Positions 1 through 48,372 of a DNA stretch of 48,372 bases are shown piece by piece. The notes beneath the pieces are model-generated. The model searched no databases. It saw nothing but the letters and a program-made list of their open reading frames with translations, and was not told where the DNA came from. This DNA comes from a virus. The DNA is taken from positions 1 to 48,372 of the IMG/VR virus record IMGVR_UViG_3300044712_000966. One strand, given 5' to 3'. How positions within the stretch are numbered: the stretch's first letter is position 1; each line of letters opens with the position of its first letter. The position numbers and the translations under genes are program-made.

Positions 1-265
1 CGCCTAGAATTCGGATGCACGACCACGAGCTAGACCTTTCCGCCGCGCGCATTGCTTCGTCCAGATCGCCCGTTTCCAAAAGGCGGACCACGAAAGCTCG
101 TTGCAGCGGCTCCAGGGCGTCCACAAGCTCGAACGGATTCTCGGGCTCGGGATTTGCGGGGGGATTTGCCACGCCTGGAGTCTGACGCTTCCGGGCCTCG
201 GGCGCCAGCTCACCCCTTCGAGTGTAACCCTGGCTTCGCAGCGGCCTGCGCACGACATTACGCAC
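1..265 (-). CDS. terS: Small terminase subunit, N-terminal part (continues at the right end)
   Basis: The minus-strand frame is open from GTG 265 to the window edge. It reads a basic leader, then an acidic segment (NPFELVDALEPLQRAF, a typical TerS start), then RLLETGDLDEAMRAAERS and SWSCIRILG, a helix-turn-helix pattern for recognising the packaging site. Merging the CGCC present at both window ends continues the frame as ILGDPRVRAALERC into the segment ending at 47926; the total, 265+447-4 = 708 nt, is divisible by 3 (235 aa). An in-frame stop lies just upstream of GTG 265. GTG 253 is an alternative start with GAGGGG about 10 nt upstream. TerS would bind packaging DNA and bring in TerL (41485-43374). 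The call rests on motif pattern and frame continuity. Confidence 0.6.
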   Translation of the reverse strand, partial: MRNVVRRPLRSQGYTRRGELAPEARKRQTPGVANPPANPEPENPFELVDALEPLQRAFVVRLLETGDLDEAMRAAERSSSWSCIRILG

Positions 266-705
266 CCCTCGGAATCACTGAGCTTTCCGCCCCTGGTGCG
301 TAGCCTCCTACGCGCCTCCTTCCGGGGCTGGTGCCTAGTGTTTCCAGGGGGTTGCGCTGGTAGCGTGTGGCACCAGTTTGGCAGTAGCTCCAGGGTGAGC
401 GCGCCTCACAGCGCGTGAGAAAACCGGGCGGAGTCCAGCGGCACGCGCTGATCTCGTAAGGCCCCTCGCAGCACGAAGTCTAAAACCGAATCCAGGGCGC
501 GGGCCCCTCGCCAAAAAACCCGCGAGTCAATGTGCGCGGCGATCCTCCGGTCCCGTGTCGCGAAACCCTGCGGAGCTATCCGCTAGGTGCGAAAGCGCCG
601 AAAAGGCTTTGCTGATCGGAGGGGCAATCAAAGCGCGCTGAGACTCTGAAGGTTCGTGAATCCATCGCAGGATCGATGCTGTTCACCAGTAGAAAGGGGC
701 ATGTC
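266..705. other. Gene-free stretch between terS and the early arm
   Basis: No convincing reading frame lies here; the short open frames lack ribosome binding sites and family features. It contains a short inverted repeat (GCGTAG at 298-303, CTACGC at 308-313) and the pair GCTGGTGCC / GGCACCAG around 327-376. The leftward terS promoter and the rightward early promoter should both be here, but I could not find a convincing -35/-10 pair for either. Confidence 0.4.
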
Positions 706-1038
706 ATGGCAGACACGATCGTTTCTCAGGCGGAAGGTGAGCGGATCTCGAAGGCGGAAGCCAAGTTCCGGGATCTCTCGAAGATGGAGGAGACCACCAG
801 CACGGATCTCTACCAGCGCGCGATCGAGTTCAACGCCGCGCAGGGTGAGGCGGTCCCGGGCGCGCAGGCCGCGCTGAAGATCGCCGCGGTCAACTACGCG
901 CGGGTGGCGCTGGCGCAGGACAAGATCCGGGCGCGCGTCACTAAGATGAAGGCGAAGCGGCTCGACAAGGCGCAGCGGATGCTGGCTCAGCTCCGCGCGG
1001 AAGCGGCCAAGCTCGGGATCGAGATCAAGGTCGCGTGA
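706..1038 (+). CDS. Hypothetical early protein, helical
   Basis: 110 aa, first gene of the rightward early arm. I do not recognise the family. It is almost entirely predicted helix and rich in Ala, Lys, Arg and Glu, with a basic C-terminal half (repeated KMKAKRLDKAQRMLAQLRAE pattern) that could bind nucleic acid or form a coiled coil. ATG 706 is chosen because AAAGGGG lies about 6 nt upstream; an in-frame ATG at 676 lacks such a site. A strong terminator follows directly (1046-1080). Confidence 0.65.
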   Translation: MADTIVSQAEGERISKAEAKFRDLSKMEETTSTDLYQRAIEFNAAQGEAVPGAQAALKIAAVNYARVALAQDKIRARVTKMKAKRLDKAQRMLAQLRAEAAKLGIEIKVA

Positions 1039-1045
1039 AAGAAAC

Positions 1046-1080
1046 GGGGCGGGTCCGGTAGAACCGGGCTCGCCCCTTTT
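1046..1080 (+). terminator. Intrinsic terminator after the first early gene, part of module 1
   Basis: GGGGCGGGTCCGG, a TAGA loop and the pairing arm CCGGGCTCGCCCC are followed by TTTT. The terminal CCTTTTC can then pair with GAAAGG at about 1120-1125, next to the ribosome binding site of the gene at 1140, with ATGCC/GGCAT pairing inside. This is the terminator plus RBS-covering hairpin layout repeated through the early arm. Confidence 0.75.
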
Positions 1081-1139
1081 CTCATGCCCAGTGAACCGTA
1101 TCGGCATTGCGACGAATTCACGAAAGGAGATGGAAACGA

Positions 1140-1346
1140 ATGGACAATCAAATCGGCAAGCGTGCCATGTCCTTTAACAAGGACAAGGAAACGCTCGAAG
1201 TAACGTTCCCGAGCGGTCATTCGATCCTGTATCCGAACGTGAGTGTTCGGATGCTCGATCGGATCCTCTCAGGAAAGCCCGATCGCATCGATCGCAAGAT
1301 CGACAGGATGCTCGCGGGCATCCAGATCCGCCGCAAGGGGAAGTGA
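1140..1346 (+). CDS. Small protein resembling a diverged KTSC domain
   Basis: 68 aa. ATG 1140 has AAAGGAGA upstream (about 1122-1129). The centre reads NKDKETLEVTFPSGHSILYP followed by VSVRMLDRILSG, matching the KTSC pattern (x-TLEV-x-F-x-x-G-x-x-Y-x-x-V) seen clearly in the protein at 3851-4069. The usual S-x-G-x-[YF] end is replaced by a basic tail with RIDRKIDRML. KTSC proteins are small and poorly characterised. The KTSC reading is inference from the pattern; it could be unrelated. Confidence 0.55.
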   Translation: MDNQIGKRAMSFNKDKETLEVTFPSGHSILYPNVSVRMLDRILSGKPDRIDRKIDRMLAGIQIRRKGK

Positions 1347-1366
1347 ACCCGCTGGAAATGAGAGAG

Positions 1367-1398
1367 ACGCTCCCGGGAAACCGGGGGCGTTTTCTTTT
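1367..1398 (+). terminator. Intrinsic terminator after the KTSC-like gene
   Basis: ACGCTCCCGG, a GAAA tetraloop and CCGGGGGCGT form a stable stem, followed by TTTCTTTT. The T-rich tract runs straight into GGAAAGGGTGGAAG, the ribosome binding region of the next gene (ATG 1415). Confidence 0.75.
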
Positions 1399-1414
1399 GG
1401 AAAGGGTGGAAGCA

Positions 1415-1729
1415 ATGATCACCACATTGGATCAGGACACACTGCGCGAGATGATCTCCAGCATCGCGCGGGGAAACCTGACGCTGATCGAGGTGAGGAG
1501 CAAGGCAGGAAACACCGGCGTCGCGCTCTGCATCAACGTGCCGGGCGCGCAGGAGAGCACGGGGTTGCGCTGGATCCCGATCGCCATCTTCGATCCCAGC
1601 CTGATCACGAAGGTTCTCCCGCACAACGGCCAGGGCTGGCGCGAGTTCGGGATGACAGTCGCGCTCGAAGGCGAGTGCGAGGCGAGCAACATCGAGATCG
1701 CGCCGAACATGGCGCCCGCGAGGGCGTGA
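1415..1729 (+). CDS. Hypothetical protein
   Basis: 104 aa, family not recognised. It begins with a short helical segment (MITTLDQDTLREMISSIARG) and continues with beta-rich sequence (TLIEVRSKAGNTGVALCINV; WIPIAIFDPSL). No membrane segment or zinc motif is visible. The start follows GGAAAGGGTGGAAGCA closely. The stop overlaps the next start (TGATG), so the two are probably co-translated. Confidence 0.6.
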   Translation: MITTLDQDTLREMISSIARGNLTLIEVRSKAGNTGVALCINVPGAQESTGLRWIPIAIFDPSLITKVLPHNGQGWREFGMTVALEGECEASNIEIAPNMAPARA

Positions 1730-1893
1730 TGACAACGAAGCGCGAACGAGAGGCGCTTCTCGAAAAGGCGCGCGATCGGTACGCGAGAGATTCGGACGAC
1801 GACATCGAGATCGATGACGACGCGAAGCTCTCCGAAACGGAAAACGGAACCTGGGTCCAGGCGTGGGTCTGGGTTCCCAAGGACGCCGACTGA
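1729..1893 (+). CDS. Small acidic protein with tryptophan-rich tail
   Basis: 54 aa. The N-terminus is basic and helical (TTKREREALLEKARDRYARD); an acidic stretch DDDIEIDDDAK and a C-terminal W-x-x-x-W-x-W segment (TWVQAWVWVPKD) follow. Small phage proteins with this charge layout are common but I cannot name a function. It is coupled to the upstream gene (TGATG) and followed directly by the terminator at 1900-1930. Confidence 0.55.
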   Translation: MTTKREREALLEKARDRYARDSDDDIEIDDDAKLSETENGTWVQAWVWVPKDAD

Positions 1894-1899
1894 AAACGA

Positions 1900-1944
1900 G
1901 CCCGGGGGCCTTCAAGCCTTCCGGGCCTTTTCAGTTAGGAGGGC
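1900..1944 (+). terminator. Terminator with the recurring CAGTTAG tail (module 2)
   Basis: GCCCGGGGGC, a CTTCAA loop and GCCTTCCGGGC are followed by CTTTTCAGTTAGGAGGG. The tail CTTTTCAGTTAG recurs after the terminators at 2281, 2825, 3362, 3780, 5081 and 7187. Here it sits directly before a tiny 11-codon frame. Confidence 0.75.
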
Positions 1945-1947
1945 ACA

Positions 1948-1983
1948 ATGGAAACCTTCGTGAGTGGATCAAAGAAGATATAA
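1948..1983 (+). CDS. Possible 11-residue leader peptide
   Basis: ATG 1948 lies 4 nt after a strong AGGAGGG and opens METFVSGSKKI followed by TAA. A large GC-rich hairpin (1988-2042) begins five bases after the stop, the layout of a leader peptide before an attenuator controlling the gene at 2074. It is too short to judge by coding bias; the good ribosome binding site could also be a by-product of the repeated module. Confidence 0.35.
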   Translation: METFVSGSKKI

Positions 1984-1987
1984 CCCT

Positions 1988-2062
1988 GGCCCGGCCCGCG
2001 GGAGAAACTTCCTGCCCCTCACAGCTCCCGTGGGTTCGGGCCGTTTCCCTGAAAGGAAACGG
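1988..2062 (+). promoter_or_regulatory. Double hairpin before the gene at 2074
   Basis: GGCCCGGCCCGCGGGAG (1988-2004) pairs with CTCCCGTGGGTTCGGGCC (2025-2042) around a 20-nt loop. It is followed at once by an 8-bp stem CCGTTTCC/GGAAACGG (2041-2048 with 2055-2062, loop CTGAAA) whose 3' arm runs into the GGAGG of the next gene. This is the same two-hairpin order as elsewhere in the early arm, though with different sequence. Confidence 0.6.
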
Positions 2063-2073
2063 AGGAACAAATC

Positions 2074-2271
2074 GTGGCCTATCACGCATTCAAGGGCCCC
2101 GAGGGAGACGAATACGGCTCCTTCGAGACCTTCGAGCTGGGCGCGGACGAAAGTCCGAATCCGGGCTGGTATTGGTGGGCGTGCTTCCCTGGATGCCTGC
2201 CAGACAGCGATCCGTTCGGCCCCTTCGCCACCGAACAGGAAGCGATCGACAACGCGCAAGAGGATGCCTGA
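2074..2271 (+). CDS. Small hypothetical protein
   Basis: 65 aa, GTG start with ACGGAGGAACAAATC upstream. The protein is acidic and aromatic (YHAFKGPEGDEYGSFETFE; NPGWYWWACFPGCLPDSDP) and ends in QEAIDNAQED. The pattern of a polar strand, then a W/C-rich centre with the field 'FGPFATEQEAIDNA', resembles small phage proteins of unknown role. No closer assignment is possible by eye. Confidence 0.55.
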   Translation: MAYHAFKGPEGDEYGSFETFELGADESPNPGWYWWACFPGCLPDSDPFGPFATEQEAIDNAQEDA

Positions 2272-2280
2272 GAGGAAAAC

Positions 2281-2356
2281 GCCCGGGGGCGCGAAAGCGC
2301 CTGCCGGGCCTTTCCAGTTAGAGGGGCTGGACTTCCTGGCCCGCAAACAGGAAAGG
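2281..2356 (+). promoter_or_regulatory. Terminator plus RBS-covering hairpin (module 3)
   Basis: The terminator stem GCCCGGGGGCGC-GAAA-GCGCCTGCCGGGC (2281-2309) is followed by CTTTCCAGTTAGAGGGGC. CCTTTCC (2309-2315) can pair with GGAAAGG (2350-2356), the ribosome binding site of the gene at 2366; inside it GGGC (2324-2327) pairs with GCCC (2339-2342). Terminator T-tract and anti-RBS are thus the same bases. Confidence 0.65.
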
Positions 2357-2365
2357 CGGAAACAA

Positions 2366-2752
2366 ATGGCGATCTACGGAAGCAAGGTGACGCTGCACGC
2401 GACCTTCTACGGCTTCAAGAAGTGGGAGAACGAGGAGGAGCCGCAGGACGTGAAGATCGTCTTCTCGCGCATCGTCCAGAGCGAGAAGATCGAGAAGCTC
2501 GTCCAGGCGCTCGTGAACGCGAAGGTCGGGTTCCGGTACGACCCGTCGAGCGGCTACGGCTCGGACGCGCGAGCGGAGATCAACCTCGGCTGGTACGCGC
2601 CGTCTCTGGAGGATCTCACCACGCTCCTCAACGCGCACGGCTTCGCGGTCGAGCGGAAGAACAGGATCGTGGAGAACTCGCAGGACATCACCGAGCTGGT
2701 GATGAAGGGCCTGTACGTCCCCGAGCCCGAGAAGGAGGCGGCGCAGGCGTAA
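2366..2752 (+). CDS. Hypothetical protein
   Basis: 128 aa; ATG 2366 follows GGAAAGGCGGAAACAA. The N-terminus is strand-rich (AIYGSKVTLHATFYGFKKW) and the middle alternates helices and strands (SEKIEKLVQALVNAKVGFRY; SLEDLTTLLNAHGFAVERK). The tail is acidic (VPEPEKEAAQA). I do not recognise the family. Intergenic hairpins flank it on both sides, so it is probably expressed as its own unit. Confidence 0.6.
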   Translation: MAIYGSKVTLHATFYGFKKWENEEEPQDVKIVFSRIVQSEKIEKLVQALVNAKVGFRYDPSSGYGSDARAEINLGWYAPSLEDLTTLLNAHGFAVERKNRIVENSQDITELVMKGLYVPEPEKEAAQA

Positions 2753-2757
2753 ATCTC

Positions 2758-2812
2758 GGCCGCACATAGATGCGGCCCGTGGGGGCGGGGGCTTTTGAAG
2801 CCTCGCCCCCGG
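2758..2812 (+). terminator. Two consecutive hairpins after the gene at 2366
   Basis: GGCCGCA-CATAGA-TGCGGCC begins about 5 nt after the stop codon. It is followed by GGGGGCGGGGGCTT-TTG-AAGCCTCGCCCCC and then GGTTTG. Both are stable stems; the second is the stronger terminator candidate. A third hairpin at 2825 belongs to the recurring module. Confidence 0.6.
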
Positions 2813-2824
2813 TTTGTCCTGGGA

Positions 2825-2887
2825 GCCCCGGCGGATTCTCCGCGCGGGGCCTTTCCAATTAGAGGGGCAATGACGCCCTGGAAAAGG
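2825..2887 (+). promoter_or_regulatory. Terminator plus RBS-covering hairpin (module 4)
   Basis: The stem GCCCCGGCGGA-TTC-TCCGCGCGGGGC (2825-2850) is followed by CTTTCCAATTAGAGGGGC. CCTTTCCA (2850-2857) pairs with TGGAAAAGG (2879-2887) with one bulged base, enclosing GGGC (2865-2868) / GCCC (2875-2878). The paired 3' arm contains the AAAAGGAGA ribosome binding site for ATG 2896. Confidence 0.65.
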
Positions 2888-2895
2888 AGAAGCAA

Positions 2896-3141
2896 ATGGA
2901 GAACGTGGTGCAGAACCTCGACGTGGCGCAGGACGCCAACGGCGACGATCGCGTCTTCTCCGAGCGGCGTCTCGCGTCGCTCGCGAAGAACGCGGTGAAG
3001 GGCTCCCGCTGCCCGCACGGCCGGAAGTGGGCGGTGACGGAGTGGTCGATCCGGATCAACGGGAACGTCGTCCTCCACGTCTACGTGGAGTGCCCGCACG
3101 ATCTCGACAAGCAGAAGGCGGAGTTCAACGTCGTCCTCTGA
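2896..3141 (+). CDS. Hypothetical protein
   Basis: 81 aa. ATG 2896 follows AAAAGGAGAAGCAA. The protein has a C-P-H-G-R-K-W motif (SRCPHGRKWAVTEWSI) and a second C-P-H (YVECPHDLDKQKAEF), a paired C-x-H arrangement that might bind a metal. The middle is beta-rich (WSIRINGNVVLHVYVE). Family not recognised. A zinc-ribbon gene follows after 12 nt. Confidence 0.55.
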   Translation: MENVVQNLDVAQDANGDDRVFSERRLASLAKNAVKGSRCPHGRKWAVTEWSIRINGNVVLHVYVECPHDLDKQKAEFNVVL

Positions 3142-3153
3142 AGGCGGCCGGTC

Positions 3154-3354
3154 ATGCTCGCCTGCGAAGAGTGTGGATGGAAAGGATCGACAGACGAGGC
3201 CGGCGTGAAGTCTTCACGCTTCGAGGATGCGGTCGAAGGAACGCGCGGGTCTTTCCGCATCCTCGTCTGCCCCGACTGCGAGCATCCCGTGAACGAAGGA
3301 TTCTCCGAGCTGGTGGAGGAGGAGGACGAGGAAACGCTGGAGCTGCCGTTCTGA
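3154..3354 (+). CDS. Zinc-ribbon protein
   Basis: 66 aa. Two cysteine pairs, CEECGWKG near residue 4 and CPDCEHPV near residue 39, form a C-x2-C / C-x2-C zinc ribbon. The C-terminus is strongly acidic (ELVEEEDEETLELPF). Such proteins usually touch nucleic acid or partner proteins, but the target here is unknown. The start is the first ATG after the upstream stop. Confidence 0.6.
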   Translation: MLACEECGWKGSTDEAGVKSSRFEDAVEGTRGSFRILVCPDCEHPVNEGFSELVEEEDEETLELPF

Positions 3355-3361
3355 GCGAAAA

Positions 3362-3437
3362 GGCCCGGTTTCGCGGATCCGTTTCGGATTCTCGAGATCG
3401 GGCCTTTTTAGTTGAGGGGCTTCTCCCTCGCACAAGG
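3362..3437 (+). promoter_or_regulatory. Terminator plus RBS-covering hairpin (module 5)
   Basis: A long imperfect stem from GGCCCG (3362) to CGGGCC (3404) is followed by TTTTTAGTTGAGGGGC. Here the second hairpin has changed sequence but kept pairing: inner GAGGG (3414-3418) with CCCTC (3425-3429), outer CCTT (3403-3406) with AAGG (3434-3437) at the ribosome binding site of ATG 3446. The change from GGGC/GCCC to GAGGG/CCCTC is covariation supporting a real structure. Confidence 0.6.
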
Positions 3438-3445
3438 AGAAAACA

Positions 3446-3763
3446 ATGGCCGAGTCTTTCAGCGTCGTCGCCTCCGGACTGGACGTGAACGTGCAGGCGA
3501 ACATGCAGCCGATGATCGAGCACGCCTCGAAGCAGACGGCGGAGTTCTTCAAGCGGTACATCTCCATGAAGGAGGACGACGCGGTGCAGCCGCAGATGAA
3601 CGAGATCGTCCTCATCCTCGCGGCGATCTGCAACGTCTTCTTCGCCGGCGTGGACCCGACGGCGCAGGCGGGCCTGATCCAGTTCTCGCGGGAGATCGCC
3701 CAGGGCGCGCGGAAGTACGTGGAGGAGTTCGAGAAGGAGCTGGCGGCGAAGAAGACCGCCTGA
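3446..3763 (+). CDS. Hypothetical helical protein
   Basis: 105 aa. ATG 3446 follows AAGGAGAAAACA. Predicted mostly helical, with a hydrophobic central helix (NEIVLILAAICNVFFAGVD) too polar at its ends to be a confident membrane segment, and a C-terminal amphipathic helix (AQGARKYVEEFEKELAAKK). Family not recognised; the fold resembles a small helical bundle. Confidence 0.55.
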   Translation: MAESFSVVASGLDVNVQANMQPMIEHASKQTAEFFKRYISMKEDDAVQPQMNEIVLILAAICNVFFAGVDPTAQAGLIQFSREIAQGARKYVEEFEKELAAKKTA

Positions 3764-3779
3764 TCTGCACCGGCAAAGA

Positions 3780-3843
3780 GCCCGCCTCCAGAATCTTGGG
3801 GGCGGGCCTTTCCAGTTAGAGGGCAACAACGCCCCTGGAAAGG
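3780..3843 (+). promoter_or_regulatory. Terminator plus RBS-covering hairpin (module 6, best copy)
   Basis: The stem GCCCGCCTCCA to TGGGGGCGGGC (3780-3807) is followed by CTTTCCAGTTAGAGGGC. CCTTTCCAG (3807-3815) is perfectly complementary to CTGGAAAGG (3835-3843), which includes the ribosome binding site of the KTSC gene; inside it GGGC (3821-3824) pairs with GCCC (3831-3834) around AACAAC. Confidence 0.7.
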
Positions 3844-3850
3844 GAAAGCG

Positions 3851-4069
3851 ATGACGCTCGAAGTGCAGAGCAGCAACCTGAAGAACGTCGCGTACAACGC
3901 GACGGACAAGAGCTTGGAGGTGGAGTTCCGCAACGGTCGGAAGTACCGCTACACGAACGTCCCGCCGGAAATCTTCGACGGGCTCGTGAACGCGGACTCG
4001 ATCGGCGGCTTCTTCCACAAGCACATCCGGTTCTCCTTCAAGTACGAGGAGATCGGGGAGAGGAACTGA
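3851..4069 (+). CDS. KTSC domain protein
   Basis: 72 aa; the KTSC domain fills the protein. Diagnostic features are VQSSNLKNVAYN at the start, KSLEVEFRNGRKYRYTNVP in the middle and SIGGFFHKHI near the end. KTSC domains occur in many phages and bacteria; their role is not established. The ribosome binding site is inside the 9-bp pairing of module 6. The DUF932 gene starts two bases after its stop, so these are co-transcribed. Related proteins lie at 1140-1346 (diverged) and 47207-47548. Confidence 0.8.
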   Translation: MTLEVQSSNLKNVAYNATDKSLEVEFRNGRKYRYTNVPPEIFDGLVNADSIGGFFHKHIRFSFKYEEIGERN

Positions 4070-4071
4070 TC

Positions 4072-5055
4072 ATGCCCGCGAACGTGGAAACCATGATGTA
4101 CGTCGGGGACCGCCCGTGGCACGGGATCGGAACCCCGGTGCTGGACACCATCACCTCGCAGGAGGCGATCGAGAAGGCCGGGCTGAACTGGGACGCGGAT
4201 CTCGTTCCCCTCCAGATTCCGGCGTGGACGACGAGCGCCGGCTTCGTGATCGAGCCGAAGGTCGTGGACGACGTGCGCGCGGTGGTGCGCGCGACGGACG
4301 GGAAGATCCTGGGGCGCGTCGGCCCCGGCTACCACGTCATCCAGAACCGCGACGGCTTCGCCGCCTTCGATCCGCTCGTGAAGGAGGGATACCTGAAGTA
4401 TCACACCGCCGGCTCGCTCGGCGGCGGCCAGCGGATCTGGATCCTCTGCCAGCTCCCGGGCGACATGGTGCTCCCGGGCGACACCTCGAAGATCCAGAAG
4501 TTCCTCCTCCTCGCCAACGCGCACGACGGGACGATGGCGCTCCGCGTGATGCCGACGCCGATCCGCGTCGTGTGCTCGAACACGCTCGCCGCCGCGCTGG
4601 CGGACGAAGTGGCGAGCTACACCGTGCGCCACACCATCTCCGCGCCCGACCGGATCAAGGACGCGGTGGAGGCGATGAAGGCGACGCTCCTCTACTACGA
4701 TCGCTTCCAGGCGGAAGCGGAGCGGCTCCAGATCGCGCGGTACTCCCTGGAGCAGATGACGGCCCTCACGCACCACCTCATGCCGCTGCCGCGCGAGGAA
4801 GAGCCGAAGCCGAAGCTCCTCCGCGCGCACGAGACGCTGATCAACCTCTTCGAGATGCAGAAGGGCGCCGAGGGGATCCGCGGGACGGCGTGGGGCGCGG
4901 TGAACGCGGTGGCGCAGTACGCCGACCACGAGCGCAGCGTGCGCGACGGCGACGACGGGGCGGGCGGCGCGCGGCTGAAGAGCGCGCTGTTCGGGCCGGC
5001 GGCGGCGATGAAGAGCCGCGCGTACCAGTACGTGAAGCGGCAGATCGTGAACTGA
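4072..5055 (+). CDS. DUF932 family phage/plasmid-like protein
   Basis: 327 aa, the usual length for this family. It starts MPANVETMMYVGDRPWHGIG, matching the W-H-x-x-G-x-x-V start typical of DUF932 (TIGR03299) proteins, and contains the conserved GPGYHVIQN and VVCSNTLAAAL segments. The family is common on phages and plasmids; a nucleic-acid role is often suspected but not established. It begins 2 nt after the KTSC gene and ends before a terminator at 5081. Confidence 0.8.
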   Translation: MPANVETMMYVGDRPWHGIGTPVLDTITSQEAIEKAGLNWDADLVPLQIPAWTTSAGFVIEPKVVDDVRAVVRATDGKILGRVGPGYHVIQNRDGFAAFDPLVKEGYLKYHTAGSLGGGQRIWILCQLPGDMVLPGDTSKIQKFLLLANAHDGTMALRVMPTPIRVVCSNTLAAALADEVASYTVRHTISAPDRIKDAVEAMKATLLYYDRFQAEAERLQIARYSLEQMTALTHHLMPLPREEEPKPKLLRAHETLINLFEMQKGAEGIRGTAWGAVNAVAQYADHERSVRDGDDGAGGARLKSALFGPAAAMKSRAYQYVKRQIVN

Positions 5056-5080
5056 GCCTCGCGCTCTCCCTGGAAGTCGA

Positions 5081-5123
5081 GCCCGGTTCCCATTTCGGGG
5101 GCCGGGCTTTTCCAGTTGGAGGC
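5081..5123 (+). terminator. Terminator with CCAGTTGGAGG tail (module 7)
   Basis: The stem GCCCGGTTCCC to GGGGGCCGGGC (5081-5107) is followed by TTTTCCAGTTGGAGGC. In this copy the TTCCAG tail is complementary to CTGGAA at about 5070-5075, upstream of the terminator, instead of to the ribosome binding site. GGAGG in the tail itself serves ATG 5131. Confidence 0.7.
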
Positions 5124-5130
5124 GACGAAC

Positions 5131-5298
5131 ATGAAGGCCCAAAGCGGAGCAATCTGCGATTGCGACGTTTGCGGCCGGCAGGGTCGCTTCCTGGCAATCG
5201 TGAGGATTGCCGGGTGGCGGGTCCTTTGCGCGCGGTGCGCAAAGGAAATGGCTGCAACCGTGGTGTTTCGCATACTCGAAGGAGGAAAGGTCAAATGA
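5131..5298 (+). CDS. Small zinc-ribbon protein
   Basis: 55 aa. CDCDVCGRQG near residue 9 and CARCAKEM near residue 33 give two cysteine pairs separated by a short beta segment (FLAIVRIAGWRVL). ATG 5131 is chosen over an in-frame TTG at 5116 because GGAGGCGACGAAC lies just upstream. Its stop overlaps the next start (ATGA), so the two are coupled. Function unknown. Confidence 0.6.
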   Translation: MKAQSGAICDCDVCGRQGRFLAIVRIAGWRVLCARCAKEMAATVVFRILEGGKVK

Positions 5299-5837
5299 GC
5301 AACGCCAAAGTGTACCTCGGATGGCACATCAGCAAGAAGGAAACCATGCCGCACGGCGACGGCCGGAAGATCCGGCCCGGTGCGGTCTTCGGTGTCGAGG
5401 GCCCAATCGAAATCTGCTGCAACGGGCTTCACGCCTCCCCGACGCTGGAGGGAGCGATCTCCTACGTCAACACGATCTTCGAGGCTGGCGAGCCGGATGC
5501 CCTGGTCTCGTTCGTGGAGGTCTGGGGCGAGGTGAAGGATCAGGGCGGGAAGTTCTGTGGCCGTTTCCGCCGCCACGTCGCCGTCGGGAAGATCACCTAC
5601 GCGGAGCAGAAGGCGATCCGTAACGGTGAGGACGGCTGGGAGAGGATCGTGGGCGAGGTGATGGCGAGAACCCTCCACGGCCACTCCACCCGGAGCGAGC
5701 GTCCTGCCGCCGACGGCCTGGCGCGGTTCAAGGACCACAGCACCGGGTTCGGCTACGACCGCGAGACCCGGCTCTACAACGCGCTGAAGCGGAAGAGGAA
5801 CGGCAACGGCCAGAAGAAGGCGAGGAAGGCGGCCTGA
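5295..5837 (+). CDS. Hypothetical protein, DUF7666-like N-terminus
   Basis: 180 aa. The N-terminal third has the pattern seen in phage proteins of the DUF7666 type: VYLGWHISKKE, G-x-V-F, then CCNGLHASPTLEGAISYV, where a G-L-H-A-S turn precedes a helix. The middle is charged (WGEVKDQGGKFCGRFRRHVA). The C-terminus is basic (ALKRKRNGNGQKKARKAA). Function unknown. It is coupled to the zinc-ribbon gene upstream (ATGA) and separated by 2 nt from the DUF2786 gene. Confidence 0.55.
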   Translation: MSNAKVYLGWHISKKETMPHGDGRKIRPGAVFGVEGPIEICCNGLHASPTLEGAISYVNTIFEAGEPDALVSFVEVWGEVKDQGGKFCGRFRRHVAVGKITYAEQKAIRNGEDGWERIVGEVMARTLHGHSTRSERPAADGLARFKDHSTGFGYDRETRLYNALKRKRNGNGQKKARKAA

Positions 5838-5839
5838 CC

Positions 5840-6550
5840 ATGAGCCCCGAGAACATCCGGGAGAAGATCAGGAAGCTCCTGGCTCTCTCCAACTCCGACA
5901 ATCCGCACGAGGCGGCGCTCGCCGCCGAGCGGGCGCAAGCCCTCATCCTTCAGTTCAACGTCTCCCAGGACGAGCTGAAGGATCCGGCCGACAAGATCCC
6001 CGACGAGCCGGTCGAGGTCGAAGCGATGGGCGGCTTCGCGAAGGACGGGAAGAAGACGCGCATCCCGCACTGGCAGCCCTGCCTCGCGCTCCACCTCGCG
6101 AAGGCGTTCATGTGCCGGATCTACTACCAGCCCGGCTACGACATCTTCATGGTCGGGCGGCGCACGAACCGCGACGCGCTCCGGATGACGTGGATCTACC
6201 TCCGCAACGAGATCGAGCGCATGGCGGAGGTCACCTACGAGCGGACGCCCGAGGCGCAGTTCACCGAGAAGGTGACGTGGAAGCGCGCCTTCTGCGAGGG
6301 CGCCACCTCCACCGTCTTCCAGCGCATGAGCGCGGAGGTCCGGAAGCTGGAGATCGACACGACGAAGACGGCGATCGTTCTCCGGAGCCGGATGGCCGAG
6401 GTCGAGAAGTTCATGGAGAAGATCCCGCTGCGGACGGCGCACGCGCCGCGGCGGCCGATCTCGAACGGCTTCCGCGAGGGCCAGCAAGCCGGTCACAGCC
6501 TCAACCTCAAGGGCAAGGCGGCGCGCGGCCTGCCGAGCACGGGGACGTGA
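5840..6550 (+). CDS. DUF2786 family protein
   Basis: 236 aa. Residues 1-45 match the DUF2786 start (IREKIRKLLALSNSDNPHEA, then AALAAERAQALILQFNV). The remainder, with HLAKAFMCRIYY, FMVGRRTNRDALRMTWIYL and FCEGATSTVFQRM, matches the longer domain that usually follows it in phage members. The family is widespread in phages and its function is not known. Placed between two small genes with 2-nt gaps, apparently one transcription unit. Confidence 0.75.
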   Translation: MSPENIREKIRKLLALSNSDNPHEAALAAERAQALILQFNVSQDELKDPADKIPDEPVEVEAMGGFAKDGKKTRIPHWQPCLALHLAKAFMCRIYYQPGYDIFMVGRRTNRDALRMTWIYLRNEIERMAEVTYERTPEAQFTEKVTWKRAFCEGATSTVFQRMSAEVRKLEIDTTKTAIVLRSRMAEVEKFMEKIPLRTAHAPRRPISNGFREGQQAGHSLNLKGKAARGLPSTGT

Positions 6551-6552
6551 TC

Positions 6553-6831
6553 ATGACGACGCCACGCACATGGAAGGATCAGCCGGCGATTCTGGAGGGG
6601 GCGAAGATCAAGACCTCCTTCCACATCGCGCCGGTTTCAGTGGAGGTCCGCGAGGCGAGCGACGGTTCGTACTATGTGACCGTCGGTACGCTGTTCTGGA
6701 GCCAAACGCTCTGGGCTCCGCACGCGGACAAGGTTCTCGACTGCATCGAGTACGTGAAGAAGAACGTTGGTCGAGAGCCGCGGGTCCAGATTCCTCCGCC
6801 CGAGGGCACGCGCCTGATGGAGGAACCATGA
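6553..6831 (+). CDS. Hypothetical protein
   Basis: 92 aa. The sequence alternates short strands (KTSFHIAPVSVEVREA; SYYVTVGTLFWSQTLW) and one helix (ADKVLDCIEYVKKNVG), ending in a proline-rich acidic tail. No family recognised. It starts 2 nt after the DUF2786 gene and overlaps the next start (ATGA), so it belongs to the same operon. Confidence 0.55.
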   Translation: MTTPRTWKDQPAILEGAKIKTSFHIAPVSVEVREASDGSYYVTVGTLFWSQTLWAPHADKVLDCIEYVKKNVGREPRVQIPPPEGTRLMEEP

Positions 6832-7175
6832 ACGACGAGGAAAAGGCGGCTCGGTACGAACGGCTGCCGAAATGGGCGCAGGAGGAGATCGCGCTTCTGG
6901 AGATGCGCCTGAAGGAAGCGTGCGCGGAACGGGACGCGGCGATCGCCGCGCCTCAGAGCAACGTGGCGATCAGGCGATGGGCCGCAGAGCCCGGCGAACC
7001 GAAGGAGCGTTGGCTTCCCGAGAACGCGGAAGTCACGTTCTACGTCGGGAAAAGCCGGGACCGGATCGCCGTGAGGATCAGCGACAACGGCGTCACCGTC
7101 AACGCCTGGTGCGGAATGCTCCGGGTCTCGCCGCGTGCTGCCAACTCCATCCTCATCGAAGCCGCAGATCGCTGA
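6828..7175 (+). CDS. Hypothetical phage protein with RLPKWAQ motif
   Basis: 115 aa. The N-terminus YERLPKWAQEEIALLEMRL matches a motif common in small phage proteins (a short RLPKWAQ start followed by a helix), possibly the DUF7239 group. The C-terminal half is strand-rich (AEVTFYVGKSRDRIAVRISD). Its role is unknown. It is coupled to the preceding gene by an ATGA overlap and is the last gene before the module at 7187. Confidence 0.6.
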   Translation: MNDEEKAARYERLPKWAQEEIALLEMRLKEACAERDAAIAAPQSNVAIRRWAAEPGEPKERWLPENAEVTFYVGKSRDRIAVRISDNGVTVNAWCGMLRVSPRAANSILIEAADR

Positions 7176-7186
7176 CTGGACTACTG

Positions 7187-7247
7187 GCCGGGATCGCCTC
7201 CGCGCGGTCCCGGCTTTTCCAGTTAGGGGCACCCTCGCCCCAGGAAA
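7187..7247 (+). promoter_or_regulatory. Terminator plus RBS-covering hairpin (module 8)
   Basis: The stem GCCGGGATCGC-CTCC-GCGCGGTCCCGGC (7187-7214) is followed by TTTTCCAGTTAGGGGC. TTTCC (7216-7220) pairs with GGAAA (7243-7247), the ribosome binding site of ATG 7258; inside it GGGGC (7226-7230) pairs with GCCCC (7237-7241). Confidence 0.65.
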
Positions 7248-7257
7248 GGAAAGAGCA

Positions 7258-7737
7258 ATGTTCATCCTCTGGCCCAACGGCCGAAAGAAGCCGTACTGGC
7301 ACGGAATCAACGCCCCGCACGCGGGGATGATCTGCGGTCAATCGACTCCGGACGGAGCCTACGTGTGCTGCCGCCACCGGGATCACTTGAACGATCCGGC
7401 CGCCAGGCGTCCCGGGCTGCATCTCGCGTTCATGCCGGTCGGTGGACACCTCGAAAACGTCGCGGAGTGGCTGGAGGGAGACCGGAACGTTCCCGAATAT
7501 TGGGACCGGGACGACATCCAGATTCCGCCCTCGCCCACGCTCCCGTCTTCTCCGTGCCCTCCGCCGGCGATGACGAAGCCGTGCCCCCCGGATCCCCCGG
7601 CGCTGATCTCGCGCGACCGGCAGACCGCCGTCTTTTACGGGGAGGTCTACGAGCTGGACCTCATCCCCGACGCGACGAACGAGGACTACCGGAATCTCCC
7701 CACTCTGGAGCAGCTCAACAAAATGAGAAGGGGATGA
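7258..7737 (+). CDS. Hypothetical protein with cysteine/histidine N-terminus
   Basis: 159 aa; ATG 7258 follows CAGGAAAGGAAAGAGCA. The N-terminal part carries HAGMICGQ and YVCCRHRDHL, possible metal ligands, and HLAFMPVGGHLENVAEWLEG. A proline-rich linker (PPSPTLPSSPCPPPAM) then leads to a small C-terminal domain (YGEVYELDLIPDATNEDY). I do not recognise it. The next gene starts 3 nt downstream. Confidence 0.55.
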   Translation: MFILWPNGRKKPYWHGINAPHAGMICGQSTPDGAYVCCRHRDHLNDPAARRPGLHLAFMPVGGHLENVAEWLEGDRNVPEYWDRDDIQIPPSPTLPSSPCPPPAMTKPCPPDPPALISRDRQTAVFYGEVYELDLIPDATNEDYRNLPTLEQLNKMRRG

Positions 7738-7740
7738 GAG

Positions 7741-7959
7741 ATGGGAGACACCACGGGAGCAACCGCCCGTATCACCCGCCGATCCGACGAGATTTTCCTT
7801 TGGTGGAATCGCCTGGAGCGCGATCTGCGTGTCTTCTTCGCCAGGATGCCGGACGACGTGCTGCGGTTCTTCGCGGAGGAAGCCGCCTTTGATTCCTTCG
7901 TGCGGGACACCGCCGCCCAGATGCGCAAGGAGCGCAGAAAGGCCGGTCACCAACGCTGA
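7741..7959 (+). CDS. Small hypothetical protein
   Basis: 72 aa. After a short polar start, the protein looks helical and amphipathic (DEIFLWWNRLERDLRVFF; DDVLRFFAEEAAFDSFVRD), with a basic end (MRKERRKAGHQR). No family recognised. It ends before a strong palindromic terminator. Confidence 0.5.
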   Translation: MGDTTGATARITRRSDEIFLWWNRLERDLRVFFARMPDDVLRFFAEEAAFDSFVRDTAAQMRKERRKAGHQR

Positions 7960-7970
7960 ATGCGGGTTCC

Positions 7971-8010
7971 CGTGACGTGAGCACGTCACGAGAACGCAGG
8001 ACCGATTTTT
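7971..8010 (+). terminator. Terminator with perfect 20-bp palindrome
   Basis: CGTGACGTGAGCACGTCACG (7971-7990) is a near-perfect inverted repeat extended by flanking GTTC/GAAC, and TTTTT follows at 8006-8010. It closes the unit starting at 7258. The perfect palindrome could also be a protein-binding site. Confidence 0.6.
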
Positions 8011-8114
8011 AACTGGACAAGCGGGATGATTACCCCTTTGACAAGCCGAGAGTTCACCAATGGTCGGGGAGTAAAGGGGGAAGAGGGCAGCAAAAGCAGA
8101 AGGAGAAAATCACC

Positions 8115-8363
8115 ATGGGTGGAGTCAGTCCGATCGGGGAGGTGCTCGCGTTCTATGAGGGACCACGGTCCACCACAGAAGACGCGGTGAAGCTTCTACT
8201 GGGGGATCTCATGGACTGGGCAGACGAACTCGACACGTCGAGCCCTGAGTATCTCGCGCTGGTCGATGCCGTTGCCGAGGCGGCCGAGCGAACGGTGAAA
8301 CGACTCACGAAGGAGAAGAAAACGGAGAGGCCGAGGCGGCGAGCGCCGCTACGGCTTCTGTAG
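8115..8363 (+). CDS. Small hypothetical protein
   Basis: 82 aa; ATG 8115 follows AGAAGGAGAAAATCACC, a strong site. The sequence is helical and acidic (TTEDAVKLLLGDLMDWADEL; LALVDAVAEAAERTVKRL) with a very basic tail (KEKKTERPRRRAPLRLL). Family not recognised. It is the last early-arm gene before the attachment region and would be a terminal gene of the integrated prophage. Confidence 0.6.
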   Translation: MGGVSPIGEVLAFYEGPRSTTEDAVKLLLGDLMDWADELDTSSPEYLALVDAVAEAAERTVKRLTKEKKTERPRRRAPLRLL

Positions 8364-8473
8364 GGGGATGGAAACGACTGGCACCGGACCCGGACTGATC
8401 GTCTGGGCCGCGGTGCCGAGTCGTGAGATGGTGCCGGGCCAAGGGTGGGCCAAGACTGCCTCTCCGAACGGGG

Positions 8474-8500
8474 TTGACGCGATCGAGATTCCCCTGTATT
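8474..8500 (+). promoter_or_regulatory. Promoter-like sequence ahead of the tRNA-Ser 5' half
   Basis: TTGACG (8474-8479), a 15-bp spacer and TGTATT (8495-8500) lie 9 bp before the first tRNA base. The spacer is short. If real, integration would put the rebuilt host tRNA under this phage-carried promoter. Confidence 0.4.
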
Positions 8501-8509
8501 CACGCCCGC

Positions 8510-8554
8510 GGAGAGCTGGCCGAGCTGGTCGAAGGCGCCTGACTCGAAAGCAGG
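8510..8554 (+). pseudogene. 5' half of a tRNA-Ser(CGA) gene
   Basis: GGAGAGC (acceptor 5' strand), TG, GCC...GGC (D stem with GAGCTGGTCGAA loop), then CCTGA-CTCGAAA-GCAGG (anticodon arm, anticodon CGA at 8545-8547). Bases 31 and 39 (A, G) do not pair. No variable arm, T arm or acceptor 3' strand follows: no TTCGA-type T loop is present in the next 200 bp. It is therefore a truncated tRNA, best explained as the part of attP that restores the host gene after integration. Confidence 0.75.
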
Positions 8555-8682
8555 AAACAGGCCCCTCCAACTACCCTAAACCATTGGAAATACGATCCGC
8601 TGGAGTGGCCGGAAATGGCCCTCGCGGAGCGCGCTGGGCCAAGGGTGGGCCAAAGCACTCTGCGTCCGGGTGGTGATGAGTG

Positions 8683-8711
8683 TTGACGCGAGCCCCGACC
8701 GGGGGTGTAAT
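8683..8711 (+). promoter_or_regulatory. Sigma70-type promoter for the gene at 8757
   Basis: TTGACG (8683-8688), a 17-bp spacer and TGTAAT (8706-8711) give the best consensus match in the window. Transcription would start near 8718, about 39 nt before ATG 8757. It lies just right of the second arm repeat, so in the prophage it would sit at the chromosome edge and drive inward. Confidence 0.6.
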
Positions 8712-8756
8712 CCGGCCCTCTCAAACGGCGGGCAGGGGGGCCGCGGGGACAGGCCA

Positions 8757-9041
8757 ATGAGAAAGGTCGTGGTGAAGGGGATTTACGCTGCGTATGCGCT
8801 GCGCGCCGGGCTGGGAACCGTGCGGCACAAGTTCCCGCCGGCCGTCTCGGTGACGCGCGAGGAGCGCGAGCGCATCGCGGAGATGGCGAAGGAGGCGAAG
8901 CGCCGCAGGAAGACGGAAGAGGCGCCGCCGCCCACCATCGAGCAGCCGACGCCTCTTCAGGACTTCTTCCGGGAGGTCGCCATGAGCGAGGCGGTTCCGG
9001 CCGAGCTGCGAAAGAGGGCGTTCGGGCTCCTTGTCGGTTAG
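8757..9041 (+). CDS. Hypothetical protein beside attP
   Basis: 94 aa. ATG 8757 is chosen because the promoter at 8683-8711 puts the transcript start at about 8718, downstream of other possible starts. It has a basic helical middle (TREERERIAEMAKEAKRRRK), a proline-rich linker and a C-terminal helical segment (LQDFFREVAMSEAVPAELRK). Family not recognised. Its stop codon shares bases with the stop of the convergent HNH gene. Its position beside attP would suit a prophage-expressed gene. Confidence 0.55.
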   Translation: MRKVVVKGIYAAYALRAGLGTVRHKFPPAVSVTREERERIAEMAKEAKRRRKTEEAPPPTIEQPTPLQDFFREVAMSEAVPAELRKRAFGLLVG

Positions 9042-9346
9042 GGCGCCGCCTCGCCCGGCCTGACGCACGCGCGCCGCTCCAGCCGATCCTTCCGGAGGGA
9101 GGGCGCGCGCGCCTGCCACTGCATGTTCGATGGGTCGTCGCAGCCGCCGGCGCAGAGCGGCCAGAGGTGATCCACCACGTAGCCGGGGCACGCCCCGGAT
9201 CTCTTCCCGGTCGTCGGGCACGGGTGCGTCGCGCGGAACGCGCGGACCGCCGCCGGGCTCCGGACGATCTTCCCGCCCTCCCGCAGGACGGGGCATCCGG
9301 TCGCCGGCCCCTGGAGAAGGAGCGCGGCGACGAGTGCGGCAATCAT
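9038..9346 (-). CDS. Secreted HNH-type nuclease
   Basis: 102 aa. Residues 1-16 (MIAALVAALLLQGPAT) look like a short signal peptide ending before a cysteine-rich mature part. YVVDHLWPLCAGGCDDPSNMQWQ is an HNH/McrA-type pattern: a D-H pair for catalysis, then an asparagine and the N-M-Q-W-Q segment, then SLRKDRLER. Several cysteines suggest disulphides, consistent with export. Small exported HNH proteins are known in phages; cleavage of incoming DNA in the periplasm is one possibility, inferred only. It is coupled to the upstream gene by ATGA. Confidence 0.65.
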   Translation of the reverse strand: MIAALVAALLLQGPATGCPVLREGGKIVRSPAAVRAFRATHPCPTTGKRSGACPGYVVDHLWPLCAGGCDDPSNMQWQARAPSLRKDRLERRACVRPGEAAP

Positions 9347-9690
9347 TCCTCCCCCTTCATGGCGTCCGCGATCCGCGGGCCGACCGGCTCCTTCTTTCGG
9401 GGCTCGTCCTGCACGATCCGGTAGCCGACCGCGACCGTCTTCCCCTCGAAGGTGACGGTGCGGGTTTCCCCGGGCTTCTGGACGCCCGCAGGAGCGCCCG
9501 GAGCGCCGCCCCCGGCCTGCGAGGCGCCCACCTCGTTTCCGTCGCGCCACGCGCCAGCCCAGGCCGCGACGACGCACTCCCCGCAGTACGCCCGGAACAC
9601 GAGCGGACCCTTGTGCAGCGGACCCCCAGGGCAGCGTTCGCGGAGCATCTTCCCGTACCGCTCTCGGTACTCCTGAATCACATCGGCCAC
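9343..9690 (-). CDS. Hypothetical protein
   Basis: 115 aa. The N-terminal half is helical, with two cysteines close together (FRAYCGECVVAAW) and one earlier (RERCPGGPL), a possible metal site. A Gly/Ala/Pro-rich linker then leads to a strand-rich end (TRTVTFEGKTVAVGYRIVQ). Family not recognised. Overlaps neighbours on both sides, in one leftward operon with the HNH gene. Confidence 0.55.
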   Translation of the reverse strand: MADVIQEYRERYGKMLRERCPGGPLHKGPLVFRAYCGECVVAAWAGAWRDGNEVGASQAGGGAPGAPAGVQKPGETRTVTFEGKTVAVGYRIVQDEPRKKEPVGPRIADAMKGEE

Positions 9691-9905
9691 TTTTTGCCTC
9701 GCTTGGAATAGGCCGCCTTAATGACGGTCCTAAGTTCTCGAAGTGCGGAAATCAGGTCGCGAAGATCGCAGGCGTGAACTGAGTCTTCCTTGCCGTTGCC
9801 GGCCAGATCGACACAGCCGTTTTCGTAGGCCACTGCGACCGCGCCATCTTCCTTGGACTCGAAAATGAGGCACTCACCGTCGTCCTCAACCTCGACCCAC
9901 TTCAT
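9678..9905 (-). CDS. Small acidic hypothetical protein
   Basis: 75 aa, starting MKWVEVEDDGECLIFESKED; the N-terminal half is a run of strands (GAVAVAYENGCVDLAG) and the C-terminal half is helical (DLRDLISALRELRTVIKAAY). The start at 9905 overlaps the upstream stop (ATGA). Family not recognised. Confidence 0.55.
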   Translation of the reverse strand: MKWVEVEDDGECLIFESKEDGAVAVAYENGCVDLAGNGKEDSVHACDLRDLISALRELRTVIKAAYSKRGKKWPM

Positions 9906-10240
9906 GTCTTCCTCTTCTTCTTCCGGGGTACGGGCGGCGGCTTGTCCTCCTCCGCCATCCTCTTCATGCAGGATTCGCAGATACGGTTTTTCGGTCCGAC
10001 TTTGTTTCCGCATCGGTACACGCACGGCCTCCATCGGCACTCGCCGCAAAAGCCGTCCGAGTTGTAGCGATCAGGAATTGGTCGCTTGCATTCGTTGCAC
10101 TTCCGAAACGACTTCTTCAGTCCCCATCCATTCGTGTTCCACGGATCCGTGACCCCCCACGGCTCGGAGGGAAACGGGTCACCCTCGAAGCGTTCGTCCG
10201 AGAGCCGAACCTGAAGTTCTTCGAGGTCCATCTTCTTCAT
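9902..10240 (-). CDS. Cysteine-rich, probably zinc-binding protein
   Basis: 112 aa. Three cysteine groups, CNECKRP (about residue 48), CGEC/CVYRC (about 65-76) and CESCMKRM (about 88), form a double zinc-ribbon-like array; the tail is highly basic (PVPRKKKRKT). Binding to nucleic acid is plausible. The first ATG (10240) overlaps the upstream stop (ATGA); ATG 10231 is an alternative. No family named. Confidence 0.55.
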   Translation of the reverse strand: MKKMDLEELQVRLSDERFEGDPFPSEPWGVTDPWNTNGWGLKKSFRKCNECKRPIPDRYNSDGFCGECRWRPCVYRCGNKVGPKNRICESCMKRMAEEDKPPPVPRKKKRKT

Positions 10241-10371
10241 CGGTCCCGATTGCGTTTGACGTAGGTGCAGTAGATCCAGAACTCGATTCCGGCGACGACG
10301 GCCGCGCCCACCGCCGCGATTGCGGCCATGGCGATCAGCGCGTCCACGACGAACGATTTGAAGCTAGGCAA
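10237..10371 (-). CDS. Small membrane protein, TTG start
   Basis: 44 aa: a basic N-terminus (PSFKSF), one hydrophobic segment at about residues 8-28 (VVDALIAMAAIAAVGAAVVA) and a basic tail (YVKRNRDR), so probably one membrane span. TTG 10371 is preceded by GGGGTGAAAC and overlaps the end of the helicase-loader gene by 8 nt; its stop overlaps the next ATG. The fit between flanking genes supports it. Function unknown; membrane anchoring of replication is one guess. Confidence 0.5.
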   Translation of the reverse strand: MPSFKSFVVDALIAMAAIAAVGAAVVAGIEFWIYCTYVKRNRDR

Positions 10372-10939
10372 GTTTCACCCCTCGCAATGAGTCACCTGCC
10401 AGCTCGAAGACGCTCTTCTCGGGAAACTCCCGCATCCGGTCGAGAACCCGCTGGCCCGCTCCCGACAGGTAGGTTTCGGTGAGCTGCTGGTACGTGGCGT
10501 TTGACGTGACAATCGTCTTCGTGAGGTTGGCTTCGCGCTGCGCCAGAAGATTGAGCAGGTTCGCCTTGCCCCATCCCTTGCCGTCGAGCGGCTCGGCCCC
10601 GAGATCGTCCAGCACGAGGATGTGCGGAGAGAGCAGGCCCGCCCAGAACTCCCGGTCGTAGGTGCCAGCCCGGATCACGTCGAAGGCGTGGACGAAGGCG
10701 CCGGTGACCGGAAGCTCCACCTCGATCTCGGCCCCGTCGATATTGGCGCGCGCGGAGACCCGGGCCCGCATCATGGCGTAGGCCGCCGCGACGCTCTTCC
10801 CGGTGCCTGGCTTCCCGAGCAGGAACAGGTAGGGACGGATGTGTGTGGCCGAAACGAAGTCGAGCGCCTCGACCACCGCTGGCTTGGAGGCGTCGAATCC
10901 TGGGCCGGCTACGGTCGCCAGGATCTTGGGGGGAATCAC
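10364..10939 (-). CDS. DnaC-like helicase loader (AAA+ ATPase)
   Basis: 191 aa. Walker A GKPGTGKS at 42-49, Walker B LVLDDLGAE around 108-116, sensor-1 region KTIVTSNATYQQL and an arginine-finger-like QRVLDRM are all present. This is the layout of DnaC/IstB-type loaders, which place the replicative helicase on the phage origin. The upstream gene (10936-11298) overlaps by ATGA and could be its DNA-binding partner. No phage helicase is visible, so it probably loads host DnaB. Confidence 0.8.
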   Translation of the reverse strand: MIPPKILATVAGPGFDASKPAVVEALDFVSATHIRPYLFLLGKPGTGKSVAAAYAMMRARVSARANIDGAEIEVELPVTGAFVHAFDVIRAGTYDREFWAGLLSPHILVLDDLGAEPLDGKGWGKANLLNLLAQREANLTKTIVTSNATYQQLTETYLSGAGQRVLDRMREFPEKSVFELAGDSLRGVKLA

Positions 10940-11298
10940 TTGACCCTCCGGTAGCCGCCCTGGAAGTCGGAGCCCGGGGAGATGCTCACCGCGGACTGGG
11001 CCGGTCGGCGCTGGTGGTAGGAGCGCGCGAACCAGTTGTTGAGGAAGCGGCCGATGGCCTTCTTCCGGATCGAGGCGGGCTGCGCGGCGTTCCAGGCGAG
11101 GGCCCTGCGAGCCTCCTGAAGAAGGTCGAGGTCAGGAAACGCTTCGCGCTGCCGGTCTTCGTACTCGACCGGATCCTTCACGTCGGGCGCGTGCTCCAGA
11201 AGGAAGCGCGCGAAGTCTGTTGACACCGCCCTGGCCGGGACGTTTGTCCCTTCGTCAGGGAAGAGTTTCCCTTGTGTCATGGCAGCACTCGTCACCAC
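10936..11298 (-). CDS. Possible replication protein
   Basis: 120 aa. The C-terminal half ALAWNAAQPASIRKKAIGRF then LNNWFARSYHQR has the look of the C-terminal segment in phage replication-initiation proteins. The gene is coupled to the DnaC-like gene. No complete DNA-binding domain is visible. GTG 11298 overlaps the methyltransferase end; ATG 11280 is a possible shorter start. The function is inferred mostly from position. Confidence 0.45.
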   Translation of the reverse strand: MVTSAAMTQGKLFPDEGTNVPARAVSTDFARFLLEHAPDVKDPVEYEDRQREAFPDLDLLQEARRALAWNAAQPASIRKKAIGRFLNNWFARSYHQRRPAQSAVSISPGSDFQGGYRRVK

Positions 11299-12137
11299 TC
11301 ACCCGAAAAAAGGGGCTGGGCGGTCTGGGTGTCGAGTGTTTCCGAGATGTTAAGTTCTAGCTGCACCGCCCGGCGGCGGCGCCCCTCCGAGAAGGCTGCG
11401 AAATCATCGATCTGGCAGGTTGCCCCCTGTATTCTCTTCTCAGCCTCGGCGTGGTATCGGGGGTCCCCTTCCCATCCCAGGAAGCCCCGAGCCCATCGCT
11501 TACAGGCAACACCCGTAGTGCCAGAGCCAGCGAAGGGGTCGCAGATGATCTCGCCTGGATCGGAGAAGTCCTTGACGAGCTGCTCCATCAGCCGAAGCGG
11601 TTTCTGGGTCGCGTGGACCCTGCGGACACCGGGCTCCTTGGAAGGATACGTCCAGACGTTTGGACGGCCGCGACCGTTCCAACGCTTCCTGCCGGCGAGG
11701 TGGGCGATCTCGATCGACTCGACCGCGGTGCCGGGGCGGTCGCCAGAGAGCTGGGGCATGGGATCGAGCTTGACCCAGTGGCCTACTCGCACATGCTTCA
11801 GGCCCCACCTCGCGAGCGCGTCGCGCCAGAGGTGGGTGCTCTCGTCGTCGCAGAAGATCAGAACCCAGCGTCTCACCAACCGTGCAATCTGTCGGGAGAG
11901 CGCGTCGATCGTGTCGAGCGTGATGTGGCCGAAGTCGATGACGGCTTCCGAGCGCGCGTCGCTATGGTGGGGGTTGCGCCGCGTATACTCAGCCCAGTGG
12001 TTACCGTGAACGTGCTGTGAATAGGGAGGGTCCAGAATGAAGTGGTCGATCGAATGGTCAGGAAGGGAAAGGAGGCCGTCGCTGCAAAGACAGTCGCCCA
12101 GGAAGAGCTTCACCTCGGGGGGCTTGATGGTGTCCAT
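11292..12137 (-). CDS. DNA methyltransferase (N6-adenine or N4-cytosine)
   Basis: 281 aa. The catalytic motif DPPY is at residues 36-39, TQKP at 177-180 and the SAM-binding DPFAGSGTTG at 200-209, the beta-class order (catalytic motif first). It transfers a methyl group from SAM to an exocyclic amine in DNA. No partner restriction enzyme is present, so protection from host restriction or regulation is likely. The start at 12137 lies just downstream of a TTGACA promoter overlapped by the palindrome GGAAGCTAATGCTTCC (12151-12166), and has no clear ribosome binding site. Confidence 0.85.
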   Translation of the reverse strand: MDTIKPPEVKLFLGDCLCSDGLLSLPDHSIDHFILDPPYSQHVHGNHWAEYTRRNPHHSDARSEAVIDFGHITLDTIDALSRQIARLVRRWVLIFCDDESTHLWRDALARWGLKHVRVGHWVKLDPMPQLSGDRPGTAVESIEIAHLAGRKRWNGRGRPNVWTYPSKEPGVRRVHATQKPLRLMEQLVKDFSDPGEIICDPFAGSGTTGVACKRWARGFLGWEGDPRYHAEAEKRIQGATCQIDDFAAFSEGRRRRAVQLELNISETLDTQTAQPLFSGEW

Positions 12138-12150
12138 GGCGTGTGCTTGT

Positions 12151-12183
12151 GGAAGCTAATGCTTCCGCGCACGCAGTTGTCAA
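12151..12183 (-). promoter_or_regulatory. Leftward promoter with 16-bp operator
   Basis: On the minus strand TTGACA (12183-12178) is followed after 17 bp by ATTAGC (12160-12155), the centre of the inverted repeat GGAAGC-ATTA-GCTTCC (12166-12151). A protein bound there would block the -10 region. The same 16 bp recur at 45320-45335. Transcription would start near 12148, leaving only about 10 nt before the methyltransferase start. Confidence 0.65.
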
Positions 12184-12205
12184 GCGCCCCAGGCAGGGAG
12201 TCCAA

Positions 12206-12523
12206 ATGCCGAACCGAGTGACAAAGGTGCCGGCCGGCGGTGCCGGCAGACAAGCCGTGATTGATCTAGAGACACGGGAGCGGATCGTCGCCCACCTTCG
12301 CCAGCAGATGGAGCTGCGACAGGTGGCCTCAATCCGCCAGATGGCCGAGAAGCTGGGTCTCTCGCACACCTATCTGATTCGGACTTTGAGCGGTGTGCAG
12401 ACCGGCGGGTTGGAACTGGTGATCAGAATGCACCGGGTACTTCACATCTCGTCGGACGTTCTCTTGGACGAAAACCCGCCGCAGAAATACTTCGAGAAGG
12501 AAAGTCAGAAGAACGGTCGTTGA
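12206..12523 (+). CDS. XRE-type helix-turn-helix regulator, candidate lysogeny repressor
   Basis: 105 aa. A helix-turn-helix is seen at about residues 40-65 (ASIRQMAEKLGLSHTYLIRT), followed by LSGVQTGGLELVIRMHRVL, matching XRE regulators. No catalytic peptidase domain is present, so cleavage-type induction is unlikely. ATG 12206 follows CAGGGAGTCCAA. It diverges from the methyltransferase across the GGAAGC-N4-GCTTCC operator, making it a candidate for the protein that binds it. Confidence 0.7.
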   Translation: MPNRVTKVPAGGAGRQAVIDLETRERIVAHLRQQMELRQVASIRQMAEKLGLSHTYLIRTLSGVQTGGLELVIRMHRVLHISSDVLLDENPPQKYFEKESQKNGR

Positions 12524-12572
12524 AGCAGGGCAGTAGCAGGGTGCGCCCCCCGGCCACCCTTCTGTGAAGCGT

Positions 12573-12607
12573 GGAAGCACTTGACACCGGGTAGACGGGA
12601 CCGCACG
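12573..12607 (+). promoter_or_regulatory. Promoter with half operator upstream of -35
   Basis: GGAAGCACTTGACACC (12573-12588) holds an operator half site directly before TTGACA (12581-12586). CACGAT follows after 17 bp. The same 16 bases occur inverted at 47599-47584 with CACGCT at the same spacing, so this is a second promoter class controlled by the same sequence. It would drive the HTH gene at 12635. Confidence 0.55.
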
Positions 12608-12634
12608 ATGCCCGCCGAGGGGCAGAGGAACCCA

Positions 12635-12871
12635 ATGGCGACCCGGAAGAACGGAAAGACGAAGACCATCACCATCACCGCGCGTTTCGCACGCAATGTG
12701 TGCAAGCTGCGCAAGCAGAAGAATCTCAGCCAGTCGAGCTTCGGCAAGCGGATCGGGTGCTCGACCTCCTACGTCTCGATGATGGAGCGCAACCTCCGCG
12801 CTCCGACGCTGGAGAGGCTGGAGCAGATCGCGAAGGGCCTGCGCGTCAAGCCGGCCGCCCTGATCGGCTAA
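12635..12871 (+). CDS. Second XRE-type helix-turn-helix regulator
   Basis: 78 aa. The classic XRE domain: VCKLRKQKNLSQSSFGKRIG, CSTSYVSMMERNLRAPTLER, LEQIAKGLRVKPAALIG. In lambda-like phages such single-domain proteins act as Cro- or CI-like switches. ATG 12635 has CAGAGGAACCCA upstream; earlier in-frame starts lack one. The promoter at 12581 carries a GGAAGC half site, consistent with cross-regulation with the gene at 12206. Confidence 0.75.
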   Translation: MATRKNGKTKTITITARFARNVCKLRKQKNLSQSSFGKRIGCSTSYVSMMERNLRAPTLERLEQIAKGLRVKPAALIG

Positions 12872-12927
12872 CGGGACCGAGGGCCGGTGAAGGCCGCCGG
12901 CCTCAACCCTTGCCCAGCGTGGAAGCA

Positions 12928-13869
12928 ATGAATTCCATCGTCGCGTTTCTGGATGACGCGCAGGAAAAGCTCCTGCGCTCAGAGATTCATCAGCCGGCGG
13001 TCCACACGACGCGGGCGTCGGAGATCGGGCGCGAGTGCGAGCGGTACCTCTTTTATGAGCGCACGGCGTCGGAGACGAAGGTTCTCCACGGCCCGGATCT
13101 CCAGGCCATCTTCGAGCTGGGAAAGGAGCTGGAGAAGTACGTGCTCCGCCGGCTGGAGAACATGGGCTGCGAGGTAGTGCAGAAGGCCCGCGACTGGCAC
13201 GAGCGCGAGCTGGAATTCACCGGGCACGTCGATGCCCGGATCGGTCACCGGGACTGGTCTCGCCCCGCGGGCGTGGCCTCCGAGATCAAGGGTCTCAATC
13301 CGTACTGGTGGGATTCGATCAGGTCCGCGGACGATCTGAAGAATCACAAGGCCGCGCCGGTTCGCCGGTACTACGCCCAGGTGCAGTCGTACCTCTGGTT
13401 CGAGGGCGAGGATCTGGGCCTCCTCATCGCGCTCAACAAGCTCACGGGGAAGCTGAAGTTCGTGGAAATACCGCGGGACGAGGAGTTCATCACCTCGATC
13501 CTGGCGAAGGTCGCCCGGATCCGTGACGCGGTGAAGACCGGCGAGCCGCCCGAGCGGTTCATCTCCGAGCAGTGCGACCGCTGCCCCCATGTCGCGACGT
13601 GCGCCCCGGACCGGAGCTTCGGGCCGGGCCTGTCGGTGGTGGACGACCCGGAGCTGATCAACCTCGTCAATCGTCGCGCCGAGCTGGCGCCCGCGGTGAA
13701 GGAGTACGCGGAGATTGACGACAGGCTGAAGCACAGCCTGCCGGAAGCGTCCGAGATCCTCCTCGGGGACTTCGTGGTCCTCGGCAAGGAGCGGACGCGC
13801 GAGGGCTACACGGTGAAGGCAACCCGCTGGTTCGAGCGCCGGTTCAAGCGCGTGAAGAAGGAGGGGTGA
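12928..13869 (+). CDS. Cas4/RecB-like PD-(D/E)XK nuclease with iron-sulphur cysteines
   Basis: 313 aa. GHVDARIG (D102) and SEIKG (E119, K121) give the D...E-x-K catalytic core of PD-(D/E)XK exonucleases. One cysteine in ECERYLFY (C37) and three in CDRCPHVATC (C216, C219, C225) form the usual four-cysteine Fe-S cluster of Cas4/AddB-like enzymes. It probably resects DNA ends for recombination with the putative annealing protein at 14476. No CRISPR array is present. ATG 12928 follows GTGGAAGCA. Confidence 0.8.
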   Translation: MNSIVAFLDDAQEKLLRSEIHQPAVHTTRASEIGRECERYLFYERTASETKVLHGPDLQAIFELGKELEKYVLRRLENMGCEVVQKARDWHERELEFTGHVDARIGHRDWSRPAGVASEIKGLNPYWWDSIRSADDLKNHKAAPVRRYYAQVQSYLWFEGEDLGLLIALNKLTGKLKFVEIPRDEEFITSILAKVARIRDAVKTGEPPERFISEQCDRCPHVATCAPDRSFGPGLSVVDDPELINLVNRRAELAPAVKEYAEIDDRLKHSLPEASEILLGDFVVLGKERTREGYTVKATRWFERRFKRVKKEG

Positions 13870-14099
13870 TGGCCGACGTGATGTTTTTCCTCTGCTCCAC
13901 TTCGCGCGGAGCCACGTCCAGCAAGATCCGCAAGGCCCGCACGATGAAGCCGACCGATCACGCCGGCGCGACGGTGAAGGCCGGATTCGTGAAGGGCCAC
14001 GTCAAGCTGTACCGGAAGCACGGAAAGAAGCCGTCGAAGAACAAGAAGTCCCGGGGCGGCGTGAACGTCGCCTCTCTCACGAAGAGGACCAAGCGATGA
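13869..14099 (+). CDS. Small basic protein
   Basis: 76 aa with many Lys/Arg residues (GHVKLYRKHGKKPSKNKKSR; SLTKRTKR), suggesting nucleic-acid binding. Its start overlaps the nuclease stop (TGATG) and its end overlaps the next start (ATGA), placing it inside the recombination operon. No family recognised. Confidence 0.55.
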   Translation: MADVMFFLCSTSRGATSSKIRKARTMKPTDHAGATVKAGFVKGHVKLYRKHGKKPSKNKKSRGGVNVASLTKRTKR

Positions 14100-14479
14100 A
14101 GAGCAAGGTGGTGGTGGACACGCCGCAGATCACCCAGGGTGTGTACGTGCCGGAAGCGAGCGACGTTCCGGCCATCCTCTCGGAGGCGGAAGAGAAGGCG
14201 ACCCATCTGATCCCGGAGCTGGGGACGACGATGACCGCGGCGCTGGCGACCCAGGACGAGCGCGGGCGAATCGTGACGAGCTTCGCGTACATCGTGGCGC
14301 TGGCCGCGCTCGCCAACGTCAACCTCTCCTTCCAGTGCAAGGCGGTGCAGGAGGCGCTCCACGAACTCGTCCATCGGCACTCGACCAGCCTGCGCCAGTT
14401 CTTCTTCGAGAACGGGGTGCGCGATGCCGACGTGCTCATGGAGAAGCACGGCGCGGATCTGATGGGAGGAAACCAGTGA
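14096..14479 (+). CDS. Hypothetical protein in the recombination operon
   Basis: 127 aa, mostly helical (VPAILSEAEEKATHLIPELG; IVTSFAYIVALAALANVNLS). The AYIVALAALANV stretch is hydrophobic but short for a membrane span. It is coupled on both sides to recombination genes and may assist them; the role is not evident from sequence. Confidence 0.55.
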   Translation: MKSKVVVDTPQITQGVYVPEASDVPAILSEAEEKATHLIPELGTTMTAALATQDERGRIVTSFAYIVALAALANVNLSFQCKAVQEALHELVHRHSTSLRQFFFENGVRDADVLMEKHGADLMGGNQ

Positions 14480-15522
14480 CCGAGAAGACCGAGATTCAGG
14501 CGGTGGACGCGGAGATCGTCCCCGTGGGAAGCGAATCGAGGAGCGTGGAGGACATGCTCGCGCTCCTCGAAAAGCGGTCCGCCGTCCTCGGCCGGATCCT
14601 AAACGTGGCGATCGCGGCGACGACTCCGGAGCAGTGGGTCGATCAGCAAGGAAAGCCGTTTCCGACCGCCGCCGCCGCCGAGGTGATGGCCCGCCGCTGC
14701 CTGGTGTCCGTGAAGGCGATCCGGTGGGAGAAGACGGAGAGCCATGACGACGCCGGTTCGTACTACCTCTACAGCTACACCGGCGACTTCTCGCTTCCGG
14801 GCGGCCACGACACGATCCAGGCCGTCGGGACGTGCAGCTCCCGCGACCAGTTCCTCGGGACCGAGACGAGCAAGGGGCGCGCGCTCTCCGCGGTGGATGA
14901 GGGCAATATCAAAAAGGCCGCCTACTCCAACATGATGGTGAACGGCGTCACCCGTCTTCTCGGAGTGCGCAATCTCACCTGGGAGCGGCTGAAGGAACTC
15001 GGCATCGACCAGGGGAAGGTCGCGAAGGTCGAGTACCGCGGCGGCGCCCAGGGCGGAAACGCCCGCGCCGGCGAGGACCCCGAGATCAAGTTCGGCTCGG
15101 GGAAGGGAAAGAAGCTCTCGCAGCTCACCGACGACGAGCTGCGTTCGCAGGCCGAGATGGCCGAGCGGAACGTGCAGAAGGAGGATCCGAAGTGGCACAA
15201 GGCGAACGTGGCGTTCCAGCAGAAGGTGACGGCCGAGATCGCCCGGCGTGCTTCGAGCGGTGCTGCGGCGAGTGCTACACCATCTGGAAGTCCAGCGACG
15301 GGCTCAAACCCAACTGCGTCTGCCGCCTCCTCGGATGCGAGCGTGTACGACCGCCTGAAGGATCTGGCGCTCGCAATGAAGGTGGACCTGATCGCGCTCC
15401 ATGACTCGATCAAGCGGGCCACCGGGAAGACCAAGGCCCGCGATCTGGTGGAGGCCGACTTCGCGAAGGTGAAGGCGGACCTCGAAGCCGGCGAGAAGGA
15501 ACTCCAGGGGGCCTTCAAATGA
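14476..15522 (+). CDS. Putative single-strand annealing recombination protein
   Basis: 348 aa, GTG start after GGGAGGAAACCA. The core, with LVSVKAIRWEKTESHDDAGS, YSYTGDFSLPGG, GTCSSRDQFLGT and NIKKAAYSNMMVNGVTRLLG, matches a phage family that often sits next to Cas4-like nucleases. A second domain, FGSGKGKKLSQLTDDELRSQ, resembles a small module found in phage recombination enzymes. A Ser/Ala-rich linker leads to a helical C-terminus. Annealing activity is inferred from neighbours; it could instead be another accessory protein. Confidence 0.5.
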   Translation: MTEKTEIQAVDAEIVPVGSESRSVEDMLALLEKRSAVLGRILNVAIAATTPEQWVDQQGKPFPTAAAAEVMARRCLVSVKAIRWEKTESHDDAGSYYLYSYTGDFSLPGGHDTIQAVGTCSSRDQFLGTETSKGRALSAVDEGNIKKAAYSNMMVNGVTRLLGVRNLTWERLKELGIDQGKVAKVEYRGGAQGGNARAGEDPEIKFGSGKGKKLSQLTDDELRSQAEMAERNVQKEDPKWHKANVAFQQKVTAEIARRASSGAAASATPSGSPATGSNPTASAASSDASVYDRLKDLALAMKVDLIALHDSIKRATGKTKARDLVEADFAKVKADLEAGEKELQGAFK

Positions 15523-15851
15523 TCAGCGCGGAGCCGGGGTGGCGGGACCGTGAGGTCCCTCCCGAAGCGAAGAACATGGTCGCGGACGTGGCGAACGCCT
15601 TCGCCCAGATCGTGAACGAGGTGATGCACTTCGCCTCCGAGCAACCCGACGGCGGACCTGGCGGTCACACGATCGCGCTCATCTGCATGGCGGCCTGCGA
15701 GATGGTCACCGGGATCCTCGTGGAGCACTACGTCAAGCCCGAGGCGATCGATGAGGTGCGGGCCATCGCACGGCACATCTACGAAGAGACGAAGAAGGGC
15801 GTCACCGTGACGGCCAAGCAGATCGAGGACAGGCCGTCGCTGCCCAACTAG
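15519..15851 (+). CDS. Hypothetical protein
   Basis: 110 aa, helical (KNMVADVANAFAQIVNEVMH; TIALICMAACEMVTGILVEH). Coupled to the putative annealing protein by ATGA. No family recognised; a helical bundle is likely. Confidence 0.5.
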   Translation: MISAEPGWRDREVPPEAKNMVADVANAFAQIVNEVMHFASEQPDGGPGGHTIALICMAACEMVTGILVEHYVKPEAIDEVRAIARHIYEETKKGVTVTAKQIEDRPSLPN

Positions 15852-15886
15852 GGCTTCGGATTGACACCTGACCGGCGGTGAACACG

Positions 15887-16294
15887 ATGGACAGGCGCCT
15901 GAAGCCGTCCGAGCTGGCCGACTTGTGGGGGGTGGACGTTTCCACCGTCTACAAGCTCGTCCGCTCGGGCGCGCTTCGCGCCGTGAAAATCGGGGCAAGT
16001 CTGCGCATCCCAGAGGAGGCGGTGCGCGATTACGAAGGGAGAAAGGGATGCCTCGCAAATGGAGCGGAGGAGAAATCGGACCAACTGGCAAGTTCTACAT
16101 CCGGCGGCGGATCAACGGGCGCCGCTTTCACGTCTCTACCGGCTGCACCACGCGCGAAGGCGCAAGGGCAGCTCTCGCCGTCTTCGAGCAGGATCCCGAG
16201 GCGTTCCTTCGCGGAATTCGCCCGGCGGCTGACACAAGCGGCACCGACTTCGAGAAGTGCGTCGAGAAGTACCTCGAATACTCGGCCGGGGTGA
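15887..16294 (+). CDS. xis: Excisionase-like HTH protein
   Basis: 135 aa. The first 55 residues are an excisionase/MerR-type HTH: LKPSELADLWGVDVSTVYKL, VRSGALRAVKIGASLRIPEE. This form binds DNA and directs integrase toward excision. After residue 60 the sequence is low complexity and overlaps the integrase gene in another frame for 247 nt; the functional part is probably the N-terminus. ATG 15887 is chosen; GTG 15878 is possible. TTGACA at 15861 has no usable -10 upstream of the start. Confidence 0.7.
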   Translation: MDRRLKPSELADLWGVDVSTVYKLVRSGALRAVKIGASLRIPEEAVRDYEGRKGCLANGAEEKSDQLASSTSGGGSTGAAFTSLPAAPRAKAQGQLSPSSSRIPRRSFAEFARRLTQAAPTSRSASRSTSNTRPG

Positions 16295-17115
16295 AGGGCA
16301 ACTCCGCCGTCCACGTCTGTTCCCAGGGCAGCTATTTCGACAACTGGAAACAGTACCTCACCGAAAAGCAGCTCCCTCTCGACATCCGGTATCTCAACCC
16401 GGAGACGGTGGACGGCTTCATCGCCTGGCGCCGCGCCGGCGGCGTGAAGCGATTCAAGAAGGACGGCACGCCGAAGCCGCCGAAGCCGGTCGGGCCGGAC
16501 GCGATCGCCCTAGACGTGGTGGCGATCAAGGCCCTCCTGAAGTGGGCGACCCGCCCCGGGATGGCGAAGCTCGCGGAGAACCCGCTCCGAGACTACCCGG
16601 TGCCGAAGCGGCCGAAGGACACCGGCAAGGTGAAGACCTTCCCGGTGGAGTGGTGGACGGGGGTCATCCGGCCCCGGCTGCCGCTGGAGCTTCAGGAGAT
16701 CGGGGACGTGCTCCTGGGCTCCCAGATGCGCTGGTCCTCGCTCGCCCGGCTGGCGCTGGACGACATCGACACCCAGACGAAGGTGATCCACCTCCTGAAG
16801 ACGAAGGGCCGGCACGGGATCGACGTGGCGGTTTCCGACGCCGTGGTTCTGGCGGCGCGGAACGTCGTGGTGCGCGGCGTGCCGAAGAAGTCCGGCGGCT
16901 TCGACCGGGCGCTCCGGGAAGCCGCCAAGGACGCCGAGGTGGACTACTTCTCGGCCCACTGCTTCAGGCACACGGGCGCCTCGCTCATGCTGAAGAAGGG
17001 CGAGGATCTGAAGGCGATCCAGGCCCGCCTCGGCCACGCCGACCTTCAGACGACGCAGCGGTACTGCCACCGGATCACGGGCGGCGGTGAAAAGACATGG
17101 CGTGGACCCATCTGA
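16048..17115 (+). CDS. int: Tyrosine site-specific recombinase (integrase)
   Basis: 355 aa. The N-terminus (GPTGKFYIRRRINGRRFHVS) is an arm-binding domain, followed by a core-binding domain (about 65-170). Catalytic residues are R229, H304-x-x-R307 (HCFRHTG), H330 (LGHADLQ) and Y339 (TQRYC). It joins attP to the host tRNA gene. ATG 16048 follows GGGAGAAAGGG and lies inside the excisionase gene. The attP region at 8436-8653 is 7.4 kb away. Confidence 0.9.
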   Translation: MPRKWSGGEIGPTGKFYIRRRINGRRFHVSTGCTTREGARAALAVFEQDPEAFLRGIRPAADTSGTDFEKCVEKYLEYSAGVKGNSAVHVCSQGSYFDNWKQYLTEKQLPLDIRYLNPETVDGFIAWRRAGGVKRFKKDGTPKPPKPVGPDAIALDVVAIKALLKWATRPGMAKLAENPLRDYPVPKRPKDTGKVKTFPVEWWTGVIRPRLPLELQEIGDVLLGSQMRWSSLARLALDDIDTQTKVIHLLKTKGRHGIDVAVSDAVVLAARNVVVRGVPKKSGGFDRALREAAKDAEVDYFSAHCFRHTGASLMLKKGEDLKAIQARLGHADLQTTQRYCHRITGGGEKTWRGPI

Positions 17116-17471
17116 AGATCGGAAGGCGGGAGGCGGCGAAGTCGGTGGCCGCGAAGGTGAAGTCGAAGAGGATCGTGTTCGAGCCAGCCGAAGTGGGCGA
17201 CCTCGAACCTCCGATCCTCTTCGATTTTGCTGACGCGGACGCTGGGCCCTCGTCCGCCGAACTCACTTCAGCGATCTCGGAAGTTCTCGCAGAACTCGAG
17301 AACCTCCACGCGCGGTGTAGGAAGAAAAGCTGCGCATTGTGCCCGCGGGTTTATCGCCTGCGGTACTACGCGCGTCTCCTGTCAGAGGGGCAGAGAGAGG
17401 TGCAAGATGAAGAAGATGATCGCATTGCTCGCGATGGCGTTCTTCGCGGCGTGTGGAGGAAGCGAAGCTGA
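17097..17471 (+). CDS. Hypothetical protein overlapping int
   Basis: 124 aa; ATG 17097 lies inside the last codons of int. A basic start (HLKIGRREAAKSVAAKVKSK) is followed by an acidic centre (FDFADADAGPSSAEL) and a cysteine-rich basic segment (HARCRKKSCALCPRVYRLRY). Its last 65 nt overlap the lipoprotein gene. Family not recognised; a weak ribosome binding site makes the start uncertain. Confidence 0.45.
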   Translation: MAWTHLKIGRREAAKSVAAKVKSKRIVFEPAEVGDLEPPILFDFADADAGPSSAELTSAISEVLAELENLHARCRKKSCALCPRVYRLRYYARLLSEGQREVQDEEDDRIARDGVLRGVWRKRS

Positions 17472-17796
17472 CCCCGCAGATCCGCCCGTGACAATCAGCG
17501 GAGCCTGGAGGATCGACGCGGGTGGATGTTTGGGCTACATGACGCTGGATCACGGCGTCGGCCCGTGGGGAGGATCCTGGGTCTGCACACCGGGCGGAGA
17601 CACCGATCTGTCGCTCACCTGGGCCGGCTACGTCGCGAGCTGGGGGTGCGAGGCAGACGGGACGGCGACCCTGGATATGATGGTGTTCAGGGTCACCGGG
17701 AAGTGTGACGGGAACCGGATCGCTGGAACCGCTTCAAGCGAGTGGCTGGGCTGGATCGACGGAAAGCCCTTTGTCGCCACCTTGGTCCCCAGATAG
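17407..17796 (+). CDS. Small lipoprotein, probable lysogenic conversion gene
   Basis: 129 aa. MKKMIALLAMAFFAACGGSE is a lipoprotein signal peptide with the lipidated cysteine at position 16. The mature part is beta-rich and ordered in short strands (AWRIDAGGCLGYMTLDHGVG; LSLTWAGYVASWGCEADG; FRVTGKCDGNRIAGTASSE), resembling a small beta-barrel lipocalin-like fold. ATG 17407 follows GAGAGAGGTGCAAG. Phage lipoproteins next to int often alter the host surface or block superinfection; that role is inferred. Confidence 0.7.
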   Translation: MKKMIALLAMAFFAACGGSEADPADPPVTISGAWRIDAGGCLGYMTLDHGVGPWGGSWVCTPGGDTDLSLTWAGYVASWGCEADGTATLDMMVFRVTGKCDGNRIAGTASSEWLGWIDGKPFVATLVPR

Positions 17797-17836
17797 AATC
17801 GTCGGGCCGGAAGACCTCCTGACCCAACGAACGACC

Positions 17837-17868
17837 GGAGAGCGGCTCCGAGCAGGGGCCCGCTCTCC
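17837..17868. terminator. Bidirectional terminator between convergent genes
   Basis: GGAGAGCGG (17837-17845) pairs with CCGCTCTCC (17860-17868) between the rightward lipoprotein gene and the leftward late operon end. T-tracts are poor on both sides, but location and stem strength suggest it stops read-through in both directions. Confidence 0.55.
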
Positions 17869-17874
17869 GCGTCT

Positions 17875-18912
17875 TCACGGAGATTGACGGCGGCGGAGGA
17901 AGGTCAGGTAGTCAGCGCCCTGCTCTGGATCCCAGAACATCTGGATGAGGCCGGGGTGCTCTTGTGGAAGGGAGGGATCGATCACGGCGAGCGCGCACGG
18001 GCTGATGTGCTGGTCCCGGAATCCGCGCTCGCGCTGGTATCGGTCGTACCGTTTGTACGACGCGATCTGGACGCCATGGCAGACGATGCCGCTGTCCGGG
18101 TCGCGCAGGATTCCGTAGCCGGAAGTGTGCTTGTGCCCGCACGTAGAGAGATGGTCGCGGGTGCCGAACTCGATGGCCTTCATTACGCCGTGCGCCGGGT
18201 TGTATTGCGAGTGACCGATGAAGTCGTGTCGGCAGTTCACCCGGACCTCGGCGGCGTTCGCGAAACGCAGCGCGATGCGAACCTCGCTGGCCTGGTAGAG
18301 CGCGTCTACCGCGCGAGCGATCCACTTCAGCGGGTCGCCGTCGCCGCTCCAGACATCGTGGTTCCCACCGACGAGGAAGAGCCACTTCATCACCTCTCGG
18401 ATGAACCACTCCCCGAGCTGCCACGACTGTTCGGCGCTCGTCCCTTGCTGGCCCCAGAGCCGAGCGAGCCGGCCGGTCCAGTTGTTCGTGGTGTCCCCGA
18501 CGTTCGCGCCGTAGAGGCCGGGGGTCTCGCGGACGAGCCGGGCGTGGGTTTGGAGTAGCTCCAAATCCGTCCCGTCGTCATCGACGTGCGGGTCCCCGAA
18601 GAAGAGAATGCCGGTGGGCAGCGAAGAGGGGACCTGAACCGGGATCAGCCGGCGAGCCTCTTCGTGCTCGCGCCGGCGGCGGTACTCCTTGATCCGGTGC
18701 TCGACCAGCTCCTCCGTCGAGAGGCCCGGGGGCGGCGGGGCCTGGATGGTGAGTGGCGGGGACTCGTCGGCCGCGTCCTCGCGCAGCCTGTCGATCCGAG
18801 TGAGGAGCGACGATCCGTAAGAGAGGCCGGTGAGGCGCGAAATCTGACGCGGGCTCCATCCGGCCGATTCTGCTACTGCGCGCAGCTCTTCGTCGGAGAC
18901 GGTTTTCCTCAT
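17875..18912 (-). CDS. Metallophosphoesterase with N-terminal HTH
   Basis: 345 aa. FFGDPHVDDD (D107, H109), NVGDTTNN (D140), GGNHD (183-186) and CGHKHTSG (H260, H262) are the metal-binding motifs of calcineurin-like phosphoesterases. The first 45 residues look like an HTH (AVAESAGWSPRQISRLTGLS), suggesting DNA as the target. Last gene of the late operon. Enzymes like this can cut nucleotides or nick DNA; the substrate is unknown. Confidence 0.75.
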   Translation of the reverse strand: MRKTVSDEELRAVAESAGWSPRQISRLTGLSYGSSLLTRIDRLREDAADESPPLTIQAPPPPGLSTEELVEHRIKEYRRRREHEEARRLIPVQVPSSLPTGILFFGDPHVDDDGTDLELLQTHARLVRETPGLYGANVGDTTNNWTGRLARLWGQQGTSAEQSWQLGEWFIREVMKWLFLVGGNHDVWSGDGDPLKWIARAVDALYQASEVRIALRFANAAEVRVNCRHDFIGHSQYNPAHGVMKAIEFGTRDHLSTCGHKHTSGYGILRDPDSGIVCHGVQIASYKRYDRYQRERGFRDQHISPCALAVIDPSLPQEHPGLIQMFWDPEQGADYLTFLRRRQSP

Positions 18913-18915
18913 GCC

Positions 18916-19182
18916 TCACCAGTCCACGCGCAGGCCACCCATCGCGCCCACGCCCTTCGTGTTCGCCCAGGCTTCTCCGAAGACGCTCCAGTGCTGATCG
19001 AAGCGATGGAGCGCGCCGGCGTAGAGGTTCCAGCCGCTCCATCTGTCCCACCGGACGCCCAGCTCCGCCCAGCCGCGGCCGGGGTCGGTGGCCTTCACCT
19101 TCTCGGTCCAGAAATCGAGCTGCTCGCGCAGGGCGAGCGTCGGTTCCGGAACGGGCGCCGGGGGGAGGGCCCCCTCGTCCAT
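18916..19182 (-). CDS. Small protein with outer-membrane-like beta pattern
   Basis: 88 aa. After a short helical start (LALREQLDFWTEKV), the sequence alternates aromatic and small residues (WAELGVRWDRWSGWNLYAGA; HWSVFGEAWANTKGVGAMGG) and ends in W, like beta strands of outer-membrane proteins. No signal peptide is visible. It follows the holin gene with overlapping stop/start and may belong to the lysis cassette, but no spanin hallmark is seen. Confidence 0.5.
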   Translation of the reverse strand: MDEGALPPAPVPEPTLALREQLDFWTEKVKATDPGRGWAELGVRWDRWSGWNLYAGALHRFDQHWSVFGEAWANTKGVGAMGGLRVDW

Positions 19183-19553
19183 TACTTCTGGACGGGGGGC
19201 GTCTGAGGGACCGAGCCGTTGTCCGGAATCGCGGCGTCCACCGCGTCAGCGACCTTGTGCGCGACGGTGTTCTCGGGGAGGGCGCCCGCGGCCATCTTCG
19301 CGAGCTTGTCGATCAGGAGGGCCTGGGTGGTGGTCTTCCCGTCGGTCTTCACGTCGAGGTGCCACTGCTTGAAGAGGAAGCCGAAGGCGAGAGCGAGGAT
19401 TGATCCGACGACGACGTAGACCTCGTTCTCCGGGAGCCCGGTCTTCTTGCCGAGGAAGACGGTGAGCAGTACCGAGAAAACCGCCGCGAAGATGTTCGCG
19501 AGTGACTTCGAGCCGAGGCCCTCCACGAAACCGCGGAAGAGATTGCCGATCAT
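19182..19553 (-). CDS. Putative holin
   Basis: 123 aa with two hydrophobic segments, about residues 20-34 (NIFAAVFSVLLTVFL) and 45-62 (VYVVVGSILALAFGFLF), separated by a charged loop, then a soluble C-terminus. It overlaps the endolysin stop (ATGA). This size and layout fit a class II-type holin that opens the membrane for the endolysin; identification rests on topology and position. Confidence 0.6.
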   Translation of the reverse strand: MIGNLFRGFVEGLGSKSLANIFAAVFSVLLTVFLGKKTGLPENEVYVVVGSILALAFGFLFKQWHLDVKTDGKTTTQALLIDKLAKMAAGALPENTVAHKVADAVDAAIPDNGSVPQTPPVQK

Positions 19554-20140
19554 GTATTTTTCCCAGGGTAGAGATCGGGCGCGAGGCCGCGGAATGCGTC
19601 CGCGAGCCCGAAGATCCATCGGGAGTAGTTCTTCCCGGTGGTCACGGCGTCGGGGTCGCCGCGATGTGGTCGGCCGGTGATGACCTCGTGGTACACACGG
19701 CCGAAACCTGCGTTGTAGGAGGCGTAGACCGCGCGCTCCAGCTCGTCGCCGCGCAGGGAGAGCGCGCTCCGCCCGAAGGCGAGTCGGTTCTCCCGGAGTA
19801 GATCGCAGGCGTAGAGCACTTGCTTCAGTGGATCCTTGGCATGTGCGGAGTCGATGAAGGGCCGATGCCAGCGCCGGTCGATCTGGCAGAGGCCGAAGGC
19901 GTGCGGCGTGATGGGTCCGAGCGGTCCGTCAGGATCGTCTCCCCAGCCGTCCCAGCTTCCCTTTGGCCGGTATCCGGGTGCCCACCCGCACCACGACTCG
20001 CGGTAGAGGAGGCCGGAAAGGCGATACGGATCCTCGCCGGTGATCGTTGCGGCCTCCCTGATCACCGGGGCCACAAGGCGAACTCTTCCGATCCTCGTCC
20101 CTGGATCCTGGGTCGCAATGATCGGGCTGTAGCTGCTCAC
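19550..20140 (-). CDS. Endolysin of the lytic transglycosylase type
   Basis: 196 aa. LLYRESWCGWAPGY contains the catalytic glutamate (E48); AFGLCQIDRRW and VYASYNAGFGRV (about 138-149) are the conserved SLT/goose-lysozyme-like motifs. It would cleave peptidoglycan glycan strands at the end of infection. No signal peptide is present, so it needs a holin. GTG 20140 is the start; the holin gene follows with an ATGA overlap. Confidence 0.75.
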   Translation of the reverse strand: MSSYSPIIATQDPGTRIGRVRLVAPVIREAATITGEDPYRLSGLLYRESWCGWAPGYRPKGSWDGWGDDPDGPLGPITPHAFGLCQIDRRWHRPFIDSAHAKDPLKQVLYACDLLRENRLAFGRSALSLRGDELERAVYASYNAGFGRVYHEVITGRPHRGDPDAVTTGKNYSRWIFGLADAFRGLAPDLYPGKNT

Positions 20141-20146
20141 GGCGTC

Positions 20147-20362
20147 TCACTTGCGGACTGCTTCCTCGATGTGTTCGAGGCGTTGATTCGTCTGCACCAG
20201 AACCTTCTCGATGTTGTGGAGGCGCTCTACGAGGACGCCGAGCTTTAGGTCGATCCGGTCATCGATCAGCTCGGTGGCCGCCCAGGTGGAGAAGGCGAGC
20301 CCGAGCAGGATGACCGGCCACCATCTCAGGATGAGCTTCCCCACGGTGACACTCGCTTCCAC
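20147..20362 (-). CDS. Membrane protein with coiled coil (possible spanin-like or XhlA-like)
   Basis: 71 aa. A single membrane segment at about residues 10-28 (LILRWWPVILLGLAFSTWAA) is followed by a 38-residue amphipathic helix (LVERLHNIEKVLVQTNQRLE). This topology occurs in inner-membrane spanins and XhlA-type lysis accessories. GTG 20362 immediately follows the upstream stop. Assigned to lysis by position and topology only. Confidence 0.5.
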   Translation of the reverse strand: MEASVTVGKLILRWWPVILLGLAFSTWAATELIDDRIDLKLGVLVERLHNIEKVLVQTNQRLEHIEEAVRK

Positions 20363-20617
20363 TCAGGGCACGCAAACGACGACCCTCGTCGTCCACGCCG
20401 CCAGGTGGGTCATCATGATCCCGACGGCCATTCCGCCGAGGACTGCGAGGAACGGATGGCGGGCCAGGAACTTGCCGATCCATGAGGACGCGGTGATCGA
20501 GAGGTTCTCCCCGCGGCGCAGCCGCACCACGTCCCAGATCCCGTATACGAGCCAGGTGGCGAGGGAGAGAGCGAAGCCCGTCACGACCACCGCGCCGGCG
20601 ATCCACTCCGTGTTCAT
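20363..20617 (-). CDS. Small membrane protein, second holin candidate
   Basis: 84 aa with two hydrophobic stretches, about residues 5-30 (WIAGAVVVTGFALSLATWLV) and 53-72 (HPFLAVLGGMAVGIMM), linked by a basic loop (VRLRRGENLS). Its start overlaps the stop of the ejection-type gene upstream (ATGA). It could be a holin or antiholin working with the protein at 19182-19553. Confidence 0.5.
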   Translation of the reverse strand: MNTEWIAGAVVVTGFALSLATWLVYGIWDVVRLRRGENLSITASSWIGKFLARHPFLAVLGGMAVGIMMTHLAAWTTRVVVCVP

Positions 20618-21726
20618 CACTGCCCTCCGAGCGCGCGCCAGATGGCCCAATCCAGCTCATCGTGAGTATCCGGCGCCATGGCGGGGATGCCCAGCTCCGC
20701 CCCGGTCCCGAAGCGACTCATGGCGCGGCCGGCGGAGCCCATCTTCGAGCCCATGCTCTCCGGGATCGCCAGGTTCTCCGGGGCCGGAAGTCGGACCGAA
20801 ACCGGCACGCCAGGAAGCTTGATGTAGAAACGGTCCATCCCTTTTCCGAGCGGGATGGACGGAGGGGGCGGTTGCGGAGGAGCCGGAAAGTGCTTCGTGA
20901 ACGGAATCTCCCGGGTTTCCACGATGGGATTCCCGCGGGCATCCAGAAGGCCCGTGTTGTGCTCCACCATCCGGATTCCGGTCTCGGGAGGAGGCGCCGG
21001 AATCGGCGGCGGAGTTTCGCCCTTCTGGAGGAGCCGGCCGATCCCGCGCGAGATCCCACCGACGGCCTTGCCCACGCCGACACCCACGGCCGTCTCCGTG
21101 GCGCCACCGGCGCCCGCGCGCGCGGCCTGGTCCGCGGAGGCGAAGGTGTCTCCCGGGTCGTCAGGCGAGGCGGAGAGAGCCCCTCGCAGCCCGCCGGCGC
21201 CGATCATGCCCAGGCCGCCGGCGACCTTCTGCCCCGCGCCCATCGGAAGCATGGCGCCCGTCGTGCTCGCGACGAACTGGCCTCCGGGATGGTCTGCCGC
21301 GAATCCGGCCGCCAGTCGCCGGCGCCGCTCCATGGCGGCGCGGTAGGCCACCTCGAAGGGGACGCCCTCCTCCATTATGGCGTCCTTCGCGGAGAGCGCG
21401 GCGTCACCGACGTTCCCGAGGGCGGAGTGGAACGTCGCCTCCTTCATCGGGTCGTAGTACGGGTCCCGCGGGCCGACGTTGACCTCGCGCTGCCGCATGA
21501 GCGAGGGATCGGCCGGACCCATCGTGGCGGCGCCGGGGGGCGGCGTCCACGAGGACTCCTGCGACCCGGACGGGAGAATCTCGGCCTCCCTGGGGAGGCG
21601 GGAGAGCCGCGGGTCGTCCGCGGGGACCTCGAAGACCCGGCCCTGGAGCCGGAAGCGGACGGTCGAGGATCCCGGCTCGCGCGGCGGGGGAAGCGAATGC
21701 ACTCCGAGATTGGGAAGGTCGGGCAT
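20617..21726 (-). CDS. Putative internal virion/ejection protein 1
   Basis: 369 aa. Long glycine/alanine-rich stretches (GQKVAGGLGMIGAGGLRGAL; GGATETAVGVGVGKAVGGIS) flanked by helical and proline-rich parts resemble DNA-ejection proteins of podoviruses that form a channel across the cell envelope. ATG 21726 overlaps the stop of the upstream gene (TGATG). The function is inferred from composition and place between the coiled-coil virion gene and the lysis genes. Confidence 0.5.
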   Translation of the reverse strand: MPDLPNLGVHSLPPPREPGSSTVRFRLQGRVFEVPADDPRLSRLPREAEILPSGSQESSWTPPPGAATMGPADPSLMRQREVNVGPRDPYYDPMKEATFHSALGNVGDAALSAKDAIMEEGVPFEVAYRAAMERRRRLAAGFAADHPGGQFVASTTGAMLPMGAGQKVAGGLGMIGAGGLRGALSASPDDPGDTFASADQAARAGAGGATETAVGVGVGKAVGGISRGIGRLLQKGETPPPIPAPPPETGIRMVEHNTGLLDARGNPIVETREIPFTKHFPAPPQPPPPSIPLGKGMDRFYIKLPGVPVSVRLPAPENLAIPESMGSKMGSAGRAMSRFGTGAELGIPAMAPDTHDELDWAIWRALGGQ

Positions 21727-22763
21727 CACTGCACCTCGAATCCGGAGAACTCCGAGAGCGCCTCACCGATACTCATCGGAGAGCTGGGGGCGTCGGAACG
21801 CATGAGGCTGGAATCCCGGCCGCTGTATTCGACGCCGCGAACCATGGAGTCGCGCCACTCGCCCACGATTCCCTTCATCGCCTGGAGCTTGGTGTCGAAG
21901 GCGGCGCCCGACTCCCAGATGTTCACCATCTGATCCTTCAGCCGTTCGAGGTAGCGATCGGAGAAGGTCGTTCCGGCGAGGCGGAGGATCATCGTGTTGA
22001 GCTGCTGCTCGACGTAGGTCTTCGTGTCGAGCGCCTTCTTGTCGAGCCCGACGCCGGTGAGGCGCGCGATCTTGCTCGTCCGAATGCCGGCCGCGATCCC
22101 GGTAGAGTTGGGGCTCGCCTTCACCTTCGACTCGATGTCGTCCAGCATCTTCGCGGCGAGGTCGAGGTTCGCCACGTCGGCGCCCTGCTTCGGCGTCGGC
22201 CGCATGTCCCGCGGGCGGGCCATCGGCGGCTTCGTGGCGCTCGCCCACTTCGCGTCCGCGGCGAGCTGCGCGATCTTGTTGCGGCGCTCGACCTCCTTCT
22301 CCGCGATCCCCTGGATCTCGCCGGCCGCGCCCTGGTACTGGGCCTGGAGCTGATCGTAGGGCGAGATGTCCGGCGGGCCGAACTGGCCGGGAGCGAGCGG
22401 CGGTGCCTCGTGGCTGGCGCCCGGCATTCCCTTCACGGCGGCGAGCGCGCGGGCGCGCGCGTTCATCGAGAGGTCGTTGATTAGCGGGTCCTGTGGATCG
22501 ATCGGCTTCATCAGATCGCCCACCCGCCGCTGTTCCGCTTGCGCGCGGTAGTTCTCCATCTGCGCGGAGTGCAGCTCGGCCTGTTGGCGCGCTTGCTGCG
22601 CGAGCCGCTCTTCCGCCATTTTGCGGATCGCAAACTCCTCCTCGCGCATCTTCATTTGGAATTCATCCATGGTCTTCTGCCGCCGGTACTGATTGGCGGC
22701 CTGGAAGCCCTGGAAGAATCCGGGGGCGGCGTAGGCGAGCGCGTCAGCGAGGAACTCAGGCAT
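21726..22763 (-). CDS. Putative internal virion/ejection protein 2, coiled coil
   Basis: 345 aa. A long coiled-coil region at about residues 28-85 (EFQMKMREEEFAIRKMAEER; LAQQARQQAELHSAQMENYR) precedes a helical C-terminal domain (LTGVGLDKKALDTKTYVEQQ). The short hydrophobic start (LADALAYAAPGFFQGFQAAN) is typical of virion proteins extruded with the DNA. Part of a set of three similar-sized genes. Confidence 0.5.
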   Translation of the reverse strand: MPEFLADALAYAAPGFFQGFQAANQYRRQKTMDEFQMKMREEEFAIRKMAEERLAQQARQQAELHSAQMENYRAQAEQRRVGDLMKPIDPQDPLINDLSMNARARALAAVKGMPGASHEAPPLAPGQFGPPDISPYDQLQAQYQGAAGEIQGIAEKEVERRNKIAQLAADAKWASATKPPMARPRDMRPTPKQGADVANLDLAAKMLDDIESKVKASPNSTGIAAGIRTSKIARLTGVGLDKKALDTKTYVEQQLNTMILRLAGTTFSDRYLERLKDQMVNIWESGAAFDTKLQAMKGIVGEWRDSMVRGVEYSGRDSSLMRSDAPSSPMSIGEALSEFSGFEVQ

Positions 22764-22766
22764 GGC

Positions 22767-23543
22767 TCACATGTACCCGTAGGTGCCGAAGTAGTCGGGG
22801 GCGGTGTTCATGTCGAGGCCGCCCCACATGTCGCCCAGCGATCCGCCGAGCTTTCCGCCAGCCATGGCGCCGGGCGGGCCGCCGAACATGCCGCCGACGA
22901 CGGCGCCGCCGATCTGGCCGAGGCCACCCCACATCGCGGCGTTCTTCTGCTCCTTCTGCGCGGCGAGCGCCGCCTCGATCTGCTTCTGCGAGAGCTGCGC
23001 GCGGAGGTAGGCCATCTGAGGATCGAGGCTCGCCCCCTCGGCGGAGAGCTGATCGAGGAGCGCCTGGCGCTTGGCGCTGTAAACGTCGGACTTCTCCTGC
23101 GTGGCGGCGCGGATCGCCTTCAGTCGGGCCTGGGACTTCGCGCCCATCCGTTCACCGGAGAGCGCGGCCTGCCCCGCCATCTGCGCGCCGACCGGAATAC
23201 CCGCGGCGCCCTTCCTCGCCATCCCCTGCGACGCCTGGAAGTAGCTCTGATCGATGGGCGCCTCCGCCTCCTGGGTGTAGCGCGCGGCGACGGTCGGATC
23301 GTACCCGCCCGCCTCGCCGCTCAGATTCCGCAGCTCCGCCGCGCGTCGGCGGCTCGCCTCACGGAAGTAGTTCACGTCCGATTCGGTCTGTCCCATCGCG
23401 GGGACATTGGCGTTGACACCGCTCGTGCCGCCGCCTCCACCGCCGAATCCCTTGACGGCCTTCTCGGCCACGTTCGTCCAGCCGACGCCGGCGAGGGAGA
23501 GGGGGTCAACCGCGGCGCGGGCGATCTTCGAGAACCAGCTCAT
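22767..23543 (-). CDS. Putative internal virion/ejection protein 3, glycine-rich
   Basis: 258 aa. N-terminal VGWTNVAEKAVKGFGGGGGG and a C-terminal glycine-rich segment (GQIGGAVVGGMFGGPPGAMA) flank a helical body (AEGASLDPQMAYLRAQLSQK). P22 gp7-like ejection proteins have such membrane-active glycine-rich ends. The call is by composition and context. Confidence 0.5.
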   Translation of the reverse strand: MSWFSKIARAAVDPLSLAGVGWTNVAEKAVKGFGGGGGGTSGVNANVPAMGQTESDVNYFREASRRRAAELRNLSGEAGGYDPTVAARYTQEAEAPIDQSYFQASQGMARKGAAGIPVGAQMAGQAALSGERMGAKSQARLKAIRAATQEKSDVYSAKRQALLDQLSAEGASLDPQMAYLRAQLSQKQIEAALAAQKEQKNAAMWGGLGQIGGAVVGGMFGGPPGAMAGGKLGGSLGDMWGGLDMNTAPDYFGTYGYM

Positions 23544-23544
23544 G

Positions 23545-23934
23545 TCAGAACCCCATCCTGCGGACCAGATCCAGAATCCGCTGACGCTGATCGGTGTTGG
23601 TGCTCATCGCGCCGCCGCCTGCGCCCGGCGGGACACGACCAGCTCCCATCGCGCGATAGAACGGGCGTGCCTCCTGCGCCCGCATCGCCGCGTCACCGAA
23701 GAAGTCTCCCATCCCGCCGACCCCGGGCCGTAGCTGCGAGGCGAAGGCCGACCCCTCTCCACCGGCACGGAAGGAACTCTGCACCATCGGATTGAGGGCC
23801 GCGTTCGCGCGCGAGAGAGAAGCGGCCAGCGTCTCCGCTGGCGGGCGGTTGACGCGCACCGCTGGCGTGGCCGGTGTCTTCGTGGTCCGCCTCTGTGGCG
23901 CCGCGCCGATTCCATCTTCGTCCAGCCGCATCAT
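23545..23934 (-). CDS. Virion-associated small protein with C-terminal QRILDLVRRMGF motif
   Basis: 129 aa; begins MMRLDEDGIG, with tandem ATGs at 23934 and 23931. The middle (SSFRAGGEGSAFASQLRPGV) is disordered-looking, and the end QRQRILDLVRRMGF resembles the end of the next gene upstream (QRVLALLNGMRF). Probably a capsid- or tail-bound peptide carrier; no family recognised. Confidence 0.5.
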   Translation of the reverse strand: MMRLDEDGIGAAPQRRTTKTPATPAVRVNRPPAETLAASLSRANAALNPMVQSSFRAGGEGSAFASQLRPGVGGMGDFFGDAAMRAQEARPFYRAMGAGRVPPGAGGGAMSTNTDQRQRILDLVRRMGF

Positions 23935-23936
23935 GG

Positions 23937-24482
23937 TCAGAACCTCATTCCATTCAGGAGGGCGAGCACGCGCTGCCACTGCGGCTGTGCCGGTGCCGAC
24001 GCGCCGGCGGTCGCCGCCTGGGAGACGGAGCCGAGCTGGCCCACGCCCGAGGATGGCATCGCGGTCCCCGGCTGGCCGCGCGGTCCGGGCGCCGGCGCGA
24101 CGGAGAACTGGGACGGACCCGCGCCGGCGAGACCCGGGGCGCGGCGCCGAAGACCGGCCACGCCGGCGGGCCCCGGCGTGCCGCCACCCTCCGCGCCAGG
24201 AAGACCAGGCAGGGTGCCCGACCCGCCGTCGTTCATGGGCGGAGAGAAGGGAGGGGCGCCCGGATCTCGCTGGGGCCGCGGAGCCGCCGGGCCCGGCGGC
24301 GGAAGCGGGCGCGCGTCACGAAGGAGCTGCACGTCCGGGGGAACCGGAGAAGCCGGCCCCTCGCCCGGCGGTAGCGGCGGCGGCGGAAGCTGACCGACCG
24401 GCGCGCCGGCGCCGGCGAGCGCCCCTCCGTCTACGGCGCTGCCGGACTCGTTCCTGGGGCTGCCTCGGATGTTTCGAGCCAC
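23937..24482 (-). CDS. Proline/glycine-rich protein sharing the C-terminal motif
   Basis: 181 aa, dominated by Pro, Gly and Ala (GQLPPPPLPPGEGPASPVPP) and likely disordered, ending QWQRVLALLNGMRF. The ending parallels the downstream protein (QRILDLVRRMGF), suggesting both bind the same partner through this tail. The coding assignment is helped by consistent gene spacing; low complexity makes it less certain. Confidence 0.45.
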   Translation of the reverse strand: MARNIRGSPRNESGSAVDGGALAGAGAPVGQLPPPPLPPGEGPASPVPPDVQLLRDARPLPPPGPAAPRPQRDPGAPPFSPPMNDGGSGTLPGLPGAEGGGTPGPAGVAGLRRRAPGLAGAGPSQFSVAPAPGPRGQPGTAMPSSGVGQLGSVSQAATAGASAPAQPQWQRVLALLNGMRF

Positions 24483-24486
24483 GTCC

Positions 24487-25083
24487 TTACCTCACATGAG
24501 CAGAGGTGAGCCAAATGGTGCCGACGAAATCCTTGGCGACACCCGAAGTGATCGCCAGCTCCAGCCTGAATGCGCCCTGCGGATCGATGGTGCTATTCAG
24601 GGGGAGGATCTGCTCGTTCGCGATGATAGACAGCGGATTGGCTGCCGCCCAGGTCTGACCGGCCGCATTCCCGAGCTGGACCTCGGGCAGTCCCGGAGCG
24701 GTATAGAAGAGCTTGGCCGTCCCGGAGCTGGGGCCCGTATTCCCGAAGCAAAGCGTCCACCGTAGGATGTAGGGCCAGAACTTCGGGCTGATCACGTCGC
24801 CGGCGAAGGGCATCGACGCGCGAGCCGACACGGTGCCGGTGGGGTTTGCGAGGCGGATCTGCACCGGGTAGCAGGAGAAGTGGCTCGAGATATTCGCGTT
24901 CGTAATTCCGGCGTGAAGAGCAAAGTTGCGTTGGTCGAGCTTGCCAAAATCGACGCTGAGAACTCCGTCCGTGTAAACCTGCCCTCCGATCTTCTGGATG
25001 ATCTCCCGGTACAGGGCTTCCGTGTCCGACTTCGAGAAAGTCGGCTGGGCGAAGAGGCGCTTGGGGATCCGGACGAAGGCCAT
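24487..25083 (-). CDS. Tandem virion paralogue A (198 aa)
   Basis: It shows the pattern shared with the next two genes: a helix (DTEALYREIIQKIGGQVY), then TDGVLSVDFGKLDQRNFALH, then a beta sandwich-like body (IQLGNAAGQTWAAANPLSII-type strands; RLELAITSGVAKDFVGTIWL). Such small beta proteins next to a spike gene could be head-tip, baseplate-like or fibre-base proteins. Exact role unknown. Confidence 0.55.
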   Translation of the reverse strand: MAFVRIPKRLFAQPTFSKSDTEALYREIIQKIGGQVYTDGVLSVDFGKLDQRNFALHAGITNANISSHFSCYPVQIRLANPTGTVSARASMPFAGDVISPKFWPYILRWTLCFGNTGPSSGTAKLFYTAPGLPEVQLGNAAGQTWAAANPLSIIANEQILPLNSTIDPQGAFRLELAITSGVAKDFVGTIWLTSAHVR

Positions 25084-25086
25084 GGG

Positions 25087-25641
25087 TCAGGACGTGTGAA
25101 GGGCGGTGCAGAAGAGCGTGACGCGGACTGGGTGATTCGCGCCGGCGTCGAAGGTGAGGGCGTGGGTCAGGTGGAGGAGGTCGCCGGCGCGGAGCTGGAG
25201 CCGCACCGCAACGCCGGTCATCTGGTTCAGCGAGGAGCACGGGGGGGCCGCGATCGAGACGATCGTGACGCCGTTGACGTAGAAGGTGACGGTCCCGCCG
25301 GTGATCTTCGCAGCGTCGCCGTCGTTGACGATCCCGGCCGCCACCACCTCACAGTCGTATGGGACCGGGCCACAGATGAGGCCGGCGGCGTCCGCCTCGT
25401 CGCTCGCCTCCATCGTGAAGACGGACCTCTGCTCGGCGCGCTGGGATAGTCGGAAGCCGGCGGAATGCGTTGTGTCGAGGTTGTCGAGCGAGAGCCCACC
25501 GTTGAAGATGTCGTACTCATTCACGGCGCCCGGGGCGCGGCCACCGACCACTTGAGCGATCAGTCGGTGAACCAGATTGAAGTCCGCGTAGCTTGGGCTC
25601 GCCTGGGAGTAGAAGTTCGGTGGGTTTGAGATCAGCGCCAT
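25087..25641 (-). CDS. Tandem virion paralogue B (184 aa)
   Basis: Same layout as its neighbours: helix (DFNLVHRLIAQVVGGRAPG), NGGLSLDNLDTTHSAGFRLS, then strands (GGTVTFYVNGVTIVSIAAPP; AVRLQLRAGDLLHLTHALTF). Spacing of 3 nt to each neighbour points to tandem duplication. Likely a virion surface or fibre-attachment protein, inferred. Confidence 0.55.
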   Translation of the reverse strand: MALISNPPNFYSQASPSYADFNLVHRLIAQVVGGRAPGAVNEYDIFNGGLSLDNLDTTHSAGFRLSQRAEQRSVFTMEASDEADAAGLICGPVPYDCEVVAAGIVNDGDAAKITGGTVTFYVNGVTIVSIAAPPCSSLNQMTGVAVRLQLRAGDLLHLTHALTFDAGANHPVRVTLFCTALHTS

Positions 25642-25644
25642 AAC

Positions 25645-26199
25645 TCAGACCACCCGCCAGGCGGAGGAGAGGAAGAGGGTCACGCATCCGACCGGCAGGG
25701 AAGACGCGGCGGTGGGCCAGATGATCCGAAGTATGCTTCCCGCAGCAACGACCTCCGGAAGACGCGGCTGAATGAAGCCGATCAGGTATTGCGTCGCACC
25801 GATCAGGACCGGCAGCCCGCGCCTAGGCATGAGGTGCCGGTACAGGAGCGTCGAGCCTGAAGCGCCGCCCATGATGTCGAGCTGGCGCGTCTGCGCGAAC
25901 GAGGTGTATTTCAGCGCGTAACCGACGCCGATGATCGAGGAGGCATATGGAATGACGCCAAAGATCGAGTTGGCGTTCAGCGATCCGTCAACCGTGTGCG
26001 CCGAGTTCACGAATGCCTTCAGCGCGTAGACGCCTCGGTTCTCCACGAACTGATCGACCGCGAATCCGGAGTCGGGTCCGAAGTTGTCGGCGGTCAGTCC
26101 ACCGTTGAGCACTTCCGCGATGGACTGAGCGCACCGATCGATCTGCCGAGCGTCAATCGCCTCGGTCGGACGGAATCTGGGAAGGAAGAGGCCGGGCAT
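25645..26199 (-). CDS. Tandem virion paralogue C (184 aa)
   Basis: Same layout: helix (DARQIDRCAQSIAEVLNGG), then LTADNFGPDSGFAVDQFVEN, then a beta-rich body (SIIGVGYALKYTSFAQTRQL; SILRIIWPTAASSLPVGCVT). Its start overlaps the spike stop at 26199. Together with paralogues A and B, it forms three divergent copies downstream of the spike. Confidence 0.55.
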   Translation of the reverse strand: MPGLFLPRFRPTEAIDARQIDRCAQSIAEVLNGGLTADNFGPDSGFAVDQFVENRGVYALKAFVNSAHTVDGSLNANSIFGVIPYASSIIGVGYALKYTSFAQTRQLDIMGGASGSTLLYRHLMPRRGLPVLIGATQYLIGFIQPRLPEVVAAGSILRIIWPTAASSLPVGCVTLFLSSAWRVV

Positions 26200-29100
26200 T
26201 AGAGACTTCCCGCCGTCACGTTGTCGATCCAGCCGGTGCCGTCGCCGCCGATCTCGAAGACCGGGTATCCATTGGTCGCCAACCCATCGAACGCGGCGTT
26301 GGTTCCGTTGAACACCTCGGTCATCGTGGCGAAGGAGCTACCAATTAGGAGTCTAACGGTGACCCCCGTCCCGCCGTTCGCGACGGTTTGCCCGCGAACC
26401 TCCAGGCGCATGTATTCGCCACTCGTGTACCAAGTGGCGCTCTGAGCGGCCACTCCGCCCGGTCCGCCAAGCCGGGCATAGCCGTCGAGCGACTGGAAGC
26501 TAACATTGATCCCGCCGACCGGGTTCCAGGCGCTAGCGGCACCACGGAGGCGGAGGATGAAGTTGTTTCCGGCCACGAGGGGATGGTGAACCTGCGCCTG
26601 GATATACTGATCGGCACCCACCGTAAATCCGGTCAGCATCGCGTACCCGTCGGACGACGTGTTCGCGCTGCCGCGCACAGCCTTGTTGCCGAGGATATGC
26701 GCGAAGACGTAGCTAGCCGAAGTGGCCGGGTTGCTCCATGGAGCGGCGAGCACACCGTCGGGCCGATTGAAGTCGTCGGTGAAGGACGGAGGAGGAGGCG
26801 GAGCTGCCGAGGCAACCGCGACGCTGTTCACGGTCAGGGTTCCGGTAACCGCCCGGACGATCACACCGTGCAATCCCTTGGCGAGCGCCGGCCCGGTCCA
26901 CGTCGTGCCGCCATCGGTGGTCGCGAGGGCCACGCCATCCACATAGACCTTGGACGTGCCAGTTCCGGTCGTACTGATTGTCACGGAGCTGCCGGCCAGG
27001 TCAGAGTCGGCGCGGAACAGATAGGCCAGCCAGTTGGTCTGCCCGTCCGCGGCACCGATCGAGGTGGTGAGCGTGTACCAGCCGGTCGTGTACCCCCACT
27101 CAAACGCCGTGGCGGTTCCAGGGATCGCCGTGCCGTATGTCGAGGCGACCGCGCGCTTCGGCACGGCAAGGATTTGATCGACGGCCGCGATCTTTGCGGA
27201 GTCGGCGCTGAAGACGTAGGGCCGCGCGCCGCCACCGATGAAGGGAAGGAACGACCACCGCTTGCTGCCGCCGAGCGCGTAATAGACGTGAAGGTCGCCG
27301 CCCATGTCCTCCCACATATTATTGTGCTCGATCATCACGTCGGTCATGTTCGGCACGGCCGGGCGCTTGATCTGGGAGGCGTCGTAGAAGACCTGATTCT
27401 CGGAGTTCTCTCCGGGTCCGCCTTCGTAGGCGATATGCTTGAGGCCAAACATCGGCGCGTAGCGCATCCCCGGGCGCACGCCCTCGTCTGCCCACGCGGA
27501 GACGACCATGTTTCCCGTGGTGAGAGCGGTGGTGGTGGTAGAGAGATCGGAGGCATGGAAGTACGGCGCGCCGCCGAGCGAGTAGAAGTAGTAGCTGGGC
27601 GGGTGCGGCTGGCCGTCGGCCGGCGCGGTGTAGGAGCTGCCGGTCGTCGCGGCGAGGGTCGGTCCGGTGCCGCTGGGCCAATAGTTCCCGTTGCCGTTGT
27701 TGTAGAAGTTGAACAGGAAGGCCGTCGCGTCGAAGAATCCTCCGCCGACCGCCTGGGTTGCAAGCGCGGGGCGGATTCTGGTCATCATCTGTGAGTCACC
27801 GAAGACCGAGCGGAAGATGTTGCTGATCTCCAGACCTTTGCGCGCAATGCGGCGCCAGTAGATCGACCGCTCGGTGTTCATGTTCCATGTGTTGCCAGTC
27901 GCGGACGGCGCGATTCCGGTGATGGTCGTTCCAGTGTCGATGTTGCACACCCAGTCGTATCCGAGATACGAGACCGAAGTGCCCCGCGAATAGGTGGCCG
28001 AAGGCGAGTAGGCGGGATGTCCGGCCTCCGCGGCGGTCGGAACGATCCCGTCGAAGTTCTCAGGGGTCGAACCGACATGATCGAGGATGGCCTGCTCGGT
28101 GAGATCCTGATTCCTTAGCGACTGTGTGAAGCCCCAGTTCCAGATTTCGTTCGAGTATTCGACGTACAGTTTGATGTTCGGATCGAGCGGCGGCCAGGTC
28201 GGCGTGCCAGCGGAACAAGTGCTCGTTCCCGTCACAACCCACGGATCCGTACCATTCGACCCGCACTTGGCAATGCGCGCGAGGTTGACGATGTATTGGT
28301 CGGAGGCGTCAAGCGGGATATTGATCCAGATACCTCGCTCGACCGTCGCCGCGTCGGAGAACACCTCGTTCGCGAAGGCGAAGATGTGCTCCCACGACAC
28401 GCCGCGAGCATGGCCGTTCAGGTTCGCGCTCCCGAACTCGTTGCTCTGGGAAATCTTCGACGGCAGGATGCGGTCGGTCCAGGCGGTCTCCTGATTGCCG
28501 TTGGTATTGATAACGTCCATGAAACGCAGCACCGAGAACTTGCGCAGGATGGTCCCGTAGGTCGTCCATGACCCGTCGGTCTTCTTCAGCGCGAACGGAC
28601 TGGTCCCCGGGAACGAGGTGGCGCTGCCGGGCTCCTCGGGGCGCCACAGGTGGATGTTCGTCACGCCCGTTCCTGGGGCGTCCGCGGGCAGCCGCTTCGT
28701 CCCCGAGAAGGAGAGCCGGAAGGTTGTGGTGGCCGACTGATCTGCGGCGATGGTCACCGTCGCCGTGGTCTTGTTGGTGGGAGAGTCGTAGACCTTGTTA
28801 CTCACCGTGCAGGTGATCAGGCCGCACGAAACGTCCGCCGCTTGGCCGGTGAACTCAAGCCTGTAAGTACCGTGCAGCTCGGGAAGTCCGTAGACCAGAC
28901 CCAGGAGGAAGTCGATCTTGGGCCATCCGTCCGCGTCCACCTTCAGCGGATCCAGATTGATGTCGTTGGCGCCCTGGTCCTGAACGGTGCGCGCCATCTT
29001 CACCGCGTCGGCGTAGAACCGCTCCGTGTTGTAGTCGTTCACGAACGAGAGGTTCATGCCGAGGCGCGCGACAGCCTGCGAGCCCTGCGGGACGATGGAG

Positions 29101-30059
29101 TAGGTGGCAGACGCGATCGGAGCGGAGGTCCAGTTCGTCTTGGTCGTGAGAACCTTGATCGTCTGGTTTGCGCTCACCGAGATCGGAGTGGTGTAGAGCG
29201 GGGACCCCGTGGTCGGGGTGGAGCCGTCCGTGGTGTAGTAGATCGAGACGCCAGGGGTGACGGAGGCGATGGTCACCGTCTGCGTGGTGAAGTAGGAGCC
29301 GGGCGGAGGCGAGAAAGTCGGAGGAACCGGGCGCAGCGCGAAGACCGCGGTGGTCACGGCGCTGTTGGTCAGCCCGGCCTTGACGGCGAGGGACTTGATC
29401 GTGCGGTTCTGGTCGATATTGAACGGGCCGGCGTATAGCGACGAGCCGGTGGTCGGCGTCGAGCCATCCAGGGTGTAGTAGATGGACGAGCCCGTGGTGG
29501 CGCTCGCAAGCGTGATCGCCATCGTGGTCGTCGCCAGCTCGAAGGTCCCTTCGGCCGGCGAAACCGTCGGAGCGATCGCGGTCTGCGGATAGGTGGAGAT
29601 CGCGGTTTCGAGCGAGGTGATCCGGGCGAGGATGTCGGAGAGCCAGAGGTCGAGCGTCTTCGTCAGGGACGAAAGGGTGACCGTGCCCGAGGCCACGTTG
29701 CCGCTCACGTCGGCGCACTGGAGCGTTCCGTCCGGCGCGAATCCGGTCGAGAGCTGACCGCCGGGGCAAGAGAGCGAGGAGCCGGTGCCTCGCACCCCCC
29801 CGATCGTGCTCGCGGTCGCGGGCAGGCCCGTCCCGCCGGAATCACAGTCCGCCCAGGTGCTATCGACGCAGCAGTAGACGTGCCCGCTGGACAGGACGGC
29901 GCGCGGGCCCACGCAGTAGCCCGACGGGGTGGGACCGATCCAGACGTGAACGGGCGGCCCCTCGCTACTGGGCTTGGCGTCACCGCGGGCGACGCCGGCG
30001 CAGGACGAGAGCAGAAGCGCGGCGATAAGCTTCACGAGGACGAGATGACGGCGACCCAT
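26199..30059 (-). CDS. Large spike with glycoside-hydrolase-like core and lipoprotein-type signal
   Basis: 1286 aa. Residues 1-20 (ending IAALLLSSC) match a lipoprotein signal peptide, unusual for a virion protein. Two chitobiase/hexosaminidase C-terminal-type repeats follow at about 165-240 and 245-322 (each with IYYT-DGSTPTTG). The centre has LYVEYSNEIWNW (E638) and HIAYEGGPGENS (E879), resembling the acid/base and nucleophile glutamates of clan-A glycosidases. A beta jelly-roll-like domain ends it (from about 1090). It probably binds and degrades a surface polysaccharide. GTG 30035 is an alternative start that overlaps the upstream stop (GTGA). Confidence 0.7.
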   Translation of the reverse strand: MGRRHLVLVKLIAALLLSSCAGVARGDAKPSSEGPPVHVWIGPTPSGYCVGPRAVLSSGHVYCCVDSTWADCDSGGTGLPATASTIGGVRGTGSSLSCPGGQLSTGFAPDGTLQCADVSGNVASGTVTLSSLTKTLDLWLSDILARITSLETAISTYPQTAIAPTVSPAEGTFELATTTMAITLASATTGSSIYYTLDGSTPTTGSSLYAGPFNIDQNRTIKSLAVKAGLTNSAVTTAVFALRPVPPTFSPPPGSYFTTQTVTIASVTPGVSIYYTTDGSTPTTGSPLYTTPISVSANQTIKVLTTKTNWTSAPIASATYSIVPQGSQAVARLGMNLSFVNDYNTERFYADAVKMARTVQDQGANDINLDPLKVDADGWPKIDFLLGLVYGLPELHGTYRLEFTGQAADVSCGLITCTVSNKVYDSPTNKTTATVTIAADQSATTTFRLSFSGTKRLPADAPGTGVTNIHLWRPEEPGSATSFPGTSPFALKKTDGSWTTYGTILRKFSVLRFMDVINTNGNQETAWTDRILPSKISQSNEFGSANLNGHARGVSWEHIFAFANEVFSDAATVERGIWINIPLDASDQYIVNLARIAKCGSNGTDPWVVTGTSTCSAGTPTWPPLDPNIKLYVEYSNEIWNWGFTQSLRNQDLTEQAILDHVGSTPENFDGIVPTAAEAGHPAYSPSATYSRGTSVSYLGYDWVCNIDTGTTITGIAPSATGNTWNMNTERSIYWRRIARKGLEISNIFRSVFGDSQMMTRIRPALATQAVGGGFFDATAFLFNFYNNGNGNYWPSGTGPTLAATTGSSYTAPADGQPHPPSYYFYSLGGAPYFHASDLSTTTTALTTGNMVVSAWADEGVRPGMRYAPMFGLKHIAYEGGPGENSENQVFYDASQIKRPAVPNMTDVMIEHNNMWEDMGGDLHVYYALGGSKRWSFLPFIGGGARPYVFSADSAKIAAVDQILAVPKRAVASTYGTAIPGTATAFEWGYTTGWYTLTTSIGAADGQTNWLAYLFRADSDLAGSSVTISTTGTGTSKVYVDGVALATTDGGTTWTGPALAKGLHGVIVRAVTGTLTVNSVAVASAAPPPPPSFTDDFNRPDGVLAAPWSNPATSASYVFAHILGNKAVRGSANTSSDGYAMLTGFTVGADQYIQAQVHHPLVAGNNFILRLRGAASAWNPVGGINVSFQSLDGYARLGGPGGVAAQSATWYTSGEYMRLEVRGQTVANGGTGVTVRLLIGSSFATMTEVFNGTNAAFDGLATNGYPVFEIGGDGTGWIDNVTAGSL

Positions 30060-30424
30060 TCATAACTCCCAGCGGAATTGAGCAGACAGACGCGGACCTG
30101 ATCGACGTTGGTGCCAGAACGGACGATGACGAATCGCCCGCGGTACTGCTTCGAGGCGGCCGGCGGGTTGACCGAGTAGACCGGGAGCGGATTCGCGCTC
30201 ACCACGACGCCGCTCGGATCGATGGCGAAGTAGGTCCGCCATTCGGTCCCGTCCTGATGCTGAAAGAGAACGCAGACCGGCGAGTCGTTGGCAGGGTAGG
30301 GACCCTCCACCACGCGCCACTGGCGCCCGACGGCGGTTCCCTCCCTGCCATGACCGCGCTGCCGAGCGATGAGTTCCTCGATCAGGCCGCGCGTGAGCGG
30401 GGTCGTGTTCCCGAACAGGCTCAT
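30032..30424 (-). CDS. Hypothetical virion protein between nozzle and spike
   Basis: 130 aa; begins SLFGNTTPLTRGLIEELIAR, a short helix, then strand-rich sequence (VCVLFQHQDGTEWRTYFAID; KQYRGRFVIVRSGTNVDQVR). The start overlaps the nozzle stop (ATGA) and its end overlaps the spike start. It may connect the spike to the nozzle. Family not recognised. Confidence 0.55.
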   Translation of the reverse strand: MSLFGNTTPLTRGLIEELIARQRGHGREGTAVGRQWRVVEGPYPANDSPVCVLFQHQDGTEWRTYFAIDPSGVVVSANPLPVYSVNPPAASKQYRGRFVIVRSGTNVDQVRVCLLNSAGSYEWVAVISSS

Positions 30425-32649
30425 CGGCCCCCCGCGTCGGAGTTGTCGAGCATGAGGTCGCGGATCCCGCCTGGCGCCGCGAGCTTCTCGGTGTAGGCGC
30501 CGCCGCTCCAGATCCCGCCGGGCATCACGAGGGCGATCTGGAGGCGCCGGCCGCGCCCGCCGAAGGAGAACCGGAGCGCGTCCTCGCGGTTGTAGGCGTC
30601 GATGTCGGTGTCCCAGTTGCCAGGCGAGTCCCAGGTGTTCCGGGTCGTCCCGAGGGCGCGCTTCTGCACGTACTGATCGGTCGGGGTGAGCCCGTTCAAC
30701 CGGCGGACGATCTCCTTCTCGAAGAGCATCCCGTCGCGGAGCGCGAAGCATTCGTACAGGGCGCCGTCCATCACGGTGCCGAGTCGCCATGTTCGCCAGT
30801 TGAGGACTTCTTCGCCCTTGCCGACCGTCTTCAGGAGCGCGTAGGCAGGGAAGACGAACCCATTGTCGTCGTATCCCGAGTTCTCCTGCCAGATTTCCCC
30901 GCTGGCATCGCCGGCGATGAGGATCTCTCGACCGTCGGCTGACACAACCTGCGCGACCGAGGTAACGTCGAGGGACTTCGAGAGCGAAGCCTTGCGGCTC
31001 TCGTCGTCAAAAACGTACCAGCCCGCAACGACGCGCCAGGTGCCCTCGGCGTAGTTGTAGACCAGGGCGATCCGGTTGCGGTCCATGCCGAGGATCGGCA
31101 GGTAGAGCCAATACTCGTTCTTGCTCCGGTCGTGCCCCGAAACCGCTTCCTCGATTCGCGTCCAGCGGACGAGGTGTTCGAGGATCCAGCGGACGGGACG
31201 CGAGACCTCGCGCGTGGCGGCGCCGTCGAAGACGAAGACGCCGTGGTGCGAGAGGAACATGAGCGACTCACCGATGCGCTGGATCGACTGAGGCGCGACA
31301 CAACCGATGTCGCCTTCCGCCTGGCGAATGTAGGCGTCGTCGTAGACCCAGATTTCGCGGCGCGTGAGAACGACGTAGCGGTCCCCGATCACCGAGGCGC
31401 CCACGATCGCGTCGCCCTCGCGGCCGGGGATCGTCACCACCCCCGAGAGAGGCCACACGTTCGGACCGCCGACCGGAGCGTCCGGCGGGATGGTCGAGAA
31501 GTCGGTGTCGTCCAGGGAGGCGTAGAAGGAGAGCGGCGCGTCGGGATCGCCCGCGACCATGAGCTTCCCGCGGTAACGCGTCAGGAACCGGCCGCTCGGG
31601 GTGGACGTGAGATAGCTCCGCGCGCCGAGCACTCCGCGGGCGGCATCCATCCCCTGGTACGCCTCCAGCGCGGCGCAGTTCTCGCCGTCGAACCGGAAGA
31701 TCCGGCCTGTGCTGGTGGAGGCGATCAGCCATCCATTGAAGACCGCGAAGGAGGCCGGGAATCCCGGCTGCGCGTACTTCAGGCTATTCGGGAGCCGGAA
31801 GGGCTTGTAGCGGGACCGCGCCAGGTCCACCGTAACGAACCGAGTCTCGCCTGGCTTGGCGAAGAAGGCGTCGTGGGAGCCGGGGAAGTCGAGCTGGGCC
31901 ACGAGCATCCGGGAACCCGCCGGCGAGACGAATTCCGTCATCGCGCCGATCGCGCACCGCGCGTCCTGCTCCAGGGCGGAACCAGCGGCGGAGATCAGGG
32001 ACCCAGAAACCTCGTTGGCGGTGGCATTCGAGGTGATGGTCGAGGCGGTGACCTTCACCCAGTAGAGGTCGTCATCGAACAGCGGGCTCCCGTCCGGCAG
32101 AGCTGCGCCGGCGGGGTAGCCGACGTTCCAGGGCGTCGCCCCGTACCACTCGCTCACCGGCCAGGAGACCTTGCCGGACTGGGCCATCGTCTTCCCGCCG
32201 ACCGACGTTCCGTCCACCACCGAGGCGACCGGGCGAAAGGCGCCCACGCCTCCGCCGGCACGGGAGAAGACGGAGACTTGGATATTGGCGACGACGGTGT
32301 TGAACGAAACGAGAGTGAAGTTCAGCGCGCAGACACGGAACGGGAAACCCAGGTAGAGGGCCCCGCCAAACTGAAAGCAGAGCGTCTCAGCGGAGGACGC
32401 CTGACCATCCCGCAGGTATTCCTCGGCCGGCAGGACCGTAGTGCCGTCGTAGAGGTGGTAGGCGGTCGGCTGGATCGTGTCGATCGCGGAAATTCGCGAG
32501 CGGCCCGAGCGACGCTGAATCCTTCCGCCTGTGAATTCGACGTTGAGAGAATCCTCAACCTCGTTGTCCTGAAGGCGAACACGATCGTCGTTGTGGCCGC
32601 GCCAGGGGCCACTCAGGACAACCGGCTGATCTCCAGAACGAGAGGGCAT
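30421..32649 (-). CDS. Beta-propeller tail nozzle-like protein
   Basis: 742 aa. Repeating units such as FAVFNGWLIASTSTGRIFRF, YRGKLMVAGDPDAPLSFYAS, VLTRREIWVYDD and FLSHHGVFVFDGAA are beta-propeller blades, as in the tail nozzle/tubular-B proteins of podoviruses (T7 gp12-like). The N-terminus has NVEFTGGRIQRRSGRSRI, a feature of these proteins. It would extend the tail below the two adaptor-like proteins encoded upstream. Confidence 0.65.
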   Translation of the reverse strand: MPSRSGDQPVVLSGPWRGHNDDRVRLQDNEVEDSLNVEFTGGRIQRRSGRSRISAIDTIQPTAYHLYDGTTVLPAEEYLRDGQASSAETLCFQFGGALYLGFPFRVCALNFTLVSFNTVVANIQVSVFSRAGGGVGAFRPVASVVDGTSVGGKTMAQSGKVSWPVSEWYGATPWNVGYPAGAALPDGSPLFDDDLYWVKVTASTITSNATANEVSGSLISAAGSALEQDARCAIGAMTEFVSPAGSRMLVAQLDFPGSHDAFFAKPGETRFVTVDLARSRYKPFRLPNSLKYAQPGFPASFAVFNGWLIASTSTGRIFRFDGENCAALEAYQGMDAARGVLGARSYLTSTPSGRFLTRYRGKLMVAGDPDAPLSFYASLDDTDFSTIPPDAPVGGPNVWPLSGVVTIPGREGDAIVGASVIGDRYVVLTRREIWVYDDAYIRQAEGDIGCVAPQSIQRIGESLMFLSHHGVFVFDGAATREVSRPVRWILEHLVRWTRIEEAVSGHDRSKNEYWLYLPILGMDRNRIALVYNYAEGTWRVVAGWYVFDDESRKASLSKSLDVTSVAQVVSADGREILIAGDASGEIWQENSGYDDNGFVFPAYALLKTVGKGEEVLNWRTWRLGTVMDGALYECFALRDGMLFEKEIVRRLNGLTPTDQYVQKRALGTTRNTWDSPGNWDTDIDAYNREDALRFSFGGRGRRLQIALVMPGGIWSGGAYTEKLAAPGGIRDLMLDNSDAGGR

Positions 32650-32652
32650 CTG

Positions 32653-33321
32653 TTACTCGTAAGGTTCGTAGTGAGCCTTCCGGGCGCCCTGGCCGTGGCG
32701 CTTGCGGATCGTGTCGTTAAAGGAGGCTTCGAGCCGGTCGCGGAGCGCGGTGACATTCACCGCTCCGAGCGCGAGCGCAGCCTCGGCCGCGATGAGGGTG
32801 TGCAGGGACGAGAGGGCGATGTGCCCACCCAGCGCCTCCAGATTGTCGGTCCAGCTCTCCAGATTCGGGACGTAGAAGATCCGGAGCTTCACGTCGCGCG
32901 ACGGCTTCGGGACTAGGTACAGCTCCTCGGACGTGGTGGAGTTGCCCTTCAGCGTGAACCACGCACCGGGGTCCTGGGAGGACGCGACGATTGACGGCAG
33001 CTCGAATTCCGCCCGGTCGTTCACGTAGATCGGGTCGAGCGGGACTCGGTTGCCGAGCGCCGTGAACAACTCCACCCGGACGAGCCTGTAGAGACCGGCC
33101 GTGCAGAGCGGCTCAAGGTCGTATTTCCCGTCCGCGTTGACCACCACGGTCACGTCGGTCCATACCGTGAACATGGTCTGCGCGGCCTTCACAGCGCGGA
33201 GCCAGAGGCTCTTGTTGATCCCGTCGAGGAGGAGATCGAGCGTTCCCTGATCCACGTCCGCATTCTTCGCGACGGAGAAGAGTATCTTGCGGGTGAGGAG
33301 CCGGATCTGGGCGAGCGTCAC
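32653..33321 (-). CDS. Tail adaptor-like protein 1
   Basis: 222 aa. A helical start (MTLAQIRLLTRKILFSVAKN) resembles that of the upstream gene (MTLTQLQSLARNLAFERSGE), and both continue with a helix-rich first domain and a beta-rich body (LYRLVRVELFTALGNRVPLD). Size, order and location between decoration genes and nozzle fit an adaptor/tubular-A protein. It is coupled to its neighbour by ATGA. Confidence 0.55.
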   Translation of the reverse strand: MTLAQIRLLTRKILFSVAKNADVDQGTLDLLLDGINKSLWLRAVKAAQTMFTVWTDVTVVVNADGKYDLEPLCTAGLYRLVRVELFTALGNRVPLDPIYVNDRAEFELPSIVASSQDPGAWFTLKGNSTTSEELYLVPKPSRDVKLRIFYVPNLESWTDNLEALGGHIALSSLHTLIAAEAALALGAVNVTALRDRLEASFNDTIRKRHGQGARKAHYEPYE

Positions 33322-33932
33322 TGGCCGCCTCCGAACTGGTCAGCCATGAGCTGATCGAGGTACTGGAAGAAGGCGTCCCATGGTGTCTGCGCGCGCTCGT
33401 CCTTGTGGTAGATGAGCTTCGTCGCCAGGATCGCGATCTTGTCGTGGTGCTCCGCGAGCGCGCCGCCCCAGGGAATGTCGGAGCCCGACGCCATGTCCGC
33501 CGGCGTCCGGATGAAGGTGAACTCCGCGGTGAAGACCGGGTAGTTGTAGAAGGGGACGAAGCGGACGGTCGTGCCCTCCACGAACCACCGCTGCGGAACC
33601 GGGGTCGCGGGCGCGGGCTCGAAGGCGATCGCGTCGGCTGGGTTCTTCAGGATCGGCAGCGGCACCTTGTTCGTGCCGTATCGGACTGCCACCACCTTGT
33701 AGATGGGTTGGCCCGAGGTCGCGATCGCGGAGAAGGCCGTGGGATCGGTGGCGGCCCCGACGTTGGCGCGCTCGGCCAGGCGATCGGGGATGAGGGTCGT
33801 GAGCCGGAAGAAGATGGCGCGGCTGGCGACGTTGAGGATCTCGATCAGCTCGGCGTCGGTGATGAGGCCGGTCTCACCGGATCGCTCGAAGGCGAGGTTC
33901 CGAGCGAGAGACTGGAGCTGGGTCAGCGTCAC
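33318..33932 (-). CDS. Tail adaptor-like protein 2, paralogue of the gene at 32653
   Basis: 204 aa. The N-terminal helix pattern matches the downstream protein, suggesting a duplicated adaptor. The body is strand-rich (IYKVVAVRYGTNKVPLPILK; VPQRWFVEGTTVRFVPFYNY) and ends in helices (HDKIAILATKLIYHKDERAQ). Likely forms or lines the neck below the portal. Confidence 0.55.
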   Translation of the reverse strand: MTLTQLQSLARNLAFERSGETGLITDAELIEILNVASRAIFFRLTTLIPDRLAERANVGAATDPTAFSAIATSGQPIYKVVAVRYGTNKVPLPILKNPADAIAFEPAPATPVPQRWFVEGTTVRFVPFYNYPVFTAEFTFIRTPADMASGSDIPWGGALAEHHDKIAILATKLIYHKDERAQTPWDAFFQYLDQLMADQFGGGQ

Positions 33933-33941
33933 GAAGCCACC

Positions 33942-34328
33942 TCACGCGATTCCATCCTGTTCCGCGGCCTTCTTCAGATCCTTGGCGACGTGCTTCAGCC
34001 GGTACTGCATCTCTTCGCGCGCCTTCTGGCGGTTCTTCTCCAGGCAGGCGCGCTCGACTCGCGCGACCTCTTCCGGCGTCCATGTGATGCCGTTCTTCAC
34101 GAGAGAACGGATCTTCCGGATGAACGACTCCGACCATTCGTCGGGGTTCCTGAATCCGGATTGGCCGTCGGTGAGGACGTAGAACCAGTAGGTGAGGTCG
34201 CAGACGATGGCGCTCGCCTGTCCGACCTCGAACCGCTCGATTTCAGGGTTCCAGCGGACCCGGAGATAGGGATCCCCGAGTTCCCGCTGGAGCCGCTTTT
34301 CCCACCGCTTCGCAACGTCGGCTTCCAC
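33942..34328 (-). CDS. Hypothetical virion protein
   Basis: 128 aa. A strand-helix first half (RVRWNPEIERFEVGQASAIV) and a highly helical charged second half (ARVERACLEKNRQKAREEMQ). Its position before the adaptor genes suggests a neck or head-completion role. Family not recognised. Confidence 0.5.
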   Translation of the reverse strand: MEADVAKRWEKRLQRELGDPYLRVRWNPEIERFEVGQASAIVCDLTYWFYVLTDGQSGFRNPDEWSESFIRKIRSLVKNGITWTPEEVARVERACLEKNRQKAREEMQYRLKHVAKDLKKAAEQDGIA

Positions 34329-34329
34329 G

Positions 34330-34653
34330 TCACTCCCTCACGCCGTAGACGACGAGGCGGACGGTCGATCCGGCGCCGCCGGTCGCCTGGAAGCGCGTCT
34401 TCACCGGGGGCTCCGCCAGGACGGTCACGAGTCCGGCGCCGATGGCAGGAAGCGCCACCGTGCCGAGGCTCGCGTAGGTCGGAACGGAGTCGAGGACCGC
34501 GCTCGCGGCAGCGGAGGCCGGGGCCGCCGCTCCGGAAGCGACCACCGCCACGATCAGAGCGGTGTAGTCCTCGGTGTCCACCGCACCGGAGTCGATCGAC
34601 CCCGCCGCCGCGGAGGTCGCGTCATAGATCCGCGTCAGAGAACGCTGACCCAT
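34330..34653 (-). CDS. Small Ala/Ser-rich virion protein
   Basis: 107 aa, rich in Ala, Ser, Val and Gly (ATSAAAGSIDSGAVDTEDYT; VAVVASGAAAPASAAASAVL), predicted beta with flexible loops (STVRLVVYGVRE at the end). Such proteins next to capsid genes often decorate the head. Assigned by composition and location. Confidence 0.5.
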   Translation of the reverse strand: MGQRSLTRIYDATSAAAGSIDSGAVDTEDYTALIVAVVASGAAAPASAAASAVLDSVPTYASLGTVALPAIGAGLVTVLAEPPVKTRFQATGGAGSTVRLVVYGVRE

Positions 34654-34656
34654 GGC

Positions 34657-35109
34657 TCACTCCTGGGAGTCGAAGACGGCGACGATCTTCACTTGGGCGC
34701 CGGTCGTGGTGGTGCCGGACTGTGCGAAGTCGAGGGTCAGCCGGTCACCCTTCGAGAAGGTCCGGTTGGCCTCGGTCCCGTGCATGACGAAGCGCGTCGA
34801 GTTGGCGGGAAGCGCCATCTCGGCCTTCGCATCGATCCCAGCGCCCACGCCAGCCGCGACGGCGAGGACTCCGTTGGTCGCGCAGGCCGCGGCGCTGTTG
34901 TTCTTCTTCGGGGTGACGGTGAGGTTCGTGATCGTGCCCGCGACTTCGAGCACCGCCACGATGTCCACCAGCTTCCCCTTCGCGGAGAACGGCCACACGA
35001 AAGCCTGGCGGTTGTTGTCCGCCGCGGCGTTCGCGACCGTGAATTCGCGATGCAGGCTGATATAGCGAGAAGGGGTCCTGCGGTCGAAGCTTCGAGTCTT
35101 GATGCCCAC
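34657..35109 (-). CDS. Putative capsid decoration protein
   Basis: 150 aa, beta-rich (GKLVDIVAVLEVAGTITNLT; DRLTLDFAQSGTTTTGAQVK), ending KIVAVFDSQE. It follows the capsid gene after a hairpin, a usual place for head decoration proteins. GTG 35109 follows GTGGAGGAAATACC. Role inferred from position. Confidence 0.5.
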   Translation of the reverse strand: MGIKTRSFDRRTPSRYISLHREFTVANAAADNNRQAFVWPFSAKGKLVDIVAVLEVAGTITNLTVTPKKNNSAAACATNGVLAVAAGVGAGIDAKAEMALPANSTRFVMHGTEANRTFSKGDRLTLDFAQSGTTTTGAQVKIVAVFDSQE

Positions 35110-35133
35110 GGTATTTCCTCCACCGGAAGGAAC

Positions 35134-35162
35134 GCGGGGCCTATTTCATGCGCCGGCCCCGC
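35134..35162 (-). terminator. Attenuator hairpin after the capsid gene
   Basis: Read on the minus strand, GCGGGGCC and GGCCCCGC pair around a 13-nt loop just after the capsid stop. There is no long T-tract, so it is more likely an attenuator or mRNA-stabilising hairpin that lowers downstream expression relative to capsid. Confidence 0.5.
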
Positions 35163-35177
35163 TATGGCGCTCGCCGG

Positions 35178-36506
35178 TCAGAAGCCGGCCGGGACGGCCA
35201 TGCCCTTGATCAGCACGAAGGCGTTGCGGCGACGGCAGCCCATGTTGAAGCGCCAGGACAGCCAGCCGCGCTGCGCCGCGATCACCGACCCGACGGCCGA
35301 GCCCGGAGACGGGAGGATCGAGATGTCCCCGAAGTCCTCCAGCTCGGGAGCCTGAAGCTCGCCGTACAGGAGCGCCGCGCCCTTGAAGAGGTAGACGCGG
35401 GACTTCTGCATGTCGAGACAGGTCTCGATCGTCACGTCGCGCCCGTCGATATTGAAGACGGGCTTGTTCGGCGTGCCGAACTTGTTCACGTCGTCACGGG
35501 TGTACCGCTGGTCGGGGAAGGTGCCCGCCGCGCCGTACACGAGCGCCCAGGTCTGCGCCGGGTGCGTGTAGGCCACGTCCGGGTGGTCCTTCATGTTGGC
35601 CCTGCCGCGGGCCAGGATCACCGCCTGGCCGAGCAGACCAGGGTTGAAGGGCGCGCCGCCGGCGTCCATGATCGTCCCGCGCCACCGACGGAACTCTGTG
35701 GCCGAGATCCCCATGAAGTCGGTCGCGTCGTCCGCGATCTGACCGAGGCCGAAGACCTCCTTCGAGGTGCGGACGCCACCGTTGAGGTAGACGTTCCCGT
35801 ACTTGAAGAAGAGGTCGGCCGGCGCCAGCGACGCGGAGGTCGTGTTGGTGCCGGGATTGGTGGCCTGCTGGACCTTGAACTGGATGTCCGAGTCGATGGA
35901 CGACACGACCATCTTGGCCTCGGAGCCCTGGCCGACGCGCTGGACGTTGCCCGCCCACGCCTCGACGTACTCGCCCTCTTCGAGGAACCGGGTGTCCTCG
36001 ACGCCCGCGCCGTTCGCGGTGACGCCCGTGTTCACGACCACGGTCGCCGTCGCGGTGCCGGCGCCGGTCACGGTGGCCGCCGTGCAGAGCACGCCGGAAC
36101 CGTCACCGAGGAGCTGGCGCTCGCCGTCCTTCAGGAGCGTGGACTTCGCGTCGTCGTAGATGGCCTCGACGCGCTCCGAGAAGGTCGCCGGGGCCCGGGA
36201 CGCGAGCTTGATCAGCTCGTTGTCGATCTGGAACGGCTGGAAGACGCGGGCCGCCCGGATCGTGCCCTGACGCCACACGGCCTGCCCGGAATCCGGGAGG
36301 TCGTCGGTGATCAAGGTGTTCTGGGTGTTCGCGTTCCGGCGGAGGTGGATCGCGATGGTGAAGTCCGACCCGTCGAGCGGGAAGTCTTTCTTCTGTGCGT
36401 ACTTCAGGAAGGGAGTTTCGTTCTGGATCGCGTCCTGAAGATCCTCATCGAAGATGGGCTTCAGAAGCGCGGAGGTATTTGCTCTGCTGTGAACGACGCC
36501 GGGCAT
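35178..36506 (-). CDS. Major capsid protein
   Basis: 442 aa. It follows the scaffold gene by 18 nt and has an N-terminal helical arm (LLKPIFDEDLQDAIQNETPF) and a beta-rich body with domains such as FQPFQIDNELIKLASRAPAT and FFKYGNVYLNGGVRTSKEVF. HK97 fold is likely though not provable by eye. It is preceded by scaffold and portal and followed by a hairpin, the usual order. Confidence 0.75.
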   Translation of the reverse strand: MPGVVHSRANTSALLKPIFDEDLQDAIQNETPFLKYAQKKDFPLDGSDFTIAIHLRRNANTQNTLITDDLPDSGQAVWRQGTIRAARVFQPFQIDNELIKLASRAPATFSERVEAIYDDAKSTLLKDGERQLLGDGSGVLCTAATVTGAGTATATVVVNTGVTANGAGVEDTRFLEEGEYVEAWAGNVQRVGQGSEAKMVVSSIDSDIQFKVQQATNPGTNTTSASLAPADLFFKYGNVYLNGGVRTSKEVFGLGQIADDATDFMGISATEFRRWRGTIMDAGGAPFNPGLLGQAVILARGRANMKDHPDVAYTHPAQTWALVYGAAGTFPDQRYTRDDVNKFGTPNKPVFNIDGRDVTIETCLDMQKSRVYLFKGAALLYGELQAPELEDFGDISILPSPGSAVGSVIAAQRGWLSWRFNMGCRRRNAFVLIKGMAVPAGF

Positions 36507-36524
36507 GATGATTTCGAGGGACGC

Positions 36525-37280
36525 TTACCGATTGAGCTGGTTCTTGATCCTGTCCCCGACGGACTCACGCTTCTCGGAGCTGGTTCTCGCTGGAGCACCC
36601 GCGCCCGCACCGGACTTGCCGACCTTCGGCGCGCCCTTGTTCTTCTCCTCCAGGGCCTTCTGGGCTTCCGCCGCGCGCTTCGCGAAGTGGTCGCTCAGTC
36701 CATCCCACTTGTTGACGACCTCGGTTGCGATGTCGTCCATGGGACGGAAGGGCTGCTTGACCCAGGCGGCGAAGATCGAATCCCGGAAGCCCGGGATTCC
36801 CGCGTAGTGCGGATACTTCGCAGCGATTTCCCGCCACTCCGATCGCGCCTGTTCCGCCATGGCACGATCTTCCATCTCGGTTCGGAACTGCTCCCTCATC
36901 TCCTGTAGCGACTGGTTGAACTTCTCCTCGGGCACATACGACGGCTTCTCCTCGGGGAGAGCGCCCGTCTGCCGCAGGTATGCGAGCTGCGCCTGCTGCA
37001 TCCGTGACTGGTAGTCGTCGTACTGCTTGAGCCTCTGTTCGAGCGCGGAATGCTTCTGCGACCATTCCCGCTCACGAGCGGCGAGCATTTCCTTCACTCG
37101 CCAGTGCGGGATCGCGTTCTCGCTTCCGCGCGCCCTCGGATCCGCCGCGCCGCTGTCGGGGGCGCCACCGGGAGCGCCAGCGGGTTCTCCGCCGGTGCCG
37201 GGGTCCTGGGGGTTGAGGTTCTCGCCCGCGCCCGCCGCCGGCGCGTCCATCGTTTCGGCAACCTGAGTTTCCGGATCCAC
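36525..37280 (-). CDS. Capsid scaffolding protein
   Basis: 251 aa. A Pro/Gly-rich N-terminal third (PQDPGTGGEPAGAPGGAPDS), a central coiled coil (EREWSQKHSALEQRLKQYDD; EEKFNQSLQEMREQFRTEME) and a charged C-terminus (SEKRESVGDRIKNQLNR) are typical of scaffolds, whose C-terminal helix binds the capsid interior. GTG 37280 is the start. The promoter region at 37281-37370 precedes it. Confidence 0.7.
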   Translation of the reverse strand: MDPETQVAETMDAPAAGAGENLNPQDPGTGGEPAGAPGGAPDSGAADPRARGSENAIPHWRVKEMLAAREREWSQKHSALEQRLKQYDDYQSRMQQAQLAYLRQTGALPEEKPSYVPEEKFNQSLQEMREQFRTEMEDRAMAEQARSEWREIAAKYPHYAGIPGFRDSIFAAWVKQPFRPMDDIATEVVNKWDGLSDHFAKRAAEAQKALEEKNKGAPKVGKSGAGAGAPARTSSEKRESVGDRIKNQLNR

Positions 37281-37343
37281 TTTTGCCCAGCCTCACGTTT
37301 TTGGTTACGGGGGTACGTCCCTCGATTGGCTACGGTGACGAAT

Positions 37344-37370
37344 GCTTCCAGTCAGATCGTGCGTTGTCAA
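37344..37370 (-). promoter_or_regulatory. Promoter with operator half site before scaffold-capsid
   Basis: On the minus strand TTGACA (37370-37365), overlapping the portal stop, is followed by GGAAGC (37349-37344) where the -10 should lie. It has the same TTGACA...GGAAGCATT arrangement as 12151-12183 and 45320-45351 but lacks the second palindrome half. It would boost scaffold and capsid expression. Confidence 0.5.
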
Positions 37371-39625
37371 GCTCCCCCAACCGGCGGGACGCTCGGGACC
37401 GGAGGAAGCCCGCCGGCGACCTCCTGGGCGGGGCCGCCCGCGCCGCCCGGCCCGCCGCCTCCGCCAGGAACCAGGGAGGCGGGTCCGCCGGTCAGATCCG
37501 GCGGAGCGCCGGGCTCGCCGCCTGGAGCGCCCAGCCCAATCGGCATCGGGGGCGGAACCGGGTACTGCCACCGCTTGTGCATCTCGCAGTGCGCGTCGAA
37601 GAGGGCACGCGCGACCGGGTGCATGTTCCGGTACGCCTTGGACTTCCGGTCCTTGTCGTGTTGTTCACGGTGAACGACGTGATTCTCGAAGTCGAGCGCG
37701 TCGAGCTTCAGCGCGCGGAGAATCTCGTCCATCGGGAGCTGACCCGTGGCCTGGATCATCTCCGCGTTCGCGGCCGTCGCGGACTTGACCGCCAGCTTCA
37801 GCTCCTCCTCCTTCAGATTGAAGAAGCGGTGACCCTCCTCGGTGGCGTTGTCGCGGTCGAGCTGGTCCTCGTTCATCAGCTCCTCGATGTCCGAGGGGAA
37901 GCCGAGCATCTTGATCAGCCGAGGATCGCCGGGAGGAAGGACGCCGGTCTCGACGGAGCGGAACACCATGTCGCGCTTCTCCGCGAGGCTGGTCGGAAGC
38001 GCGGATCCGGCCTGCACCACGTAGTCAGCGGCCCCCTCGATGTCCGACGCGATGAAGCTTCGGACCTCGACCGAGCGGTTGCGGCCGAGCACGAAGTAGA
38101 ACCGGGGCTCGTCGGTGTAGTGCTTGCGCAGCCGTAGGATGAGATTGCACGTCCGCTCTTCGCCGCGCTCGATCGAGCGAGACGGACCGGACAGCACGGT
38201 CCCGGCGTACTCCTGCATGTAGGCGACCATTCGCCCGGAGCGAACGTCACCGCCCTCGATCTGGCCGCGGAGAATGTCGGTCGAGCCGCCGATGTTGTCG
38301 ATCGCCTCTCCCCAGTAGAGGACCGCCTTCTCGTCACGCGAGAAGGCCGGTGGCTCGATATATTTCGGGTACAGCGGGTGCTGGACGAAGTTGATCTCCG
38401 TCTCGTCGTTCGACCACGCCTCCTCGTCCAGACCCGAGTCGGACGCCGCCACCAGCTTCGGGCGGAGCCGCTGGCGCACGAACTCGTCGCGGGAGACGTT
38501 GAGGTTGAGCGCGCGCTGCGGGTCGAGGATCTGGGAGACGGTGCAGGTTCCCCAGAACTCGTCGGTCTCGACTTCCTGGTAGTGAACGAACGGGATGTGA
38601 TCGTGGCCGTCCGGAGTGGGCCCCGCCTCCATGAGCTGATCGTCGGCCCAGACCGCGTAGAGGCCGTCCGGGTACTCCTCTGACGGCCGGCACCACAACT
38701 CGATCACCTCGACGCGATCACGGAGCTGTGCCTCGGTCATACCGAAGTCGGTGGCGCCGCGGAGGAGCGAAAGGCCCCAGCTCGACTTCGTGTCGATCGG
38801 CTCGATCTTCTTCGCCGCGGCCTTGAACTTCCGCTTCACGTCGTAGACAGGCGGGAACGTGCGGTGAATGATCTTCTGGCAGTCCTCCAGATTCCGCGCG
38901 CCCGGCTCGGGAAGCAGCTCGATCGGATACACGGTGTCCACGCACACATCACCCATCGGCTCGGCCACGGCCTTCGCGATGGGCTGCGGAGTAGGCGCGG
39001 GGGCGGCGGGTCCAAGGACCCCGCCTTCCGGCACCTCCGGAGCGGTCGTGATCGGTGCGCCGTTCTCCGGATTGGTGACGTACTTGTTCTTCTCCTTCTT
39101 CTCGCCCTTCGTCGGGTCGTAGTAGACCTTCCGGAAACAGTTTCCGGTGACGAACATCCAGAGCGAGACTTCTCGGTCGAGTTTCTCCCAGACCTTCAGG
39201 TGGTAGTAGTCGTATTGGATGAGGTCGCCGGCGATCCTGGCCGCGTTGCGGTCCTCCTCGTCCGGAGTCCGCGGCATCACCAGGCCGATGGGCCGGTTCT
39301 TCAGGACGTGCGCCCGCCGCGTCTGCACTACCGGCATGACGCGGTTCAGGGTGATCTTGGGCTTCTTCCCTACGTCCACCTTCTCGATCTTCCAGTCCGG
39401 GAAGATCCGGTGCCACTGGTCGCCCTTGTAATACTTCCAGTTGAGGCGCCACTGTTGCTCGTGAGGGCGACGGAGACGAAGCGCCTCGTCGCGCATCGTC
39501 ACCATGTCCTTGTAGAGCTGGTCAGGATCCTTGACGTACTTCTTCCCGTCCTTGCCGGGCTTGAAGTCCGCGTTCTCCGAGTCGCCGCCGCTGCGGGATC
39601 CGGTGAATTTCTCGAAGAGGCTCAT
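37367..39625 (-). CDS. Portal protein
   Basis: 752 aa. Helical N-terminus, then the wing/clip region: RLNWKYYKGDQWHRIF, MPVVQTRRAHVLKNRPIGLV, ILDPQRALNLNVSRDEFVRQ, GGSTDILRGQIEGG and SVEVRSFIASDIEGAADYVV are typical of large podovirus portals (P22-like). ATG 39625 overlaps the stop of the ART-like gene (ATGA). A proline/glycine-rich C-terminal tail (GGGGGPGGAGGPAQEVAGGL) is present. It forms the dodecameric DNA gate. Confidence 0.8.
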   Translation of the reverse strand: MSLFEKFTGSRSGGDSENADFKPGKDGKKYVKDPDQLYKDMVTMRDEALRLRRPHEQQWRLNWKYYKGDQWHRIFPDWKIEKVDVGKKPKITLNRVMPVVQTRRAHVLKNRPIGLVMPRTPDEEDRNAARIAGDLIQYDYYHLKVWEKLDREVSLWMFVTGNCFRKVYYDPTKGEKKEKNKYVTNPENGAPITTAPEVPEGGVLGPAAPAPTPQPIAKAVAEPMGDVCVDTVYPIELLPEPGARNLEDCQKIIHRTFPPVYDVKRKFKAAAKKIEPIDTKSSWGLSLLRGATDFGMTEAQLRDRVEVIELWCRPSEEYPDGLYAVWADDQLMEAGPTPDGHDHIPFVHYQEVETDEFWGTCTVSQILDPQRALNLNVSRDEFVRQRLRPKLVAASDSGLDEEAWSNDETEINFVQHPLYPKYIEPPAFSRDEKAVLYWGEAIDNIGGSTDILRGQIEGGDVRSGRMVAYMQEYAGTVLSGPSRSIERGEERTCNLILRLRKHYTDEPRFYFVLGRNRSVEVRSFIASDIEGAADYVVQAGSALPTSLAEKRDMVFRSVETGVLPPGDPRLIKMLGFPSDIEELMNEDQLDRDNATEEGHRFFNLKEEELKLAVKSATAANAEMIQATGQLPMDEILRALKLDALDFENHVVHREQHDKDRKSKAYRNMHPVARALFDAHCEMHKRWQYPVPPPMPIGLGAPGGEPGAPPDLTGGPASLVPGGGGGPGGAGGPAQEVAGGLPPVPSVPPVGGA

Positions 39626-40719
39626 CGCACGGCTCCGGTTTCGAGTTGCTGATTGAGCCATTCGAGATACTGGCGCCTCATCCACTCGAATTGCCCGGGG
39701 TCCCAGTCGGACGGCTTGCTGACCTTCGCTCCGGGCCAGCGCGTCTTGGCCCAGTAGTCCGTCACGCGCGGATCGATGCTCTTCATCCAGTCGTCCATGG
39801 AGTCGTAGCGACCCAGGATGTTCATGTCGTCCGGATTGAAGGTGTGGAAGCTACGGCCGTCGGAGAGACGGTTCTCGAAGGTGGTGCCGATGATGTTGGC
39901 GCTGTTCCGGAGGGAAGTGGACGCGCGCTCGGACGGATCCCCGACGACAGTGAGCCGGCCGAGCGGAGTGTCGCGACCGCGCTGCCCGATCTTGAAGGTG
40001 AGTTCGTCCATGAGATCCATCCCGGTGTATGGATCGCCCGAATCTGGCTTGTATGCGCCCGGGAGGATGCGACCGGCCTTGAGTCGCCGCACGATGTCGG
40101 GCTGCTCTCCGAGATCCTTGTTGAGGTCGAGGTAGCCCTCGTCCGGAATCTTCACCACCATGAAGGAGCCCTGTTCGCCCTTCGGTAGATCCGCCGTGCG
40201 GTGGATATCCGCGAAGCGCGGGTCGTCGGTGGTGGCGTGGCCGAAGCCGTAATACTCGGCGTCGTCCGGGTGGAGGCGACGGCTGTCGAATCTGGTGAAG
40301 CCGGGATGCGGAGTCCCGTGGAAGGTGATCGGGCCCGCCATGTTGCCGAGGCCCTCCGTCACGTTGTCGAGAGCGAGCTGTGCGATCGCGCGCTTCCGAC
40401 CCTCCGCCTCGACGGAGTAGAGCCCGGGGTACTGGGCGTCCCGGTCGTTCCGGATGTGCTGGCGCTCCGCTTCATACGGCTCGCCGCCGGGAAGGGCAGA
40501 GCGGGCCGCCGCCAGCGCCGGATCAGCGACGTACTCGCCCAAGAGGCTCGGTCGGCCGCGCATCGCCGTCCGGAGGTCGTCCGCGACGGACGCTTCCGGA
40601 GGAGGCTGAAACATCTCCTGAAGCCGCGCGAGCGCGCGGGCGCGGAGCAGCTCGTCGGGCTCCAGAACGCTCTCGCCTGGAGCGTGCGAGGGCCAGAAGT
40701 CTGGGGTCGAGTCGGCCAT
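39622..40719 (-). CDS. ADP-ribosyltransferase-like protein beside portal
   Basis: 365 aa. Residues 131-215 match the phage ART-like pattern: ITFHGTPHPGFTRFD, GFGHATTDDPRFADIHR, SFMVVKIPDEGYLDLN, EQPDIVRRLKAG. In such domains H-G-T and the GFG-x-A-T-x-D segment hold NAD. A clear catalytic glutamate (possibly in MDLMDELTFKIG, about 234-245) is not proven. Proteins encoded beside portal are often packaged and injected; modification of host proteins after entry, as T4 Alt does, is an inference. Confidence 0.55.
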   Translation of the reverse strand: MADSTPDFWPSHAPGESVLEPDELLRARALARLQEMFQPPPEASVADDLRTAMRGRPSLLGEYVADPALAAARSALPGGEPYEAERQHIRNDRDAQYPGLYSVEAEGRKRAIAQLALDNVTEGLGNMAGPITFHGTPHPGFTRFDSRRLHPDDAEYYGFGHATTDDPRFADIHRTADLPKGEQGSFMVVKIPDEGYLDLNKDLGEQPDIVRRLKAGRILPGAYKPDSGDPYTGMDLMDELTFKIGQRGRDTPLGRLTVVGDPSERASTSLRNSANIIGTTFENRLSDGRSFHTFNPDDMNILGRYDSMDDWMKSIDPRVTDYWAKTRWPGAKVSKPSDWDPGQFEWMRRQYLEWLNQQLETGAVR

Positions 40720-40720
40720 G

Positions 40721-40927
40721 TCACATCCCCATCATTCCGCCGCCCATCCCTCCGCCCTTCTTCCGGGCGTTCGCGTTGCGGGCCTTGGCGGCAGAGGTGG
40801 CGACGTGATTGGGCAGGTTCGAGAAGTCGGTGGACTGATCGAACTCCTTCACCGTGGACTTCTTGATCTGGCCCTTCTTCGCCATCGCGTGAAACTTCCG
40901 GGACTGGGCCTTGCTCTTGTATGGCAT
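40721..40927 (-). CDS. Small basic protein with SKAQSRKFHAMA motif
   Basis: 68 aa. MPYKSKAQSRKFHAMAKKGQ, then a helix (TVKEFDQSTDF), LPNHV and a glycine/methionine-rich end (GGGMGGGMMGM) match a small family seen next to phage head genes. Its role is unknown; a DNA-bound virion component is possible. Coupled to RusA upstream and the ART-like gene downstream. Confidence 0.65.
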   Translation of the reverse strand: MPYKSKAQSRKFHAMAKKGQIKKSTVKEFDQSTDFSNLPNHVATSAAKARNANARKKGGGMGGGMMGM

Positions 40928-41265
40928 CAGAAAATCTCCACCTCTGTCCTCGGGTTCTCTCGATCCACGTCCTTCAGGACGTGGCACTGCACGATCTGCG
41001 AGTCGTCTTCGTAGGCGATTCCGTTGAGAGCGTCGGTGACGCACTTCGCGAGATTGTCCCAGTCGCATCGCTGCGCGTTCTCGCGGAAGAAGTGCAGGTT
41101 CATCCGGATCGGTCCGTTTTCCGGGCGAACACCGGCCTTCACCGCGCAGACGCGAACAGTTTCCTCGTGTTCCTGGGTGGTGCGCGGCGTGTACGAACGG
41201 CCGGTGCGCAGCACGCGGGCGCGCGCTTTTGGGATCGGATTGCCGGGAACGATGAACGCTCTCAT
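40927..41265 (-). CDS. rusA: RusA-like Holliday junction resolvase
   Basis: 112 aa, the usual RusA length. GNPIPKARARVLRTGRSYTP begins it, and CDWDNLAKCVTDALNGIAYEDDSQI (D68, D70, D78, D87, D88) is the metal-binding catalytic signature. Near terL it would resolve branched DNA before packaging. Coupled to neighbours by overlaps of start and stop codons. Confidence 0.8.
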   Translation of the reverse strand: MRAFIVPGNPIPKARARVLRTGRSYTPRTTQEHEETVRVCAVKAGVRPENGPIRMNLHFFRENAQRCDWDNLAKCVTDALNGIAYEDDSQIVQCHVLKDVDRENPRTEVEIF

Positions 41266-41495
41266 CCCCGATCCCCGATCTCGTTGAAGACGTTCTCGTA
41301 TCCGGGCTCGGTCTTCTTCTTCGGCGGCGGTGGTGACTCCAGCTTCTTCGCGCCGATCGCGTAATCGGTGAAGGAGCGGCTCGCGAGGAGCCGGCCCAGT
41401 TCACGAACGGTGGACTGTAGCCGCCAGTTCGCGATGAGCAGGGCAAGCGAAATGAGGCCAAGCGCCAGGGCGCACGGGAAGTGCTCAAAAGGCAT
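41262..41495 (-). CDS. Small membrane-anchored protein overlapping terL
   Basis: 77 aa. A hydrophobic N-terminal segment (LALGLISLALLIA, residues 10-22) is followed by a helical region (NWRLQSTVRELGRLLASRSF) and a proline-rich tail. It overlaps the end of terL by 11 nt. It might be a spanin-like or superinfection protein; no family recognised. Confidence 0.5.
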   Translation of the reverse strand: MPFEHFPCALALGLISLALLIANWRLQSTVRELGRLLASRSFTDYAIGAKKLESPPPPKKKTEPGYENVFNEIGDRG

Positions 41496-43374
41496 ACGGG
41501 TCGTAGTGCTTTCGCTTCGAGGGGTCGCGGGGCTTCGGGTGGAGGGCGTCGAACTTCTCGGCTTCCTTCTTCCGGACGACGCGCAGCGCGCCGCCTTTCA
41601 GGTGGAGCTGGAGCGCGATCGCGACGGACATGATCTCGTCGTCGTGCTTGCCTGCGAGCGCCTGGGGCCGGGCGTGCCTGTTCCCGTCGTTGCCGGTCTC
41701 GACCAGACGGAACGTGCGGGCCTCGTCGTAGAAGTCCGCCGCCGGCATCTCGAAGCCGAGATTCCGGATCTCCATCTCCAGGGTGTCGAGCATCGGGCGC
41801 CGATTCAGCGCCGTGGTGCGCCAGCCGATGAAATTGCGCATCGGCTCGTCCAGATTCACGATGTCGCGCTCGTACCACATGCGCCGGTAGCCCTGGCGGC
41901 GCAGCGCCATGTTGGCCGCGATCCCCGGGCCGTTCTGCTCGATGCCGACGAGCGCCTCGTTGAAGAACCAGCCCAGCTCCGCGCAGGCGACGCCGAACTG
42001 GTCCGGTTCGAGCGAGCGAGTCTTCAGCCGCGCCACGAACCGCTGATTGCTCCGACGGAAGACCCAGGCGATCGAGTTGTCGCCGTGCGAAAGGCCCTCG
42101 GCCACGTCGCCGCCGATCACGTAGTCCTCGCCGGCGATCGGCAGCTCCCACATTTGGAGCGAGCCGAAGCGGTTGTTCGTGAAGCGGACAGTGGGCGGGT
42201 AGACCTTGACGGAATCTTCGGTCAGCTTCTCGCGTTGTATGTCACCGATGAACGCCGGCGAGCGGGGTCCCTTCTGCGACTCCTTCAGCCGCTTCAGTCC
42301 CTCGGGCAGGAAGAAGTGGGAGCCGGAAGCGACGAACGCCTCCTCCGGATCGATCGGGTACTCTTGGCGGAAAACGTCCTCGGGGTGCATCCCGGGGCGG
42401 ATCATTTCCGGGCTGGCAATCATGATCCGACGCCACTTCACCTGTTCGAGCGTGAGGTGGAACTTCTCCGCCATCTCCTGCTCTTCCTTGGTCTGCCACT
42501 CCCAGTGATCGCGCTCCTCGGGCGAGACGTAGGAGACATTCCGCGGATCGTCGTGCCACCCTAGGAAGACCGGAACCCAGTCGTTCCTGCCGAGAACGGC
42601 ATCGACCCAGGTGGACTCGAAGAGATTGCCGGTGCCGTTGGCGGTGGACTCCCAGATCATCAGGGAGTCGGGCGCCTTCGTGACGGCGATACCGAGACCG
42701 GCCGCGACGTGGGGCGAGGTGTAGTAGGCGACCTCGGCGCAGTGGGCGGCCTGGAGGGTAAGGGATCGGCCGACGCCCTTACCCTCGGCGGTCTCCACGA
42801 GGAAGTTGGACTTCAGGCCAGGGCGGACGTGGCGCGTGCGCTTGTCCGGGTTCGCGAACCGGAGCGCCCTCTCGTTGGAGGCCGCAATCTCGGGCATGAG
42901 CCCTGGGATCTGGTGACGGCGATCCGTGTCGTAGAACGTCTGCGACATGCGGAAAATCTCGCCGGCGGTGTCCTTGTCGTGGGCGACGCAGATCCCGTTC
43001 ACGTTTTCGCGGGTCGAGGTCTTCCAGTAGACGAGCGCCTCACACAGGGTCGAGATTCCCTGGCGGCGGCTCTTCAGGACGATGATCCGGACCGGCTTCC
43101 CCGCGGCCTCCAGCTCCTTCACCTTGCCGACGACGGTGCGCTGGCCGGGATTGAGGATGAACGGGACGAGCGTCCCACCCTCGATTGGTGAAACCGAGAG
43201 CGCCCACTCGATGAAGAACTCGGGGTCGTAGTAGAGCTGCGAGAACAGCTCTTCGATCTCGGCCGGCGCCTTGGTATCCGCGGCGCGAGCTGCTTGCTCC
43301 AGGCGGACGTGGCGGTCCCGCAGGCGCGCGTGGGCCTGGGCGCGCTTCGACCGCTCAGTGGACTTGCCGGTCAC
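41485..43374 (-). CDS. terL: Large terminase subunit
   Basis: 629 aa. Walker A-like LKSRRQGIST (about 100-109), Walker B-type HCAEVAYY (about 211-218), coupling motif IWESTANGTGN (240-250), and nuclease motifs YVIGGDVAEG with D-N-S downstream and HDDEIMSVA near the C-terminus are all present. It pumps and cuts DNA during packaging. GTG 43374 is the start; a TCGACA promoter with operator half GGAAGC lies just upstream. The terS gene is separated from it by about 4.6 kb of small genes. Confidence 0.9.
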   Translation of the reverse strand: MTGKSTERSKRAQAHARLRDRHVRLEQAARAADTKAPAEIEELFSQLYYDPEFFIEWALSVSPIEGGTLVPFILNPGQRTVVGKVKELEAAGKPVRIIVLKSRRQGISTLCEALVYWKTSTRENVNGICVAHDKDTAGEIFRMSQTFYDTDRRHQIPGLMPEIAASNERALRFANPDKRTRHVRPGLKSNFLVETAEGKGVGRSLTLQAAHCAEVAYYTSPHVAAGLGIAVTKAPDSLMIWESTANGTGNLFESTWVDAVLGRNDWVPVFLGWHDDPRNVSYVSPEERDHWEWQTKEEQEMAEKFHLTLEQVKWRRIMIASPEMIRPGMHPEDVFRQEYPIDPEEAFVASGSHFFLPEGLKRLKESQKGPRSPAFIGDIQREKLTEDSVKVYPPTVRFTNNRFGSLQMWELPIAGEDYVIGGDVAEGLSHGDNSIAWVFRRSNQRFVARLKTRSLEPDQFGVACAELGWFFNEALVGIEQNGPGIAANMALRRQGYRRMWYERDIVNLDEPMRNFIGWRTTALNRRPMLDTLEMEIRNLGFEMPAADFYDEARTFRLVETGNDGNRHARPQALAGKHDDEIMSVAIALQLHLKGGALRVVRKKEAEKFDALHPKPRDPSKRKHYDPYAF

Positions 43375-43384
43375 GAGGCAAGAT

Positions 43385-43410
43385 GGTAGCGGGTGCTTCC
43401 GGCTTGTCGA
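43385..43410 (-). promoter_or_regulatory. Promoter with degenerate operator before terL
   Basis: On the minus strand TCGACA (43410-43405) is followed by GGAAGC-ACCC-GCTACC (43400-43385), one mismatch from the GGAAGC-N4-GCTTCC palindrome. The -10 candidate (ACCATC, 17 bp downstream) is poor. Transcription would begin very close to GTG 43374. A GC-rich stem (GCGCCG at 43424, CGGCGC ending 43443) lies between the preceding gene and this site. Confidence 0.45.
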
Positions 43411-43477
43411 GGTCCGGGGGTTTGCGCCGGAAAGGGGCGGCGCTTCTTAACGGGCACCCCCGGTGGCCCGGGTCGGC

Positions 43478-43798
43478 CTAGCCGAAGCGGCCAACCAGCT
43501 TCAGGAACTCTTCCTTGATCCGTGACTCGACCCGCTCACGCTGCCGCGGGTTCATCTTCGCGAGCCGCGGCTCCATCTTCGCGGCGCGCGCGGCGAGCCG
43601 GTCGAAGTCACACTGCTTTCGATGGGCCTTGCGCAGCTCGGGGGTCACGAACGAGATGAAGCATTTCGGGCAGATGTAGCCGGCCGTCTCCAGCGGAGGT
43701 TTCAGCACGGAGGCCCGTACCGGATCGAGTCTCTTGTAGGTGATCCGCTCGATCATTTTCGGGAAGCGACTGCGGAACGCGAAGCGAACCCTCATCAT
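43478..43798 (-). CDS. Zinc-finger-like protein
   Basis: 106 aa. CPKCFISFVTPELRKAHRKQC (C-x2-C...H-x3-C) is a C2HC-type zinc finger at about residues 43-64. The N-terminus is basic and the C-terminus helical and charged (RQRERVESRIKEEFLKLVG). The tandem ATG start at 43798/43795 overlaps the upstream stop (TGATG). Function unknown, perhaps DNA binding. Confidence 0.6.
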   Translation of the reverse strand: MMRVRFAFRSRFPKMIERITYKRLDPVRASVLKPPLETAGYICPKCFISFVTPELRKAHRKQCDFDRLAARAAKMEPRLAKMNPRQRERVESRIKEEFLKLVGRFG

Positions 43799-44214
43799 CA
43801 GAAGCACCCCTCGTCGCCGGGCTCCTCGGCCAGCCGCGCCAGCTCGCGGAGAACCTCGTCCCAGGTCTGGAGCCGCTTCACCTGGGGGAGCGTGTAGAAG
43901 ATCGGCGTCCGGCCGGCGTCGTCACCGAGCACGAGAACCGGGATCCGGCGAGTCGCGAGAGCCGCGCCCACCTCCACGAAGAGCCCCTGGCCTCCCGGGT
44001 GATGGAAGACGAGCAGCACGTCGGCCCGCAGCACACCTTCGAGGTCGTCGGCGGCGCACGTCTGGAGGTAGCGGGTACGATTCTCGCCCTCCAGGCCCTC
44101 GTCGCTCTCGTTCGTCCAGTTGTGCGTGACCTGATAGCCGAGGCACTTCAGGATCCGGATGTGCTCCCCGATGACGCCGCGTTGCTCCCACTTTCCCGCC
44201 ACGTAAATCTTCAC
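43798..44214 (-). CDS. Nucleoside 2-deoxyribosyltransferase-like protein
   Basis: 138 aa. KIYVAGKWEQR at the start, an aspartate in the D-x-x-x-x-x-R-A-D-V-L-L-V segment (D56, D65) and GLFVEVGAALAT with E81 match nucleoside 2-deoxyribosyltransferases, where the glutamate is the nucleophile. It exchanges bases on deoxynucleosides, or in some relatives removes them. GTG 44214 overlaps the upstream stop. It is one of several nucleotide enzymes in this segment. Confidence 0.7.
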   Translation of the reverse strand: MKIYVAGKWEQRGVIGEHIRILKCLGYQVTHNWTNESDEGLEGENRTRYLQTCAADDLEGVLRADVLLVFHHPGGQGLFVEVGAALATRRIPVLVLGDDAGRTPIFYTLPQVKRLQTWDEVLRELARLAEEPGDEGCF

Positions 44215-44471
44215 GATTCGTCTTCCTGTTCTCGAGATTTCGGAAACGTCAGGACCCGCCACTTCCCCCAAGGCTGAAAGCGGCCGGGATGCATCTCTTC
44301 GTTCAGCTCTGCGGCCTTGTGCTTCGCGAAGCCTTCACAGTCGAAGATGAAGGCCCCGATCTTGCGCAGCTCCTTCCGGTCGGAAGCGTCTATTTCCAGA
44401 GGGAGCACGCCAATCCTGTTGTCCGAGACGAGCGTGAAGTAGCCGCGCCGTCCCGGACGAATCATTTCCAT
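44211..44471 (-). CDS. Hypothetical protein
   Basis: 86 aa; beta-rich first half (GYFTLVSDNRIGVLPLEIDA), then helical (EGFAKHKAAELNEEMHPGRF). Coupled to the deoxyribosyltransferase gene by GTGA. Family not recognised. Confidence 0.5.
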   Translation of the reverse strand: MEMIRPGRRGYFTLVSDNRIGVLPLEIDASDRKELRKIGAFIFDCEGFAKHKAAELNEEMHPGRFQPWGKWRVLTFPKSREQEDES

Positions 44472-44473
44472 CG

Positions 44474-44677
44474 TCAGAGGGCGCCGTCCTTTCGCGCTTC
44501 CGCGTACATGCAGCTCTCGCAGTAGAGGTGCTTGTCGGCGGGGCGAAACGCCAGGACGTAGAAGTCCTGCCAGAGCGTACAGCGCGCGACTTTGCCGCAG
44601 CCGTTGCAGCGGCAGAGCCGATTCGCCCAGTTGAGCCCCTCATCCATCGTGACGACTTCTTCGGTCTGCGCGGTCAT
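44474..44677 (-). CDS. Small zinc-binding protein
   Basis: 67 aa. LCRCNGCGKVARCTL (C-x-C-x2-C-x4-C) and YCESCMYAEAR provide four to six cysteine ligands. The start at 44677 overlaps the upstream stop (ATGA). It belongs to a run of small cysteine-rich proteins here; target unknown. Confidence 0.55.
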   Translation of the reverse strand: MTAQTEEVVTMDEGLNWANRLCRCNGCGKVARCTLWQDFYVLAFRPADKHLYCESCMYAEARKDGAL

Positions 44678-44868
44678 GTGCGGCAACTCGGGCAGATCAC
44701 CCAACCGTCGATCTGGGTGGAGGGGGGAACGACTCTGCGCGGTAGCCATCGGTACTGACCGTCGGTGAAGGAGCGCAGCCGCAGGCAGATGGCGCACTGG
44801 ACGAAGGCGTTGTCGTGCGGTGGCTCGGGGGTGAGCGGAACCAGCGTCCTGCCGGTGCAGTCCTTCAT
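44674..44868 (-). CDS. Small zinc-ribbon protein
   Basis: 64 aa. VQCAICLRLRSF and VICPSCRT supply two cysteine pairs; the middle is basic and aromatic (FTDGQYRWLPRRVV). Coupled at both ends by ATGA overlaps. Function unknown. Confidence 0.55.
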   Translation of the reverse strand: MKDCTGRTLVPLTPEPPHDNAFVQCAICLRLRSFTDGQYRWLPRRVVPPSTQIDGWVICPSCRT

Positions 44869-45071
44869 GCGAGCCCCTTCTGCTCCGCGATCCATTTCGT
44901 GATCGTCAGCACGCCGGCTTCGCCCTTCTCCAGTTTCACCTCGGAGGCGTCGGCGTCGATCTGGCTCTTCGGGATCCAGATATCCTCGCCATCCGTCTCC
45001 ACGAGAACCGCCCTCTCCGACACCCGCTTGACCACCACGTCGATGGTTACGGTTTCGTCGTCCGACCGCAT
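44865..45071 (-). CDS. Hypothetical protein, beta-rich
   Basis: 68 aa. VTIDVVVKRVSERAVLVETD and DIWIPKSQIDADASEVKLEK suggest a small beta-barrel fold similar to OB folds, ending VLTITKWIAEQKGLA. A single-stranded nucleic-acid role is possible but unproven. Confidence 0.5.
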   Translation of the reverse strand: MRSDDETVTIDVVVKRVSERAVLVETDGEDIWIPKSQIDADASEVKLEKGEAGVLTITKWIAEQKGLA

Positions 45072-45072
45072 G

Positions 45073-45315
45073 TCACTTGCCTCTCCGTGAATCGCACACG
45101 TCCTCGATGAAACGGAGCGCCATGGCGCCGATCTGGACGGCCTCCTTGCGCATCTTCGCGAAGCTCCGCTCGTCGGTTTGCAGCTTCACCTCGTCCCACA
45201 GATCGTCCACCTCCTCCGCGAGGACTGCGAACCCCTCGTGAGGCGAGTGGAAGGAGTCGGGATGCTTCCCGCGGGCCCTGACCAGCTCGGCCGCGATGTC
45301 CTCGATTGCGCTCAT
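45073..45315 (-). CDS. MazG-like nucleotide pyrophosphohydrolase-like protein
   Basis: 80 aa. FHSPHEGFAVLAEEVDDLWDEVK (E-E-x-x-x-L and D-E-V) followed by FAKMRKEAVQIGAMALRFIED matches small phage MazG-like proteins, which act on nucleoside triphosphates. The second metal motif is partial, so activity is uncertain. ATG 45315 follows a promoter and operator so closely (45320-45351) that the transcript is probably leaderless. Confidence 0.6.
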   Translation of the reverse strand: MSAIEDIAAELVRARGKHPDSFHSPHEGFAVLAEEVDDLWDEVKLQTDERSFAKMRKEAVQIGAMALRFIEDVCDSRRGK

Positions 45316-45319
45316 TGCC

Positions 45320-45351
45320 GGAAGCTAATGCTTCCACCTACGACCTGTCAA
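45320..45351 (-). promoter_or_regulatory. Leftward promoter with 16-bp operator (second identical copy)
   Basis: TTGACA (45351-45346), 16 bp, then ATTAGC within GGAAGC-ATTA-GCTTCC (45335-45320), the same 16 bp as at 12151-12166, 33 kb away. The predicted start is about one base before the start codon at 45315. Confidence 0.65.
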
Positions 45352-45541
45352 ACGTCACACACGGGCACTGGACGCACCCGGCCCCTATCCGGTGCTGGTG
45401 TCGAAGGTGTCCGCAGGCGCAGCGGTCGCGGAGCCGGCACTCGGCGTCGTGGAGTCTTCGGGGGGCGCGGAAGGTGCAGTGATTTGAGCCGCACGAACAG
45501 CGCGGGTCATGGAATTCTGCCGCGTAGTAGCCATCAGCCAT
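45338..45541 (-). CDS. Cysteine-rich zinc protein
   Basis: 67 aa. CSCGSNHCTF, then CACGHLRHQH and CVQCPCVTF: about nine cysteines plus histidines, a strong zinc-binding pattern also found in other small phage proteins. The start lies inside the overlapping upstream frame (45385-45624), and the ribosome binding site is weak. It could also be reached by frameshift from the overlapping frame. Confidence 0.5.
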   Translation of the reverse strand: MADGYYAAEFHDPRCSCGSNHCTFRAPRRLHDAECRLRDRCACGHLRHQHRIGAGCVQCPCVTFDRS

Positions 45542-45624
45542 GCAGATCGCTCGAAGCCGTAGTGTCGGAAGAAGTCGCACGCATGATCGAGGTCCACCGT
45601 TCCGCCGCAGAACTCGCACCTCAT
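45385..45624 (-). CDS. Overlapping small zinc-motif frame
   Basis: 79 aa. MRCEFCGGTVDLDHACDFFR has a C-x2-C...C motif, and the start is coupled to the upstream gene (ATGA). After about residue 32 the sequence becomes Thr/Ser/Ala-rich and overlaps the other frame (45338-45541), so probably only the first third is functional, or the two frames make one protein after a frameshift. Low certainty. Confidence 0.35.
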   Translation of the reverse strand: MRCEFCGGTVDLDHACDFFRHYGFERSAWLMATTRQNSMTRAVRAAQITAPSAPPEDSTTPSAGSATAAPADTFDTSTG

Positions 45625-45845
45625 CCAGCTCTCCGGTCTCCGCAGCGACCGCAGAACAGCGGCACCTCGCCGTACCAGCTCGCGGTGAAGTGCCCGCAGC
45701 CGGCGCGGACGTTCTGCGGCAGGGGAGGAAGGCGGCGCGTCCGCTTCCAGCGCAGTAACCCGCGCCAGAGATTCGGGAAGGCCCCGTAGATGAGGACGAC
45801 CTCCGCCAGCACGAAGGCGAGCACGACCAGGGCGAGGTCGATCAC
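45621..45845 (-). CDS. Membrane protein with C-terminal zinc site
   Basis: 74 aa. One hydrophobic segment at about residues 3-22 (LALVVLAFVLAEVVLIYGAF) is followed by a basic region (LWRGLLRWKRTRRLPPL) and CGHFTAS...FCGRCG. It is coupled to both neighbours. Function unknown; superinfection control is one possibility for a small membrane protein in this position. Confidence 0.5.
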   Translation of the reverse strand: MIDLALVVLAFVLAEVVLIYGAFPNLWRGLLRWKRTRRLPPLPQNVRAGCGHFTASWYGEVPLFCGRCGDRRAG

Positions 45846-46324
45846 TTCAGCGCCTCCCGGGCCGCGTCGCAGGCCGCGCAGAAACCGGGGGCGTGCGGCT
45901 GGTACTCGGCCATCTTCAACTTCAGGGCGTCGCGCAGGCGGACGCGAACCTCCTCGCGGCCGTCCGCGAGCGCCCGGATCGCTTCGGTCTCTTCCCGGCA
46001 GGCGGCGGTCACGTTCGCGCTCGCTTCCGCGGCGGCCCGCGCGCCGGCCAGCTCCTTCGTCAGGGTCTCGACCTGGGCGAGTAGCTCCTTCCGTTCCTCG
46101 GCGTACTGGTTGTTCACGCGGAACAGGTGGTCCGAAGACGCCTGGGCCTGCTCCTGGCCGTTGCGGAAGGAGTCCCTTTCGGCCTCGACGGCAGTGAGCC
46201 GTGCGAGCGCCGATTCGTAGGAATCCGCGAGCGCGTGGAGGTTGTCGCTCCGGATGACTCCGCCGGAATTGTCGAAGCCCCGGACGACCGCCTTCACGGT
46301 CTCGATCTTCATTAGGTCGGTCAC
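45842..46324 (-). CDS. Coiled-coil protein
   Basis: 160 aa. Residues 35-135 are an almost uninterrupted coiled coil (ADSYESALARLTAVEAERDS; ERKELLAQVETLTKELAGAR), and the C-terminus FCAACDAAREALK holds a cysteine pair. Phage proteins with this shape are common in accessory regions; role unknown. GTG 46324 overlaps the upstream stop. Confidence 0.55.
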   Translation of the reverse strand: MTDLMKIETVKAVVRGFDNSGGVIRSDNLHALADSYESALARLTAVEAERDSFRNGQEQAQASSDHLFRVNNQYAEERKELLAQVETLTKELAGARAAAEASANVTAACREETEAIRALADGREEVRVRLRDALKLKMAEYQPHAPGFCAACDAAREALK

Positions 46325-46671
46325 TTCATCCTCCCGTCGGCGCGGAGCCCGGTGTTCGGGATGACCTGTACGCAGCGGTCATCCCACAGCTCGATCATCC
46401 CGTAGTCTTTCTCGTTGGTGATCGGGAGCCGCTGGCCGAGGTGTTCGGCGCACCAATCCTCGATCCTGGCGCGGACGGCGCGCTCCTCCTCGACGGTGGC
46501 GCTGACCTGATTGACGCGCGCCGTGAAGATCCGCACGTCCTTTCCCTCCGACAGCCACGTCTTCACGCGATCGACCATGATGGGGACGGGTTCCCCAATG
46601 TGCATCTCGCCCTGCCAGCCGTCGTATGCCGCCAGCGTGCCGTCGAGATCGACTCCGATCCATCCACTCAT
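46321..46671 (-). CDS. HAD-like phosphatase
   Basis: 116 aa. WIGVDLDGTLA (D8, D10) is HAD motif I; IFTAR (T50) is motif II; NEKDYGMIELWDDR (K88, D97, D98) covers motifs III and IV. Small HAD proteins of this type occur in many phages, with nucleotide or polynucleotide phosphates as suspected substrates. Coupled to the dNTP hydrolase upstream. Confidence 0.7.
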   Translation of the reverse strand: MSGWIGVDLDGTLAAYDGWQGEMHIGEPVPIMVDRVKTWLSEGKDVRIFTARVNQVSATVEEERAVRARIEDWCAEHLGQRLPITNEKDYGMIELWDDRCVQVIPNTGLRADGRMK

Positions 46672-47210
46672 GGTTTATCCTCGATCGTGTAGTGGTGCGG
46701 GTGCTTGTCCTTGTGCCGCTCGATCAGGCGGGCTACCTCGGGCGTCAGCTCCGCGAACATGGCTTCGAGGTCCACCGCGTCCGGCGGCCGGTCGTCGATG
46801 AAGTTCCGGCAGGCGATCGCGTCAATCAGGATCACGAGCGTCGCCAGCGCGTGCGCGAGGTGCGGGCGCCCCGAGTCCGGATCCATCTCGATCCCGCCCT
46901 CGAATTTGGCGAGGTGGCGTCGGCAGGCGTCGAGGTAGACGGAGACGCGGATCGGCGGACCCGGGGGCCGCCAGTTCCAGCGGCCGTACTTGAGCGCGCC
47001 GTCGAGCAGAGCGAGCGCACACTGCGCGATCGCGGTCTGGGGGACGAGCGAGAGCGGAAGCTTCATGCTGCCCAGCACGTCCTTCGGGTTCGGGATCGGC
47101 GGGGGCAGCGGCGGCTCGCGGAACACCATCCCGCCGGTGGGGCCGACAACGGGAGCTGCGTCCTGAATCGAGAGCGGACACTCCGGGCTGCCGCAGGAAC
47201 AGACGCTCAT
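46668..47210 (-). CDS. dATP/dGTP diphosphohydrolase-like protein (DUF5664)
   Basis: 180 aa. NPKDVLGSMKLPLSLVPQTA, then LLDGALKYGRWNWR, VSVYLDACRRHL and HLAHALATLVILID match the N-terminal domain of phage dATP/dGTP diphosphohydrolases. A cysteine-rich start (CSCGSPECPL) is unusual. It would hydrolyse dNTPs and so shape the nucleotide pool. No PurZ-like enzyme is visible, so a base-substitution pathway is not supported here. Confidence 0.65.
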   Translation of the reverse strand: MSVCSCGSPECPLSIQDAAPVVGPTGGMVFREPPLPPPIPNPKDVLGSMKLPLSLVPQTAIAQCALALLDGALKYGRWNWRPPGPPIRVSVYLDACRRHLAKFEGGIEMDPDSGRPHLAHALATLVILIDAIACRNFIDDRPPDAVDLEAMFAELTPEVARLIERHKDKHPHHYTIEDKP

Positions 47211-47548
47211 TCGACGTGCTCGTATTCGTAGAGGGTGGGCATCACGTACTTCGCGTAGAAGCCTTTCGAGGGCGCCGCCCAGAACGCCGCCCAGCCATCG
47301 GCCGGCACGCCGTAGTAGCGGTAGAGCCGGCGGTACTTCGTGAACCAGATTTCCATCTCCTGCGTGTCGGGGTCGTAGGCCGCGGAGTCGATGTTCGAGC
47401 TGGGCACCGGGACGTGCGCGAAGGTCCCCGCCACCGACCCCGCCGCCGCCGACAGGGCGTCCTCGGAGCCTTCGATGAGGGCCCCAGCGGCCCGCGCCAG
47501 CAGCGCCAGGAGGTCGGGGGGAGGTGAGGGCGGGGGGACCCGTGCCAT
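47207..47548 (-). CDS. KTSC domain protein with N-terminal extension
   Basis: 113 aa. After a proline/alanine-rich N-terminal helix, VPSSNIDSAAYDPDTQEMEI, RLYRYYGVP and APSKGFYAKYV form a KTSC domain similar to the early protein at 3851-4069. First gene of the minus-strand nucleotide-enzyme unit, following a GGAAGCAC-TTGACA promoter. The transcript leader would be under about 15 nt. Confidence 0.7.
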   Translation of the reverse strand: MARVPPPSPPPDLLALLARAAGALIEGSEDALSAAAGSVAGTFAHVPVPSSNIDSAAYDPDTQEMEIWFTKYRRLYRYYGVPADGWAAFWAAPSKGFYAKYVMPTLYEYEHVE

Positions 47549-47562
47549 CGCGTCTGGGAGGC

Positions 47563-47599
47563 AGCGTGCAGCGCCGCGCGCGTGGTGTCAAGTGCTTCC
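47563..47599 (-). promoter_or_regulatory. Promoter with operator half site
   Basis: GGAAGCACTTGACACC (47599-47584) on the minus strand, identical to 12573-12588, with CACGCT at the -10 spacing of 17 bp (47568-47563). It would drive the KTSC and nucleotide-enzyme genes. Confidence 0.55.
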
Positions 47600-47925
47600 A
47601 GGCGGGGCTACCGATGATCACCAACGGTCTTGAGCCCGAAGGTGAAGGCTTCTGAGCTGTGTGGAGGTCGTTTTCCCGGGGGTCCCCCTGCCCCCTCTCG
47701 GAAAGGCGACAGCATCAAGGGGGAAGTGCTTCACGAGCGGCAATCTGTGTAGCTCGGCCGCTGCGAGCGTCTCAGATACTCAGGGGGGTGAGGCATTTTA
47801 GCGGCGCCCCCTGGAAGCACGTCAATCACCGGATGGAAGCAGTCGCTTCCAAGTCCGCGGAACCATGGGAGAGCCTATTTTGGGGCCCCGAAAAACGCTC
47901 AAGCGAGGGCGCTTTAGTTCCAGCT
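47600..47925. promoter_or_regulatory. Regulatory stretch between terS and the nucleotide-enzyme genes
   Basis: No gene is visible. It carries the operator-type palindrome GGAAGC-AGTC-GCTTCC (47835-47850) and another half site (47813-47818). On the minus strand TTGACG (47825-47820) is followed by TAAAAT (47800-47795; a spacer of 19), a possible extra promoter. A short stem before TTTTT just after the terS stop might be a weak terminator. Confidence 0.5.
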
Positions 47926-48372
47926 TCACCCCGCCCCGTTCGGGTCGTTCGCTCCCCCAGGGGGGCGGGGGTGGCGGGGGGCTCCCGGAGGGGTGCGGGC
48001 GGGCGCGGCCTGGCGCGCGTTGCCTGACACGGAGTCAGGCACCACGGTACGGCAAGCGGCCGGGAGCGCAGGCTTTTCCGCGCCCAACCCAATCCCGTTC
48101 GGCCCGCCCTCGGCCCGGTCCGCCGCGCGACGCGCGCGCGCGAGCCCCCTTACGAGCCCGGCGAGGTCTACGCCTTTCGAGGCGGAGCTTGGCCCCTCGC
48201 CCGCGATCGCCAGCATGTCGCGAGCGGCCGAAATAGCCTGGGCGTTCCCGCCGCTCAAAAGCACGCGCGAAAGCCGCTCCATCGCATACGGGGCGAGGAT
48301 TCGCGCCGCGCGTTCTGAGCTGCCGCACAATGGCGCGCAGCGTTCAAGCGCGGCACGGACTCGCGGGTCGCC
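47926..48372 (-). CDS. terS: Small terminase subunit, C-terminal part
   Basis: The frame enters from the right edge with GDPRVRAALERC and continues with ERAARILAPYAMERLSRVLL, then AQAISAARDMLAIAGEG, the repeated-helix oligomerisation pattern of TerS. The C-terminal 60 residues are low complexity (Ala/Pro/Gly-rich) and end at TGA 47926. Joined to the left-edge segment by merging CGCC, it makes a 235-residue protein. Confidence 0.6.
   Translation of the reverse strand, partial: GDPRVRAALERCAPLCGSSERAARILAPYAMERLSRVLLSGGNAQAISAARDMLAIAGEGPSSASKGVDLAGLVRGLARARRAADRAEGGPNGIGLGAEKPALPAACRTVVPDSVSGNARQAAPARTPPGAPRHPRPPGGANDPNGAG

What the first reader, a model, noticed from the sequence alone, without database searches (positions are those of the whole stretch)
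1046..7247. A repeated early-arm RNA module: terminator whose T-tract re-pairs with the next ribosome binding site
At least five intergenic gaps (2281, 2825, 3362, 3780, 7187) and probably 1046 share the order: GC-rich terminator stem, tail CCTTTCCAGTTAG, short inner stem, then a GGAAAGG ribosome binding site complementary to the tail. The inner stem covaries (GGGC/GCCC, GGGGC/GCCCC, GAGGG/CCCTC) and the best copy (3807-3843) has a perfect 9-bp outer stem. The gaps at 1900, 1988 and 5081 use related but altered forms. The same bases would thus help stop transcription and hide the next start site, a compact way to insulate each gene. The layout recalls repeat-associated start elements of other phages but differs in using the terminator tract.
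Basis: partly seen in the sequence, partly recalled or inferred. Interest (0 to 1): 0.8.

Follow-up and report, generated by a model that had tools for sequence, protein, structure and literature searches.

The report
Repeated terminator–ribosome-site boundaries in phage
One arm of an uncharacterised temperate phage genome has a strong stop-transcription hairpin in every real gap between its small genes; seven of these share a conserved tail running straight into the next gene's ribosome-binding site, but the tail convincingly folds onto that site in only two of the gaps.

Summary
The repeat is real. Seven + strand gaps (stems at 1900, 2281, 2825, 3362, 3780, 5081, 7186) carry a GC-rich terminator-like hairpin followed by Y-TTT-YCARTTRG and then the next gene's SD. 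Every gap of at least 30 nt between 1038 and 7258 (10 of 10) holds a strong hairpin, against 6 of 13 weaker ones elsewhere. Five long forms also have a small GC hairpin between tail and SD (combined p about 2e-6 against shuffles).

The claimed tail–SD pairing is partly real. It beats this phage's other SDs (p about 0.004), and 34 terminator/SD junctions in other phages show no such bias. But two copies (2271 and 3763 gaps) carry the signal; without them p = 0.19. In the 3362, 5081 and 7186 copies the tail folds mainly upstream, lengthening the terminator. There is no covariation. RBS accessibility is ordinary. No related genome with this arm was found.

With no room for a promoter between tail and start codon, downstream genes must be read through the hairpins. 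That argues against complete insulation and for leaky, or antitermination-relieved, terminators fused to the next ribosome-loading site. Best reading: cassette boundaries of a co-transcribed accessory arm, with SD masking in at least two.

The parts
1046..1076 (+). terminator-like hairpin + TTTTCTC, gap 1038-1140; no CAGTTAG tail
   Evidence: -28.6 kcal/mol; found by the terminator scan
1367..1390 (+). terminator-like hairpin ACGCTCCCGG-GAAA-CCGGGGGCGT + TTTTCTTTT, then GGAAAGGG SD; gap 1346-1415
   Evidence: -23.5 kcal/mol; weak sub-threshold Rfam match only
1900..1926 (+). terminator stem, short form; upstream arm GACTGAAAA (1889-1897, includes stop codon) can pair with the tail
1926..1942 (+). 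conserved tail CCTTTTCAGTTAG running directly into SD GGAGG; start codon 1948
1988..2042 (+). long terminator-like hairpin, divergent form
   Evidence: -27.9 kcal/mol
2041..2062 (+). divergent tail CCGTTTCC pairing 8 bp with GGAAACGG next to SD of gene 2074
   Evidence: rank 0.07
2281..2309 (+). terminator stem, long form
   Evidence: -24.7 kcal/mol
2309..2356 (+). tail CCTTTCCAG, inner hairpin GGGCTGG/CTGGCCC (2324-2342), SD GGAAAGG (2350-2356) complementary to the tail
   Evidence: rank 0.02 among the phage's SDs; formed in ensemble
2780..2811 (+). additional terminator-like hairpin upstream of the 2825 copy
   Evidence: -24.7 kcal/mol
2825..2850 (+). terminator stem, long form
   Evidence: sequence; folds
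2850..2887 (+). tail CCTTTCCAATTAG, inner hairpin GGGC/GCCC, SD TGGAAAAGG (bulged 8-bp complement)
   Evidence: rank 0.25
3357..3408 (+). terminator stem with A-tract/U-tract extension; tail pairs upstream
   Evidence: -36.2 kcal/mol; 5.7 expected tail:upstream pairs, 0 tail:SD
3403..3439 (+). tail CCTTTTTAGTTGAG, inner hairpin GAGGG/CCCTC, SD AAGGAG (only 4-bp complement)
   Evidence: rank 0.57; inner hairpin p 0.006
3780..3807 (+). terminator stem, long form
   Evidence: -25.6 kcal/mol
3807..3843 (+). best copy: 9-bp outer stem 3807-3815/3835-3843, inner hairpin GGGC/GCCC; masks SD of gene 3851
   Evidence: rank 0.007; 6.3 expected tail:SD pairs; opening cost 21.6 kcal/mol
5070..5107 (+). 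terminator, short form, with upstream arm CTGGAAG (5070-5076) pairing with the tail
   Evidence: 8.9 expected tail:upstream pairs; p 0.0135
5107..5122 (+). tail CTTTTCCAGTTG running into SD GGAGG; start codon 5131
7172..7214 (+). terminator (7186-7214) with upstream arm CTGACTGGA (7172-7180, overlaps stop codon)
   Evidence: 7.0 expected tail:upstream pairs; p 0.007
7214..7249 (+). tail CTTTTCCAGTTAG, inner hairpin GGGGC/GCCCC, SD AGGAAAGG (7 bp with one G-U to the tail)
   Evidence: rank 0.14; inner hairpin p 0.0025

Best explanation
These are cassette boundaries in a co-transcribed accessory (probably early) arm. Each is a strong intrinsic-terminator-like hairpin whose 3' flank is fused directly to the next cassette's ribosome-loading site. 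Shown by sequence and folding: stem, shared tail YTTTYCARTTRG, inner GC hairpin in long forms, SD and start codon close behind the stem, and no promoter-like site or space for one. Inferred: the polymerase must pass each hairpin to express the next cassette, so the hairpins act as leaky (or antitermination-relieved) terminators and 3'-end protectors that step expression down along the arm. The tail is bifunctional: in some copies it folds back on sequence near the upstream stop codon and lengthens the terminator (3362, 5081, 7186, partly 1900); in at least two (2271 and 3763 gaps) it folds forward onto the next SD, so read-through message carries a masked start site.
For: 10 of 10 gaps of 30 nt or more in 1038-7258 hold a strong hairpin (-17.8 to -36.2 kcal/mol) within 21-82 nt of the next start, against 6 of 13 weaker ones elsewhere. 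Conserved tail 7 times, one strand, one arm. Inner hairpin in 5 of 5 long forms, Fisher p 1.7e-6. Tail:upstream pairing Fisher p 4.5e-4 and tail:SD p 2.8e-5 against shuffles. Tail:SD against 74 real SDs p 0.004, carried by two copies. Other phages' junctions show no such bias. No sigma70-like promoter in 400-9000.
Against: No transcript data. U-tracts are short and interrupted by C (CTTTCC), so termination may be weak or absent. RBS accessibility of these genes is ordinary overall. The conserved GTTAG is explained neither by the terminator nor by SD pairing (it lies in the bulge), so something else may select it. The promoter scan assumes sigma70 hexamers and the host is unknown.
Confidence: 0.5

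Rival explanations
1. One reading: each module terminates transcription and its tail hides the next SD, insulating each gene.
For: Perfect 9-bp and 7-bp outer stems in the 3763 and 2271 gaps; middling complementarity in the 1983, 2752 and 7175 gaps; other phages lack the bias.
Against: Signal vanishes without two copies (p 0.19); tail folds upstream in 3362, 5081 and 7186; accessibility ordinary; no covariation; short forms leave no room for SD masking by an outer stem; downstream genes need read-through.
Confidence: 0.2
2. Antitermination architecture: a barrage of terminators silences the arm in the prophage, and an antitermination factor or cis RNA (lambda N/nut, HK022 put or Tn916 type) makes polymerase resistant after induction. 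The tail or inner hairpin could be a recurrent loading site.
For: Integrase and HTH regulator indicate a temperate phage; ten hairpins and no internal promoters. put RNA suppresses termination in the HK022 early genes (PMC9378689); Tn916 combines an insulating terminator with antitermination (PMC11658703).
Against: No N/Q-like protein in PHROGs or Pfam scans; no Rfam match above threshold; inner-hairpin loops are not conserved in sequence.
Confidence: 0.2
3. Intercistronic processing sites: RNA is cut in the unpaired CAGUUA linker between the two hairpins (RNase E-like), giving each cassette its own message with a protected 3' end and a 5' hairpin, as T7 does with RNase III.
For: Explains conservation of the otherwise unexplained GTTA linker, the two flanking hairpins in long forms and the absence of promoters. 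The RNase E and T7 comparisons are from general knowledge.
Against: Short forms lack the second hairpin; no cleavage data; host and its RNases unknown.
Confidence: 0.15
4. Mobile cassette joints: the 18-bp tail is kept as a homology patch for recombination that shuffles gene cassettes, as proposed for promoter/stem-loop cassettes of T4-type phages.
For: Tail nearly identical while stems, loops and genes differ; phage carries a RecE/Cas4-like exonuclease.
Against: No related genome to show shuffling; no promoter in the joint, unlike the T4-type cassettes as recalled; tail also fits the RNA-structural roles.
Confidence: 0.1

Closest known systems
Start-associated sequences, SAS and extended SAS (ESAS), Cluster K mycobacteriophages (PMC3203893)
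   Same: Repeated element at translation starts of a subset of small non-structural genes, one orientation; about half with an added inverted repeat just upstream.
   Different: SAS core GGGATAGGAGCCC is absent here (2 matches at 2 mismatches, chance 1.7). Here the conserved part is a terminator tail and the stems differ in sequence from copy to copy, whereas ESAS inverted repeats share a consensus.
Promoter/stem-loop mobile cassettes of T4-type phages (Arbiol et al. 2010, Genome Biol Evol 2:140; paper not held, recalled)
   Same: Terminator-like stem-loop in gaps between small accessory genes, repeated along an arm.
   Different: As recalled, those carry an early promoter after the stem-loop; none fits or was found here.
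Leaky intercistronic terminators, such as that before gene III of filamentous phages (general knowledge)
   Same: Terminator immediately upstream of the next RBS, passed by read-through. An inovirus-like contig (L076) even has CTTTTCAGTTAGGGGAGG-N5-ATG after the terminator that follows its coat-like gene.
   Different: Single site there; here seven tailed copies plus an inner hairpin.
HK022 put / lambda nut antitermination and Tn916 antitermination (PMC9378689, PMC11658703)
   Same: Many terminators in an early or transfer operon of a temperate or integrative element.
   Different: No antitermination protein or put-like family match found here.

Membership tests
Intrinsic (Rho-independent) terminator | GC-rich stem-loop | tested here: met
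   -17.8 to -36.2 kcal/mol at ten gaps; stem sequences differ between copies while pairing is kept
Intrinsic (Rho-independent) terminator | U-rich tract directly after the stem | tested here: inconclusive
   three to five U, often interrupted by C (CTTTCC); only 1046 passes the strict 5-of-8 scan on + among these gaps
Intrinsic (Rho-independent) terminator | transcripts end there | not testable with these tools
   no RNA data
Cluster K SAS/ESAS | 13-bp GGGATAGGAGCCC overlapping the RBS | tested here: not met
   chance-level matches only
Cluster K SAS/ESAS | imperfect inverted repeats of shared consensus just upstream of the start-associated repeat | tested here: not met
   stems here differ in sequence between copies
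T4-type promoter/stem-loop cassette | promoter between stem-loop and next gene | tested here: not met
   0 sigma70-like sites in 400-9000; 9-44 nt between tail and start codon
SD-sequestering translational element | SD paired in the native RNA | tested here: inconclusive
   predicted in the 2271 and 3763 gaps only; accessibility otherwise ordinary
SD-sequestering translational element | pairing conserved by covariation in relatives | tested here: inconclusive
   no relative with this arm found; none among the copies
Lambda-type antitermination system | N/Q-like protein or put/nut element | tested here: not met
   no PHROGs, Pfam or Rfam match; divergent forms not excluded

The most novel reading that the evidence does not exclude
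A reusable two-way RNA switch: the terminator's own tail can pair either with a segment overlapping the upstream gene's stop codon (closing a longer terminator, next SD free) or with the next gene's SD (terminator shorter, SD hidden). A ribosome at the upstream stop codon would then decide both read-through and translation of the next gene, repeated along an operon.
Probability: 0.1. Interest if true: 0.75.

Novelty: new variant of a known kind. Interest (0 to 1): 0.42.

Why it matters
If the hairpins are leaky or relieved by antitermination, this arm is a compact example of how a phage grades or gates a run of small genes without internal promoters. The shared tail with two possible partners would link termination and translation start in one 12-nt segment, testable with reporters. 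It also shows that apparent covariation read by eye between paralogous copies can come from a constant G-rich arm pairing in shifted registers.

Tried and rejected
Generic complementarity (any U/C tail pairs with any SD): tested on 34 junctions of other phages, mean rank 0.535, so rejected as the full explanation. Global SD hiding: rejected, accessibility ordinary. Phage-RNAP or sigma70 promoter in the repeat: no site, no RNAP gene. Known RNA family: none above threshold.

Relatives: megablast, terminase, portal, MCP, DUF932 and phrog_421 searches gave only distant kin (best terminases 50-51% in L201 and L281, short contigs that do not reach this arm). The full-module pattern is absent from viral contigs and an 18-mer of the tail from 745 genomes bar one chance-like match.

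The genome-contig scan was wasted on too loose a pattern: many of its hits are one conserved coding stretch (RPFQLVTGRVWKGTAFGG, read by eye as an alcohol dehydrogenase). The 40 viral matches to CCTTTYCAGTTAGRGG are at about the number I estimate for chance; three follow a GC-rich stem (L045, L070, L076), too few to claim a wider family. A covariance model was not built because MAFFT did not align the stems in register.
Full report
What the record is. The window is a whole IMG/VR virus record of 48,372 bases, GC 0.656. Terminase, portal and major head proteins lie on the minus strand; an integrase, a RecE/Cas4-like exonuclease and an HTH protein lie on the plus strand, so it is a temperate tailed phage. 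Its terminase resembles short-tailed phages at about 30% identity. The plus-strand arm from 0.7 to 8.4 kb encodes small proteins, mostly without family matches, plus a KTSC-domain protein, a DUF932-type protein and a phrog_421 protein (the DUF932 name is from general knowledge). Calling the arm 'early' is inference.

Is the repeat real? Yes. Allowing two mismatches, the tail pattern occurs seven times, all on the plus strand and all between 1926 and 7229. Every gap of at least 30 nt from 1038 to 7258 contains a strong hairpin followed by a pyrimidine-rich tract, 21-82 nt before the next start codon; the rest of the genome has such hairpins in 6 of 13 gaps and weaker. In distantly related phage loci typically a minority of gaps have a strong one. 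Stems and loops differ completely between copies while pairing is kept; the tail is almost invariant.

The inner hairpin. All five long copies have a small GC hairpin between TTAG and the SD; combined p is 1.7e-6 against shuffles of each segment (segment ends were chosen by eye, so this is somewhat optimistic). Its 5' side is the same G-rich run in each copy, so the different 3' partners are not covariation in the usual sense.

The tail:SD stem. Against shuffled SD regions the five long copies give p 2.8e-5. The stricter test uses the phage's own other SD regions, because SDs are all purine-rich: p is 0.004 for the five, but ranks are 0.007 (3763), 0.02 (2271), 0.14 (7175), 0.25 (2752) and 0.57 (3354); without the two best (and counting the other three junctions with room) p is 0.19. 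As a control for triviality, 34 junctions in other phages with a terminator 26-65 nt before a start have mean rank 0.535 and 6% at or below 0.1. So two of the copies have a specific outer stem, and the others are not distinguishable from ordinary SDs one by one.

The other partner. In complete junction RNA the tail pairs upstream in 3354, 5055 and 7175 and partly in 1893 and 2752. Upstream arms such as GACTGAAAA (1889-1897), CTGGAAG (5070-5076) and CTGACTGGA (7172-7180) match the tail better than shuffles at p about 0.01 each, Fisher p 4.5e-4 over seven copies. Two of these arms overlap the upstream stop codon. This is ordinary for terminators with an A-tract, but it creates a competition with the SD.

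Does it hide ribosome sites? Not as a class: opening costs are 13.2 kcal/mol for the ten hairpin-preceded starts and 14.4 for 65 others (p 0.53). Only gene 3851 stands out, at 21.6.

Mechanism. No sigma70-like promoter exists in 400-9000. Only 9-12 nt (short forms) or 29-44 nt (long forms) separate tail and start codon. Cassettes downstream are therefore most likely transcribed through the hairpins, which makes full insulation unlikely and points to leaky terminators, terminators relieved by antitermination, or processing sites. No antitermination protein, phage RNA polymerase or known RNA family was found. The conserved GTTAG, unpaired in most models, is best explained by processing or by a bound factor; this stays open.

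Comparison. SAS/ESAS of Cluster K mycobacteriophages (PMC3203893; passages) are the nearest described repeats at starts, but the core is absent and the inverted repeats there share a consensus. Terminator-then-RBS joints with the same tail letters occur singly in two unrelated viral contigs, L070 and L076, which is close to chance given the search. HK022 put (PMC9378689) and Tn916 (PMC11658703), known here from their abstracts, show that antitermination of barrier terminators is established elsewhere.

Limits. No close relative with this arm was found in any collection searched, so evolutionary tests of pairing could not be done. The host is unknown. Fisher combinations treat copies as independent although their tails are homologous, so those p values overstate the evidence.

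Noticed in passing
8436-8653: 5' half of a tRNA-Ser(CGA)-like gene (8510-8551) with a promoter-like TTGACG-17-TATTCA before it, flanked by two identical 18-bp repeats GGGCCAAGGGTGGGCCAA (8436, 8636): a likely attP that would carry a new 5' tRNA half; no full tRNA by ARAGORN.
   Followed up: partly
1948-1983: Eleven-codon ORF (METFVSGSKKI) with a good SD, sandwiched between two strong hairpins (1900 and 1988): leader-peptide-like.
   Followed up: no
35110-35177 (- strand): Gap after the major head gene has a terminator GCGGGGCC...GGCCCCGC whose tail GTTCCTTCC is complementary to the next SD GGAGGAA (7 pairs with one G-U), without CAGTTAG; rank 0.25.
   Followed up: partly
2755-2816: Extra hairpins (CGGCCGCACATAGATGCGGCCCG and a strong terminator-like stem) stacked before the 2825 module; looks like an insertion or duplicated terminator.
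   Followed up: no
L076 3060-3125: Inovirus-like contig with CTCCCCCTTTTCAGTTAGGGGAGGGTGGTATG after the terminator that follows a coat-like gene; same tail letters as the window's short form, possibly convergent.
   Followed up: partly
46668-47621 (- strand): Protein whose C-terminal part matches endolysin profiles of the 'inhibits RNA polymerase' (T7 lysozyme-like) family, E 2.6e-50, with a 177-residue N-terminal extension.
   Followed up: no
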